This document shows positions 1 to 50,718 of a DNA stretch of 50,718 bases, in pieces. The DNA is from Cytophagaceae bacterium (GTDB lineage: Bacteria; Bacteroidota; Bacteroidia; Cytophagales; Cytophagaceae). The DNA is taken from contig JALONM010000037.1 of assembly GCA_025454925.1 (NCBI GenBank), forward strand, positions 1 through 50,718, written 5' to 3'. Numbering within the stretch: position 1 is the stretch's first letter; every line of letters begins with the position of its first letter. Both the position numbers and the translations under genes were made by a program. The notes below the pieces were generated by a model, which saw nothing but the letters and a program-made list of their open reading frames with translations, did no database searches and was not told the origin of the DNA.

Positions 1-324
1 GCCCAGGTTAGCATCCGCGAGCACGAGTCTGCTCTCAATGCTCAGATCGTCCGGGTAAAAAATGAAGTGCGAAAAGCTTTTCAGACCTACCAAAATAATC
101 GAAAAATCATGGAACGTTTTTTTAAGATTTTGGAAGATTCAAGAGGCCTATTAAAAAATATTAGTAATTCTTATCTGAAAGGAAACACTGCAGTGTTTGA
201 TTTCCTTGAGGCACAACGGTCGTATCTGAATACTCAGGAATTGTACTACGAAGCATTACTCAACTACCGTAGGTCTTACCTGGAATTAATTTACGTAACG
301 AGCCTGATCAACAACGTTCAATAA
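1..324 (+). CDS. TolC-family outer membrane efflux protein, 3' end only
   Basis: Frame 1 is open from the first base to the stop at 322-324, so this is the C-terminal part (107 residues) of a gene that starts outside the window. The visible part is a long amphipathic helix with Glu/Gln/Arg-rich heptads, then a helical hairpin with 'GNTAVFDFLEAQRSYL' and a terminal helix. That is the pattern of the last coiled-coil repeat of TolC/CzcC-type outer membrane channels, which pair with an RND or ABC pump and a periplasmic adaptor. A GTG at 67 lies inside the gene and is not its start. It converges on the porin gene, with 14 bases between the stop codons. The pump substrate cannot be told. Confidence 0.8.
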   Translation, partial: AQVSIREHESALNAQIVRVKNEVRKAFQTYQNNRKIMERFFKILEDSRGLLKNISNSYLKGNTAVFDFLEAQRSYLNTQELYYEALLNYRRSYLELIYVTSLINNVQ

Positions 325-338
325 AAGCCGAAATTAGT

Positions 339-1463
339 TCAGTAAATCGTATTCTTTTCGATAGAATGTTTTGCTTCGTATTCTTTTCGATAGAATGTTT
401 TGCTAACGTAAAAGCAGAGACTTGCAGTAAAGCTGAAGGTGTATGGAACCCAATTGTTTTTTTGTTTGAATACCGACGATACTGAATGGTAAACTTTTGG
501 TTCTAATCTTCCCAATAAGCTCTGTTTCATTTGCCAATCCACCGTCAACGAATGCGCTTGTATCCACGTTTGATAGGGTGCTTTTACCATGATTCCTGAT
601 TTATCCGAATAAAATTCACTTCTTCCACACAGCGCTAATTTTTCAGAGGCAATATAGCGAAGCAAGGCTGTTCCACTGTACCAAGACGTGTAGGCATTTG
701 AGTTTTTTTGTACCTGTTGAATTCCGTAATCAAAACTAAACATAGATTGCCAGCGCTGGGCCAAAGGTAAGCTCATGTAAAAGTTGTGAAAATAGCGCAT
801 TCGGAGGGAGCTATCTGGAGTGTCACTTCCTATGTAGGAACTGCTATTGATGAAAAACTTGTCGTTTACAAAGTAGGTAATTTGAGTTCCACTATGAATA
901 ACATGGTTGCCTTCTTGTCTTTGTATTCGCTGCCAGCCATTCAAGGCAAGGGCTGCCAGAAACCATTTCTTATTAGCTGAGGTGTACGAAAGTTTGGCTC
1001 CAGTTTCAAAATAGGGTGTATTGTCTGCACTTATGCTTCTGCTTAAGGTCCAACAATCTTTTCCAACGGCACTTTCATAACCAATATGAGAAGGTAATAC
1101 TCCCAGGTCTAACCACCATTCTCCGCTTTTCAGAAGTTTTAGTCCGGCGCGGGCTTCGTAAAGCATCTGCAATACACCTGGCTCTTGAGCGAGATTGGCA
1201 TTGGCATAAGAGCCAGTCATGAATCCAAGCGCAGCCCTGTATTGCTTTTGTTGCAGGCTTGCTTTAAACAAACCCAAATTCAAGGAGAACTCTTGCTGGC
1301 GGCTATGAGAAACAATGTACGAGGCTCTGGAGTGGTTGCCAAATCTTTCTGTATCATATCCATAATAGGTTTCACCATAGGCTTCTACAGTGATAGTGCT
1401 GTCTTGCGCGGCAGCAACAAATGAGCATGCCATCAAAAAGGGCATTAGTATCCAATCCTTCAT
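339..1463 (-). CDS. Beta-barrel outer membrane porin (OmpL-like, porin-2 type)
   Basis: A 374-residue protein if it starts at Met 1463, which is followed by a good signal peptide (MKDWILMPFLMACSFVAAAQ). The frame stays open to 1589, but the added 42 residues are not signal-like. After the signal come alternating aromatic and polar strands, 'YGETYYGYDTERFGNHSRASY', and later segments typical of the Bacteroidota putative beta-barrel porin family (bbp2/OmpL-like). It should sit in the outer membrane as a diffusion pore; the substrate is unknown. The final residues are abnormal: a 29-bp tandem duplication at 347-404 shifts the frame and replaces a predicted short end (..YDLLN, stop at 334-336) with a longer Lys/Glu-rich tail. 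carA lies upstream on the same strand but is separated by a terminator. Confidence 0.75.
   Translation of the reverse strand: MKDWILMPFLMACSFVAAAQDSTITVEAYGETYYGYDTERFGNHSRASYIVSHSRQQEFSLNLGLFKASLQQKQYRAALGFMTGSYANANLAQEPGVLQMLYEARAGLKLLKSGEWWLDLGVLPSHIGYESAVGKDCWTLSRSISADNTPYFETGAKLSYTSANKKWFLAALALNGWQRIQRQEGNHVIHSGTQITYFVNDKFFINSSSYIGSDTPDSSLRMRYFHNFYMSLPLAQRWQSMFSFDYGIQQVQKNSNAYTSWYSGTALLRYIASEKLALCGRSEFYSDKSGIMVKAPYQTWIQAHSLTVDWQMKQSLLGRLEPKVYHSVSSVFKQKNNWVPYTFSFTASLCFYVSKTFYRKEYEAKHSIEKNTIY
347..404. repeat. Exact 29-bp tandem duplication in the 3' end of the porin gene
   Basis: Bases 347-375 and 376-404 are identical, unit beginning TCGTATTCTTTTCGATAG. Because 29 is not a multiple of three, the second copy is read in another frame. 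Each copy holds a small imperfect inverted repeat (ATTCT..AGAAT). Perfect identity suggests a recent slippage event. Confidence 0.95.
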
Positions 1464-1630
1464 AGGAAGTTCATTAACCAAAGAGGTGTGCAAGTTATAA
1501 AAAATCAGGGAAGCACAAGAATGAAGAGGTTCGGTACTTCGTCCGAGCGTAAGCGCATACATATTCATGTATTTCCTGTTGTGATACAAAGAAGAAATGG
1601 TTTTGCGTTCGCGCTTGGAGCCACAGAGTC

Positions 1631-1669
1631 AAAAAAAAGATCTGACTTGAGAGGTCAGATCTTTTTTTG
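1631..1669. terminator. Bidirectional intrinsic terminator after carA
   Basis: A run of A, then GATCTGAC, a short loop, GTCAGATC and a run of T form a stem of about 15 base pairs. It sits six bases past the carA stop, so it ends carA transcription on the minus strand and separates carA from the porin gene. Confidence 0.85.
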
Positions 1670-1674
1670 TTTTT

Positions 1675-2772
1675 TTATTTCATTAGTTTAACAAAGTCGT
1701 CAAACAGATAGCGCGAATCGTGCGGCCCGGGCGAAGATTCGGGGTGATGTTGTACTGAAAATGCTTTTTTATTTTTTATTCGGATACCTTCCACCGTGTT
1801 ATCATTCAAGTTGATGTGGGTGATTTCAACATGATTGGTTTTGGCAACCTCGTTGGCATCTACGGCAAATCCGTGGTTTTGAGAAGTGATTTCAGAAAGA
1901 CCTGTTACCAGGTTTTTTACCGGGTGATTTAGTCCGCGGTGGCCGTTATGCATCTTGAAAGTTTTTACACCATTGGCCTCCGCCAAGATCTGATGCCCCA
2001 GACAAATGCCAAACAAAGGCTTGTCTGCCGCCAGAATTTCTTTTACAGTGTCGATGGCATAGCTTGTAACCGCGGGATCCCCAGGGCCATTTGAAATGAA
2101 ATATCCGTTCGGGGCAAATTTTTCCATTTCTGCAAAACTGGTTTTAGCGGGGAAAACTTTCAGGTAACAGCCTCTTTCGGCGATATTATCGAGAATACTT
2201 TTCTTTACGCCAAGGTCCAACACCGCCACTTTTAGTGGTGCGGAGGAGTCTCCCACGAAATAAGGTTCCTTCGTACTTACTACAGATGAAAGTTCGAGTC
2301 CTTTCATGGATGGAACTTTTTTTACTTCCGCTTTTAGTTTTTCTAAATCCAGAATGTCTGAAGAAATAATTGCATTCATTACTCCTTTATCCCGAACATA
2401 ACGCACGATTTGACGTGTGTCCACATCGGCAATGCCAATGATATTGTTGCGTTCAAAATATTCCTGCAACGAATAGTCGCCATCGAGACGAGAATAAATA
2501 TCGGAGAAATTACGGCAAACCAAACCGGCAAATTTTACACTGTTCGATTCCACTTCCGTATCTTTAACACCGTAGTTGCCGATATGCGAAGTTGTGTTTA
2601 CGATGATTTGACCGTAATAAGAAGGGTCGGTATAAATTTCCTGATAGCCGGTCATGCCGGTATTGAAACAAATTTCACCCGAGGTAGTACCGATTTTGCC
2701 AACAGCTGTTCCTTTGAATGCGGTACCGTCCTCCAGCACCAGATATGCTTCTTTCCTGAAATTTAGTTTCAT
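1675..2772 (-). CDS. carA: Carbamoyl-phosphate synthase small (glutaminase) subunit
   Basis: CarA hydrolyses glutamine and passes ammonia to CarB, making carbamoyl phosphate for pyrimidine and arginine synthesis in the cytoplasm. The protein has the N-terminal CPSase small-subunit domain (about residues 8-135) and a class I glutamine amidotransferase domain with the nucleophile elbow FGICLGHQIL (Cys257) and the His343/Glu345 of 'QHHPES'. The chosen start gives 365 residues, normal for the family. The frame extends 15 codons further up, to 2817, but that Met falls on a TAnnTTTG promoter element at 2815-2822, which argues against it. carB is not in the window. A terminator follows directly. Confidence 0.95.
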   Translation of the reverse strand: MKLNFRKEAYLVLEDGTAFKGTAVGKIGTTSGEICFNTGMTGYQEIYTDPSYYGQIIVNTTSHIGNYGVKDTEVESNSVKFAGLVCRNFSDIYSRLDGDYSLQEYFERNNIIGIADVDTRQIVRYVRDKGVMNAIISSDILDLEKLKAEVKKVPSMKGLELSSVVSTKEPYFVGDSSAPLKVAVLDLGVKKSILDNIAERGCYLKVFPAKTSFAEMEKFAPNGYFISNGPGDPAVTSYAIDTVKEILAADKPLFGICLGHQILAEANGVKTFKMHNGHRGLNHPVKNLVTGLSEITSQNHGFAVDANEVAKTNHVEITHINLNDNTVEGIRIKNKKAFSVQHHPESSPGPHDSRYLFDDFVKLMK

Positions 2773-2814
2773 GTTCTCGCTTTTTTTGCAGAATTCTCCG
2801 CTGTATAAATTGCA

Positions 2815-2822
2815 CAAAGGTA
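2815..2822 (-). promoter_or_regulatory. Bacteroidota -7 element upstream of carA
   Basis: The minus strand reads TACCTTTG, an exact TAnnTTTG match, 42 bases before the chosen carA start. No clear -33 TTG is found at the usual distance, so it is a half-supported promoter. It suggests carA can be transcribed apart from mnmD. Confidence 0.5.
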
Positions 2823-2881
2823 ATAAAAACCAAGGCCGGAAAAAGTGCTGTGTATAAAATTTGAATTAATTCTGAGAAGCC

Positions 2882-3529
2882 CTATCGAAGCCAGGCCCGC
2901 GTCATTTCTTTTTTTCCGGGGGGGCCTTCCAAGGTTTCTACCTCAAAGCCAAGGTTTTTCAAGGTTCTCTTGAAGGCTCCACTGGCGCAGTAACTAACCA
3001 AGATACTGCCCTTTGACAAGCTGCTTTTTATTTTTTCAAAGATTTCTGAAGACCACATCTCAGGCTGCTTGGATGGTGCAAAGGCATCAAAATAGACTAA
3101 ATCAAATAAATAATTAGATAAGTCTAGGAGTTTGACATCGCCTTGTTTTTTTTCTAAATAAAAGCCTGGCCGAACCATACAAGGATTTTCCCACTTACAG
3201 GTATGGATTTTTTCAAAGATATCCTGGCCTTCTGCGGAAGCATAATTAAGCGCTTTCCAAATTCGTTCCTCCAGCGGGTATAATTCCAGGGTGGTGTAGT
3301 GTATTTCTTTTTCCGTTAGGGCACTGAGCCAGGCATTAAGTCCTGTCCCAAAACCAATTTCCAGCAAGCGCACTGGCCTTGTCTCAGGAGGAAGCGCATG
3401 AAGTCCGTGTTGTAGGAAAACATGTTTCGATTCCTGCATTGCCCCATGGGTAGAATGGTAAGTTTCCTGCAATCCAGGTAAAAATAAGGTATGTGAGCCG
3501 TCTCCGGTAGTAATCACCTCTATGTCCAT
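2882..3529 (-). CDS. mnmD: tRNA (mnm5s2U34) methyltransferase, stand-alone MnmD
   Basis: A 215-residue protein with an N-terminal 'TGDGSHTLFLPGLQETYHSTHGA' type segment, a Rossmann methyltransferase motif 'LLEIGFGTGLNAW' that binds S-adenosylmethionine, and 'VYFDAFAPSKQPEMW', all characteristic of the methyltransferase half of MnmC. It makes the last methylation of the wobble uridine in tRNAs such as Lys and Glu. The FAD oxidase half of MnmC is absent, so this is the single-domain MnmD form common outside gammaproteobacteria. The start at 3529 matches the family N-terminus; the open frame runs up to 3604 but adds nothing family-like. carA follows on the same strand after 109 bases. Confidence 0.9.
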   Translation of the reverse strand: MDIEVITTGDGSHTLFLPGLQETYHSTHGAMQESKHVFLQHGLHALPPETRPVRLLEIGFGTGLNAWLSALTEKEIHYTTLELYPLEERIWKALNYASAEGQDIFEKIHTCKWENPCMVRPGFYLEKKQGDVKLLDLSNYLFDLVYFDAFAPSKQPEMWSSEIFEKIKSSLSKGSILVSYCASGAFKRTLKNLGFEVETLEGPPGKKEMTRAWLR

Positions 3530-3532
3530 GGT

Positions 3533-3540
3533 CAAAGGTA
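3533..3540 (-). promoter_or_regulatory. -7 element directly upstream of mnmD
   Basis: The minus strand reads TACCTTTG and ends four bases before the mnmD ATG. If used, transcription would begin at or within a few bases of the start codon, giving a leaderless message. No matching -33 TTG was found. Confidence 0.4.
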
Positions 3541-3663
3541 AGGAAAGAATTTGTAATCTGTGGATGCATATTGGCCCGCGAATTGTCTGTTCTAATACAA
3601 CCAATTCCTTATTTTGGGGGTATAATTTGGTGTCACCATTGGTGTAACGTAAATCGCTTTTCT

Positions 3664-4212
3664 ATGAAACTAATATTAGGATTTCTAGCCCTGATGTGTT
3701 CCCTTCTTGCACAAGCACAACAAACGCTGGCGGGGGTTACTATGCCGGCCAACTATGTCGCTCAAAGTACTACCTTATTGCTCAATGGAGCGGGGGTACG
3801 AGAAAAGTATTTTATGAATATGTATGTGGGGGCCCTGTATATGAAAAGTAAATCGACATCCTCTTCCTCCATTATTTCTGAAAATCAAACCATGGCTGTG
3901 AAATTGCACATCGTTTCTTCGCTCATTACCAGTGAAAAAATGGAATCGGCCATTCGCGATGGTTTCGCTAAAACCGCAAAAGGAACCTTATCCAAAGAAA
4001 TAGAAGCATTTATTCAGGTATTCAGCGAAAAAATAGCGGTAAACGATGTTTTCGATTTGGTGTATTTTCCAGAAAAGGGGGTTGTGATTTATAAAAACAA
4101 ACAGGTGAAAGGCACAATACCTGGATTAGAATTTAAGAAAGCTCTTTTCGGGATTTGGTTAGGAGAAGATCCTGCGGACGATGATTTAAAAGAAGCTATG
4201 CTGGGGAATTGA
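3664..4212 (+). CDS. Chalcone isomerase-like exported protein
   Basis: A 182-residue protein with a signal peptide (MKLILGFLALMCSLLAQAQ). The mature part contains 'LLLNGAGVREKYFMNMYVGALYM' in pieces, then an alpha/beta pattern ending with 'GTIPGLEFKKALFGIWLGEDPAD', which is the signature of the bacterial chalcone-isomerase-like family. These proteins share the fold of plant chalcone isomerase and bind fatty acid-like ligands in some members; enzymatic activity is not established for the bacterial ones. It is divergent from mnmD (134 bases shared upstream) and stops four bases before the stop of the permease gene on the other strand, with no terminator visible between them. Confidence 0.8.
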   Translation: MKLILGFLALMCSLLAQAQQTLAGVTMPANYVAQSTTLLLNGAGVREKYFMNMYVGALYMKSKSTSSSSIISENQTMAVKLHIVSSLITSEKMESAIRDGFAKTAKGTLSKEIEAFIQVFSEKIAVNDVFDLVYFPEKGVVIYKNKQVKGTIPGLEFKKALFGIWLGEDPADDDLKEAMLGN

Positions 4213-4216
4213 TTAC

Positions 4217-5272
4217 CTATTTGATGCGTACTCGGGGATCCACCAGTGCATATAACATATCGACAAAAATATTCACCACGATAAATATAAAGGCCACAAA
4301 GATGGTCACCCCCATAATAATCGGGAAGTCTAGATTGTATATGGCGTCGATGGTGACGCGCCCGAGGCCATTCCAGTTAAACACTTTTTCAACGAAGAAA
4401 GCACCAGCCATCAAACTGGCCAACCATCCAGATACTGCGGTAATCACAGGATTCATGGCGTTTTTCAGTGCGTGCTTCAGAATGATCTGATAATAGTAAA
4501 GCCCTTTGGCACGCGCAGTACGAATGTAATCCTGGGATAAAACATCCAGCATAGAGCTTCGGGTTAGCTGTACAATGATTGCCAAGGGACGGAGTCCTAG
4601 GGTAAAGGCGGGTAGAATGATGTTTTTCCATACTAACTTTCTTCCATCCAGGTCCACATCCCATAATTGCCCCGTTGGGTTTAATCCAGTATATTCGGAA
4701 AGGTAGAAGCCAAATACCATGGCCACGATGGCGCCCAACACAAAACTGGGAGCGGAAATGCCGATGACAGAAAGAGAAACCATGAAATGATCCAATGGAC
4801 TGTTGGGTTTGAGAGAAGCCAGGATGCCCATGAGAACGCCAAAAAACGTGGCAAATAACATGGCCACGAAAGCCAGCCAGAACGTTCCTTCCAGATTTTC
4901 CCAGATAATTTCACTCACACGCTTATTGCTTTGGAAACTCCGGCGCATGTATGGAGATTTTAGTACCAAGTAAGAATTATCACCAACTTTCAGCATTTTC
5001 TTATAGTCATACTTCTCGAATTCCTGCTCACTGTCTTCGTGCACCGAAACAGGAGAGAGGTCGCGCATGTATAAATACAACTGTTTATGCAACGGTTCAA
5101 AGAGCCCCAGTTCTTTGGCAATGGCTTCGCGGGTAGATACATCGGTGCGCTGGCCCGCCATCATGGCTACAGGATCGCCAGGCAATACATTAAAAATAAA
5201 GAATACCACCACTGTTGCGCCCAACAGCACCATTAATCCATAAAGTAACCTGTACAGGAGGTATCTGAACAT
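4217..5272 (-). CDS. ABC transporter permease, OppB/DppB type
   Basis: A 351-residue inner membrane protein. The N-terminus 'MFRYLLYRLLYGLMVLLGATVVVFF' followed by 'NVLPGDP' is the standard start of peptide/nickel permeases. Five more membrane segments follow, and the EAA loop 'DYIRTARAKGLYYYQIILKHA' contacts the ATPase. An unusually long periplasmic insert (residues about 60-120, rich in charged residues) lies between the first and second membrane segments. The partner OppC permease, ATPases and binding protein are not next to it, so it acts with subunits encoded elsewhere. The substrate is probably a peptide, by family only. Confidence 0.9.
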   Translation of the reverse strand: MFRYLLYRLLYGLMVLLGATVVVFFIFNVLPGDPVAMMAGQRTDVSTREAIAKELGLFEPLHKQLYLYMRDLSPVSVHEDSEQEFEKYDYKKMLKVGDNSYLVLKSPYMRRSFQSNKRVSEIIWENLEGTFWLAFVAMLFATFFGVLMGILASLKPNSPLDHFMVSLSVIGISAPSFVLGAIVAMVFGFYLSEYTGLNPTGQLWDVDLDGRKLVWKNIILPAFTLGLRPLAIIVQLTRSSMLDVLSQDYIRTARAKGLYYYQIILKHALKNAMNPVITAVSGWLASLMAGAFFVEKVFNWNGLGRVTIDAIYNLDFPIIMGVTIFVAFIFIVVNIFVDMLYALVDPRVRIK

Positions 5273-5331
5273 GAATAAAAATATCCTCTATTGGTTAAAA
5301 ATATAAATTTGCTCAAATCGTACTTAACCTG

Positions 5332-5339
5332 CAAATGTA
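5332..5339 (-). promoter_or_regulatory. Candidate -7 element for the permease gene
   Basis: The minus strand reads TACATTTG, matching TAnnTTTG, 59 bases before the permease start and downstream of the asd terminator. No clear -33 element is present, so support is moderate. Confidence 0.35.
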
Positions 5340-5450
5340 ATATTATCAGGTATATATCTCTCTGAATGACCGAAGGTAAGCTCCGGTAGTCTAAGTTTTA
5401 CGAATAAAACGAAAAGGAGTTGGAGAAAAAAGGCCAGGTGGGTAAAAATA

Positions 5451-5483
5451 AACGCCGCAACTGTTTCGGACAGTCACGGCGTT
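5451..5483 (-). terminator. Intrinsic terminator after asd
   Basis: Arms AACGCCGCAACTGT and ACAGTCACGGCGTT pair with two mismatches around a five-base loop. On the minus strand the hairpin is followed by a T-rich stretch (read from TAAAAATAA on the plus strand). It lies 19 bases past the asd stop and separates asd from the permease. Confidence 0.75.
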
Positions 5484-5502
5484 GCAAAAGGAGGACGAGC
5501 AA

Positions 5503-6492
5503 TTAAGCCAAGGTTTTGGCAGAAAGATACTCGGCAATTTGTACAGCATTGGTGGCGGCACCCTTACGCAGGTTGTCCGCTACAATCCACATGTTTAATG
5601 ATTTAGGCTGCGTTTCGTCACGGCGGATACGTCCAACAAATACTTCATCTTTGCCATGGGTATCTTTAGGCATAGGATATTTGTTGTTTTTAACATCGTC
5701 CACCAAAACAACACCTTTCGTTTCACTTAATATCTTGCGAATGTCTTCCAACTCAAATTCATTTTCAAATTCGATGTTCACACTTTCCGAGTGACCTCCC
5801 ATTACCGGAATACGAACGGTAGTAGCTGTTACCTGGATGGAATCATCGCCCATGATTTTTTTGGTTTCATTCACCATTTTCATTTCCTCTTTGGTATATC
5901 CATTGTCCAGGAATACATCAATATGAGGAATGACGTTCAAGTCGATTTTGTATGGATAAGCCATGGGGCCATCAATTCCGGCGCGCTCATTCATCAACTG
6001 GTCCACCGCTTTTTTACCGGTACCAGTAACGGACTGATAGGTGGATACTACAATACGACGAATTTTATATTTCAAATGCAGTGGGTTTAATGCCACCACC
6101 ATTTGAATCGTAGAGCAATTTGGATTGGCGATAATTTTGTCATTTTCATTCAACTCGTGCGCGTTGATTTCCGGAACTACCAATTTCTTGGTAGGATCCA
6201 TGCGCCAAGCCGAAGAATTGTCAATTACAGTAATGCCAGCGGCAGCAAATTTAGGTGCTAGTTCCAGCGAAGTACTTCCGCCTGCGGAAAAGATCGCAAA
6301 TGCTGGCTTCATGGAAATCGCCTCTTCATACCCAACAACCTTATAGCCCTTGCCCTTGAACTTTACCTCTTTACCTATGGATTTTTCAGACGCAACAGGG
6401 ATGATTTCTGTTACTGGGAAATTACGCTCCGCGAGCACTTTCAAGATTTCGCTACCGACAAGACCGGTAGCTCCGACTACGGCAATTTTCAT
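5503..6492 (-). CDS. asd: Aspartate-semialdehyde dehydrogenase
   Basis: Reduces beta-aspartyl phosphate to aspartate semialdehyde with NADPH, the branch point to lysine/diaminopimelate, threonine and methionine. The N-terminus 'MKIAVVGATGLVGSEILKVL' is the nucleotide-binding motif; the catalytic cysteine is Cys126 in 'IANPNCSTIQMV', and Arg227 and His234 in 'RIPVMGGHSES' complete the active site. Length (329) is normal. A TAATTTTG element on the minus strand at 6580-6587 may be its promoter, with a weak -33. aspC, lysC or dap genes are not adjacent, so it seems to be a single-gene unit ended by the hairpin at 5451-5483. Confidence 0.96.
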   Translation of the reverse strand: MKIAVVGATGLVGSEILKVLAERNFPVTEIIPVASEKSIGKEVKFKGKGYKVVGYEEAISMKPAFAIFSAGGSTSLELAPKFAAAGITVIDNSSAWRMDPTKKLVVPEINAHELNENDKIIANPNCSTIQMVVALNPLHLKYKIRRIVVSTYQSVTGTGKKAVDQLMNERAGIDGPMAYPYKIDLNVIPHIDVFLDNGYTKEEMKMVNETKKIMGDDSIQVTATTVRIPVMGGHSESVNIEFENEFELEDIRKILSETKGVVLVDDVKNNKYPMPKDTHGKDEVFVGRIRRDETQPKSLNMWIVADNLRKGAATNAVQIAEYLSAKTLA

Positions 6493-6607
6493 GTTGAATA
6501 TTGTTGAATGAATGAAATGAATAGTGGGAACCTTTTGGAAAATTTTAGTCTATCCCAAAAGAGACCCTTTTTCGAGTCGCAAAATTACAAAAAATATCCA
6601 TCTCATC

Positions 6608-8986
6608 ATGCTGTTCTTACATCTTTCCTATGTTATTCGACAAAATTTTATACTGCTACTGCTCATGGTACCGGTTTGTTTGCAGGCGCAACGTTCCCTG
6701 TTTAATACATTTCCGCTTTCCTGGCAGGGCGACACCGCTTTGTTTCGATCTGTCCGCAACGGTATTCAAAGTCAGGGTCGTCCCCAATCCGAAACCATAG
6801 CCTGTTCTACGAAGCTTGATTCACGGGACGCTTGGTACATGGAATGTCAGTTGCGTTGTAATTTTACTCTCAGCTCCTCTAATTTTCCGGAGCTGCTGTG
6901 GGGGCTGGAGAGTGCGGAGGGCAAATCCGGCGATTACTTGGTGCTGCGATGGTCTCATACCCGCCAATCCCTGCAATTACTTATCATACAACCGGCCAGC
7001 ACAAGGCTATTGATGGAATCAAGAAACGGAATTGTCAGGAATGGGAAGAGCCTTCGTGTTCGCCTGTTGTGCCAGTCGCAGCAGGTAGAGATGCATACAG
7101 ATACTTCCCTCATGGGAAATTGGCACCTGGAGGGTAGGCAACGTATGCCCTCACCTGGGCGAATCCATTCGTTGGGATTTGCATTCAAACACACCTCCAC
7201 ACGGGCTTCCTTGCTGTTTATAGAACATCTTCTTGATTTGTCTTTGCCTTTGCGGCTAGTCTCCTCGCGCATTCGATCGGCAAAGGAATTGGAACTTATA
7301 TTTTCTAAACCATTTACCGATTCCATGCAATGCCAGCTGCATCCCTCCTGGACAGGCTTAATACAGCGGATAGTAGCGGATACTGTATTCCTTGATTTCG
7401 CGCAGCCCTTGCCTGTCGGACGTACCCAAGCTTTTTTGCTTACCATGGCAGACCAGCAGGGTACAATACGATGGCGCGATTCCATCTTTCTGCACTACCT
7501 ACCCGATGTTCAGCGAGGCCAGGTGCGCCTTTCCGAAGTGATGCCCGATCCTCAGGAAAATAAAGAAGAATTTGTAGAGCTGTATAATGCAAGTTCCGAT
7601 ACACTTAGCACTGAGGGAATGCGCTTCTGCGATGCCCACCTGTGCGCCTATCTCCCTTCTGTACTTTTATTTCCAGGAGCCCGATATGTATTCACTGCCT
7701 CCGATCCCCGATTTTCTATGCCTTCACTCAATAATCAGTCGGATCAATTGTATTTATGGAGCCCAGCGATGGTACTACTGGATACCTTGAAGTACGATTC
7801 CCGCTATTGGAAAGGACAATTGACCAAAGGCGTTTCCCTGGAATCCACTTTAGCGAAACTATCTTGCGCATCCGAAGATACCTGGTTCCCTTCCCAACAA
7901 ACAGGGGGATCTCCAGGCTTGCCAAATTCCTGTGAACGCACCGATTGGATTTGGTCAGCGCAGGTAATGGCGCAAAACAAAACGTTGGAATGTACATTCA
8001 ATCTACCTTTAGACACTCGCAATCCTTACCTGCAAATCAATGGAGCCACCTTGTCGGGTGTTTTTCTTTCGCCGTATCGATGGGTGGCTACTCTTGATTC
8101 AATTCCTTCTGACGAATTGAAGATTGAAATCCACCATGAAAATTCTTGTTTCGCGCCGGAGACTACATTACAGGTATTGCCTTCCTTTTATCCGGAGCCA
8201 GAAACAATAAGAATGACAGAAATATTGTTTAATCCCAAACCATATGGATCAGACTATTTAGAACTGAAAAATACCGGAAATAGAAATATATACATTGATA
8301 CATTGTTGCTCAGTAATGGAGGACCTTCCGTAGCATTGCCCTTGCAGTATACCTGGGCTCCAGGGGAGGTGCTTGTTTGTAGTGCCGACACAGCATGGGT
8401 GCAGGCTAAGTACATGTCAGATTGCCCTGCCAAGTGGTTTCAATGCAAACTTCCCTTGTTCCCAGATTCAGGGGTGCATCTGGTTTTGAAGTGGAAAGAA
8501 ATACGTTTGGACGAATGCAACGTTTCGGAACGGTTTCATTACAAACAATTGGAGTCTTTTGAAGGAGTAGCACTCGAGAGGCAGCAATGGACAGGCCCTT
8601 GGGAGTATCAATGGAAAAGTTGTCTGCAGGAGGGAGCCCCAGGTTGCTCACCTAAAATCAGCACCGGACAGTTGGCCATCGAGGAAGGATGGGTGTTGAA
8701 TTCCCTTCTGCTATCACCAGATGATCCTGAACGGTCCGAAATCCGAATTGCCTGGGAAGGCGAAACCGCCGTAAAAGTGAGCGCAGAAATTTTAACAATC
8801 AATGGCAATCATGTGAGCAACCTGGCCAGTTCCGTTTGGATTCAGCCAGGACAATTCCTCCGTTGGGATGGTTGGAGCAAAGACCGCCAAGTTCCCACTG
8901 GCTGGTACGTGCTCAAGGTAATCACCGAACATCCCGATAAAAAAAATGTTTCAAGAAAAGTAGTGTCCGTTATAAGAAGCAATTGA
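6608..8986 (+). CDS. Secreted lamin-tail-domain protein with C-terminal FlgD-like segment
   Basis: About 792 residues from Met 6608, which precedes a hydrophobic export signal ending 'VPVCLQAQ'. The open frame begins earlier, at 6524, but those residues do not look like a signal; Met 6665 is another possible start. Two lamin-tail-like segments are visible: 'VRLSEVMPDPQENKEEFVEL' (near nt 7520-7770) and 'IRMTEILFNPKPYGSDYLEL' (near nt 8205-8470). The end carries 'EILTINGNHVSNLA' and 'WDGWSKDRQVPTGWYVLKV', the FlgD-Ig-like fold often seen at the C-terminus of Bacteroidota surface proteins. A role in surface binding is inferred; no enzyme motif was recognised. It is divergent from asd. Confidence 0.75.
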   Translation: MLFLHLSYVIRQNFILLLLMVPVCLQAQRSLFNTFPLSWQGDTALFRSVRNGIQSQGRPQSETIACSTKLDSRDAWYMECQLRCNFTLSSSNFPELLWGLESAEGKSGDYLVLRWSHTRQSLQLLIIQPASTRLLMESRNGIVRNGKSLRVRLLCQSQQVEMHTDTSLMGNWHLEGRQRMPSPGRIHSLGFAFKHTSTRASLLFIEHLLDLSLPLRLVSSRIRSAKELELIFSKPFTDSMQCQLHPSWTGLIQRIVADTVFLDFAQPLPVGRTQAFLLTMADQQGTIRWRDSIFLHYLPDVQRGQVRLSEVMPDPQENKEEFVELYNASSDTLSTEGMRFCDAHLCAYLPSVLLFPGARYVFTASDPRFSMPSLNNQSDQLYLWSPAMVLLDTLKYDSRYWKGQLTKGVSLESTLAKLSCASEDTWFPSQQTGGSPGLPNSCERTDWIWSAQVMAQNKTLECTFNLPLDTRNPYLQINGATLSGVFLSPYRWVATLDSIPSDELKIEIHHENSCFAPETTLQVLPSFYPEPETIRMTEILFNPKPYGSDYLELKNTGNRNIYIDTLLLSNGGPSVALPLQYTWAPGEVLVCSADTAWVQAKYMSDCPAKWFQCKLPLFPDSGVHLVLKWKEIRLDECNVSERFHYKQLESFEGVALERQQWTGPWEYQWKSCLQEGAPGCSPKISTGQLAIEEGWVLNSLLLSPDDPERSEIRIAWEGETAVKVSAEILTINGNHVSNLASSVWIQPGQFLRWDGWSKDRQVPTGWYVLKVITEHPDKKNVSRKVVSVIRSN

Positions 8987-9320
8987 TGCCCACCAGAAGA
9001 TAGGACAAACGACAAGGATAGATTTTTTTGAAAAGGAGAGATGACGAGCAGGGCCTCTCAAATGACCATTACACCCGGTCCCCTTTGTACTATTGGTATT
9101 CACACCCATTCGCTTCCAACTTCCCATTCCATGAAACGAAATTAGACCGAATAAATTTATCCGGTCTAGTTCATTTCACAAATTAATTTTATATTTCGTA
9201 CGGAGGAATGGGTGCATTGGGTAATTTTTTTTGAGATGGTAAGGGAATGTAATTCAATCAGTATTCTTACTGTTCATAAAAAGCAACCATTCATGACCGG
9301 AATTTGAGAACAGAGGAGGT
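8987..9320. other. Gene-free gap of 334 bases
   Basis: No convincing reading frame or RNA gene. The only structured items are the palindrome at 9143-9168 and a TATATTTC sequence at 9190-9197, one base off the -7 consensus, with no -33 partner. Confidence 0.6.
9143..9168. promoter_or_regulatory. 26-bp near-perfect palindrome
   Basis: TAGACCGAATAAA is followed without a loop by TTTATCCGGTCTA; the arms differ at one position. It lies 157 bases after the lamin-tail gene and 152 bases before the next start. It could be a protein-binding operator or the stem of a terminator; the lack of a loop and of a T-run favours a binding site. Confidence 0.45.
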
Positions 9321-10751
9321 ATGTCAAAACTAAAAAATATCATTAAGCAGTTATCGGTTGCAGATTTTCAGGCAATATTTGATTCCCTGATGGAAAGCAA
9401 TGCGGAAAAATCTGCTCATTTATTAAAATTTATGCGTGAAAAGCAATTAAGTGATTCCAGAATTATGGAAGAACTTAATGTGAACTCCAACGCTTATTAT
9501 ACCCTACGTTCCAGGCTTAATCAAAAGATCGAGGAGCATTTGCTTCAGCAAATGGAAACTCCCAGGATTACTTTGTTGAAAAAAGTAGCCACCATCAACG
9601 AGATTTTGTTTACCAAAAAAAGAGGCGTATCCATAGCAACCTTGCGGAAAATGGAGAAAGAGTTAATGGATTATGATTTGGCCAATGAACTCACCGTCAT
9701 TTATAAAAACCTCAAAAAGTTTCATCTAGGCACGCAAGATTACTTTACCTACTCGCAGCTCTACAATAAGCACGTAGCGTATATGTTGGCCGTGGACAAA
9801 GCCGAAGATCTGGTGTCGCAATATTTCTACCGCTATGGCGAATATGTGCTAGGAGGAGGTACTGCCGAAAAACTGGCTCTTGGTATGCTGCGCCAGGAAA
9901 TTGAAAACGTCACCAAACTTTATCAGAGTCACCGCTTATTCGTATTTCAAAATTGTGTCGATATTTTCCATCACTTGTTTGTAGAACCTTTTTTGGTAAA
10001 TGAAGAAATCGAACGACTCTTTGACAAAGTAGGAAGTATATTTGATTTGTATCACCTCGATGCTACCTATTACCATTTAAAGCCGGTCTTTGAATATTTG
10101 CATTTCGAATACAACTATCAGAAGGCCCAATACAAACAATCCACTACCCAATACGAAGAAGTCAACGAAAACGTGGCATCTTTGCTGTCAAACTACCATA
10201 GCTTTACATTTCCACCACAGTTTCTTTTAACAAAGTTAAACAGAGCCATTCTACTGGGAGAAACCAAATACCTGGCCGACGAAAACAAAAAATTGTTTGA
10301 TGATTTTGAAGTAGATAAGCAAAACGTTCCCCAATATGTAATGTACACTTCTTATCGTGCGCTTTCTTGCTATTACCTTGGTAAGTACGACGAAGCGGCC
10401 AAATGGATCAATCAGATGCTCAACGAACAGAGTCTGAAAAAAAATCCAAACACCATGATGGAAGTGAAAATGTTTTTGGCGTTGCAATACTGTCTCATGA
10501 AGGATAATGAGCTGTATAACCAACTATCCAACAGTATACTTCGTCAAGTACGATTGATGGGCAAAGATTCCTGTGAACACATTGTTCTGTTAAACAAGAT
10601 CTTTAAGGTGTCCATTACGCCAGGTCGTAAGGGTAAATCCCAGAAAATCGAAGCTCTGATGGATGGCCTTTCTGCCATGATACCTGCGTACTTCTCGCCA
10701 TTTCAATTTATAAACATCCAGCAAGACTTTGTCGATAGGTTGTCTCAATAG
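9321..10751 (+). CDS. Unrecognised helical-repeat protein with N-terminal HTH-like segment
   Basis: A 476-residue soluble, nearly all-helical protein without a signal peptide or membrane segment. Residues about 35-75 ('LSDSRIMEELNVNSNAYYTL', then a basic helix) look like a helix-turn-helix. The remainder has repeated Tyr/Leu-rich helix pairs, including 'SYRALSCYYLGKYDEAAKWI', a good TPR-type hairpin. This would fit a TPR-containing regulator or scaffold, but I do not recognise the family and assign no function. GGAGGT abuts the ATG with no spacing, so it is unlikely to act as a normal Shine-Dalgarno. A response regulator gene follows 94 bases downstream on the same strand. Confidence 0.75.
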   Translation: MSKLKNIIKQLSVADFQAIFDSLMESNAEKSAHLLKFMREKQLSDSRIMEELNVNSNAYYTLRSRLNQKIEEHLLQQMETPRITLLKKVATINEILFTKKRGVSIATLRKMEKELMDYDLANELTVIYKNLKKFHLGTQDYFTYSQLYNKHVAYMLAVDKAEDLVSQYFYRYGEYVLGGGTAEKLALGMLRQEIENVTKLYQSHRLFVFQNCVDIFHHLFVEPFLVNEEIERLFDKVGSIFDLYHLDATYYHLKPVFEYLHFEYNYQKAQYKQSTTQYEEVNENVASLLSNYHSFTFPPQFLLTKLNRAILLGETKYLADENKKLFDDFEVDKQNVPQYVMYTSYRALSCYYLGKYDEAAKWINQMLNEQSLKKNPNTMMEVKMFLALQYCLMKDNELYNQLSNSILRQVRLMGKDSCEHIVLLNKIFKVSITPGRKGKSQKIEALMDGLSAMIPAYFSPFQFINIQQDFVDRLSQ

Positions 10752-10771
10752 TCACACGTGCATAATCTTTG
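10740..10771 (+). promoter_or_regulatory. Weak candidate promoter for the response regulator
   Basis: TTG at 10740-10742 and AATCTTTG at 10764-10771 are separated by 21 bases. One base differs from the -7 consensus, and the TTG lies in the last codons of the preceding gene. Confidence 0.3.
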
Positions 10772-10845
10772 CAAAAAATTAATGTAAGAAATTGCCTTTA
10801 AATGAAGCTTTTCATACCTTTAAAAACATTTTTTGTTAAATCTGA

Positions 10846-11265
10846 ATGGGAATGACAGTTGTAACACGGAAATTTCACAATGTAATGTTGGTGGATGATA
10901 ATGAGATTGATAATCTCATTAACCAAAAGATGATTGAGGCGGCTGAAATTTGCGATCATATTTTCCTTCATTCCGGAGCCAAAGGCGCCTTGGAGTTTTT
11001 GAAAAATATCGAAAAACTCAGTACAAAGGGTGATGGTGGTTACTTGCCCGACTTGATCTTCCTTGATATTGATATGCCCTTGATGGATGGTTTTCAGTTT
11101 TTAGATGAATTTGAAAAATTATCCGATCACGTAAAAGATCATTGCAAAATTGTAATGCTCACCTCTTCGCTAAATCCGCAAGATATGAGCAAAGCAAAGA
11201 AAAACAAGTTCGTGGTCAAATACCTCAATAAGCCACTAACGCAGGATAGCATCAAAAAAATTTAA
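10846..11265 (+). CDS. Single-domain response regulator (CheY-like receiver)
   Basis: A 139-residue receiver domain without an output domain. Metal-binding acidic residues Asp17/Asp18 ('MLVDDNEID'), the phosphoacceptor Asp74 ('FLDIDMPLMDGF'), the switch Thr106 ('VMLTSS') and Lys129 ('YLNKPL') are all present, so it should be phosphorylatable. Such proteins relay phosphate or act by protein contact. No histidine kinase is in the window. The upstream helical-repeat gene may be a partner, which is inference from position only. The start gives a slightly long N-terminus; Met3 is possible. The gene ends at a strong hairpin terminator. Confidence 0.92.
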   Translation: MGMTVVTRKFHNVMLVDDNEIDNLINQKMIEAAEICDHIFLHSGAKGALEFLKNIEKLSTKGDGGYLPDLIFLDIDMPLMDGFQFLDEFEKLSDHVKDHCKIVMLTSSLNPQDMSKAKKNKFVVKYLNKPLTQDSIKKI

Positions 11266-11266
11266 T

Positions 11267-11297
11267 AAAAAAGAGGAGCCTAGTACTCCTCTTTTTT
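11267..11297. terminator. Bidirectional terminator between response regulator and hydrolase
   Basis: AAAAAAGAGGAG, a seven-base loop and CTCCTCTTTTTT form a perfect 12-bp stem flanked by A and T runs. It serves both converging genes, whose stop codons lie within five bases on either side. Confidence 0.9.
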
Positions 11298-11300
11298 ATT

Positions 11301-12140
11301 TCAACGCCCTCCGAAGGGAGATTTAGGAGAAAAAGGCTCCCAACACGATTCCAGTTTTTTTAAAATTCCTGTGTGCCCGCATTCCAGCCGGATCCATGTA
11401 AATATTCCTGGAGGCAGAACGCTTAAAGGGCTTACATCCTCTTCCCGGATCACTTTGTCGAATTTACCAGTAATCAAGGTAACCAAGACGCGGTGTTGAT
11501 GAATGCTTTTAATTCTACTCGACAAGGGGCCGTAAAAGAGCCGAAAGGCAACCCAGGTTTTATAAGCCATTTGCCGTTGCACGGGTGTGGCCATTTGAGT
11601 TTTGCTGAATTTAACCGCGGGTATCGAAACCAGTTTCCACTTTTCTGCCCAATTGGCCAAGGCTAAAAAAGCGTTCGGATGATGCGTGATTCTTTTAAAC
11701 ACATATCGACTCAGCGCATTGCGAGTAGCAATGCTGTAAAATTTATTTTTTCGAATGCCATCCGGAGCGATTAAATATAATTCATCAATCGAGGCCGCAT
11801 CAAAATCCAAGGTACAAAGTGCAAATTTCCCCCCCATACTAAATCCCATCATACTATACCGTACAATGGAGTGGCGCTTTTTCAATGTTTCTATAAAGCG
11901 CTTCCAGAGCGATAATGGCAGAGCCTTTGTTTTCGTCCAAACGCTTTTCCCATGGTAAGGCAAGTCAATACTATAAACCGTAAAGTGCTGGTGCAACGCT
12001 TGAAGAGGAAAAAAACTGCTACCCTCCAGCCCATACCCATGAAACGCCAGCAACACCTGGGGCCCGTTTCCCCATCGATAATAATGCAGTTTCAATTCCG
12101 GACATATTTCAATGCTATCCGAATACATCTCCTTACTCAT
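11301..12140 (-). CDS. Alpha/beta hydrolase
   Basis: A 279-residue cytoplasmic alpha/beta hydrolase. 'LLAFHGYGLEGSSFF' holds the oxyanion-hole HG motif, the nucleophile elbow is 'GFSMGG' (Ser101), and the likely acid and base are Asp228 ('TGKFDKV') and His256 ('CGHTG'), so the catalytic triad is complete. The substrate cannot be inferred; the family covers esterases, lipases and thioesterases. Its first codons overlap the end of the SemiSWEET gene by eight bases on the same strand, suggesting translational coupling. An internal Met5 would remove the overlap. The C-terminus is rich in Pro, Gly and Arg. Confidence 0.85.
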   Translation of the reverse strand: MSKEMYSDSIEICPELKLHYYRWGNGPQVLLAFHGYGLEGSSFFPLQALHQHFTVYSIDLPYHGKSVWTKTKALPLSLWKRFIETLKKRHSIVRYSMMGFSMGGKFALCTLDFDAASIDELYLIAPDGIRKNKFYSIATRNALSRYVFKRITHHPNAFLALANWAEKWKLVSIPAVKFSKTQMATPVQRQMAYKTWVAFRLFYGPLSSRIKSIHQHRVLVTLITGKFDKVIREEDVSPLSVLPPGIFTWIRLECGHTGILKKLESCWEPFSPKSPFGGR

Positions 12141-12405
12141 GTTTTTGGGATCGTAACGAACGTATTTTCATAATCAGGATATAGCCCGCGAGTAAAATGG
12201 TAATACCATTGGCCACCATCACTGGCACCGAATGAATAAGTATGCCATATACCCCCCACAGTGCCAGTCCAAACGTGAAAATGACAAACATAAGTAACGA
12301 TATAGATTCGGTGTTGCGGGTTTTATAAATGAGAAGCACTTGAGGCAAAAAAGCAACGGTAGTGCAAGTAGCGGCTATATAGCCAAGGATTTCTGTGGTA
12401 CTCAT
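12133..12405 (-). CDS. SemiSWEET sugar transporter (PQ-loop family)
   Basis: A 90-residue protein with three membrane helices: 'ILGYIAATCTTVAFLPQVLL', 'ISLLMFVIFTFGLALWGVYG' and 'VMVANGITILLAGYILIM'. The FLPQ motif in the first helix and the single three-helix bundle identify the bacterial SemiSWEET half-transporter, which forms dimers that move mono- or disaccharides down their gradient. The length is typical. It is the first gene of a two-gene unit with the hydrolase and has a good upstream promoter at 12433-12462. Which sugar it carries cannot be told. Confidence 0.9.
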   Translation of the reverse strand: MSTTEILGYIAATCTTVAFLPQVLLIYKTRNTESISLLMFVIFTFGLALWGVYGILIHSVPVMVANGITILLAGYILIMKIRSLRSQKHE

Positions 12406-12432
12406 TTTTCGTCAACAAGCGGTAGTCTTATT

Positions 12433-12462
12433 CAAATGTATGGAAATATGTTTCAACTCCAA
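12433..12462 (-). promoter_or_regulatory. Promoter of the SemiSWEET-hydrolase unit
   Basis: On the minus strand, TTG (12460-12462) is followed after 19 bases by TACATTTG (12433-12440). Both parts and the spacing match the Bacteroidota consensus. The -7 element lies 27 bases before the SemiSWEET start. Confidence 0.7.
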
Positions 12463-12647
12463 GGAACTTGTAATTCACAGGACAATCGTAAACCGAAAAA
12501 ATCTTTATTGGCCCGCGAATCGCAGGCGCTGGAAAGCCATTTTTCAAAGAAGCGAACCGTGGAGAATATTTTTATAGTTTTCTCTGGATGATATTTTAAT
12601 AAGGAAGAAGAATTTAGTTTCAATTCCTAAACTCAATACGATGCTAT

Positions 12648-12762
12648 TGGGCGTGCCCCACGTGGCGCCTTAAACGCCACGTGGGTCGGGCTCTCCGCTT
12701 TTACTCCTCGCGGCGGCGCTTGTAGCGCCACCGCTGCGGGGTACCGCTGCGATCCCTCACGC
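12648..12762 (+). repeat. Structured intergenic repeat, copy A
   Basis: Begins TGGGCGTGCCCC and ends GATCCCTCACGC, with the shared core GGGTCGGGCT in the middle. Hairpin 1 uses CCACGTGGCG with CGCCACGTGG; hairpin 2 pairs the GC-rich arms around TTGTAG. Compared with copies B and C the core lacks the A of CTATCGCT. A further small hairpin (12767-12783) follows. The element is much richer in G+C than its surroundings. Confidence 0.75.
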
Positions 12763-12803
12763 AAAACCGGCGCTGCGCACCGGCATTCATTTCTACTTCA
12801 ACT

Positions 12804-12838
12804 GGCTTTTCTCAAAGAAGCGAAATTTTGAGAAAGCC
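12804..12838. other. Hairpin between repeat copies A and B
   Basis: GGCTTTTCTCAAA pairs with TTTTGAGAAAGCC, a 12-bp stem with one bulge and a nine-base loop. It may be a terminator or part of the repeat cluster; no T-run follows on either strand. Confidence 0.5.
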
Positions 12839-12994
12839 CATGCATGGTAGATCCATGGCCTGCATATCTCCATAGAAAATCATAGACTTCGAAAGTAATT
12901 TCGTTGTGTTTCATTCCATCTGAAATTTATGAGTCATTTCTCCATAGAAAGATTTTTAATAGAGGAATTCCATTTAAAAATATGGTTGGTATTT

Positions 12995-13107
12995 GCGTGA
13001 GGGATAGAGTGTAAAGCCTGGTGGTGGGGGGGGGGGGGGGGGGGCCCGCGCCACCACCACCAGGCTTGCAGCGATAGCCCGACCCAAGCGTAGCGAGGGA
13101 CACGCCC
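12995..13107 (-). repeat. Structured intergenic repeat, copy B (with G19 tract)
   Basis: Read on the minus strand it runs from GGGCGTGTCCCTCGC through GGGTCGGGCTATCGCTGCAA to CTCTATCCCTCACGC. Hairpin 2 is formed by GCCTGGTGGTGG and CCACCACCACCAGGC, and its loop carries an uninterrupted run of 19 G at 13026-13044 on the plus strand. Confidence 0.8.
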
Positions 13108-13225
13108 AAAATAATTTCTTAAGTTTGAATACCCATAATAGTAACCTAGTGGTGGAAGGTTTAGCAAAGCAACCTCAGCAACTTCTTGAAAGCAGTGGTA
13201 AACGAAGTTATTGAGAGGGATGCAA

Positions 13226-13260
13226 TAAAAAAGGTTTGCCTAGCAGACAAACCTTTTTTA
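13226..13260. terminator. Terminator after typA
   Basis: AAAAAAGGTTTG and CAAACCTTTTTT form a long stem with a short loop, 21 bases past the typA stop. T-runs are present on both strands, so it also blocks rightward read-through. Confidence 0.85.
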
Positions 13261-13280
13261 ATAAAATATTCGGGCAACGA

Positions 13281-15095
13281 TTACGCCAAGCTATCTTCTT
13301 TTTTAGCCATGCGTGCACGCTCGTTTTCATCGAGGTAAATTTTGCGCATACGCAACGCCTTTGGAGTAATTTCAAGGTACTCATCTTTCTGAATGTATTC
13401 CATACATTCTTCAAGCGAGAACAATACCTTAGGCGCCAGCTTCACGTTGTCATCCGTACCGGAGGCACGCATGTTAGTAAGCTTTTTACCTTTCAATACG
13501 TTTACCGTAAGGTCATTTCCGCGTGTATGTTCTCCGATTACCATTCCGGTGTACACTTCCTCACTAGGATCGATGAAGAAGAATCCACGGTCTTGAAGTT
13601 TGTCAAGCGCGTATGCGGTAGCTTCTCCGGTTTCAGCAGAAATAATCGAACCGCTGGTTCTGCCCGGAATCGCTCCTTTGTATGGCTCATAAGATTTGAA
13701 ACGGTGGTTCATGATGGCTTCCCCTTGAGTGGCAGTAAGCACATGGTTACGCAATCCGATAATTCCACGAGAAGGAATGTTAAATTCCAGGTGTTGTAAA
13801 TCTCCTTTCGGCTCCATTACAAGCAATTCACCTTTACGCATCGTGGCAAGTTCAATTACTTTACCGGCAGTAGCTTCCGGAACATCTACTACCAAGGTTT
13901 CTATTGGTTCGCAACGCTGTCCGTCAATTTCTTTGAAGATAACTTGTGGCTGTCCAACTTGTAATTCATACCCTTCGCGACGCATGGTTTCTATAAGCAC
14001 CGACAAGTGAAGGATACCACGACCGAATACTAAGAATTTATCTTCCGTGTCAGTTTCTTTTACGCGCAAAGCAAGATTTTTTTCCGTTTCTTTAATCAAA
14101 CGGTCGCGCAGGTGGCGGCTGGTTACAAATTTACCATCACGGCCATAGAATGGTGAGTTGTTGATCGTGAACAGCATGTTCATCGTAGGCTCATCAACGG
14201 CAATACGAGGAAGTGCTTCCGGATTTTCTGCATCTGCAATAGTATCTCCGATTTCAAAATCTTCAATACCGGTCACCGCGCAAATATCACCGGCCTTCAC
14301 CGAACTTACTTTCACACGACCCAATCCTTCAAAAACCTGAAGCTCTTTTATTTTTACTTTTTTGAAAGTGCCATCTGCTTTGCATAAGCTCATGTTGGCG
14401 CCTTCTTTTAATTCGCCGCGGCTAACGCGGCCAATAGCGATGCGTCCTACGAACGATGAATAGTCGAGGGAAGTCACTTGCATCTGAGGCGTTCCATCCG
14501 GACTAGGAGCTGCTGGAATTTGACCTAAAATGGTATCTAGAAGGAAGGTGATATCAGTAGCTGGTTTTTTCCAATCAGGTCCCATCCAACCTTGTTTCGA
14601 TGAACCGTAAACGGTTACGAAATCCAACTGTTCTTCCGTTGCACCAAGGTTAAACATCAGATCAAATACAGATTCCTGCACTTCATCCGGACGACAGTTT
14701 TCTTTGTCTACTTTGTTTACCACTACGATTGGTTTCAAGCCCAACCCGATGGCTTTGCTAAGCACGAAGCGCGTTTGCGGCATCGGGCCTTCAAAGGCAT
14801 CTACCAGCAATACAACACCATCAGCCATTTTCAAAACACGCTCAACTTCACCACCAAAGTCGGCGTGACCAGGAGTATCGATGATGTTAATTTTTACATC
14901 TTTGTAACGCACGGATACGTTTTTCGCTAAGATGGTAATTCCTCTCTCCCGCTCCAGATCGTTGTTGTCGAGGATCAGGTCATCAAATTGCTGATTCTCC
15001 CGGAAAAGTTTAGACGCATGGATAATTTTGTCGACCAGTGTTGTTTTACCGTGGTCAACGTGAGCAATGATCGCAATGTTTCTGATTTGTTGCAT
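13281..15095 (-). CDS. typA: Translational GTPase TypA/BipA
   Basis: A 604-residue ribosome-associated GTPase, normal length. The G motifs are visible: 'IAHVDHGKTTLVD' (P-loop), 'ERERGITILAKN' (switch I), 'DTPGHADFGGEVERVL' and 'VVNKVDKENCRPDEV'. Domains II, III, V and the TypA-specific C-terminal domain follow, including 'PSRGIIGLRNHVLTATQGEA'. TypA binds the 70S ribosome and helps 50S assembly and growth under stress or cold. The gene is divergent from rpsL across a 190-bp gap, placing two translation GTPases (typA and fusA) around rpsL-rpsG. Confidence 0.97.
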   Translation of the reverse strand: MQQIRNIAIIAHVDHGKTTLVDKIIHASKLFRENQQFDDLILDNNDLERERGITILAKNVSVRYKDVKINIIDTPGHADFGGEVERVLKMADGVVLLVDAFEGPMPQTRFVLSKAIGLGLKPIVVVNKVDKENCRPDEVQESVFDLMFNLGATEEQLDFVTVYGSSKQGWMGPDWKKPATDITFLLDTILGQIPAAPSPDGTPQMQVTSLDYSSFVGRIAIGRVSRGELKEGANMSLCKADGTFKKVKIKELQVFEGLGRVKVSSVKAGDICAVTGIEDFEIGDTIADAENPEALPRIAVDEPTMNMLFTINNSPFYGRDGKFVTSRHLRDRLIKETEKNLALRVKETDTEDKFLVFGRGILHLSVLIETMRREGYELQVGQPQVIFKEIDGQRCEPIETLVVDVPEATAGKVIELATMRKGELLVMEPKGDLQHLEFNIPSRGIIGLRNHVLTATQGEAIMNHRFKSYEPYKGAIPGRTSGSIISAETGEATAYALDKLQDRGFFFIDPSEEVYTGMVIGEHTRGNDLTVNVLKGKKLTNMRASGTDDNVKLAPKVLFSLEECMEYIQKDEYLEITPKALRMRKIYLDENERARMAKKEDSLA

Positions 15096-15131
15096 GACGT
15101 TTATTTTTCAGGCTGCAAAACTACGAAAAAA

Positions 15132-15212
15132 TGTGGATAAGCCCTTTGCTATCCACAAACTTTAATATTAAATTATTGTAATTCAATTATTTGTAATTTT
15201 TTCCGTGGATAA
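15132..15212. other. Cluster of three DnaA-box-like 9-mers around an AT-rich stretch
   Basis: TTATCCACA is exact on the minus strand at 15132-15140. CTATCCACA follows on the plus strand at 15149-15157, so the two form an inverted pair, TGTGGATA and TATCCACA with ten bases between. TTATCCACG lies on the minus strand at 15204-15212. The 45 bases between the second and third boxes are almost only A and T. The cluster lies in the divergent typA/rpsL gap. Confidence 0.45.
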
Positions 15213-15215
15213 CTC

Positions 15216-15245
15216 TTGTTTTGCTATAAAACTTTCGTACCTTTG
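15216..15245 (+). promoter_or_regulatory. Promoter of the str operon
   Basis: TTG at 15216-15218, 19 bases, then TACCTTTG at 15238-15245: a full Bacteroidota match. Transcription should begin a few bases later, leaving a leader of about 35 bases before rpsL. Confidence 0.75.
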
Positions 15246-15285
15246 CCCTTCCAAAAAAATGGACTAGTATCTAAAAGTATTTACA

Positions 15286-15708
15286 ATGCCTACTATACAA
15301 CAGTTAGTAAGAAAAGGAAGACAAAAACTGAAGTGGAAATCCAAGTCACCTGCATTGGATTCCTGTCCTTTCCGTAGAGGAGTATGTACCCGTGTGTATA
15401 CCACTACTCCTAAGAAGCCAAACTCCGCTATGCGTAAGGTGGCTCGTGTTCGTTTAACCAATAAAAAAGAGGTGAACGCATACATTCCAGGAGAAGGTCA
15501 CAATTTGCAAGAGCACTCTATCGTGTTGGTACGCGGTGGTCGTGTGAAAGACTTGCCAGGGGTTCGTTATCACATTGTACGTGGTTCATTAGATACTGCA
15601 GGTGTAAACGGAAGAAAGAAATCACGTTCAAAATATGGTGCTAAACGTCCTAAGCCAGGAGCTCCGGCAGCGGCAGGAAAAGGCGCACCAGCAAAAGGTA
15701 AAAAATAA
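15286..15708 (+). CDS. rpsL: 30S ribosomal protein S12
   Basis: A 140-residue S12 in the decoding centre of the small subunit. The conserved core '[22 protein letters not shown]' region (here as [20 protein letters not shown]) contains the lysine at which streptomycin-resistance changes occur; it is wild-type Lys. '[17 protein letters not shown]' follows. The C-terminus carries an Ala/Gly/Lys/Pro-rich tail beyond the usual end. No Shine-Dalgarno precedes the ATG, as is normal in this phylum. First gene of the str unit. Confidence 0.98.
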
Positions 15709-15740
15709 GCATTCAATAATAAGCTAGAGTTTTAGTATCC

Positions 15741-16208
15741 ATGAGAAAGGCTAAACCAAAAAAGAGATACGTTCTTCCTGATCCAAAGCATGGAGATGTG
15801 CAAGTAACTAAATTCGTTAACCGTTTGATGTACGATGGAAAAAAATCCATCGCCTACGATATATTTTATCAGGCAATTCAACTGGTAGAAGACAAGACTA
15901 AAGAAAACGGTCTGGAAGTTTGGAAAAAAGCATTGTCCAATGTAAGTCCTTATGTAGAGGTTCGCTCACGTCGTGTGGGGGGAGCTACATTCCAGGTTCC
16001 TACAGAGGTTCGTCCTTCTCGTAAGTCTTCTCTTGGTATGAAATGGTTGATCACTTACGCTCGTAACCGTGGGGAAAAAACCATGACCGAACGCTTGGCT
16101 TATGAAATCATTGCGGCTTCTAAAGGTGAAGGTGCTGCAGTGAAGAAGAAAGACGAAACACACAGAATGGCAGAAGCCAACAAGGCATTTTCACACTTCA
16201 GATTCTAA
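15741..16208 (+). CDS. rpsG: 30S ribosomal protein S7
   Basis: A 155-residue S7, the primary 16S rRNA 3'-domain binder. '[19 protein letters not shown]' begins the protein and '[20 protein letters not shown]' is the family signature; the C-terminal '[12 protein letters not shown]' is typical. It starts 32 bases after rpsL and ends 12 bases before fusA. Confidence 0.98.
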
Positions 16209-16220
16209 GAAATTTTTAAC

Positions 16221-18326
16221 ATGGCACGCGATCTCAGATTCGTACGTAACATTGGAATTGCAGCTCACATCGATGCTGGAAAAACTACTACCACAGAGCG
16301 TATTCTTTACTACGCCGGTGTAAGTCATAAAATTGGTGAAGTGCACGAAGGTGCCGCAACCATGGACTGGATGGCGCAGGAGCAGGAGCGTGGTATTACC
16401 ATTACCTCCGCTGCCACCACCGTAAACTGGGAGTGGAGAAAAAATAAATACCATGTAAACATCATCGATACTCCAGGTCACGTGGACTTTACCGTAGAGG
16501 TAAACCGCTCACTCCGCGTATTGGATGGTCTGGTATTCTTATTTTCTGCGGTAGATGGTGTCGAGCCTCAGTCGGAAACCAACTGGAGACTTGCTAACAA
16601 CTACAATGTGGCTCGTATCGGATTTGTAAACAAAATGGACCGTGCCGGTGCCGACTTCCTGAATGTTTGCAAGCAAGTAAAAGAAATGCTGGGAAGCTAC
16701 GCAGTTCCTCTTCAATTACCTATCGGTGCTGAAGACAAGTTCCGTGGTGTGGTTGACCTTGTAAACTTCCGCGGAATCGAATGGAATGAGCACGATAAAG
16801 GAATGACTTTCAAGGAAGTTCCTATTCCTGCTGACATGCTGGAAGAAGCTACTGAATACCGTGAGAAGCTTCTTGAAGCAGTGGCTGAGTTTGACGAAAG
16901 CTTAATGGAAAAATACTTCGCTGATCCTAACTCCATCACTGAAGACGAAATCCTTGCAGCCCTTCGTCAGGCAACTATCTCCATGAAGATCGTTCCTATG
17001 CTTTGCGGCTCTTCTTTCAAAAACAAGGGCGTGCAAACCATGTTGGATTATGTGATGGCTATCCTGCCATCACCATTAGATAAAGAGAATATTAAAGGTA
17101 CCAACCCTGATAACGATCAGGAAGTTGTTCGTAAGCCAGCAGAAACAGAACCATTTACCGCTTTGGCGTTCAAAATTGCAACCGATCCATTCGTAGGTCG
17201 TCTTTGCTTTGTACGTTGCTACGCGGGTACTTTGGAATCTGGTTCCTATGTATTCAACACCCGATCAAATCAGAAAGAACGTATCTCCCGCATTTTTCAA
17301 ATGCACGCAAACAAGCAAAATCAAATTGAGCGCTTGACTGCTGGTGATATTGGTGCTGTGGTTGGATTTAAAGATATTAAAACAGGGGATACCCTGTGTG
17401 ATGAAAAGAACAAAATAGTTCTTGAATCCATGGTGTTCCCTGACCCGGTTATCGGTTATGCTATCGAGCCTAAAACTCAGGCTGACATGGATAAAATGGG
17501 TATGGCCATCGCCAAACTTGTGGAAGAAGATCCTACTCTTCGTGTTTCAACCGATCACGAAACAGGTCAGACCATTCTTCGCGGAATGGGTGAACTTCAC
17601 TTGGAAATTATCATCGACCGTATGCGTCGTGAATTTAAAGTGGAAATCAACCAAGGTGCTCCTCAAGTGGCTTACAAAGAAGCTCTTACAAAGTCTACCG
17701 AACACAGAGAGGTTTACAAAAAGCAAACTGGTGGTAAAGGTAAATTTGCCGATATCGTGTTTGAATTGGCTCCTCGTGAGGATGGAAAAGAAGGACTCTT
17801 GTTCGAGAATGGTATCGTAGGTGGTGTAATTCCAAAAGAATTTATTACCCCGATTCAAAAAGGATTCGAAGAAGCAATGAAAACCGGTGTACTTGCCGGA
17901 TATCCAGTAGAAGCCATGAAAGTTCGTTTGTTCCACGGTTCATACCATGACGTGGACTCCGATGCACTTTCTTTCGAATTGGCTGCTAAAGGTGGTTTCC
18001 GTGAAGCCGCTAAACAAGCTGGACCGAAATTGCAAGAGCCAATCATGGCAGTCGAAGTAACTTGTCCGGAAGAATATACAGGTTCTGTAACAGGTGACTT
18101 AAACAGAAGAAGAGGTTTGATGAAGAGCATGGAAATGAAAATCGGTGCTCAGGTAATTAAAGCAGATGTTCCACTTTCCGAATTATTCGGTTATGTAACG
18201 GATCTCCGCACACTTACTTCAGGTCGTGCTACCGCTAACCTTACCTTCTCCCATTATGAGTTTGTTCCTCAAAACCTTGCCGAAACAGTAATCGCCAAAG
18301 TAAAGGGTGCAGCCGCAGTTAAATAA
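16221..18326 (+). CDS. fusA: Elongation factor G
   Basis: A 701-residue translocase GTPase. G1 '[16 protein letters not shown]', switch I '[15 protein letters not shown]', G3 '[20 protein letters not shown]' and G4 '[10 protein letters not shown]' are intact. Domains II to V follow, with '[19 protein letters not shown]' in domain III and the '[20 protein letters not shown]' loop in domain IV that enters the A site. Full length for bacterial EF-G. tuf is not next to it, unlike in proteobacterial str operons. Confidence 0.98.
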
Positions 18327-18355
18327 GTTAAGAACAAGAAAAACATAGTGATATA

Positions 18356-18661
18356 ATGAATCAGAAGATCAGGATCAAATTGAAGTCCTTCGACCATAAC
18401 CTGGTTGATAAATCTTCAGAGCGCATCGTGCGTGCTGTTAAGGCTACCGGTGCCGTAGTAAGTGGACCAATTCCATTGCCTACCGAGCGTCAGGTGTATA
18501 CGGTTTTGCGCTCTCCACACGTAAACAAGAAGTCTCGTGAACAGTTTCAACTTTGCACCTACAAGCGTTTGGTAGATATTTATTCTACATCAAGCAAAAC
18601 GGTAGATGCTCTTATGAAGTTGGAGCTTCCTAGCGGAGTAGAAGTAGAAATCAAGGTTTAG
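18356..18661 (+). CDS. rpsJ: 30S ribosomal protein S10
   Basis: A 101-residue S10 that also serves as the NusE transcription factor. '[20 protein letters not shown]' opens it and '[20 protein letters not shown]' is the conserved loop region. It lies 29 bases after fusA and so belongs to the str unit; a hairpin and a new promoter separate it from rplC. Confidence 0.97.
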
Positions 18662-18687
18662 TTCTTAATAATTGTCTGAAGGTCAAC

Positions 18688-18711
18688 GGGATACCTTCTA
18701 ATAGGTATCCC
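18688..18711 (+). terminator. Hairpin after rpsJ, possible weak terminator
   Basis: GGGATACC, an eight-base loop and GGTATCCC form a perfect 8-bp stem 26 bases past rpsJ. The following CCTCTTAT is only moderately T-rich, so termination may be partial. Confidence 0.5.
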
Positions 18712-18727
18712 CTCTTATACTGTTCCT

Positions 18728-18784
18728 GCCAACATGAGTATTACCGGAAAAGTTGGCGCATCCCATGCAAATTATCGGTAATAC
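18728..18784 (+). other. Two overlapping inverted repeats between rpsJ and rplC
   Basis: GTATTACCG (18738-18746) pairs with CGGTAATAC (18776-18784), and GCCAAC (about 18728-18733) pairs with GTTGGC (18752-18757). The pairs interleave, so the two stems form either a pseudoknot or two mutually exclusive folds in a read-through transcript. They lie upstream of the promoter at 18825. Confidence 0.4.
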
Positions 18785-18824
18785 ATTAAACGAACAAAAG
18801 ACAAAAATTAAGTTGACCTCAGAG

Positions 18825-18855
18825 TTTGCAAAGATGTAAAAAAATACTACCTTTG
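18825..18855 (+). promoter_or_regulatory. Promoter of the S10-spc run (before rplC)
   Basis: TTTG at 18825-18828, exactly 19 bases, then TACCTTTG at 18848-18855: an ideal Bacteroidota promoter. Transcription should start near 18861. Confidence 0.85.
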
Positions 18856-18858
18856 CAG

Positions 18859-18877
18859 TCCCGTTTTTAGAGCGGGA
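18859..18877 (+). other. Leader hairpin of the rplC transcript
   Basis: TCCCG and CGGGA pair around TTTTTAGAG at the expected 5' end of the message. It may protect the transcript end or act in control; the stem is short. Confidence 0.35.
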
Positions 18878-18922
18878 TTAAACCAAGTTCGAGTTTTAAG
18901 TTGTACTAAAAATAGAATAACC

Positions 18923-19543
18923 ATGTCCGGGTTAATTGGAAAAAAGATCGGCATGACCAATTATTTCAACGAAGAAGGTAAAGCCTTAGGCTGTACTGTA
19001 GTAGAAGTTGGTCCTTGTGTCGTGACCCAGATTAAAACTGTTGAGAAGGACGGATACAAAGCTGTTCAGTTGGGTTTTGGAGATAAAAAAGAAAAGAATA
19101 CTTCTTTAGCTCTTCAAGGCCACTTCAAGAAAGCGAGTACTACTCCTAAACAGAAAGTAGCTGAGTTCAAAGATTTCTCATTGGATTGTCAGCTAGGGCA
19201 AGTCCTTAACGTTGCAGATGTCTTCACTGAAGGCGATTTCGTTGATGCTTGTGGTGTTTCAAAAGGAAAAGGTTTTCAAGGTGTTGTAAAGCGTCATGGA
19301 TTCAACGGAGTAGGTGGCCGTACGCACGGTCAGCATAACCGCCAGAGACACGCAGGTTCTATCGGTTCTTGTTCTTTCCCAGCTCGCGTATTCCCAGGTC
19401 TTCGCATGGCCGGTCGTACAGGTGCAGCAAACACCAAAGTACAAAATCTGAAAGTACTTAAAATATATTCCGATAAGAATGTATTAGTGCTTAGCGGTTC
19501 AATACCTGGTTCTAATAACTCATTTGTAATCCTGGAGAAGTAA
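18923..19543 (+). CDS. rplC: 50S ribosomal protein L3
   Basis: A 206-residue L3 ('[20 protein letters not shown]' start), an early assembly protein whose long loop reaches the peptidyl transferase centre; '[20 protein letters not shown]' is that loop. First gene after the 18825 promoter, one base before rplD. Confidence 0.98.
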
Positions 19544-19544
19544 A

Positions 19545-20171
19545 ATGGAACTTTCAGTATTTAACATACAAGGCAAGGAGACAGGAAGAAAAATCAGCCT
19601 TCCGGAAGAAGTGTTCTCCATTGAACCTAATGATCACGCTGTTTATTTGGACGTGAAGCAATACCTGGCCAACCAACGTCAGGGTACTCATAAAGCAAAA
19701 GAAAGAGCTGAAGTAGCTTATTCTACCAAAAAACTTAAGAAGCAAAAAGGTACCGGTGGTGCTCGTGCTGGTAGCCGCAAATCACCAGTATTTGTAGGTG
19801 GTGGTAGAGTGTTTGGCCCTAAGCCAAGAGATTATAGCTTCAAACTCAATAAGAAAGTAAAACAGTTAGCACGTAAGTCCGCGCTTTCTTACAAAGCAAA
19901 AGAAAAGAACATCCTGGTTCTGGACTCTGTTCAACTGTCGGCTCCTAAAACGAAAGAATTCGCAAAAATTCTTTCTCAGTTAAAGGTGGATGCCAAGAAA
20001 ATTCTTCTGGTACTTCCTTCCGTAGATCAAAATGTAGTGCTTTCTGCCCGCAATATTCAACGCAGTAAAGTAGTAACAGTTGACTCTCTGAATACTTATG
20101 ATATCCTTCACGCAGACACATTGTTATTGGCAGAAGGAACTGTACAAAAATTAAATGAAATCCTGAACTAA
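19545..20171 (+). CDS. rplD: 50S ribosomal protein L4
   Basis: A 208-residue L4. 'KKQKGTGGARAGSRKSPVFV' and 'GGGRVFGPKPRDYSFKLNKK' form the extension that lines the exit tunnel. In E. coli L4 represses its own operon; whether that holds here is unknown, since the leader differs. Starts one base after the rplC stop, indicating tight coupling. Confidence 0.98.
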   Translation: MELSVFNIQGKETGRKISLPEEVFSIEPNDHAVYLDVKQYLANQRQGTHKAKERAEVAYSTKKLKKQKGTGGARAGSRKSPVFVGGGRVFGPKPRDYSFKLNKKVKQLARKSALSYKAKEKNILVLDSVQLSAPKTKEFAKILSQLKVDAKKILLVLPSVDQNVVLSARNIQRSKVVTVDSLNTYDILHADTLLLAEGTVQKLNEILN

Positions 20172-20180
20172 TATAAAGTC

Positions 20181-20468
20181 ATGGCTATCATCATTAAACC
20201 GCTGTTAACCGAGAAAGCTGCTTCTCAAAATGAGAAAGGTAAATATGCTTTCGTGGTAGCGAAAAATGCCAATAAAGTGGAAATCAAAAAAGAGATTCAG
20301 AAGCTTTATGGTGTTAATGTAGAAGATGTGAATACAGTTATTTGCAGAGGAAAAGCGAAGGTGCGTTACACCAAAGCTGGTTTTGCAAAAGGCAGAAAAC
20401 CTTCTATTAAAAAGGCTATTGTTCAAGTAGCCGCAGGAGAAGTGATCGACATTTATAGCGGAATTTAA
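20181..20468 (+). CDS. rplW: 50S ribosomal protein L23
   Basis: A 95-residue L23 located at the tunnel exit, where trigger factor and SRP dock. 'IIKPLLTEKAASQNEKGKYA' and the central 'YGVNVEDVNTVICRGKAKV' are family-typical. Nine bases after rplD. Confidence 0.97.
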   Translation: MAIIIKPLLTEKAASQNEKGKYAFVVAKNANKVEIKKEIQKLYGVNVEDVNTVICRGKAKVRYTKAGFAKGRKPSIKKAIVQVAAGEVIDIYSGI

Positions 20469-20481
20469 TAGCTAATTCAAA

Positions 20482-21306
<825 letters not shown>

Positions 21307-21315
21307 TATTAAATA

Positions 21316-21597
21316 ATGGGACGTTCGATTAAAAAAGGACCATATATTGACTTCAGACTTTCTAAAAAGATTGAAGTGATGAATGAATCTGGTAAAAAAT
21401 CTGTGGTAAAAACGTGGTCAAGACGTTCTACCATCAGCCCTGATTTCGTTGGTCATACAGTGGCCGTTCACAACGGGAATAAATTCATCCCTGTTTTCGT
21501 AACTGAAAACATGGTGGGTCATAAATTGGGAGAATTTTCGCCTACTCGCGTATTCAAAGGCCATACTCCTGCTCAGAAAAAAGAAGTTAAAAAATAA
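21316..21597 (+). CDS. rpsS: 30S ribosomal protein S19
   Basis: A 93-residue S19 in the head of the small subunit. '[20 protein letters not shown]' and '[18 protein letters not shown]' are typical. A Lys-rich end follows. Nine-base gaps on both sides. Confidence 0.98.
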
Positions 21598-21606
21598 GGA
21601 TAGGTA

Positions 21607-22134
21607 ATGGAAACTATTAAACCAAGAAGATCCGTCGTAAAAAGACAAAAGCGTGAAGCTGCAAAGCAGGCTTTTAACGCGAGCGGAGCTACCCTGGCCA
21701 AGTTGAATGATGTTCCAACTTCTCCACGCAAAATGCGTTTGGTGGTGGATCTGGTTCGTGGAAAGAGAGTAAATGAGGCCTTAGCTATCCTGAAGTTTCA
21801 ATCCAAACAAGGTGCTCAGAAAATTCAAAGTCTGTTGTTGACTAGTATTTCCGATTGGAGTGCTAAAAACCCAGAGGTGAATATTGAAGATGCTGATTTA
21901 TACATCAAAGATATTTTTGTAGATGGTGGTCGCATGTTGAAGCGTATGCGCCCTGCTCCTCAAGGACGCGGATATCGTGTGCGTAAGCGTAGCAATCACA
22001 TTACAATGGTACTTGGTTCTTTGGCTAATGTAGCCGAATTGAAAGCGGTTGCAAAAGCAAAAGAGGAAGAGCCTAAAAAAGAAGAAAAGAAAGCTTCTAA
22101 GCCAAAAAAAGAGTCTAAGAAATCTGATAAATAA
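21607..22134 (+). CDS. rplV: 50S ribosomal protein L22 with long charged tail
   Basis: A 175-residue L22, longer than the roughly 110 residues usual for E. coli. The N-terminus has about 25 extra residues, and the last 35 are almost only Lys, Glu, Pro and Ser. The core 'SPRKMRLVVDLVRGKRVNEA' and 'RMRPAPQGRGYRVRKRSNHI', the tunnel hairpin targeted by macrolides, are normal. Six bases before rpsC. Confidence 0.96.
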   Translation: METIKPRRSVVKRQKREAAKQAFNASGATLAKLNDVPTSPRKMRLVVDLVRGKRVNEALAILKFQSKQGAQKIQSLLLTSISDWSAKNPEVNIEDADLYIKDIFVDGGRMLKRMRPAPQGRGYRVRKRSNHITMVLGSLANVAELKAVAKAKEEEPKKEEKKASKPKKESKKSDK

Positions 22135-22140
22135 TTAGAA

Positions 22141-22905
22141 ATGGGACAAAAGGTTAACCCGATAGGTCTACGTCTTGGAATCGTTAAAGGTTGGGATTCC
22201 AGCTGGTACGGTGGAAAAAACTTCGCTGAGAAGTTGATCGAGGACGAAAAAATCCGCAATTACGTTGCCGCTCGTATTCCTAAAGGCGGAATTTCTAAGA
22301 TCGTAATTGAGCGTACTTTAAAAAGAATCACTTTAACAATCAATACTGCCCGTCCAGGTGTAGTAATTGGTAAAGGTGGAGCAGAGGTAGATAAGATTAA
22401 GGAAGAACTTAAGAAAATCACCAGCAAAGACGTTCAAATTAATATCTATGAAATTAAGCGTCCTGAATTAGATGCTAAATTGGTAGGTGAGTCTATTGCT
22501 CAACAACTAGAGGCTCGTATTTCTTTCCGCCGCGCTATGAAGCAAGCAATTGCTTCCACCATGAGAGTGGGTGCGCTAGGTATCAAGGTTCGTTTGTCTG
22601 GCCGTCTGGGTGGTGCTGAAATGGCACGTACGGAAGGGTACAAAGAAGGAAGAATTCCTTTGCATACACTCCGTGCAGATGTTGACTATGCGATTTCTGA
22701 AGCCCAAACCGTTTATGGTAAAATCGGTATCAAGGTTTGGATATTCAAGGGTGAGTTGTACGGCAAAAGAGATCTATCCCCCAATGTAGGTGTTGCTTCT
22801 TCTAGCATCAATCCTTCCCTTGGACAAGATGGTGGTTCTAAGCCGAACCGTCGCCGCAACGATAATAAAAACTTCAAGAATAAGAAGAAAACTGACAAAA
22901 AGTAA
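22141..22905 (+). CDS. rpsC: 30S ribosomal protein S3
   Basis: A 254-residue S3 at the mRNA entry site. The KH domain motif '[20 protein letters not shown]' and the C-terminal '[20 protein letters not shown]' are present. The end is a basic Asn/Lys/Arg-rich extension. 25 bases before rplP. Confidence 0.98.
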
Positions 22906-22930
22906 TTGTCTTTCATAAAGTACTAAGGCC

Positions 22931-23353
22931 ATGTTACAGCCCAAAAGAACACTATATAGAAAACAACAAAAAGGACGTATACCAGGTGTTGCCACACGTG
23001 GACAAAATATCTCCTTCGGAACCTTCGCTATCAAATCATTGGAGCCAGGTAGAATTACAGCCCGTCAGCTTGAAGCTGCTCGTGTTGCAGTAACCAGAGC
23101 TATGAAACGTGAAGGTCAGGTTTGGATTCGAATTTTCCCAGATAAACCAATTACTAAAAAGCCTGCGGAAGTACGTATGGGTAAAGGTAAAGGTGCTCCA
23201 GAATATTGGGTAGCTTGTGTAAAACCAGGAACTGTTATTTTCGAATCTGCAGGTGTTCCATTGGCAATGGCTCAGGAGGCTTTAATCCTGGCCGCTCAAA
23301 AGTTACCTATTAGAACAAAGTTCATCGTGCGTCACGATTACGATGGTCAGTAA
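22931..23353 (+). CDS. rplP: 50S ribosomal protein L16
   Basis: A 140-residue L16 that positions A-site tRNA. '[20 protein letters not shown]' opens it and '[20 protein letters not shown]' is the conserved functional stretch. Thirty bases before rpmC. Confidence 0.98.
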
Positions 23354-23383
23354 TATTAAACCAGTGATAAAAGGTTTAAGAGA

Positions 23384-23575
23384 ATGAAAAAGAAAAAGTC
23401 AATAAAAGATCTCTCGGTAGAGGAACTTAAATCTCAGCTTCTTTCTGAGAAAGAATCGCTGAAGCGCCTAAAACTGAGCCATGCGGTATCACCCATTGAG
23501 AATCCTTCTCAAATTCGTGAGTCTCGCCGTCTCATTGCTAAGTTGAATACCGAGTTACATGCCAAACAAAAATAA
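23384..23575 (+). CDS. rpmC: 50S ribosomal protein L29
   Basis: A 63-residue two-helix L29 near the tunnel exit. 'IKDLSVEELKSQLLSEKESL' and 'ENPSQIRESRRLIAKLNTEL' are the two family helices. Seven bases before rpsQ. Confidence 0.96.
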   Translation: MKKKKSIKDLSVEELKSQLLSEKESLKRLKLSHAVSPIENPSQIRESRRLIAKLNTELHAKQK

Positions 23576-23582
23576 TTAGGCA

Positions 23583-23837
23583 ATGGAAAGAAATTTCAGA
23601 AAAGAGAGAATCGGGAAAGTTGTAAGCAACAAAATGCAAAAATCAATTACTGTTGCTGTTGAACGTAAAGTAAAACACTCGATTTACGGTAAGTTTGTGA
23701 AAAGAACAAGAAAGTTTATGGCCCACGATGAAGAAAATACGTGTGGAGTAGGCGACTTGGTTCGTATCATGGAAGTACGCCCACTAAGCAAAAACAAACG
23801 TTGGAGATTAGTGGAGATCATTGAAAAGGCAAAATAA
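23583..23837 (+). CDS. rpsQ: 30S ribosomal protein S17
   Basis: An 84-residue OB-fold S17. '[20 protein letters not shown]' and '[20 protein letters not shown]' are conserved. 25 bases before rplN. Confidence 0.97.
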
Positions 23838-23862
23838 CATCGGCATTTAAATATTTGGATTT

Positions 23863-24231
23863 ATGATTCAGCAGGAATCCAGACTTACGGTTGCAGATAA
23901 TAGCGGTGCCAAAGAGGTACTTGTAATCCGTGTGCTTGGCGGTACAAAAAGAAAGTATGCCAGCTTGGGTGACAAGGTAGTAGTGTCGGTTAAATCCGCG
24001 CTTACCACAGGTAACGTTAAAAAAGGAACCGTGTCTAAAGCAGTAATAGTTCGCACAAGAAAAGAAGTACGTCGTCCAGATGGATCGTACATTCGATTCT
24101 CAGACAATGCTGCGGTATTGCTCAACAACCAGGACGAACCAAGAGGTACTCGTATCTTCGGTCCGGTTGCAAGAGAGCTTAGGGAAAAGCAGTTTATGAA
24201 AATTGTTTCTTTAGCGCCGGAGGTACTTTAA
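23863..24231 (+). CDS. rplN: 50S ribosomal protein L14
   Basis: A 122-residue L14 that forms an intersubunit bridge and the RsfS binding face. '[19 protein letters not shown]' and '[20 protein letters not shown]' are diagnostic. Two bases before rplX. Confidence 0.98.
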
Positions 24232-24233
24232 TT

Positions 24234-24572
24234 ATGGAAAAGGCAAAGAAAAAACTTCATGTCCGCAAAGGAGATACTGTCGTGGTAATCTCTGGTGATT
24301 TCAAGGGCAAAGAAGGTTTGGTTACCAAAGTTTTGGTATCCGAAAACAAAGCGATTGTAGAAGGTCTCAATAAGGTGAAACGCCATGTGAAGCCAACTGC
24401 TTCTAACCCTCAGGGAAGCATAGTTGAAAAGGAAGCTCCTATTCACGTGAGTAAGCTGATGTTGAAAGATCCTAAATCCGGAAAACCTACCCGCGTAGGT
24501 AGAAAGGAAAATAAGGAAGGTAAATTAGTTCGTTACGCTAAAACGTCTGGGGAGGTAATTAAAAATGGCTAA
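24234..24572 (+). CDS. rplX: 50S ribosomal protein L24
   Basis: A 112-residue L24 with the KOW motif '[20 protein letters not shown]', an initiator of 50S assembly. Its last eight bases overlap the start of rplE, a likely translational coupling. Confidence 0.97.
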
Positions 24573-25119
24573 TCCTAGATTAAAAGATAAATACCTGAAA
24601 GAAGTAGCCCCGGCACTTCAAGGTAAATTCCAGTACAAATCTTCTATGGAGATTCCTAAGATCACTAAAATTGTAGTGAATAAGGGTATTGGAGCGGCTG
24701 TAGCCGACAAGAAATTGGTTGAAGTAGGAGTGGAGGAACTTTCCTCTATTACAGGTCAGCGCGCTGTAGCAACTCGTTCAAAGAAAGATGTTGCTAACTT
24801 CAAGCTTCGTAAAGATGTAGCTATTGGTGCGAAAGTAACTTTACGCGGTGTGCGCATGTACGAATTTTTCGACCGCTTGATTACAGTTGCGTTGCCACGT
24901 GTTCGCGATTTCAAAGGAATCAGTGATAAAGGATTTGATGGTCGTGGTAACTACACACTTGGGGTTAAAGAACAGATCATCTTCCCTGAAATCAGTATCG
25001 ATAAAGTAAACAAAATCACCGGTATGGACATCACATTTGTGACTACAGCACAAACCGATGAAGAAAGTTTCGAATTGTTAAAAGCATTTGGGATGCCTTT
25101 TGCCTCCTTGAAAAAGTAA
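24565..25119 (+). CDS. rplE: 50S ribosomal protein L5
   Basis: A 184-residue L5 in the 5S rRNA complex. '[20 protein letters not shown]' and '[18 protein letters not shown]' match the family. It overlaps rplX by eight bases and ends four bases before rpsN. Confidence 0.98.
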
Positions 25120-25123
25120 TACT

Positions 25124-25393
25124 ATGGCTAAAGAATCAGTAAAAGCAAGAGAAAGAAAAAGAGCTAGAATTGTAGCTAAGTATGCTGCTAAGCGTAAGGC
25201 TCTTAAAGAGGCTGGTGATTACCTAGGACTTGATAAGCTTCCTCGTAATGCCTCCCCAGTTCGCCTTCACAATCGTTGTCAGTTGAGCGGTCGTCCAAAA
25301 GGGTATATCCGTAAATTTGGAATTTGCCGTAACTTCTTCAGACAAATGGCCGGCGATGGTAAGATCCCTGGTGTTATTAAGGCCAGCTGGTAA
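25124..25393 (+). CDS. rpsN: 30S ribosomal protein S14, long form with partial zinc ligands
   Basis: An 89-residue S14 of the long type. The ribbon region '[20 protein letters not shown]' keeps the first and third cysteine positions of the zinc form, while the second and fourth are Ser and Phe. A functional zinc site is therefore unlikely, and this is the zinc-independent class. A promoter and 127-bp gap separate it from rpsH. Confidence 0.96.
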
Positions 25394-25422
25394 GCAAGAA
25401 TTTTAACAATAATGAGAAAGTT

Positions 25423-25453
25423 TTTGTATCAACAAAAACTTTTCTTATCTTTG
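25423..25453 (+). promoter_or_regulatory. Internal promoter before rpsH
   Basis: TTTG at 25423-25426, exactly 19 bases, then TATCTTTG at 25446-25453: a full consensus match inside the run. It allows separate transcription from rpsH onward. Confidence 0.8.
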
Positions 25454-25459
25454 CAGCCC

Positions 25460-25490
25460 TGTTTCTTGGGAACGACGCAAAAGTCGTATT
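25460..25490 (+). other. Leader hairpins of the rpsH transcript
   Basis: CCC and GGG (around TGTTTCTT) and ACGAC with GTCGT (around GCAAAA) can form two short stems right after the predicted transcription start. The first resembles the leader stem of the rplC transcript in position and sequence. Confidence 0.35.
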
Positions 25491-25520
25491 AGAGTAGATT
25501 TAACATTAAAAGACAATACA

Positions 25521-25916
25521 ATGACTGATCCAATAGCAGATTTCTTGACCCGGTTAAGAAATGCGAACAAGGCGAAACATCGCATTGTGGAGATTCCTGC
25601 ATCCAAGATCAAAAAGGAAATCACTAGAGTTTTGTACGAGAAAGGTTATATTCAGAGTTACAAATTCGAAGATAATAATGTTCAAGGCACCATTAAAATT
25701 GCTTTGAAATATAATCCTTTGGATAAGCAGCCTGCTATCGTGCACCTGGAAAGAATCAGTAAACCAGGTCTTCGTAAGTACTCCGGTGGAACTGAACTTC
25801 CACGCGTACTTAACGGATTAGGTGTTGCCATCATTTCTACTTCTAAAGGAGTTATGACGGATAAGGAAGCTCGCACACAGAATATCGGTGGCGAAGTACT
25901 TTGCGTTGTATATTAA
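25521..25916 (+). CDS. rpsH: 30S ribosomal protein S8
   Basis: A 131-residue S8. '[20 protein letters not shown]' and '[20 protein letters not shown]' are conserved. In E. coli S8 represses the spc operon; the hairpins just upstream do not obviously mimic its rRNA site. First gene after the 25423 promoter. Confidence 0.98.
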
Positions 25917-25944
25917 TTCCTACAACTGATAAAGATTTTCAAGA

Positions 25945-26496
25945 ATGTCACGTATAGGTAAAAATCCAATTCCTCTTCCTGCTAAAGTAGAGGTTTCTAT
26001 AAAAGGAAATTCAGTTTCCGTTAAAGGTCCCAAAGGAACTTTAACTCAGGAAATCAACCCTGATATCAAGGTAAGTGTTGAGGAGAACGTTCTTAGCGTT
26101 GTTCGTCCAACGGACCAAAAAAGACACAAAGCACTTCATGGTTTGTATCGCTCTCTTTTATCTAATATGGTGAAGGGTGTTAGCGACGGATACAAGTTAG
26201 ATCTAGAATTGGTAGGGGTAGGATTTAAAGCAACCGCAACTGGAAATGTTCTGGAGCTTAGTTTAGGATATTCCCATGCCATTTTTATGGTATTGCCAAC
26301 AGAGGTTTCCTGCAAGGCAGTTACGGAAAAAGGTAAGAATCCAATCGTAACCTTGGAAGGAATCGACAAACAACTGGTAGGTCAAGTAGCGGCTAAGATT
26401 CGTTCTCTGCGTAAGGTGGAGCCTTACAAAGGTAAGGGTGTTCGCTTCGTGAACGAAGTTGTAAGAAGAAAAGCTGGTAAAACAGCTTCTAAATAA
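25945..26496 (+). CDS. rplF: 50S ribosomal protein L6
   Basis: A 183-residue L6 at the factor-binding site. 'MSRIGKNPIPLPAKVEVSIK' starts it and 'KIRSLRKVEPYKGKGVRF' is the C-terminal family signature. 28 bases after rpsH. Confidence 0.98.
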   Translation: MSRIGKNPIPLPAKVEVSIKGNSVSVKGPKGTLTQEINPDIKVSVEENVLSVVRPTDQKRHKALHGLYRSLLSNMVKGVSDGYKLDLELVGVGFKATATGNVLELSLGYSHAIFMVLPTEVSCKAVTEKGKNPIVTLEGIDKQLVGQVAAKIRSLRKVEPYKGKGVRFVNEVVRRKAGKTASK

Positions 26497-26526
26497 GTAG
26501 TGGACCGTTAATAATCATTATACTAA

Positions 26527-26877
26527 ATGGCAACGGCAAAAGTTTTAAGAAGAGAGAGAATTAAAAAGGGTATCCGTAAGAAAATAAGCGGAACTGCTCA
26601 GCAGCCTCGTCTCTCTGTATTCCGCAGTAATGCTGGAATTTATGCTCAAATCATCGACGATGTAACTGGACGTACTATAGTAAGTGCTTCGTCTGCTGAA
26701 TTGAAAGCTGAAAAAGGAACTAAGTCTGATCTTTCAAAGAAAGTAGGCTTAGAGTTGGCTAAAAAAGCTCAGGCTGCAGGTATTGCTACCATCGTTTTTG
26801 ATCGTGGTGGATATTTATACCATGGGAGAGTTAAAGCATTGGCAGAAGGTGCACGCGAGGGTGGCCTTAAATTCTAA
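26527..26877 (+). CDS. rplR: 50S ribosomal protein L18
   Basis: A 116-residue L18 that binds 5S rRNA. '[20 protein letters not shown]' and '[20 protein letters not shown]' are diagnostic. Six bases before rpsE. Confidence 0.98.
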
Positions 26878-26883
26878 AGATCT

Positions 26884-27402
26884 ATGTCACAACTGAATAT
26901 AAGAACTGTAAAAGCAAGCGAAATCGAACTAAAGGAGAGAGTAGTTGCTATCAACAGAGTTACCAAAGTAGTAAAGGGTGGTCGTCGTTTTAGTTTCGCT
27001 GCAATTGTAGTTGTTGGAAACGGTGACGGTGTTGTTGGATATGGCCTTGGTAAAGCAAACGAAGTAACTGATGCTATTGCAAAAGGTATCGAAGATGCTA
27101 AAAAGAACTTGATTAAAGTTCCTGTAATGAAAGGCACTCTTCCACATCCTATGCACGGAAAATTCTCTGGTGGCTACGTGTTTTTGAAGCCTGCAACAAC
27201 CGGTACCGGTGTTATAGCAGGTGGTGCAATGCGTGCAGTGCTTGAAAGTGCTGGTATTAAGGACGTACTTGCAAAATCAAAAGGTTCTTCTAATCCTCAC
27301 AATGTGGTAAAGGCTACGTTTGATGCCTTATTGAGAATGCGTGCTCCTCACGTAGTTTCTCAGCACAGAGGGTTAGCTCTTTCTAAAGTATTTAACGGCT
27401 AA
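26884..27402 (+). CDS. rpsE: 30S ribosomal protein S5
   Basis: A 172-residue S5 important for decoding fidelity. '[20 protein letters not shown]' is the region where spectinomycin-resistance changes arise, and it looks wild-type. '[20 protein letters not shown]' is also typical. Five bases before rpmD. Confidence 0.98.
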
Positions 27403-27407
27403 GAATC

Positions 27408-27581
27408 ATGGCTAAAGTTAAAATAACGCAAGTTCGCAGCACTATTGATCGTCCAATCGATCAAAAGAGAACAATCAAGGCTCTTGGTCTTGGTAAAATT
27501 AATCGTACCGTGGAGCACGAACTTACTCCTCAGATAAAGGGTATGATTGAGAAAGTAAAGCATTTGCTTTCGGTAGAATAA
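27408..27581 (+). CDS. rpmD: 50S ribosomal protein L30
   Basis: A small gene of 57 codons: MAKVKITQVRSTIDRP begins it, then 'QKRTIKALGLGKINRTVEH' and a C-terminal helix ending LLSVE. This matches bacterial L30 in length and motif, and it sits in the conserved slot between rpsE and rplO. Confidence 0.96.
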   Translation: MAKVKITQVRSTIDRPIDQKRTIKALGLGKINRTVEHELTPQIKGMIEKVKHLLSVE

Positions 27582-27613
27582 GATATTGGTTTCTTCAATA
27601 AATAAGTAAAGAA

Positions 27614-28063
27614 ATGAAACTAAATGCATTAAAACCTGCTACAGGTTCTGTAAAAACGAGTAAAAGAATAGGTCGTGGTACTGGTTCTGGTAAAGGCGGT
27701 ACTTCAACTAGAGGTCATAAAGGTGCTAAATCACGCTCTGGTTACAGCAGTAAAGCTGGACATGAAGGTGGTCAGATGCCTCTTTATCGTCGTGTGCCTA
27801 AGTTTGGTTTCAACAATCCATTCAAAGTTTCTTACAAAGCATTGAATTTGGATGTATTGCAAAGTTTGGCCTCTAAAACCAATGCTTCTGTAATTGATCT
27901 GGAACTACTCTATAGCAATGGGTTAGTTGGTAAGGGTGATTTGGTAAAGGTATTGTCTAGAGGTGAGTTGACAAGCAAAATTGAAATTAAAGCTCATTCT
28001 TTCTCTAAGTCGGCCGTGGCCGCAATCGAAAAAGTTGGTGCCAAAGCAACCGTACTAGAATAA
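27614..28063 (+). CDS. rplO: 50S ribosomal protein L15
   Basis: A 149-residue L15. The Gly-rich N-terminus 'RIGRGTGSGKGGTSTRGHKG' threads through rRNA, and 'PLYRRVPKFGFNNPFK' is the family motif. The stop and the secY start share one base (TAATG), a coupled junction. Confidence 0.98.
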   Translation: MKLNALKPATGSVKTSKRIGRGTGSGKGGTSTRGHKGAKSRSGYSSKAGHEGGQMPLYRRVPKFGFNNPFKVSYKALNLDVLQSLASKTNASVIDLELLYSNGLVGKGDLVKVLSRGELTSKIEIKAHSFSKSAVAAIEKVGAKATVLE

Positions 28064-29394
28064 TGAAGAAATTTTTTACAACGATAAAGAACATCTGGTC
28101 AATCGAGGAGTTACGTACTCGTTTGATTTATACACTCGGATTGTTATTAGTATTCCGTTTGGGTTCTTTTATTGTTTTGCCTGGTATTGATGCCACGAAG
28201 GTTGGCGGAGATAATGATAGTGAAGGAGTTCTTGGACTCCTTAACGCCTTTAGTGGTGGAGCATTTAATAACGTATCCGTTCTCGGACTCGGTATCATGC
28301 CCTATATTACCGCATCTATCGTTATCCAGTTGCTTACATTCGCAGTTCCTTATTTCCAAAAATTGCAAAAAGAAGGCGATTCAGGTCGTAAGAAGATAAA
28401 TAATTTTACAAGAATATTTACAGTGTTCGTTGCTGCTGCTCAGTCAGTAGGATATTTAGCAACCTATGTGAAGCCAGAACATTATATGTTTGGTATGAAC
28501 ACACCAATGTTTGATTTCACACGAATTATATGTTTGGTGGCAGGTACCATGTTCTGTTTGTGGTTGGGTGAAAAAATTACAGACAAAGGAATTGGTAATG
28601 GAATTTCCATGCTTATCATGGTTGGTATTGTGAGTAGACTCCCGGCTGCATTCATCGAGGAAATTACAGTAAAAGGAATGAAAGGTTCTATTATTGTAAT
28701 ATTGGAAGTGATAGCGTTGTTCTTTGTTGTCATGGCTGTCGTAGCGATTACCCAGGCTGTTCGAAGAATACAGTTACAATTTGCTAAGCAAATGGTTGGA
28801 AATCAAGCTGTAGGTGGACGTCGTCAATATTTGCCGTTGAAGTTGATTGGTGCTGGTGTTATGCCGATAATTTTTGCTCAGTCTGCTTTGTTCCTTCCTT
28901 CTGTTATTGGTTCTTTTTTCCGGGAAAATGAGACAATAGGTAATATAAGTGCGGCTTTGGGTGATTTTACTTCTTGGGAGTACAACGTTACCACAGCATT
29001 ACTAATTATAATCTTCACATTCTTTTACACTGCCATCACATTTAATCCGAAGCAGATATCTGACGATATTAAAAGAAGCGGTGGATACATTCCTGGTGTT
29101 AAGCCGGGTGATGCAACGGCAGAAGAGATAGATAACATACTTTCAAGATTAACACTTCCTGGAGCTATTTTCTTAGCGATTATAGCAGCTTTACCTGCTT
29201 TTGCAGTATTGCTCGGGGTAGAGAGAAATTTTGCATACTTCTTTGGTGGGACTTCTCTTTTGATTATGGTTGGAGTAGTGTTAGATACTCTTCAACAAAT
29301 AGAAACCTATCTGCTTAATAAAAAATACGACGGTATGATGAGTACGGGTCGTGTTAGAGGTAGAACAGAAGAAGCGACTCCAATAGCTCAGTAA
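28063..29394 (+). CDS. secY: Protein translocase channel subunit SecY
   Basis: A 443-residue inner membrane protein with ten predicted helices, the pore of the Sec system that exports the signal-peptide proteins of this window. 'LGIMPYITASIVIQLLTFAV' in helix 2, the periplasmic plug after helix 1, and the cytosolic loop 'RIQLQFAKQMVGNQAVGGRR' are recognisable. Normal length. It overlaps rplO by one base and is two bases before map. Confidence 0.98.
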   Translation: MKKFFTTIKNIWSIEELRTRLIYTLGLLLVFRLGSFIVLPGIDATKVGGDNDSEGVLGLLNAFSGGAFNNVSVLGLGIMPYITASIVIQLLTFAVPYFQKLQKEGDSGRKKINNFTRIFTVFVAAAQSVGYLATYVKPEHYMFGMNTPMFDFTRIICLVAGTMFCLWLGEKITDKGIGNGISMLIMVGIVSRLPAAFIEEITVKGMKGSIIVILEVIALFFVVMAVVAITQAVRRIQLQFAKQMVGNQAVGGRRQYLPLKLIGAGVMPIIFAQSALFLPSVIGSFFRENETIGNISAALGDFTSWEYNVTTALLIIIFTFFYTAITFNPKQISDDIKRSGGYIPGVKPGDATAEEIDNILSRLTLPGAIFLAIIAALPAFAVLLGVERNFAYFFGGTSLLIMVGVVLDTLQQIETYLLNKKYDGMMSTGRVRGRTEEATPIAQ

Positions 29395-29396
29395 TC

Positions 29397-30170
29397 ATGG
29401 TCCGGATAAAATCGGAAGAAGAGATTGAGCTCATCCGTGTAAGTGGAGATTTATTAGGTAGAGCTCATGCGGAAGTTGCCAAAGCTATAAAACCAGGTGT
29501 CACTACCGCCCAGCTGGATCAGATAGCCTTCCAGTTCATTAGTGATAACGGAGCTAAACCTTCGTTCAAGGGTTATAAAGGTTATCCAAGTTCTTTGTGC
29601 ATATCAGTAAATGAAGTAGTGGTTCACGGCATCCCTGGCGCTCAGGTCTTGAGTGAAGGAGATATTGTTTCGATCGACTGTGGAGTTTTTTTGAAAGGGT
29701 TTCATAGTGATAGTGCTTATACCTATGGTGTCGGTACAATTGATGAAACGAAAAGATTACTTCTCGAAAAGACAAAGGAGTCCTTGTATTTGGGGATAGC
29801 CCAAGCCTTGGATGGTAACCGCACCGGTGATGTCGGGTTTGCTGTACAGTCCCATGTTGAGAAGGCAGGTTTTTCAGTCGTGAGAGATTTAGTGGGTCAC
29901 GGTGTTGGTCAGAATCTTCATGAAGAGCCTGAAGTTCCAAATTATGGAAAGAGGGGCAATGGAGTTCGACTTAAAGAAGGAATGGTGATTGCCATAGAGC
30001 CTATGGTGAATATGGGCACCAAAAATGTTCTGCAAGAGCGCGATGGTTGGACTATCCGCACATCTGACAGAAAGCCATCCGCTCACTTTGAGCATACGGT
30101 AGCAATAAAAAAAGGGAAAGCAGAAATACTGACTACCTTTAAATACATAGAAGAAGTTTTAGGAGTATAA
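29397..30170 (+). CDS. map: Methionine aminopeptidase type I
   Basis: A 257-residue cytosolic enzyme that removes the initiator methionine. The five metal ligands are present: Asp94 ('VSIDCG'), Asp105 ('HSDSAYT'), His168 ('VGHGVG'), Glu201 ('IEPM') and Glu232 ('HFEHTV'). No N-terminal zinc extension. One base before infA. Confidence 0.97.
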
Positions 30171-30171
30171 A

Positions 30172-30390
30172 ATGGCAAAACAGTCTTCCATATTACAAGA
30201 TGGAAAAATACTTGAGGCACTCTCTAACGCCATGTTTAGGGTTGAATTAGAGAATGGACATCAGGTAATTGCTCATATATCAGGTAAGATGAGGATGAAT
30301 TACATCAAAATATTGCCTGGTGATAAGATAAGACTGGAAATGTCACCATACGACTTGACAAAAGGAAGAATAGTGTTCAGATACAAATAG
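30172..30390 (+). CDS. infA: Translation initiation factor IF-1
   Basis: A 72-residue single OB-fold protein that occupies the ribosomal A site during initiation. '[20 protein letters not shown]' and '[20 protein letters not shown]' are the family pattern. One base after map, ten before rpmJ. Confidence 0.98.
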
Positions 30391-30400
30391 ACTTAAAGCC

Positions 30401-30517
30401 ATGAAGGTAAAAGCATCTATCAAAAAAAGAAGCCCAGAATGTAAAGTAATCAGGAGAAAGGGCAAGTTGTACGTGATCAACAAAAAGAATCCTAGATACA
30501 AACAAAGACAAGGTTAA
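30401..30517 (+). CDS. rpmJ: 50S ribosomal protein L36, zinc-free type
   Basis: Only 38 codons. [20 protein letters not shown] and the end RYKQRQG identify L36. Of the four zinc ligands of the classic form (three Cys, one His), only one Cys remains; the others are Arg/Ser, Asn and Tyr, so this is the zinc-independent form. It lies between infA and rpsM as usual. Confidence 0.95.
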
Positions 30518-30529
30518 TAATATACATAT

Positions 30530-30907
30530 ATGGCTAGAATTGCTGGTGTAGACATTCCTGATAACAAGCGCGGCGAAATCGCACTGACTTATATTTATGG
30601 AATTGGACGTCGTTCTGCTCAGGCTATCCTGAAGAAGGCAGAGATTCATCTAGATAAAAAAGCGGGTGAGTGGACTCAGGAAGAATCTACCAAGATTCGT
30701 AATATCATTAATGCTGAATTTAAGACAGAAGGTGTTCTTAAGTCGGAGGTTCAGCTGAGTATTAAGCGTTTGATGGACATTGGGTCCTACAGAGGTTTAA
30801 GACACAGAAAAGGCTTGCCTGTTCGTGGTCAACGCACCAAAAACAACTGTCGTACTCGTAAAGGTAAGCGTAAGACAGTGGCTAACAAGAAGAAAGCTAC
30901 TAAATAG
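30530..30907 (+). CDS. rpsM: 30S ribosomal protein S13
   Basis: A 125-residue S13 at the head, contacting P-site tRNA. '[20 protein letters not shown]' and '[20 protein letters not shown]' are diagnostic. 24 bases before rpsK. Confidence 0.98.
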
Positions 30908-30931
30908 TAATCGTTAAGAACAAATAGATAT

Positions 30932-31339
30932 ATGGCTCAGAATACTTCTGCAAACAAAAGAAAGGATAAAGCCAAGAAACGTGTGGTGGTGGTCGATGCC
31001 GTTGGGCAAGCACACATTCGTGCTTCTTTCAACAACATCATCATTTCCATGACCAACTCCCAAGGGCAAGTGGTTTCTTGGGGATCTGCTGGTAAAATGG
31101 GTTTCAAAGGTTCCAAAAAGAACACTCCTTATGCTGCCCAGGTTACTGCACAAAGTTGCGCTCAGGCTGCGTACGACGCTGGCATGAGAAAGGTTGAGGT
31201 TTTTGTAAAAGGTCCTGGTGCTGGTCGTGAATCTGCGATCCGCACGATTCAAGGCGTTGGTCTTGAAGTAACAGTTATCAAGGATATTACTCCTATGCCA
31301 CACAATGGCTGTCGTCCTCCAAAACGTAGAAGAGTATAA
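30932..31339 (+). CDS. rpsK: 30S ribosomal protein S11
   Basis: A 135-residue S11 on the platform. '[20 protein letters not shown]' and '[18 protein letters not shown]' close the protein as in the family. 29 bases before rpsD. Confidence 0.98.
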
Positions 31340-31368
31340 TCCAAAACATTTTAATCAAGAAGTAAACA

Positions 31369-31974
31369 ATGGCACGTTATACAGGTCCAAAGCTTAAAGT
31401 CTCCAGAAAGTTCGGTGAGCCGGTTCTGGGTGGTGGAAAAGCCTTACAAAAGAAAAATTACCCTCCTGGGATGCATGGCAAAAATAAGAAGAGAAAATCT
31501 TCTGAATACGCCACTCAGTTGCAGGCCAAACAAAAAGCTAAATATACTTACGGTGTATTAGAGCGTCAGTTCAGAAAAACATTTGAAAATGCTGCTAGAA
31601 AAGGTGGTATTACAGGTGAGAACTTATTGAAACTTTTAGAAGCCCGTTTAGATAATACAGTATATCGTTTGGGTGTTGCTTCTACTCGTCGTGCAGCTCG
31701 TCAGTTGGTGCAACATAAGCACGTTACTGTTAATGGCAAAGTAGTTACTATTCCTTCTTTCTCGTTGCGTCCTGGTGATATCATCGGAGTTAGAGAGCGT
31801 TCTAAATCGCTGGAAGTAATTTCCGATAGCCTGACGGGTCGTGGAAGCAAAAAGTTTTCGTGGTTGGAATGGGACAATGCTACCTTAACTGGTAAGTTTG
31901 TTACCTTCCCTCAAAGAGAAGAAATCCCTGAAAATATTCAGGAACAACTTATCGTCGAGTTGTACTCTAAATAA
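31369..31974 (+). CDS. rpsD: 30S ribosomal protein S4
   Basis: A 201-residue S4, primary 5'-domain binder. '[20 protein letters not shown]' and the S4 RNA-binding domain '[17 protein letters not shown]' are seen. There is no N-terminal zinc cysteine cluster. Forty bases before rpoA. Confidence 0.98.
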
Positions 31975-32014
31975 TAGCTTTTAAAAGCGCTAAGAAACTT
32001 AATCGATTTAAACT

Positions 32015-33004
32015 ATGTCGATACTTTCATTTCAAATGCCTGAAAAGGTGGTAATGGAAAAGTCAACAGACTTTCATGGTCTGTTTGAATTTAAGCCACT
32101 GGAAAAAGGATACGGTGTAACCATCGGAAATGCCCTTCGCAGAATTCTTCTTTCTTCGTTAGAAGGATATGCTATTACAGGCATAAAAATCCCAGGTGTT
32201 TTGCATGAGTTCTCCACTATTCAAGGGGTGGTAGAGGATGTTACGGAAATTATCTTGAACCTTAAAATGGTAAGATTCAAGAAGATTTCTGACCTCAACG
32301 AATCCAAAATTGTGGTTTCTATCAAGAAGCAGGAGCAATTCAAAGCAGGTGATATTTCTAAATTCACTTCAGCATTCCAAATCCTTAATCCGGATTTCGT
32401 TATCTGTAACTTGGATAACACTGCAGGTTTTGACATTGAATTGACCATTGAAAAAGGTCGTGGATATGTACCTGCTGAGGAAAATAGACCTGCTGAGCAA
32501 GTATTCGGTTATATTCCCATCGATGCCATACACACACCTATCAAGAATGTAAAATTCAGCGTAGAGAACACCCGTGTGGAGCAAAGAACCGACTATGAGA
32601 AATTGATCATTGAAATTGAAACAGATGGTTCTGTGCATCCTGAAGATGCATTGAAGGGTGCTGCCAATATTCTTATCAAGCATTTCATGCTATTCTCTGA
32701 TCAAACGATGACGTTGGATTCAGTGAAAGCAGAAGAGGAAAATGTCGTAGACGAAGAATTCCTCAGAATGCGTAAGTTGCTTAAAACCAGCATTGCGGAT
32801 TTAGATCTTTCAGTACGTGCATACAACTGTTTGAAAGCTGCAGATATCAAAACACTTGGCGATCTGGCATCGCTAGATATTTCTGATATGATGAAATTCC
32901 GCAACTTCGGAAAGAAATCACTTGCTGAGTTGGAGCAATTGGTTGCCGATAAAGGTCTTACCTTCGGAATGGATATCGGAAAATATAAATTAGATGAGGA
33001 TTGA
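32015..33004 (+). CDS. rpoA: RNA polymerase alpha subunit
   Basis: A 329-residue alpha subunit. The N-terminal dimerisation domain has '[20 protein letters not shown]'; a linker rich in Glu/Asp follows (around residue 240), and the C-terminal domain '[20 protein letters not shown]' binds UP elements and activators. Length is standard. 35 bases before rplQ. Confidence 0.98.
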
Positions 33005-33039
33005 TCATGTCTTTTTAAGACATAAAATGAATTACGATT

Positions 33040-33501
33040 ATGAGACACGGTAAAAAAGATAATCACCTTGGACGTAAATACGGTCACCGTATAGCTTTAA
33101 TGTCCAATATGGCTTCTTCTCTTATTTTGGAGAAACGTATTGAGACTACTGTTGCCAAAGCCAAGGAGTTAAGAAAATACGTAGAGCCTTTGCTTACTAG
33201 AGCAAAAGACGATACTACACATGCTCGTCGTGTGGTATTCTCTTACTTACAAAACAAAGATTCTGTAAAAGAATTATTTGACAATGTTGCAGAGAAAATT
33301 GCATCTCGTCCAGGTGGATATACTCGCATCATCCGTACAGGGTACCGCTTAGGTGATAACGCTGACATGTGCTTGATGGAGTTGGTTGATTACAACGAAA
33401 TCTACAGCAAAGATGCTAAAACAAAGACTCGCAGAACAAGACGCTCTAAGAAGGCAGAAGGTACTGAAGGTTCAGACAATGCAAACGAATCAGCTGAATA
33501 A
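33040..33501 (+). CDS. rplQ: 50S ribosomal protein L17 with C-terminal tail
   Basis: A 153-residue L17 near the tunnel exit; the E. coli protein is about 127. '[20 protein letters not shown]' starts it and '[20 protein letters not shown]' is conserved. The extra end is a Lys/Arg then Glu/Asn/Ser-rich tail. Last gene of the ribosomal run. Confidence 0.97.
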
Positions 33502-33522
33502 TTCTATTCACTCATTGAAAAT

Positions 33523-33549
33523 AAAAAAGGGAGCAATGCTCCCTTTTTT
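33523..33549. terminator. Terminator of the ribosomal run
   Basis: AAAAAAGGGAGC, a short loop and GCTCCCTTTTTT followed by ATTTTATT, 21 bases past rplQ. A strong, classic hairpin with T-run. Confidence 0.93.
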
Positions 33550-33615
33550 ATTTTATTGTAAATTGCTAATCAAAATGTATGAGGATGGTCTTGTACAACT
33601 TGTAAAAGTATACTT

Positions 33616-35208
33616 ATGCGCTTCGTATTATTATTAGTAGTGTTGCTGATACAGTTCTTGTCCTTAGGGCAGAAAATAGGATCATTTACCTCCGTACCAC
33701 CTGGTCCTCAACAACAACACTTGATGGTGCCTGAAACGCATACTTTCCAGCTTTTATGGCAAAGTGGAATGCAATTGTCGGACAGTAGCCTATTGGGAAA
33801 TTACCTTGATTTTACAGCGTATGTACCTGTCAATGGCTCGTCTAGAAATGGAATAGTAACTGTTAGTTCAGAGTCAAATCCTGCAGAACTGGCAATATTT
33901 CAAGTATTCTTCAGCGAAAAGGATTCGAAATGGATGCTTGGAAAGTCCAGCAAAGTTGATTTTTCAGGAATGGGTAAAGTAGCTAATTTTTGTTCGGGTG
34001 GTATTACTCCATGGGGAACGGTCGTGGTTGCGGAAGAAGTGGTTCATCCTGGTGATTTAAATGCCGATGGTTACCAAGATCTTGGGTGGTTAATAGAAGT
34101 AGATCCGATATCTGGAAAAGTGCTGACTCAAGATAGCACCGGAGGTGGAGGAAAAGATAAATTGTGGGCCTTGGGTCGAACCACTCACGAAAACATTTGC
34201 ATCGCCAATGATAGGAAAACCGCCTATTTTGGAGCCGATCATCCTACCAATGGCTTTTTGTACAAATTTGTCTCTACACAAGCAGGGAATTTAAAGAGTG
34301 GTGATCTTTATGTAATGAGGATGGCGAATGGAAGTGTAGATTCCAGCGCAGGAACATGGGTTCAAGTGCCAAATCAAACTCAGGCTGACCGGAATAATAC
34401 GCATACATTAGCAGCGTCATTAGGGGCTACTAATTTCAATGGAATTGAAGACGTTGAAATTGGACCGGACGGGTTTATTTATTTTACTGCCAAAGGACCT
34501 GGCAGAGTTTATCGTTTCCAGCAAAATCATACCAATGCTACATTGGTAACCATGCAAGTATACGTAGCCAATAAGCCGTATGCGATACAAACCGATTCCG
34601 CACTAATAATGGAGCCATGGGGGATAGGGAACGATAATTTGGCCTTTGATGGAGAGGGGAATTTGTGGGTGCTTCAGGATGGAGATCGAAATCATATCTG
34701 GGTAGTGAGTCCAGATCATGTTCCATCCGGAGATAATGGAATTCGGTTGTTTGCTACTACTCCACTCGGTTCCGAGCCCACTGGAATTAATTTCACTCCT
34801 GATTTTCAGTATATGTTTATTTCATTTCAGCATCCACATTCTTCTAATTCGTTAAAAGTAAAAGATGGGGTAGAACATGAGTTTATCTTTAACACCAGTA
34901 CAACGGTTGTGATTGCTAGGAAAAGCGCCTTGGGGCAACCCATCGTAATTGAAGGCAGTTCCGGAGAAAAAGGCTGGATGGCTCATCCTAATCCTGCAGA
35001 ACTTGAAATTTTATTTACTCCTCTAACGGAAATAAAGAGTGCAGTGCATATAAAAATTATCGATGCGTTAGGGCGAGTAGTAAAAGAACAGAAGTTCGAA
35101 AAAGGACAGTCTGCCCTAATAGAAATAAAAAAAATACCCAGCGGTACGTATACGGCTCAAATCCAAACACGTCACTCGACATCGGCACTCCGTTTTGTAA
35201 AAAAGTAA
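33616..35208 (+). CDS. PhoX/DUF839 family protein with type IX sorting tail
   Basis: A 530-residue exported protein with signal peptide (MRFVLLLVVLLIQFLSLG). The body matches the PhoX-type (DUF839) beta-propeller family: 'NFCSGGITPWGTVVVAEEV', 'GWLIEVDPISGK', 'GRTTHENICIANDRKTAYFG', 'PEGLAFD'-like 'GIGNDNLAFDGEGNLWVLQD'. PhoX is a Ca/Fe phosphatase; whether this member is active cannot be told from residues I can place safely. The last 75 residues (from 'WMAHPNPAELEILF' to 'YTAQIQTRHSTSALRFVKK') are a type A sorting domain for the type IX secretion system, so the protein is expected on the cell surface or outside. Confidence 0.85.
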   Translation: MRFVLLLVVLLIQFLSLGQKIGSFTSVPPGPQQQHLMVPETHTFQLLWQSGMQLSDSSLLGNYLDFTAYVPVNGSSRNGIVTVSSESNPAELAIFQVFFSEKDSKWMLGKSSKVDFSGMGKVANFCSGGITPWGTVVVAEEVVHPGDLNADGYQDLGWLIEVDPISGKVLTQDSTGGGGKDKLWALGRTTHENICIANDRKTAYFGADHPTNGFLYKFVSTQAGNLKSGDLYVMRMANGSVDSSAGTWVQVPNQTQADRNNTHTLAASLGATNFNGIEDVEIGPDGFIYFTAKGPGRVYRFQQNHTNATLVTMQVYVANKPYAIQTDSALIMEPWGIGNDNLAFDGEGNLWVLQDGDRNHIWVVSPDHVPSGDNGIRLFATTPLGSEPTGINFTPDFQYMFISFQHPHSSNSLKVKDGVEHEFIFNTSTTVVIARKSALGQPIVIEGSSGEKGWMAHPNPAELEILFTPLTEIKSAVHIKIIDALGRVVKEQKFEKGQSALIEIKKIPSGTYTAQIQTRHSTSALRFVKK

Positions 35209-35506
35209 CTCGCATTAGATTTTTCCTCTAATCTCCAATTAAATCTCTTAGTTGTAACCTTTAAACGAATACATCAGTATACATCACTCAGAAAATTCCT
35301 TACACATTTTTAGTAAGAATTTTCGAGCGCGGTGTTTTCGCTGGTGTTTATTTTGTGCAGACGGAACGTATTGATTGATTTATCCCGGCAATTCCATCAT
35401 TGAATATTCATTTTAAGAAACCGACTAGCACCCTGGTCAGGTTCGCATAATTAGCATTTTCGTGTATTAGTAAATTATATTTTTTAAACCTTAAACTTTT
35501 TATTTT
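35209..35506. other. Gap of 298 bases with one hairpin
   Basis: GAAAATTCCTTAC (35291-35303) pairs with GTAAGAATTTTC (35313-35324), one bulge, about 85 bases after the PhoX-type gene. No T-run follows directly, so its role as terminator is uncertain. No gene or clear promoter is seen in the rest, which is AT-rich. Confidence 0.45.
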
Positions 35507-36529
35507 ATGCAAATTCCAAGTCAGATTAGTTTTAAACATGTGACTCCTAATGGAAGTAAACTTACCGCTACAATTGAGGGCGATGATTTGCCAAACATCA
35601 TCCAGGTGAAAGGAACCAATGATATTGCCAAAGTAAACCGCAAAAGAGACCGTCCAAGACCAGCGGATTGGGGGCCAATTACAGAAAATGATGAGCGCGA
35701 AGACGACGATGAATATGATAGAGACGAAAGAGGTTGCCATCGCTTTACCATGGGCAGATGGGAATCAAAGGCCAGATATAAAAGCTTGAAACAAACCTTG
35801 ATTTTTATCAAGAAAAGACGTTGTACTCGTGTTATACAAGAAGCTAGCTACGACGAACAAGGCAAACTTGTAAATGTTACGCCTATCGCTACCATCACTA
35901 GCAACAGTTCCATTGCTTTGAATGGGAATACCGTAGATTTAGTATGGACTTCCGCACAAGAAAATCTCATTCGTGAATATGCCTGCGAAACAAAACTTTC
36001 CACGGAATCGCAATGGCGCAAATTCGATTCGGAAATGCCAATGGGGGCAGGCACCACCTACCGTGCTTCCGATGTACCCGCTGTGAGCGGCAGGCATGAG
36101 TATAGAGTAGTAGCCGAATTTTCTGACAATTCAGCTCCAAAGGTGCTGCTAACACAGGCCCTGGATGTTACTGTGAATACTGGTGGTCAAGCTGAAATTC
36201 AAAACTTCTCGGCACAATATTCAACCAACTTTTTTGGAATTGAAGTGCTGTGGACGAGTACAGCAGAGCTTTCTATCAAAGAATACCAGGTAGAGTTAAA
36301 GCCCGCCGATGCCGGTGACGAGGCCTATCAGCTAGCAGAACGTTCAGATGCTTTCGGAGCTGGCTTTCAATATTCATTGGCTATTTTCCCAGTGGAAGGC
36401 ACTGCATTTCCCGGTCCGGGAAATTACACCTTGCGCTTGAAAGCGGTGTTCCTGGATTCCAGCGAGAAAATTATTCCGGGTACAATTACCAATATTGTTG
36501 TTCCTGTGGAAGCCGGTTTGGCTGCTTAA
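35507..36529 (+). CDS. Two fibronectin-III-like segments, unknown function, no signal peptide
   Basis: A 340-residue protein I cannot name. Residues about 1-60 form a small beta-rich start, and 60-78 is a very acidic and charged run (ENDEREDDDEYDRDERG). Two segments of about 100 residues follow (about 127-225 and 228-335), each with the 'VDLVWTSAQE..REY' / 'IEVLWTSTAELSIKEYQVEL' pattern and 'GRHEYRVVAEFSD' / 'GNYTLRLKAVFLDSS' strands typical of fibronectin type III. There is no signal peptide or membrane helix, which is odd for this fold in bacteria. It has its own terminator and lies between two surface-protein genes. Confidence 0.7.
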   Translation: MQIPSQISFKHVTPNGSKLTATIEGDDLPNIIQVKGTNDIAKVNRKRDRPRPADWGPITENDEREDDDEYDRDERGCHRFTMGRWESKARYKSLKQTLIFIKKRRCTRVIQEASYDEQGKLVNVTPIATITSNSSIALNGNTVDLVWTSAQENLIREYACETKLSTESQWRKFDSEMPMGAGTTYRASDVPAVSGRHEYRVVAEFSDNSAPKVLLTQALDVTVNTGGQAEIQNFSAQYSTNFFGIEVLWTSTAELSIKEYQVELKPADAGDEAYQLAERSDAFGAGFQYSLAIFPVEGTAFPGPGNYTLRLKAVFLDSSEKIIPGTITNIVVPVEAGLAA

Positions 36530-36551
36530 TTCAAAACGATAATTTTTTTTC

Positions 36552-36586
36552 AAAAAAGAGACAAGTGAAAATTTGTCTCTTTTTTT
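36552..36586 (+). terminator. Terminator after the fibronectin-III-like gene
   Basis: AAAAAAGAGACAA and TTTGTCTCTTTTTTT form a long A/T-flanked stem around GTGAAAA, 22 bases past the stop. Confidence 0.9.
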
Positions 36587-36674
36587 ATATCCATCCGGCA
36601 TTTATTCATGATAGTTTATTTATTCAGCATTTCTCCGCATAAAAACTTTTATGGTTAACTACATGGCCGGTGTT

Positions 36675-36783
36675 GCGTGAGGGATAGAGCGTAAAGACAT
36701 GGCGCCACCGGCGGCATGGCTTGCAGCGATAGCCCGGCCCGCCGTGGCTTGGCGCCTTAGGCGCCACCACAAGGGACACGCCC
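36675..36783 (-). repeat. Structured intergenic repeat, copy C
   Basis: On the minus strand: GGGCGTGTCCCTTG at the start, core GGGCCGGGCTATCGCTGCAA, end CTCTATCCCTCACGC. Hairpin 1 holds GGCGCC/TAA/GGCGCC; hairpin 2 pairs CATGCCGCC with GGCGCCATG. Outside the arms it agrees closely with copy B, but the arm sequences are unrelated. Confidence 0.8.
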
Positions 36784-36895
36784 AATATCCATCAGAAAAA
36801 CTACGAAATAAAATGTATTAAGGAAGAAGGATTTAGCTAAGAAACCAAACAGTAGAAAGTCGAATGCTTCCGGGTTGTAACGTGCTGAATTGTTT

Positions 36896-37000
36896 GGGCA
36901 GCCCCGCGCGTGGCGCGGGCCGGGCTATACGCTGCTACTACCCATACTACCGTGCTATGCGCACTGTAGTATGGGCGGTATCCGCTTCTATCCCTGCTGC
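36896..37000 (+). repeat. Structured intergenic repeat, copy D (diverged ends)
   Basis: Plus orientation: GGGCAGCCCCGCGCG, core GGGCCGGGCTATACGCTGC, end CTTCTATCCCTGCTGC. Hairpin 1 pairs CCCGCGC-type arms around TGG; hairpin 2 has the perfect arms CCCATACTAC and GTAGTATGGG. The terminal GCGTG/CACGC is lost, so this copy may be immobile. Confidence 0.7.
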
Positions 37001-37326
37001 TGCCAGCCTATTATGCATAGATTATCATAGAGTGATAGTTGTTTTAGTCTACGTGAAATGAAGCACTCCGTTATATTTTCTTCATAAAAGAATATCCATT
37101 AATAAATTCGGATTCCATGGCTGTGCACCTCACTTACTATTCTCATACGTCGGAGAGTAACTCTTTTATAAGCAATAGTTTAGGTAAGCTTTGTCTGCCT
37201 CTCAAAACCAGAGGGTGCAATTTTTCGTATGAACAAAAGATTAAGTAGTACTCACTTATTTTCTTCGTAAGAAAGAAATGGTGTATAACCGAACTGCTTA
37301 GTAAACATTGCCTTATACCGTACCTT

Positions 37327-40300
37327 ATGAAAAAATACTTGCGTTGCGCCACTACCTTCGTTTTTTTTCTATTTATATGTGTACTCCTGAATCAAGGTTA
37401 TGGACAAAATACTTACGTTGGGCCATTGTCTGGATCATGGAATACCAATTCTAATTGGTCGTCAGGGCTAGCTCCTACGAGCACGGACAATGTTGTAATC
37501 CCTGCGGGAAGAACCGTTAATTTTGATATTTTAACTGCAACCGTAAATAGTTTACAAATTGGGTCGGGTGCTACATTGCATTTAGGGACAAGTGCGGGTA
37601 CTGTTACATTTACCATTAATACGTTTTGCGATTTATCAGCAAGTGGCACCTTGGATTTTGGAACCAATGGTTCTCATACAGTAACCATTTTGGATGATCT
37701 TATAGGAAGCAATGGTACCATTATCATGAATTCATCCACAACCCATGTATTGAATTTGGGTGGTGATAATAATGAATTGAGTAATTTTAATTGCGCCACT
37801 ATTGGTACTGTTTTTTATAACCGCGTGGGTGATCAGAGTATGTTTATTTCCCCCAATTATAAAACGGTTCAAACCTCAAACTCTGGCATAAAGTCATTAG
37901 CAGGTTCGGGGACTACTTGCGCGATTAATGTACTTAATGTTGGAACCAATACGACATTCAGCATGGGAGTTAATCCTACGCCACCAGTGTTATCAGTTGC
38001 AGGAAATGTGACGATAGGTGCTAGCGCAACGTTTTCTTTTGGTTCTGTTAGCGCTAAATCGGTTACCATATCCGGGAACACTACTATGACAGCTGCAAAT
38101 TCTACCATCAATATGACCGGATTTGGACTGGCTCATACACTCAAATTTATGGGAACTACAGTTGTAGGCGCATCTACGGTCATCACTACAACACCAGGCA
38201 GTAAAAGTACCATCATTTATGCTGGCGGAGTTCATAATATTGTTAATGCAACGTATCAAAATGTAATCGTGGAAGGAGCTGCTGCAAAAACATTAGTATT
38301 TGGAACGCCTTCTACCTTTCAAGGAAAGTTAACCATAACCAAAGGGGCTACGCTAAGTCTGGGTGCAGTAGCTGGAACTTATACCTGCGACTCCCTGGAA
38401 ATTAATAATATCACTGCGGTAAGTGCACTTTCCATGGCTGCATCCACAGCCAAGGTGCTTAGGGTGTTGAGTCATTTCAACATGACAACCGGCACCACTC
38501 TGACGATGTCTACCTTGGCTACGCATAAATTAGAATTACAAGGACTCAACAACACATGCCTGGGTGCAATTACACAAACGGCAGGCAATACAATTGAATA
38601 TAGTGGCACCGGTGCTCAAAACATGCTCAATACAACGTATCAAAATCTATTACTTACAGGATCTTCCGGACAAAATAGATTAGTACAAGGTAACATAACG
38701 GTAAACGGGAACCTTACCAATAACAGTTGCACCTTGGTTTTTGGAAACACCGCAAGAACGGTTACCGTGTTGGGTGATTTGCTCGGGAATATTTCTTCTG
38801 CCATAGATATGAGATTGGTGGCAGGACACATGCTCGACTTGAAGGGGCCTAACAATACGTGTGGTAGTCTTATTACAGATGCTTCACTTTCAACGGTGCG
38901 CTATTCGGGTGGTGTGCAAACCGTGTTTGGATCCAATTCTTACCGCAGGCTTGAAGTAAACGGGGCGTCAAACAAATCATTAACCAATAATGTTTTTGTA
39001 CATAATCAGATCTTATTTTCGGGTAATGCAAAAATTATTTTAGGAACCTTCGATCTCACTCTTTCGGAAGTTGGAACATTTGGAGGATCTCCTTTTTCAA
39101 ATGCGAAAATGATCGAAACGAATGGCTTGAATACTCCGGCCGGCTCATTCATTAAACAAGGCACTGCAGCGCCCGCTTTTAACATGACTTATCCCCTGGG
39201 TACGAATTTCGTGTATACTCCTGTTACCATTTCAGGAATTACAGGAACCATCGGTGGGATGGCTTCCGTAGCGATGAAGCCAGTTGATAATACTGCTTCC
39301 TGTAACTCAGGCAATTGTTCTAAGAAGTATCTGTTGGTTTCAACTTCTAACTACACCATTACACAAGTTAATTTCAACTTTCAATTACCCGCTGCGGAAA
39401 TAGTAGGAACTCCCTCGCAGGTAAAGCGCAACGCCAATACAGTCAATGGTCAAACCATAGATTTAGGATTAGCAAGTTATGGCGCCAACGGATCCAATAC
39501 ATTCGATGGGTTGTGGCAATTGCTAAGTTCTGGTACTAAGTATTTCAGTGTAGCCGATGGCAGTTGGGAAGATGGCTCCATCTGGTCCACGATTGGTTTT
39601 GGTGCGGCAGCCTGCGGATGCACTCCGTCTTCATTTACGGATATCGTTCGTGTAGGCGATGGGAAACGTGTGATTAAATCTACTCCTTCTCCTGTTTCAG
39701 TAGATTCCATCCATATCGACGCAACAGGTGTTCTGGAATTGGGACAGAATGCCAGTTATGTTACCGCCAATGTTCTTTCCAATAAAGGTATCGGAGGAAA
39801 CGGGGTCTTATCCATTTCTGATGTGGCAGGTATTGTGAGCTGGCCCAACATTCTCACGCTTGATTTTATAACGGCTGCGGGAACTGGGAATAGTACGGTG
39901 GAGTATTTGGGGCTTGGAAATTTTATGCTTCCTTCCTTGCCCAATATATACAGGAATCTAAGTATCAAAGGCGGCTTTACAGCAACCTCACAAAGCAATT
40001 ACTCCGTTACTGGAAATTTGAGAGTATTGGCAGGTTCTACCCTCGACCTTCAAAATTTCTCTATGGATCATTCTATGCCGGCAGGAGATATTATTGAAAT
40101 CGCTACAACTTCATCGTTAATCATTGGTGGAACAAATACTTTTCCTGCTAACTACACGACCAGAACCATTGCCTCCAATTCTACTGTGGAATACAACGGA
40201 GGAAACCAAAATGTTGCCGCCTTAACTTACGCGCATTTAAAATGCTCCGTTGCTGGCACAAAGTCGCTAGTAGGGATTACGACAATTAACGGCCTGCTTA

Positions 40301-43300
40301 CAATCGGCTCCGGAGCTACCCTGGAGGCAGGGGCTTTCAATTGTAATGCCTATGGAAATGCACTCATACAGGGCATCTTCGATGATAATAACGGTGGCGG
40401 CATCAATTATTTTGGCGGCACCATTTCTGTTACTTCCTCTGGCAGATTCCTTAGCAATAGCATTTCTCAGTTTGATTTTTTTGACGATATCATCAACGAT
40501 GGAATTTTTCAACTGAATTCCTCAGGAGCTCCGGTAAATTTTTATAATACCAATACCTTTACCGCCAACAGCAACGTGCTGATGAACGCCACCTTGAATA
40601 TAACAGGTGCGTGGACCTTGGCAGGTTCCGCTACCTATACCATCAGCGATGTATTTATTCTTCCCACCGGCCAGGTAGATAATCAATCAACTGCGATTGT
40701 GTCAAATTCTATGGATGGGTCTGGACCATCTTCTAACTGGACGCAGTTGGCAAACAGTGTCCTTCACTATCGCGGTGCGACGCATCCATTCAGTTCATTT
40801 GGATATTTATCAGCAAGTTTTCCTCCTAACGTGGTGTATTTTGATGGAACATTGAATCAAGATGTCAATGGTGTGGTTGGGCAAACATTTCATCATCTAG
40901 TGCTGGGTGGAACCAATGATAAACGCTTAATGAATAATTTTTTTGTAAACGGTGATGTAACCATTGAAGCTGGCGCAAATTTAAATAGAAATAATTTTAA
41001 CATTTCATTACAGGGCAATTGGATTCAGCATGGTGGCGCTTTTGGTTCGGGAGATTTGGCATTTATAAATGCTGGTGCGGACCAAATCGTTGGAGGAACT
41101 AGCTCCAATGCTATTTTTGGATCGGTTACTATTAACAAGACTTCCGGACGTTTTGTCCGTTTTAACATTCCCAGCACGATCACTGGTGGTTTGAATTACA
41201 CAGGGAATGGCGATATAGAATTAAGTAATTTCACAGTTGGAGTTTCGACGATAACCGGCGGTTCCCCAACCCGCAGAGTTCTTACCAATGGCACAGGGAT
41301 GTTGTCCTTTTCAGCTGGCTTACTTGGATCTTACACGATTCACTTGGGCACTGGCCCTTCGGCGACAGCCGATTATACGCCTATTACCATAGCCCTTACC
41401 TCAGCATCATTTGGAGCAATCCCTGAAATCTCAGTCAGATCGGTGCCCTCTGTGGATCCCAATGTCATTTCAGCGTCTACGGCCTTAACAAGACATTTCA
41501 TAATTAATTCGTTTGATATTACGAATATTACCTCGGCCATTACCTTTACCTACGCGGATGGTGATGTGCAAGGAACAGAATCCAATTACGTTTCGGCATT
41601 TTGGAATACCAGTTGGGTAACCGGTAATACCGCAGCAGTAGATGAATCTACCAATCAAACTACTATCAATAAATCGGCGGCAACAAATTTTAACGGAAGT
41701 TATACGGCGGGAGAATTATTATCTTTTTCTGCGTCTAAATTTTATTCCAGACAAAACGGTGATTGGAATCTTCTCTCTACCTGGACAAATGATACTCTCG
41801 TGGGAAACCCTGTAACCGTTTTGCCAACCAATAGCAATTCCGCAATGATTCGGAACGGACACACAGTAACCTTGCCAGCCAGCCCTTGCCAGGCAGATTC
41901 CCTGATTATTAATTTCGGAGGAATCCTTTCAATGGGTAATAATGGAAATCAACTTTCTGTGAATGTTTTTTCCAATAATGGACATAATGGCAACGGTAAA
42001 GTGGTGGTTACGAATGCAAACTTTCCGACCATTGGAGTAAATGATTTTCTGAATGCTCAGGGAACCGGTAATAGCACCTGGGAGTTTGCAGGGGTAAATT
42101 TTGTGGTTCCGTTTTCATATCCAGCCAATTTTCGTAATGTTATTTTTTCCGCAAGCACCGACGTTACGTTGCAAAGAAATTTAACTATTGCGGGTGATGT
42201 ATCGCTGGTAACTAATTTGGCTCGCTTACTAATGGGCGTATTTACGATTGACCGGGCAAGTTTGGGCGGTAAGTTTGAAATGCTTGCCGGAGCTGAGTTG
42301 TGGTACAATGGAAATAATTTTCCATCCAACTATGCAACCTATATATTAGCACCAACCTCCTGGGTTTTTTTGGATGGAGAGGCACCTCAAATTATTAAGG
42401 GAAATATTAATTATGGTAATATTGGACTCACCTCTCAACCAAGTTTACAGACGAAAACGATTGACGGAGATATTATGTTGGCTGGCCAATTGTCCCTAGG
42501 CAATAATACTGTTTTTAGCTTTGGAAATGCGGCGGCTCGAAATGTAACGATTGATGGAGCGTTTTTTACTGGATCTGGCACTGTAGACATGAGTGGTGCA
42601 GGCCTGGCACATAATTTATATTTGGCAGGTACCGTTTATACACCTTCTTCATTTATTACCACAGATGGCTCTGGAAGTACGGTGCATTATTCCAGTGGTG
42701 CTACACAAACTGTTTTCCCCGCGTTGAATTATCAAAATTTGAATTTGATGAATAGTGGCTCCAAAATGGTAAATGGAAATACCATAGTAAGAGGCAATGT
42801 GAATTGCATGGGATCTACAACCTTACAACTTGGCAATTCTGTTTCTACATTTACGGTAGCAGGCAACATGAATATGGCCTCTACTACTACCCTGGTATAT
42901 TCAACCTCCACCGCTCAAACCGTGGCAGTTTCAGGAAATTATGCTGGTACAGGTTCTACCATTAATATGTCGGGTACAGGTTTGGCACATCGGTTGGAAT
43001 TAACGGGTGCGACGAACGATTTCGGATCTTTGACTACAACAGGTGGTTCTGGAAGCACCGTGCATTATAACTCCGCAGCTGCGCAATCCCTGCCTAATGG
43101 TATTTCGTATCAAGTATTAGAAGTATCGGGTGGCACAAAAAATTACAGTACCACGGGTACAATGGTGGTCAGTGGTGCTTTGAGATTAAATGGGGCAGTC
43201 ATTAATTTGGCTACTTCCGGATCTATAAATCTTGTTTTGGGGGCTACACTTACAAACAGTGTGGCATTTTCCACTACGAATATGGTGGCGACGAATGGCA

Positions 43301-46300
43301 CGGGTGTTTTCACAAGAGGGATAAACGCGGCAGCCGCCTATTTCTATCCTATTGGAACAACAGGAGCCTACGCTCCTTTGAACCTAAACGTAACTGCCGT
43401 TACTGGAGCTGGTACTGTATCTGCCAGAACAGTGGCTACTGTTGCTCCCAATCAAATTTCGGCAACCAATTCATTAACTAGATATTGGGCAATATCTGGT
43501 GCGGCGATTACCAGTATCTCCGGTACCTTTACTTACTCCTACAACGAAGGTGAAGTAATGGGAGGCGCAGGAAATGATGTTACTTACATAGCGGCCCATT
43601 GGCCTAATTCTTTTCCTTGGGTGAAGGGAACCTTGACCGATGTAGACGAGGTTGCAAATTCGATATCATTTACGAAGTCTGGAGCTAACATTGCCAGTTT
43701 TTCAGGTAATTATACCGCAGGACCTTTGAATGCTTTTGGAACCCCTGTCTATTATAGTCGCGTTGCCGCAGGAAACTTTGAGACGGCAGCATCTTGGTCC
43801 ACGGATCCTGTTTTGCAGCATACTGGTGCACCTGCGCTTACCCCACCTGCGGCGGGATCTGTAGTACGCATTGCAAACGGTCATACCATTACAAGAATTA
43901 CCAGTACGGCCTTAACTCTTGATACGTTGTACATCAATGCGGGAGGTAGGCTGAACATGGCTGCTACCACAGGTCTTACTGTCAATGTATTTTCTAATCA
44001 GGGAATAGGAGGGAACGGCACCATTGCATTCTCTGCTGGAAATTTTATTACCATTCCAATTCCCGCCAATAACTTATTCTGCTCCGGCGCAGGTACTGGC
44101 TTGGGAACAGTTGAGTATTCCGGAGTATCCTACAATTTACCTGCGGCACTAAGTACATTGCCCAATCTTTCATTGGTGAGCGCCGGAACGGTGACACGCA
44201 CTTTTTTGGGGAACTGTACTATTTTAGGGAATCTAGTGAGTGGCCTCAATATTACTGTTAACTTAGGTACAGTCGGAACGGTATTTTCTGTAGGTGGAAA
44301 TGTGTCGGTTACTACTACGTTTAATTTTGGTACCACTGTAGCCAAAACGTTATCCGTTGTTGGCGACTTTTCAGCTCCAACCTTAACGATGACAGGTGCC
44401 GGTCTGGCGCACCAATTAACCTTAGCCGGCGCGAATAACGGGGTTACTACATTGACCACCACTGCCGCTTCCGGAAGTAGAATTACCTATGCCCGTGTAG
44501 GAGCGCAGAATGCTTTTGCAAGCGCCAATTACCAGAATGTATCCATCGATGCCACTGCAAATGTTCTTTGGCCAGCCACTGCAGCCACTACCTTGGCTTC
44601 AAATCTTATTCTTAATGGGATGTTGAATATTGGAGGGGCTTCTGCCAATGGATTTACAGTGAATGGAACTACGGCATTTGGCCCAAGCTCAACGCTTACT
44701 TTTTCAGCCTCGGTAGTTCGGCAGATGACCTTATCCGGAACAATTACAAGTGCTCCGGGCGCTGCCATTAATAATCCAATGGCCAATCCGCATGTTATAA
44801 ATATTACCGCCGCCTCTGTTCAATTACCTCCAATCATTAACATGGTGGGAGGAAACCTTAATATAAGTGGGGGCGCCGGGCAGATCATTTCTTACCTGGC
44901 AGGAACCAATCACACGCTCAGCAATTTTACCCTAACTGGTGCCGGAGTCAAAATGATGGTGGCGGGTGGAACTAATCCGACCATAGCAACCAATACCATG
45001 AATATAAATACGGCGACTTTGGATCTCAATGATTTGCCGCTCATTACGATCAACGGAAATTTAAATATTAACTCTTTAGGTATTCTTCGATATGGCTCTA
45101 CCGCCGCGCCAAATAGCATTATAGTTAATGGAGATTTATCTGGGGTGGCCGGTTCCAAAATAGAAATGCAACTGGCTAATAATGGATCATTGCTGACGTT
45201 AAATGGTACTACCAATACATTAGGATCCTTATCCATCAATCCAGGAAATAATACCATCGTTAGATATGGAGCAATGGCCAATCAAAATTTATTGACAGGT
45301 GTTACGGAGTATAATTTTTTAGAAATTGCAGGGAGTGGTCAAAAAAATGTGGTGGAGACAACTCTTACTGTTTATCGGAGTTTGAATCTATCGGGTACAA
45401 CAACATTTAACCTCTCTAATATTTCCGTTACTGCAAATATCCATCAATCCGTCAATGCAGTTCCCACAGCCAATTTCGAATTCGGTACCTCCTTTCCGAA
45501 AACCGTAAATATTTTAAGCACTACCCTAACATCCACCTTTGGTACAATAAATATGACAGGAGCTGGCCTTAGCCATACACTACGGTTAGCTTGTCCATCG
45601 GTAACATTGGTAAATTTCAATACAACGCCTGGAGCCAATAGCACGGTGGAGTACAATGGAACGGTGCCCCAGCAGATTTTTACTTCAGCGAATTATCAGA
45701 TCCTTAGAATTAGCGGAGGTACTGAAAAATCGCTCTCCGGACTTTGTGCAGTAAACAACGCCTTGGATTTGGTAAGTGGAATAGTTGATCTGTCGGGATT
45801 TGATTTGGTATTGGGTGCTGGTACTATCCTAACCGGTTCTCCATTCAATGCGACCAATATGATTCGTACGAGTGGTGCCGGTAGATTACAAATTGGATAT
45901 TCGACTCCGGTAAACAAAATATTTCCGGTGGGCACTGGATCTCATTATTCCCCGGCATCTGTTAATGTTACAGCATTATCAGGAACAGGGTCTGTGTCTT
46001 TGCAGGCAGTTGCTGGCACACATCCTCAAGTGCTTCAGCCAAGTACGGCCTTACTGAAATATTGGGATGTAACAGCTTCTGGATTTTCTTCCTTAACCGC
46101 CAATATTGAATTCACCTATGTTGATCCTTCTGAATTGCAGGTTGTCGAAACTTCTTATACCCATGGTGGGCAATACACCGGAGCGCTACCTTGGATAACC
46201 AATGGAACGGTGAATACCACCACCAATGTAGTAACCTTCAATGCGAGGAGTTTATCCAATCTAGGTGGATTCTACACAGCAGGCCCATTATCTACGTTCT

Positions 46301-49300
46301 CTTTGTCAAGCTATTATTCCGTTGCAGACGGAAATTGGGAATCCGGAACAACATGGTCTACCACTGGATATTCTACTCCTAATTGTGGATGCGTTCCTGG
46401 CCCAGGAGCAAAAGTGTATATTGGCGATAATAGGATTGTAACCAAGTCTAATGCTACTGCCTTTACTTTAGATTCATTGACAATTGATGCAACAGGTACG
46501 TTGGATCTAGGAACCAGTGGGGCAAGTTTGACAATATCGGTGCTTACCAATAAGGGTATTGGTGGCAATGGTAGATTAAAGTTAGGTGGAAATATAACAC
46601 CATCATTACCGGCCATTACGACCAATGATTTTTTGAATTCAGTTGGAACAGGAGCTTCTACATTAGAATTTTATGCTACGGCGGATTACAATGCGCCATC
46701 ATTACCTGCCAATATTCAGCATCTGATTTTTTCGGGTACGAATAAAATTACCTTAACCAATGGCGCTACGGTGAGAGGTGATTTAACCGTTACTGGAAAG
46801 TTGGATATAAATACCAGTATGCTCAACCAGCCGGTATGCTGCGCCAATACATTTACACTAGGAGCGGGTGCTGAATTGCATACGAACGAATCTGGATTAA
46901 TTGCGATTCCATTTAATTTTTTAACGTATGCCTTTGATCCTACTTCTACGGTATTTTACTATTCAATAGTGAATCAAAATATTTATGGAGGAGGGAGTGT
47001 AACCTATGGTAATTTGGTGCTTTCAGGAAATTCAGAAAAAAGAGGGTCTGGGGATGTGGTTACTGTGGGGAATGTAGATGTGCTTGGTACCACCGAATTT
47101 AATATGGACGCTTCTGGCGCAACGTATAATAGCATTGGAGGAAACTTGAACATGCAGGCAGGCGCTTCCATGAATTTTTCTACAGCAGGTGAAACCGTTA
47201 ACATTGATGGTAATTTGATTGCCCCTGCAGGAATAATTAATATGGGAACAGCTTCAACAAGTTTGCTGATTCTTAATGGGGCTACCAATCAAGCTGGGTC
47301 CTTATTTACTTCTGTAGCCGGACAAATCGTGCGCTATGCAGGAACCGTTCCTCAGACAGTTTTTCCAAGTTTAAATTACCGGACCTTGGAATTAGACGGT
47401 GGTACCGCTAAAACCTTACAAGGATCGGTGAATATAGGTGAAAGTGTTTCCTTTTTAGGAAATGCCACGTTGGTATTAGGGACTTTTGATTTGATATTAA
47501 ATGCTCCAGCAATGATTTCCGGTAGCCCTTTTTCGGCTTCTCGAACAATTGTGTTTGATGCCCTGCTCGGTGGTGGTAAAATCGTTCAGAAAGGTACTGC
47601 TTCCGTTGACTTCTTAAAAGTATATCCTATGGGAACTCCTGGTGGATATTCTGAGCTATCTTTTTCTTTGTTAAATTCTGCAGCCTTCGGTGTAGGTACA
47701 TTAAGCATAGAACCTTACGACACTACGGGTGCTAATGTGGCTCATACCAATTTGAGATTAATACCTAACTTTGTATCAAATGCAGCCAGCTTTTCACTAA
47801 AAACAGCCATGACAGGTACGCCAACCGCTGTCACTAAAAATGGAGTGGCAACCACCAATCCATACCTGATAGTGCCAAACGAATATGGAATCACTGCCAC
47901 GTCTGGAATTCAAAATATAAATGGAGTTTGGCGTTGTCTCGTACCTCCTGCTCAGCGTTTTTATTCCATCGCCGATGGTTCTTGGGAAATAGGTACAACC
48001 TGGTCTCAACTAGGGTTTGCTGGAACAACGTGTAATTGTACGCCTACGCCAGGTTCTGCTGTGTATATAGGGAATGGAAGAACAGTGTCGAAAGTGAATG
48101 CTACACTGGTATCTGTAGATACCATTCGGATTGATGATACAGGTGTGTTGGATGTTGGTACCAGTGGTGGTTCCATTGCTGCCAACGTGCTGTCAAATAT
48201 AGGTTTGGGAGGTAATGGAACCTTACGACTAGGAGGAAATATTACTCCTACATTTCCAACGGTTGCTGTTAATGATTTCTTGAATGCACCAGGAACTGGA
48301 CCTTCTACCTTGGAGTATTATGCCACAATTCCGTATACCACACCATTGCCCGCTACTGTCCAAAGTTTAGCCTTTTCTGGTTCGAGTAAAATCACAATTT
48401 CCAATAGTGCAACCGTGAATCAAGATCTCACGATTACAGGAAAATTGGATATTGCTACGTTCAATGTAAGCAGAACCATTGGGGGAGGAACTTTTACTCT
48501 TGGACCAGGTGCAGAATTACATACAGGGCTGACAGTTCCGATTTCAATACCGAATTTCTATTCTAACCCATATACCGTTGATCCGACTTCTACAGTCTAT
48601 TATTACTCCAATAGCAATCAGTCGGTGTTTGGAGGTGCCAATATCACGTATGGGAACTTAGTGCTTTCAGGAAGTGGTACAAAGACGGCTTCTGGCGCAG
48701 TAACCACAGTAGGTAATGTTTTTGTTCAGGGTGCAGGCACCGTCGTAATGACCTCCTTGTCTTCCGGAATATTTGTTGGTGGCAATCTTACCATAGACAA
48801 TGGCTGCACCTTGCGTTTTACATCCTCTTTCTTTTCACAGGTTAGAGTAGATGGTGATCTTAATGCGATCTCAGGAACCATCGATTTTGGAACATTTGCC
48901 GGTGTTAATGGTGCTCGATTAACATTGAATGGTGCAAACAATCAACTGGGAACTCATGTGTCAACCATTGCCAATCAAAAGGTCATTTATTCAGGTGCTG
49001 CGGTGCAACAGGTATTTGGTTCAACCAATTATCAAACGCTTGAATTGGCCGCCGGTCCGGATAAATTTTTACAATCGAGCATTACTGTAAAATCAGCCAT
49101 TAGTTTTACAGGAGATACTAAGCTGATTTTAGGCGCTAATAATCTTCTTCTAAGTTCAGCGACTGCAATTACCGGTGGCCCATTCTCTGCTTCTCGTATG
49201 ATTATGGTTGATGCCATACCGGGAGGAGGCCAAGTGCAACAAGAAGGTACCATCGCGGCTCATTTTATTAAAACATATCCAGTTGGAACGCCAAGTGGAT

Positions 49301-50718
49301 TTTCTGAATTGACCATAACACAGATTGGTTCCACTGCATTTGGTGCGGGTCGATTGAATATTGAGCCATACGATACAACAGGCACCAATCTGGCTTTGAT
49401 GAATCTAATTCTTCAAACCAATTTCGCGACCAACCTGGCAGAATTTACTTACACAGTTCCGATGAATGGAACTCCTACAAACGTTTTTAAAAATGGACAA
49501 TCGGTGGCGAATCCAGTCATGAATGTTCCAAATTTTTATGGCATCAACACGAGTTCTGGCATTCAACAAATAGCCGGTACATGGAGATTCCTTCAATTGA
49601 ATACCGTTGAACCAGCTGGAGTTACTCCACTACCTCCGTTTTGTGCGGGTCAAGGTTTTGATATGAGTTATACCATTGGAGGGATTTTTAATGCCGGAAA
49701 TATCTTTACACTTCAGCTTTCAGATGCAACAGGAAGCTTTGCTGTACCAGTGGCATTAAAGTCAATAAACTCCACTACCGCGGGTAATTTCCTTGCTAAT
49801 ATTCCTGAAGGAACGCCTTCCGGAAATGCCTATAAAGTTCGGATAGTAGCGTCTAATCCATACGTCGAAGGAACTCCAATTTCGGGTGGTTTTACCATCA
49901 ATCCGCAACCCGTTTTTGTCGCCCAGCCACCAGCCTCTGTTAGTGGTTGCGAATCAGCAGCTCTTATCGCAGTGCCTGTAACGGCTCCAACCGCTACTGT
50001 TTTTCAATGGCGTTTCAATGGAGTGAATGTATCGGATGGTCCTGTAGTAAATGGAACAACAACCAATACCTTGACTTTATCTTCACCTACTCCGGCTTTA
50101 TCGTATTCCGGAACATACGATGTTATTGCTACTACGAGCGCTGGTTGTGTAGATACATCTGCCGCGGCAGCAGTTACCATAAATTCCATTCCTATTGCAC
50201 CAACAGCCACAATTGTTGCGCAACCTACCTGTGCACTTCCAAGCGGATCGATAGATATCATTGCTCCATTGGGTGCAGTAGAATACGCGATGGATGGCGG
50301 TGCGTATCAGCCTTCAGTAAACTTCACGGCAGTCGCTCCTGGCAATCATAGCTTCACGGCGAGATTGGTAGCAGACATTACCTGCGTGAGTCCGGCCTCG
50401 GTGAGCTACACGATCAATCCGGCCCCTACTGTACCTGCGACTCCAACGGCTACGATTACCGCACAACCTACCTGTGCACTGCCAAGCGGATCGATAGATA
50501 TCACAGCACCACTGGGCGCCTTTGAATATGCGATGGACGGCGGAACGTATCAGCCTTCAATCAACTTCACCGCAGTAGCTCCTGGCAACCATAGCTTCAC
50601 GGCAAGATTGATAGCAGACATTACCTGCGTGAGTCCAGCCTCGGTGAACTATACCATCAATCCAACGCCACTAGTTCCGGTGGCTCCCACGGTGAACACA
50701 GTAACGCAAGCTACTTGT
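37327..50718 (+). CDS. Giant modular surface protein (type IX-secreted adhesin-like), 3' end outside window
   Basis: The frame opens at ATG 37327 with a signal peptide (MKKYLRCATTFVFFLFICVL) and stays open to the last base: 4,464 codons and no stop. Six modules begin with a short Trp motif: 'SGSWNTNSNWSSG' (residue about 36), then near residues 739, 1472, 2142, 2996 and 3545 with 'YYSVADGNWESGTTW'-like sequences, followed by 'NKGIGGNG' and beta-strand ladders such as 'GSTVHYSSGATQTVF' and 'YQNLNLMNSG'. The last two modules are paralogues of about 549 residues. An Ig-like segment (about 4200-4287) and 81-residue SprB-type repeats follow ('PTCALPSGSIDI' at residues 4300 and 4381, a third starting at 4462). 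SprB is the gliding adhesin of Flavobacterium; an adhesive role here is inferred. A sorting tail is expected beyond the window. Confidence 0.85.
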   Translation, partial: MKKYLRCATTFVFFLFICVLLNQGYGQNTYVGPLSGSWNTNSNWSSGLAPTSTDNVVIPAGRTVNFDILTATVNSLQIGSGATLHLGTSAGTVTFTINTFCDLSASGTLDFGTNGSHTVTILDDLIGSNGTIIMNSSTTHVLNLGGDNNELSNFNCATIGTVFYNRVGDQSMFISPNYKTVQTSNSGIKSLAGSGTTCAINVLNVGTNTTFSMGVNPTPPVLSVAGNVTIGASATFSFGSVSAKSVTISGNTTMTAANSTINMTGFGLAHTLKFMGTTVVGASTVITTTPGSKSTIIYAGGVHNIVNATYQNVIVEGAAAKTLVFGTPSTFQGKLTITKGATLSLGAVAGTYTCDSLEINNITAVSALSMAASTAKVLRVLSHFNMTTGTTLTMSTLATHKLELQGLNNTCLGAITQTAGNTIEYSGTGAQNMLNTTYQNLLLTGSSGQNRLVQGNITVNGNLTNNSCTLVFGNTARTVTVLGDLLGNISSAIDMRLVAGHMLDLKGPNNTCGSLITDASLSTVRYSGGVQTVFGSNSYRRLEVNGASNKSLTNNVFVHNQILFSGNAKIILGTFDLTLSEVGTFGGSPFSNAKMIETNGLNTPAGSFIKQGTAAPAFNMTYPLGTNFVYTPVTISGITGTIGGMASVAMKPVDNTASCNSGNCSKKYLLVSTSNYTITQVNFNFQLPAAEIVGTPSQVKRNANTVNGQTIDLGLASYGANGSNTFDGLWQLLSSGTKYFSVADGSWEDGSIWSTIGFGAAACGCTPSSFTDIVRVGDGKRVIKSTPSPVSVDSIHIDATGVLELGQNASYVTANVLSNKGIGGNGVLSISDVAGIVSWPNILTLDFITAAGTGNSTVEYLGLGNFMLPSLPNIYRNLSIKGGFTATSQSNYSVTGNLRVLAGSTLDLQNFSMDHSMPAGDIIEIATTSSLIIGGTNTFPANYTTRTIASNSTVEYNGGNQNVAALTYAHLKCSVAGTKSLVGITTINGLLTIGSGATLEAGAFNCNAYGNALIQGIFDDNNGGGINYFGGTISVTSSGRFLSNSISQFDFFDDIINDGIFQLNSSGAPVNFYNTNTFTANSNVLMNATLNITGAWTLAGSATYTISDVFILPTGQVDNQSTAIVSNSMDGSGPSSNWTQLANSVLHYRGATHPFSSFGYLSASFPPNVVYFDGTLNQDVNGVVGQTFHHLVLGGTNDKRLMNNFFVNGDVTIEAGANLNRNNFNISLQGNWIQHGGAFGSGDLAFINAGADQIVGGTSSNAIFGSVTINKTSGRFVRFNIPSTITGGLNYTGNGDIELSNFTVGVSTITGGSPTRRVLTNGTGMLSFSAGLLGSYTIHLGTGPSATADYTPITIALTSASFGAIPEISVRSVPSVDPNVISASTALTRHFIINSFDITNITSAITFTYADGDVQGTESNYVSAFWNTSWVTGNTAAVDESTNQTTINKSAATNFNGSYTAGELLSFSASKFYSRQNGDWNLLSTWTNDTLVGNPVTVLPTNSNSAMIRNGHTVTLPASPCQADSLIINFGGILSMGNNGNQLSVNVFSNNGHNGNGKVVVTNANFPTIGVNDFLNAQGTGNSTWEFAGVNFVVPFSYPANFRNVIFSASTDVTLQRNLTIAGDVSLVTNLARLLMGVFTIDRASLGGKFEMLAGAELWYNGNNFPSNYATYILAPTSWVFLDGEAPQIIKGNINYGNIGLTSQPSLQTKTIDGDIMLAGQLSLGNNTVFSFGNAAARNVTIDGAFFTGSGTVDMSGAGLAHNLYLAGTVYTPSSFITTDGSGSTVHYSSGATQTVFPALNYQNLNLMNSGSKMVNGNTIVRGNVNCMGSTTLQLGNSVSTFTVAGNMNMASTTTLVYSTSTAQTVAVSGNYAGTGSTINMSGTGLAHRLELTGATNDFGSLTTTGGSGSTVHYNSAAAQSLPNGISYQVLEVSGGTKNYSTTGTMVVSGALRLNGAVINLATSGSINLVLGATLTNSVAFSTTNMVATNGTGVFTRGINAAAAYFYPIGTTGAYAPLNLNVTAVTGAGTVSARTVATVAPNQISATNSLTRYWAISGAAITSISGTFTYSYNEGEVMGGAGNDVTYIAAHWPNSFPWVKGTLTDVDEVANSISFTKSGANIASFSGNYTAGPLNAFGTPVYYSRVAAGNFETAASWSTDPVLQHTGAPALTPPAAGSVVRIANGHTITRITSTALTLDTLYINAGGRLNMAATTGLTVNVFSNQGIGGNGTIAFSAGNFITIPIPANNLFCSGAGTGLGTVEYSGVSYNLPAALSTLPNLSLVSAGTVTRTFLGNCTILGNLVSGLNITVNLGTVGTVFSVGGNVSVTTTFNFGTTVAKTLSVVGDFSAPTLTMTGAGLAHQLTLAGANNGVTTLTTTAASGSRITYARVGAQNAFASANYQNVSIDATANVLWPATAATTLASNLILNGMLNIGGASANGFTVNGTTAFGPSSTLTFSASVVRQMTLSGTITSAPGAAINNPMANPHVINITAASVQLPPIINMVGGNLNISGGAGQIISYLAGTNHTLSNFTLTGAGVKMMVAGGTNPTIATNTMNINTATLDLNDLPLITINGNLNINSLGILRYGSTAAPNSIIVNGDLSGVAGSKIEMQLANNGSLLTLNGTTNTLGSLSINPGNNTIVRYGAMANQNLLTGVTEYNFLEIAGSGQKNVVETTLTVYRSLNLSGTTTFNLSNISVTANIHQSVNAVPTANFEFGTSFPKTVNILSTTLTSTFGTINMTGAGLSHTLRLACPSVTLVNFNTTPGANSTVEYNGTVPQQIFTSANYQILRISGGTEKSLSGLCAVNNALDLVSGIVDLSGFDLVLGAGTILTGSPFNATNMIRTSGAGRLQIGYSTPVNKIFPVGTGSHYSPASVNVTALSGTGSVSLQAVAGTHPQVLQPSTALLKYWDVTASGFSSLTANIEFTYVDPSELQVVETSYTHGGQYTGALPWITNGTVNTTTNVVTFNARSLSNLGGFYTAGPLSTFSLSSYYSVADGNWESGTTWSTTGYSTPNCGCVPGPGAKVYIGDNRIVTKSNATAFTLDSLTIDATGTLDLGTSGASLTISVLTNKGIGGNGRLKLGGNITPSLPAITTNDFLNSVGTGASTLEFYATADYNAPSLPANIQHLIFSGTNKITLTNGATVRGDLTVTGKLDINTSMLNQPVCCANTFTLGAGAELHTNESGLIAIPFNFLTYAFDPTSTVFYYSIVNQNIYGGGSVTYGNLVLSGNSEKRGSGDVVTVGNVDVLGTTEFNMDASGATYNSIGGNLNMQAGASMNFSTAGETVNIDGNLIAPAGIINMGTASTSLLILNGATNQAGSLFTSVAGQIVRYAGTVPQTVFPSLNYRTLELDGGTAKTLQGSVNIGESVSFLGNATLVLGTFDLILNAPAMISGSPFSASRTIVFDALLGGGKIVQKGTASVDFLKVYPMGTPGGYSELSFSLLNSAAFGVGTLSIEPYDTTGANVAHTNLRLIPNFVSNAASFSLKTAMTGTPTAVTKNGVATTNPYLIVPNEYGITATSGIQNINGVWRCLVPPAQRFYSIADGSWEIGTTWSQLGFAGTTCNCTPTPGSAVYIGNGRTVSKVNATLVSVDTIRIDDTGVLDVGTSGGSIAANVLSNIGLGGNGTLRLGGNITPTFPTVAVNDFLNAPGTGPSTLEYYATIPYTTPLPATVQSLAFSGSSKITISNSATVNQDLTITGKLDIATFNVSRTIGGGTFTLGPGAELHTGLTVPISIPNFYSNPYTVDPTSTVYYYSNSNQSVFGGANITYGNLVLSGSGTKTASGAVTTVGNVFVQGAGTVVMTSLSSGIFVGGNLTIDNGCTLRFTSSFFSQVRVDGDLNAISGTIDFGTFAGVNGARLTLNGANNQLGTHVSTIANQKVIYSGAAVQQVFGSTNYQTLELAAGPDKFLQSSITVKSAISFTGDTKLILGANNLLLSSATAITGGPFSASRMIMVDAIPGGGQVQQEGTIAAHFIKTYPVGTPSGFSELTITQIGSTAFGAGRLNIEPYDTTGTNLALMNLILQTNFATNLAEFTYTVPMNGTPTNVFKNGQSVANPVMNVPNFYGINTSSGIQQIAGTWRFLQLNTVEPAGVTPLPPFCAGQGFDMSYTIGGIFNAGNIFTLQLSDATGSFAVPVALKSINSTTAGNFLANIPEGTPSGNAYKVRIVASNPYVEGTPISGGFTINPQPVFVAQPPASVSGCESAALIAVPVTAPTATVFQWRFNGVNVSDGPVVNGTTTNTLTLSSPTPALSYSGTYDVIATTSAGCVDTSAAAAVTINSIPIAPTATIVAQPTCALPSGSIDIIAPLGAVEYAMDGGAYQPSVNFTAVAPGNHSFTARLVADITCVSPASVSYTINPAPTVPATPTATITAQPTCALPSGSIDITAPLGAFEYAMDGGTYQPSINFTAVAPGNHSFTARLIADITCVSPASVNYTINPTPLVPVAPTVNTVTQATC
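46312..49600 (+). repeat. Tandem pair of ~1,647-bp modules in the giant gene
   Basis: Modules starting at 46312 and 47959 share the same order of motifs throughout: 'GKLDI', 'GAELHT', 'DPTSTV.YY', 'YGNLVLSG', 'SGSPFSASR'/'TGGPFSASR', 'YPMGTPGGYSEL'/'YPVGTPSGFSEL', 'IEPYDTTG', 'GI..I.G.WR'. The DNA has diverged but the proteins align end to end. This is an internal duplication. Confidence 0.8.
50192..50718 (+). repeat. 243-bp tandem repeats encoding SprB-type units
   Basis: The unit around CAACCTACCTGTGCAC at 50221 recurs at 50464 and again, more diverged, at 50707, an exact 243-base period (81 codons). Units 1 and 2 differ at about 11 residues by eye. The array runs off the window edge. Confidence 0.9.

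Follow-up and report, generated by a model that had tools for sequence, protein, structure and literature searches.

The repeats in the window, here the whole 50,718-nt stretch of Cytophagaceae DNA that was analysed, are, as judged by covariance-model matching, members of Flavo-1 (Rfam RF01705), a known RNA family of the Bacteroidota without an assigned function. Though the family is already known, its full architecture, a predicted closed three-way junction, and its dispersal are added here. The element is probably a small mobile element rather than an ordinary gene-control RNA. There is about an even chance that the Flavo-1 repeats of the Bacteroidota are short, REP-like mobile elements that are not autonomous and are transferred, in the form of a folded single strand, by an enzyme acting in trans. 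A further-reaching version is put forward tentatively and is somewhat doubtful, namely that Flavo-1 is not a regulatory RNA and may represent a phylum-wide minimal mobile class, in which a folded strand of about 100 nt with its own ends paired is inserted without duplication by a non-RAYT enzyme.

Four structured repeats had been placed in the window by the original prediction, and all four are present (Table 1). Of the 51 copies used to train the family covariance model, 41 came from the 102 loci with the exact sequence frame and 10 from the window's own genome, among them the four of the window. In the window, the model returns exactly these four matches, all of them training rows, with E values from 9.7e-12 to 1e-9. 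The Rfam Flavo-1 model matches copies A, B and D at E<0.002, on the strand opposite to that first read, and no match is listed for copy C up to E 5. At Rfam's own cut-off, a gathering score of 42 bits, there are zero Flavo-1 matches in the window, all copies scoring lower. Relatives in other loci also match on the opposite strand, and several exceed this cut-off (L399, 70.2 bits; L281, 57.5; L282, 56.9; L293, 55.5; L154, 44.8), as does one place in L157, and one copy of the genome G570 scores 70.2 bits. Membership in Flavo-1 by model match is given by E value for copies A, B and D, and by cut-off for the relatives. The Rfam model finds nothing in 14 named control genomes, as expected of a family confined to Bacteroidota. 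Among the 80 exact-frame matches listed, one record is titled Planctomycetaceae (a MAG), while the other 79 bear Bacteroidota-type names and are taken here to be Bacteroidota.

Table 1. Repeat copies and associated flank in the window
Feature	Position	Strand	Family model (bits)	Flavo-1 model	Remarks
Copy A	12649..12762	-	62.0	27.7 bits, E 0.0013	Strand is the Flavo-1 sense, 5'-GCGTGAGGGAT..; the frame first read lies on the other strand
Copy B	12995..13107	+ (opposite to A)	53.3	28.3 bits, E 0.0009	
Copy C	36675..36783	+	52.8		Unconstrained fold is a three-way junction
Copy D	36896..37000	- (opposite to C)	57.0	37.1 bits, E 2.9e-6	Closing stem GCAGC/GCTGC; fold z -5.27
Right-hand part of the larger ~400-nt repeat unit (copy B flank common to other copies of the same genome)	12801..12994 (limits approximate)	-			76% identity to typed flank consensus, left flank 70%; flank similarity peak about +15 to +210

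The ends of the copies had been described as fixed, which is not quite accurate. Copy D departs from this by a compensatory change, with GCAGC..GCTGC in place of the GCGTG..CACGC of the others, and copy A has CGATCCC and GGGCTCT there. A hairpin arm of copy B carries a run of about 19 G (window about 13026-13044), and a long C run lies inside a hairpin arm of L033 (around 1924-2046); both look as if the arms had grown by slippage. Elsewhere in the window, an open frame of at least 4464 codons (37327-50718) starts about 330 nt beyond copy D, runs past the window end and contains a 243-nt repeat pair at 50200-50685. A perfect 29-nt tandem repeat of two units lies at 347-404, within a mechanical open frame.

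In the 4.52-Mb genome of the window, the frame first read, GGGCGTGNCCC..CGGGCT, occurs 107 times (55 forward, 52 reverse), against 0 for a reversed-pattern control, and a related longer pattern ending in CTATCCCT occurs 62 times. The family model finds at least 146 places at E<=0.001, with 150 of 772 candidates scored. The existence of similar sequences in other Bacteroidota, suggested with the original prediction, is borne out by the presence of the exact frame in at least 102 stretches of titled genomes; the 80 matches listed include Flavobacterium, Pedobacter, Algoriphagus, Epilithonimonas, Chryseobacterium, Saprospiraceae, Chitinophagaceae, Tannerellaceae and others. Sampling of 296 Bacteroidota genomes, under strict filters and with 13 candidates scored in the genomes listed, gives 47 model-positive genomes from 24 of 140 genera, the window's genome included. 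A fuller scan of 14 chosen positive genomes, with up to 150 candidates scored in each, gives 2 to 82 copies, the largest number being that of G570. The view that the element is of low copy number elsewhere, based on 1-4 exact-pattern copies in most genomes, was dropped given these counts from the structural model. An origin in phage, plasmid or ssDNA was likewise rejected, as one query copy and one exact pattern found almost nothing in phage and plasmid collections: the exact pattern occurs in 3 viral contigs, and the query copy gives one partial match in each collection.

The full unit is about 70-150 nt in length (71-142, 81-130 and 76-151 nt in three sets of copies), and its majority sequence on the Flavo-1 strand in the 51-copy alignment is GCGTGAGGGATAGNAGCGGAAAGCCC..GAGGANTTGCAGCGGATAGCCCGACCC..GGGGCACGCCC. 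Unconstrained folding of copies C and D yields one three-way junction of a closing stem (P1), the P2 arm and hairpin 1. On the Flavo-1 strand, P1 is predicted to be a 5-bp end stem, GCGUG/CACGC, pairing the two ends of the unit. P2, predicted as GGGAUA/UAGCCC with a fixed A.G mismatch, carries hairpin 2 and fixed internal loops, rich in purines, in which G.A pairs could form, while hairpin 1 (CCC/GGG) is the third arm of the predicted junction. The two hairpins vary freely between copies. P1 and P2 are predicted together in 79 of 85 copies of the window's genome, 82 of the 102 phylum loci and 13 of 23 copies located directly after pdxJ in flavobacteria. The P2 mismatch is kept in 83/85, 70/70 and 23/23 copies of the own-genome, phylum and pdxJ sets, respectively.

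The strand was assigned to the Flavo-1 sense because of the fold energies and the Rfam match. This strand is the more stable with RNA parameters in 79/85 own-genome, 82/102 phylum and 19/23 pdxJ copies, and with DNA parameters in 80/85, 86/102 and 18/23. Counts of G.U pairs do not point one way. Those in hairpin 1 of the window's genome favour the Flavo-1 strand (30 v 8), whereas those in hairpin 2 favour the strand first read (10 v 1 at pdxJ, 30 v 14 in the window's genome and 71 v 5 across the 102 loci, the last apparently due mainly to one conserved position) and speak partly against the assignment. On the strand first read, position 8 and the base before CGGGCT are T.C in 63 of 85 copies of the window's genome, C.T in 14, T.T in 6 and T.G in 2, so that on the Flavo-1 strand most copies have the purines of the mismatch swapped; in other lineages this pair is mostly C.T or A-T, and in the genome G543 also C.C (5/20).

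The hairpin arms differ between copies while staying self-complementary, as had been claimed, and tests of arm partners, of the alignment and of compensation in P1 and P2 all agree that pairing is kept despite sequence change. In the window's genome, the mean paired run of an arm with its own partner exceeds that with re-dealt partners both in hairpin 1 (7.42 v 6.33, z 7.6, 85 copies) and in hairpin 2 (9.13 v 5.60, z 18.7, 83 copies). The same comparison gives z 10.7 and 12.4 for hairpins 1 and 2 in a phylum set of 70 copies, from which 32 of the 102 loci had been dropped for flanks resembling another's and several of which may share one genome, and z 3.4 and 6.5 in the 23 pdxJ copies. At one shared site, the arms have been replaced wholesale yet are still complementary. 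In the 51-row alignment, 93.0% of pairing cells are paired against 86.9% when shuffled, and 58 double changes are seen against 18.2, with 0 of 500 shuffles reaching either value; P1 and P2 were hardly able to vary in this alignment because most rows were found by the exact pattern.

P1 and P2 also covary, with compensatory changes that include those at the shared site after pdxJ, where copies were found by flanking sequence. Among these 23 copies, P1 is GCGTG/CACGC in 14 and GCATG/CATGC in 5; a further 2 copies have one G.T in P1, and in the other 2 the stem is broken. The last P2 pair is A-T in 12, G-C in 6, T-A in 2 and other in the rest. L293 and L282 closely resemble each other and are set apart by the double change. 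The 20 copies each of G543 (P1 GCGTG/CACGC in 12 and GCGTT/AACGC in 8, P2 changing in step in 19/20) and G570 (five compensated P2 variants, one P1 broken) add further cases, in which pairing is favoured by row choice because these 40 copies are the top model hits.

In G570 and G543 (20 copies each), related flanks are found in 0 of 190 upstream pairs in each genome and in 0 and 3 of 190 downstream pairs. The flanks being almost wholly unrelated, the unit would end near P1. Direct 3-nt duplications around the unit occur in 0/20, 1/20, 0/98 and 0/82 copies of four sets, giving no convincing target duplication. Two of the 20 G543 copies have flanks with a direct match of 4 nt, a level that 43 of 500 shuffles reach. 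A T-run precedes the unit, with T at -3 to -1 at frequencies of 0.90 in G570, 0.77-0.85 in the phylum set, 0.52-0.89 in the window's genome and only 0.35-0.60 in G543, and A follows at +1 at 0.69-1.0 across four sets. All 6 copy pairs less than 1 kb apart among the model's listed matches in the window's genome are in opposite orientation.

In combination, scattered copies in either orientation, with sharp ends and without duplication, suggest a mobile repeat, and the kept junction, T-run and 3' A suggest recognition of a folded single strand. The unit may accordingly be pictured as moving in the form of a folded single strand, with recognition through the junction and fixed loops and insertion at sites that have a T-run on the 5' side and an A on the 3' side. 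IS200/IS605-type Y1 enzymes leave no target duplication, and by analogy an enzyme supplied in trans, which may be of the Y1 kind like those of IS200/IS605 and REP systems, would leave none here. In the window's genome, further amplification would have occurred as part of a larger repeat of ~400 nt. No clean pair of empty and filled sites was demonstrated, which counts against the mobile reading, as do the 4-nt flank matches in G543, the near-absence of matches in phage and plasmid collections, and the negative RAYT tests described below.

Related species have element sites in common, for example beside ileS in Algoriphagus. For the site directly after pdxJ, 110 loci were retrieved from 148 matching flavobacterial genomes, one of them cut off; a structured copy is present in 23 of the 109 that could be read. 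L289 and L306 appear to be remnants, and other loci are empty. The compensatory change at this site indicates constraint on at least some of the resident copies, so that a role as host RNA or DNA stays in consideration, and the in-place compensation suggests selection on resident copies beyond what would be required for a mobile element in decay.

A host function as a structured RNA, either an sRNA, as Rfam labels the family, or an untranslated-region element whose transcribed junction binds a protein or ligand while the hairpins only hold the junction together, is unlikely. The idea of a small structured RNA was already part of the original prediction and fits the Rfam match, the earlier interpretation as a whole being partly supported; the better folding of the Flavo-1 strand with both parameter sets, the fixed purine-rich loops and the compensation at pdxJ also favour it. 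In passages on Flavo-1 in a Flavobacterium psychrophilum transcriptome study, several 5' transcribed regions coincide with Flavo-1; however, matches there are sense and antisense to transcripts, with many outside, and give no clue to function (PMC9723704). A further argument against a host RNA comes from orientation to genes, as tandem neighbours are 16 same and 21 opposite in the window's genome and 18 and 30 elsewhere (mechanical gene calls), with no fixed orientation of the kind expected for cis-regulation. In addition, neighbouring genes differ between locus groups rather than being related, and the copy number reaches at least 146.

Retention after an ancient spread as a host-beneficial DNA or mRNA-end site, like Escherichia coli BIMEs acting in protein binding, supercoiling or mRNA stability, is distinctly unlikely. 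It would agree with the sites common to related species at pdxJ and ileS, and with an excess of copies in convergent gene gaps of the window's genome (26/70 v 5/36 background gaps, mechanical gene calls). However, other loci show no such excess (13/83 v 27/163 background gaps, mechanical gene calls), and most of the relatives examined lack a structured copy at pdxJ.

REP elements of the Bacteroidota RAYT subclass (2.6 of PMC6006769) are improbable as the identity of the family. An excerpt on this subclass describes its members as flanked by "atypical secondary structures" (PMC6006769), and 36 of the 49 genomes that carry the element also hold RAYT relatives (matches at E up to 0.001, in part weak). 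The window's genome holds two Y1, RAYT-like fragments, decayed or cut off, G000:C54:19-459 (L106) and G000:C61:996-1262 (L052), the first of which gives an NCBIfam REP_Tyr_transpos match of 53.6 bits (E 2.2e-14), short of the curated cut-off of 80 bits, and lies ~260 bp from an element. A RAYT fragment was taken as query because the top Pfam Y1 matches in the taxonomic order looked, by eye, IS200-type and not RAYT. Against these points, only 1 of 30 RAYT loci, that of the same decayed fragment, has an element detected by the family model within 1.5 kb, compared with 0 of 30 loci of top Y1_Tnp matches; a looser pattern gives 2/30, the second being a 2-mismatch end motif, and 0/30. Across 44 genomes, copy numbers of element and RAYT are not positively correlated (exact-pattern counts; rho -0.25, p 0.098), and RAYT matches are absent from genomes that carry 12, 13 and 16 copies of the exact pattern. 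No flanking RAYT gene (REPtron) characterizes the family, and the 51-copy alignment has no fixed GT[AG]G (GTAG/GTGG) foot at a hairpin. RAYT was rejected as partner on these negative flanking and co-occurrence tests. The earlier proposal of a REP-type element therefore stands for the many dispersed, structured copies with sharp ends and no target duplication, and falls for the RAYT link.

A mutational origin of arm complementarity, by template switching in imperfect palindromes or conversion between copies instead of selection, would account for the wholesale turnover of arms at one shared site but is highly improbable, as the two sides of P1 and P2, tens of nt apart around other hairpins, change in step (GCGTG/CACGC, GCATG/CATGC, GCGTT/AACGC, GCAGC/GCTGC) and the P2 mismatch that such correction is expected to remove has stayed.

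In the window's genome, the larger repeat of ~400 nt encloses many of the copies, with flanks common to copies over roughly -90 to +220. Downstream flanks resemble another in 61 of 85 copies, and the typed flank consensus is matched on both sides at >70% identity in 18 of 80 copies and at >60% in 45 of 80, the latter being nearly reachable by chance. Target duplication of the larger unit is seen in 2 of 8 exact-ended copies against a shuffled mean of 1.0. A ~187-nt repeat with ends ACC..GGT is related to the right part of the ~400-nt unit, is present at many of the loci and has 34 near-full-length matches in the stretches searched. Of its 20 exact-ended copies, 11 have matching 3-nt flanks, TNA triplets, where shuffling gives a mean of 6.4 (p 0.015), and it looks like a young MITE, younger than the ~400-nt repeat. 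Loci of the ~187-nt repeat include L105, L080, L046, L073 and others, with many copies 94-98% like the typed consensus. A third palindromic repeat, AACCGCAATTAGACAGTAG..CTACTGTCTAATTGCGGTT, with AACC..GGTT ends, was seen by eye in L063, L005, L042, L087 and L090, and is whole only in L063.

In Table 1 of Weinberg et al. (2010), Flavo-1 is given as a Bacteroidota RNA that is not cis-regulatory (PMC2864571), and the passage of a review that names it gives no function (PMC9029176). No account of its mobility, dispersal, larger structure or full architecture was found by searching open-licence papers for the family name, and a search with sequence words of the element gave nothing relevant among the matches listed. 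The Rfam model resembles the window repeats in the sequence and structure of the middle arm, in strand sense and in its restriction to Bacteroidota. It differs in length (76 nt), covering the middle arm without the P1 and hairpin 1 present in the full unit, and finds 5 places in the window's genome, 1 of them over the cut-off (150 of 971 candidates scored), where the full model recovers many more and provides a fixed structure to test. In addition, the family is listed as a non-cis RNA, whereas here it looks like a dispersed mobile-type repeat. If it is such a repeat with a larger closed structure, small-RNA-gene labels on Flavo-1 matches would mislead, transcriptome studies would gain a reason for sense and antisense matches, and finding the mobilising enzyme would become a concrete task.

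Among known mobile repeats, MITEs are similar in that the element rides in a larger repeat in the window's genome, whose ~187-nt relative has 3-nt flank matches. They differ in having terminal inverted repeats with target duplication, whereas the ends of the element itself form no more than a 5-bp stem and no convincing target duplication surrounds it; for a Cardinium MITE, an excerpt describes an element tied to an IS (PMC9769881). Compared with REP/BIME elements and their RAYT (TnpA-REP), the Flavo-1 unit of about 70-150 nt is distinguished by its three-way junction and paired ends, and by having neither a fixed GTAG/GTGG foot nor a flanking RAYT. In common with them, it consists of short structured units present in many copies and both orientations, mostly intergenic and with no convincing target duplication, and its close pairs are inverted like those of BIMEs (6/6 listed).
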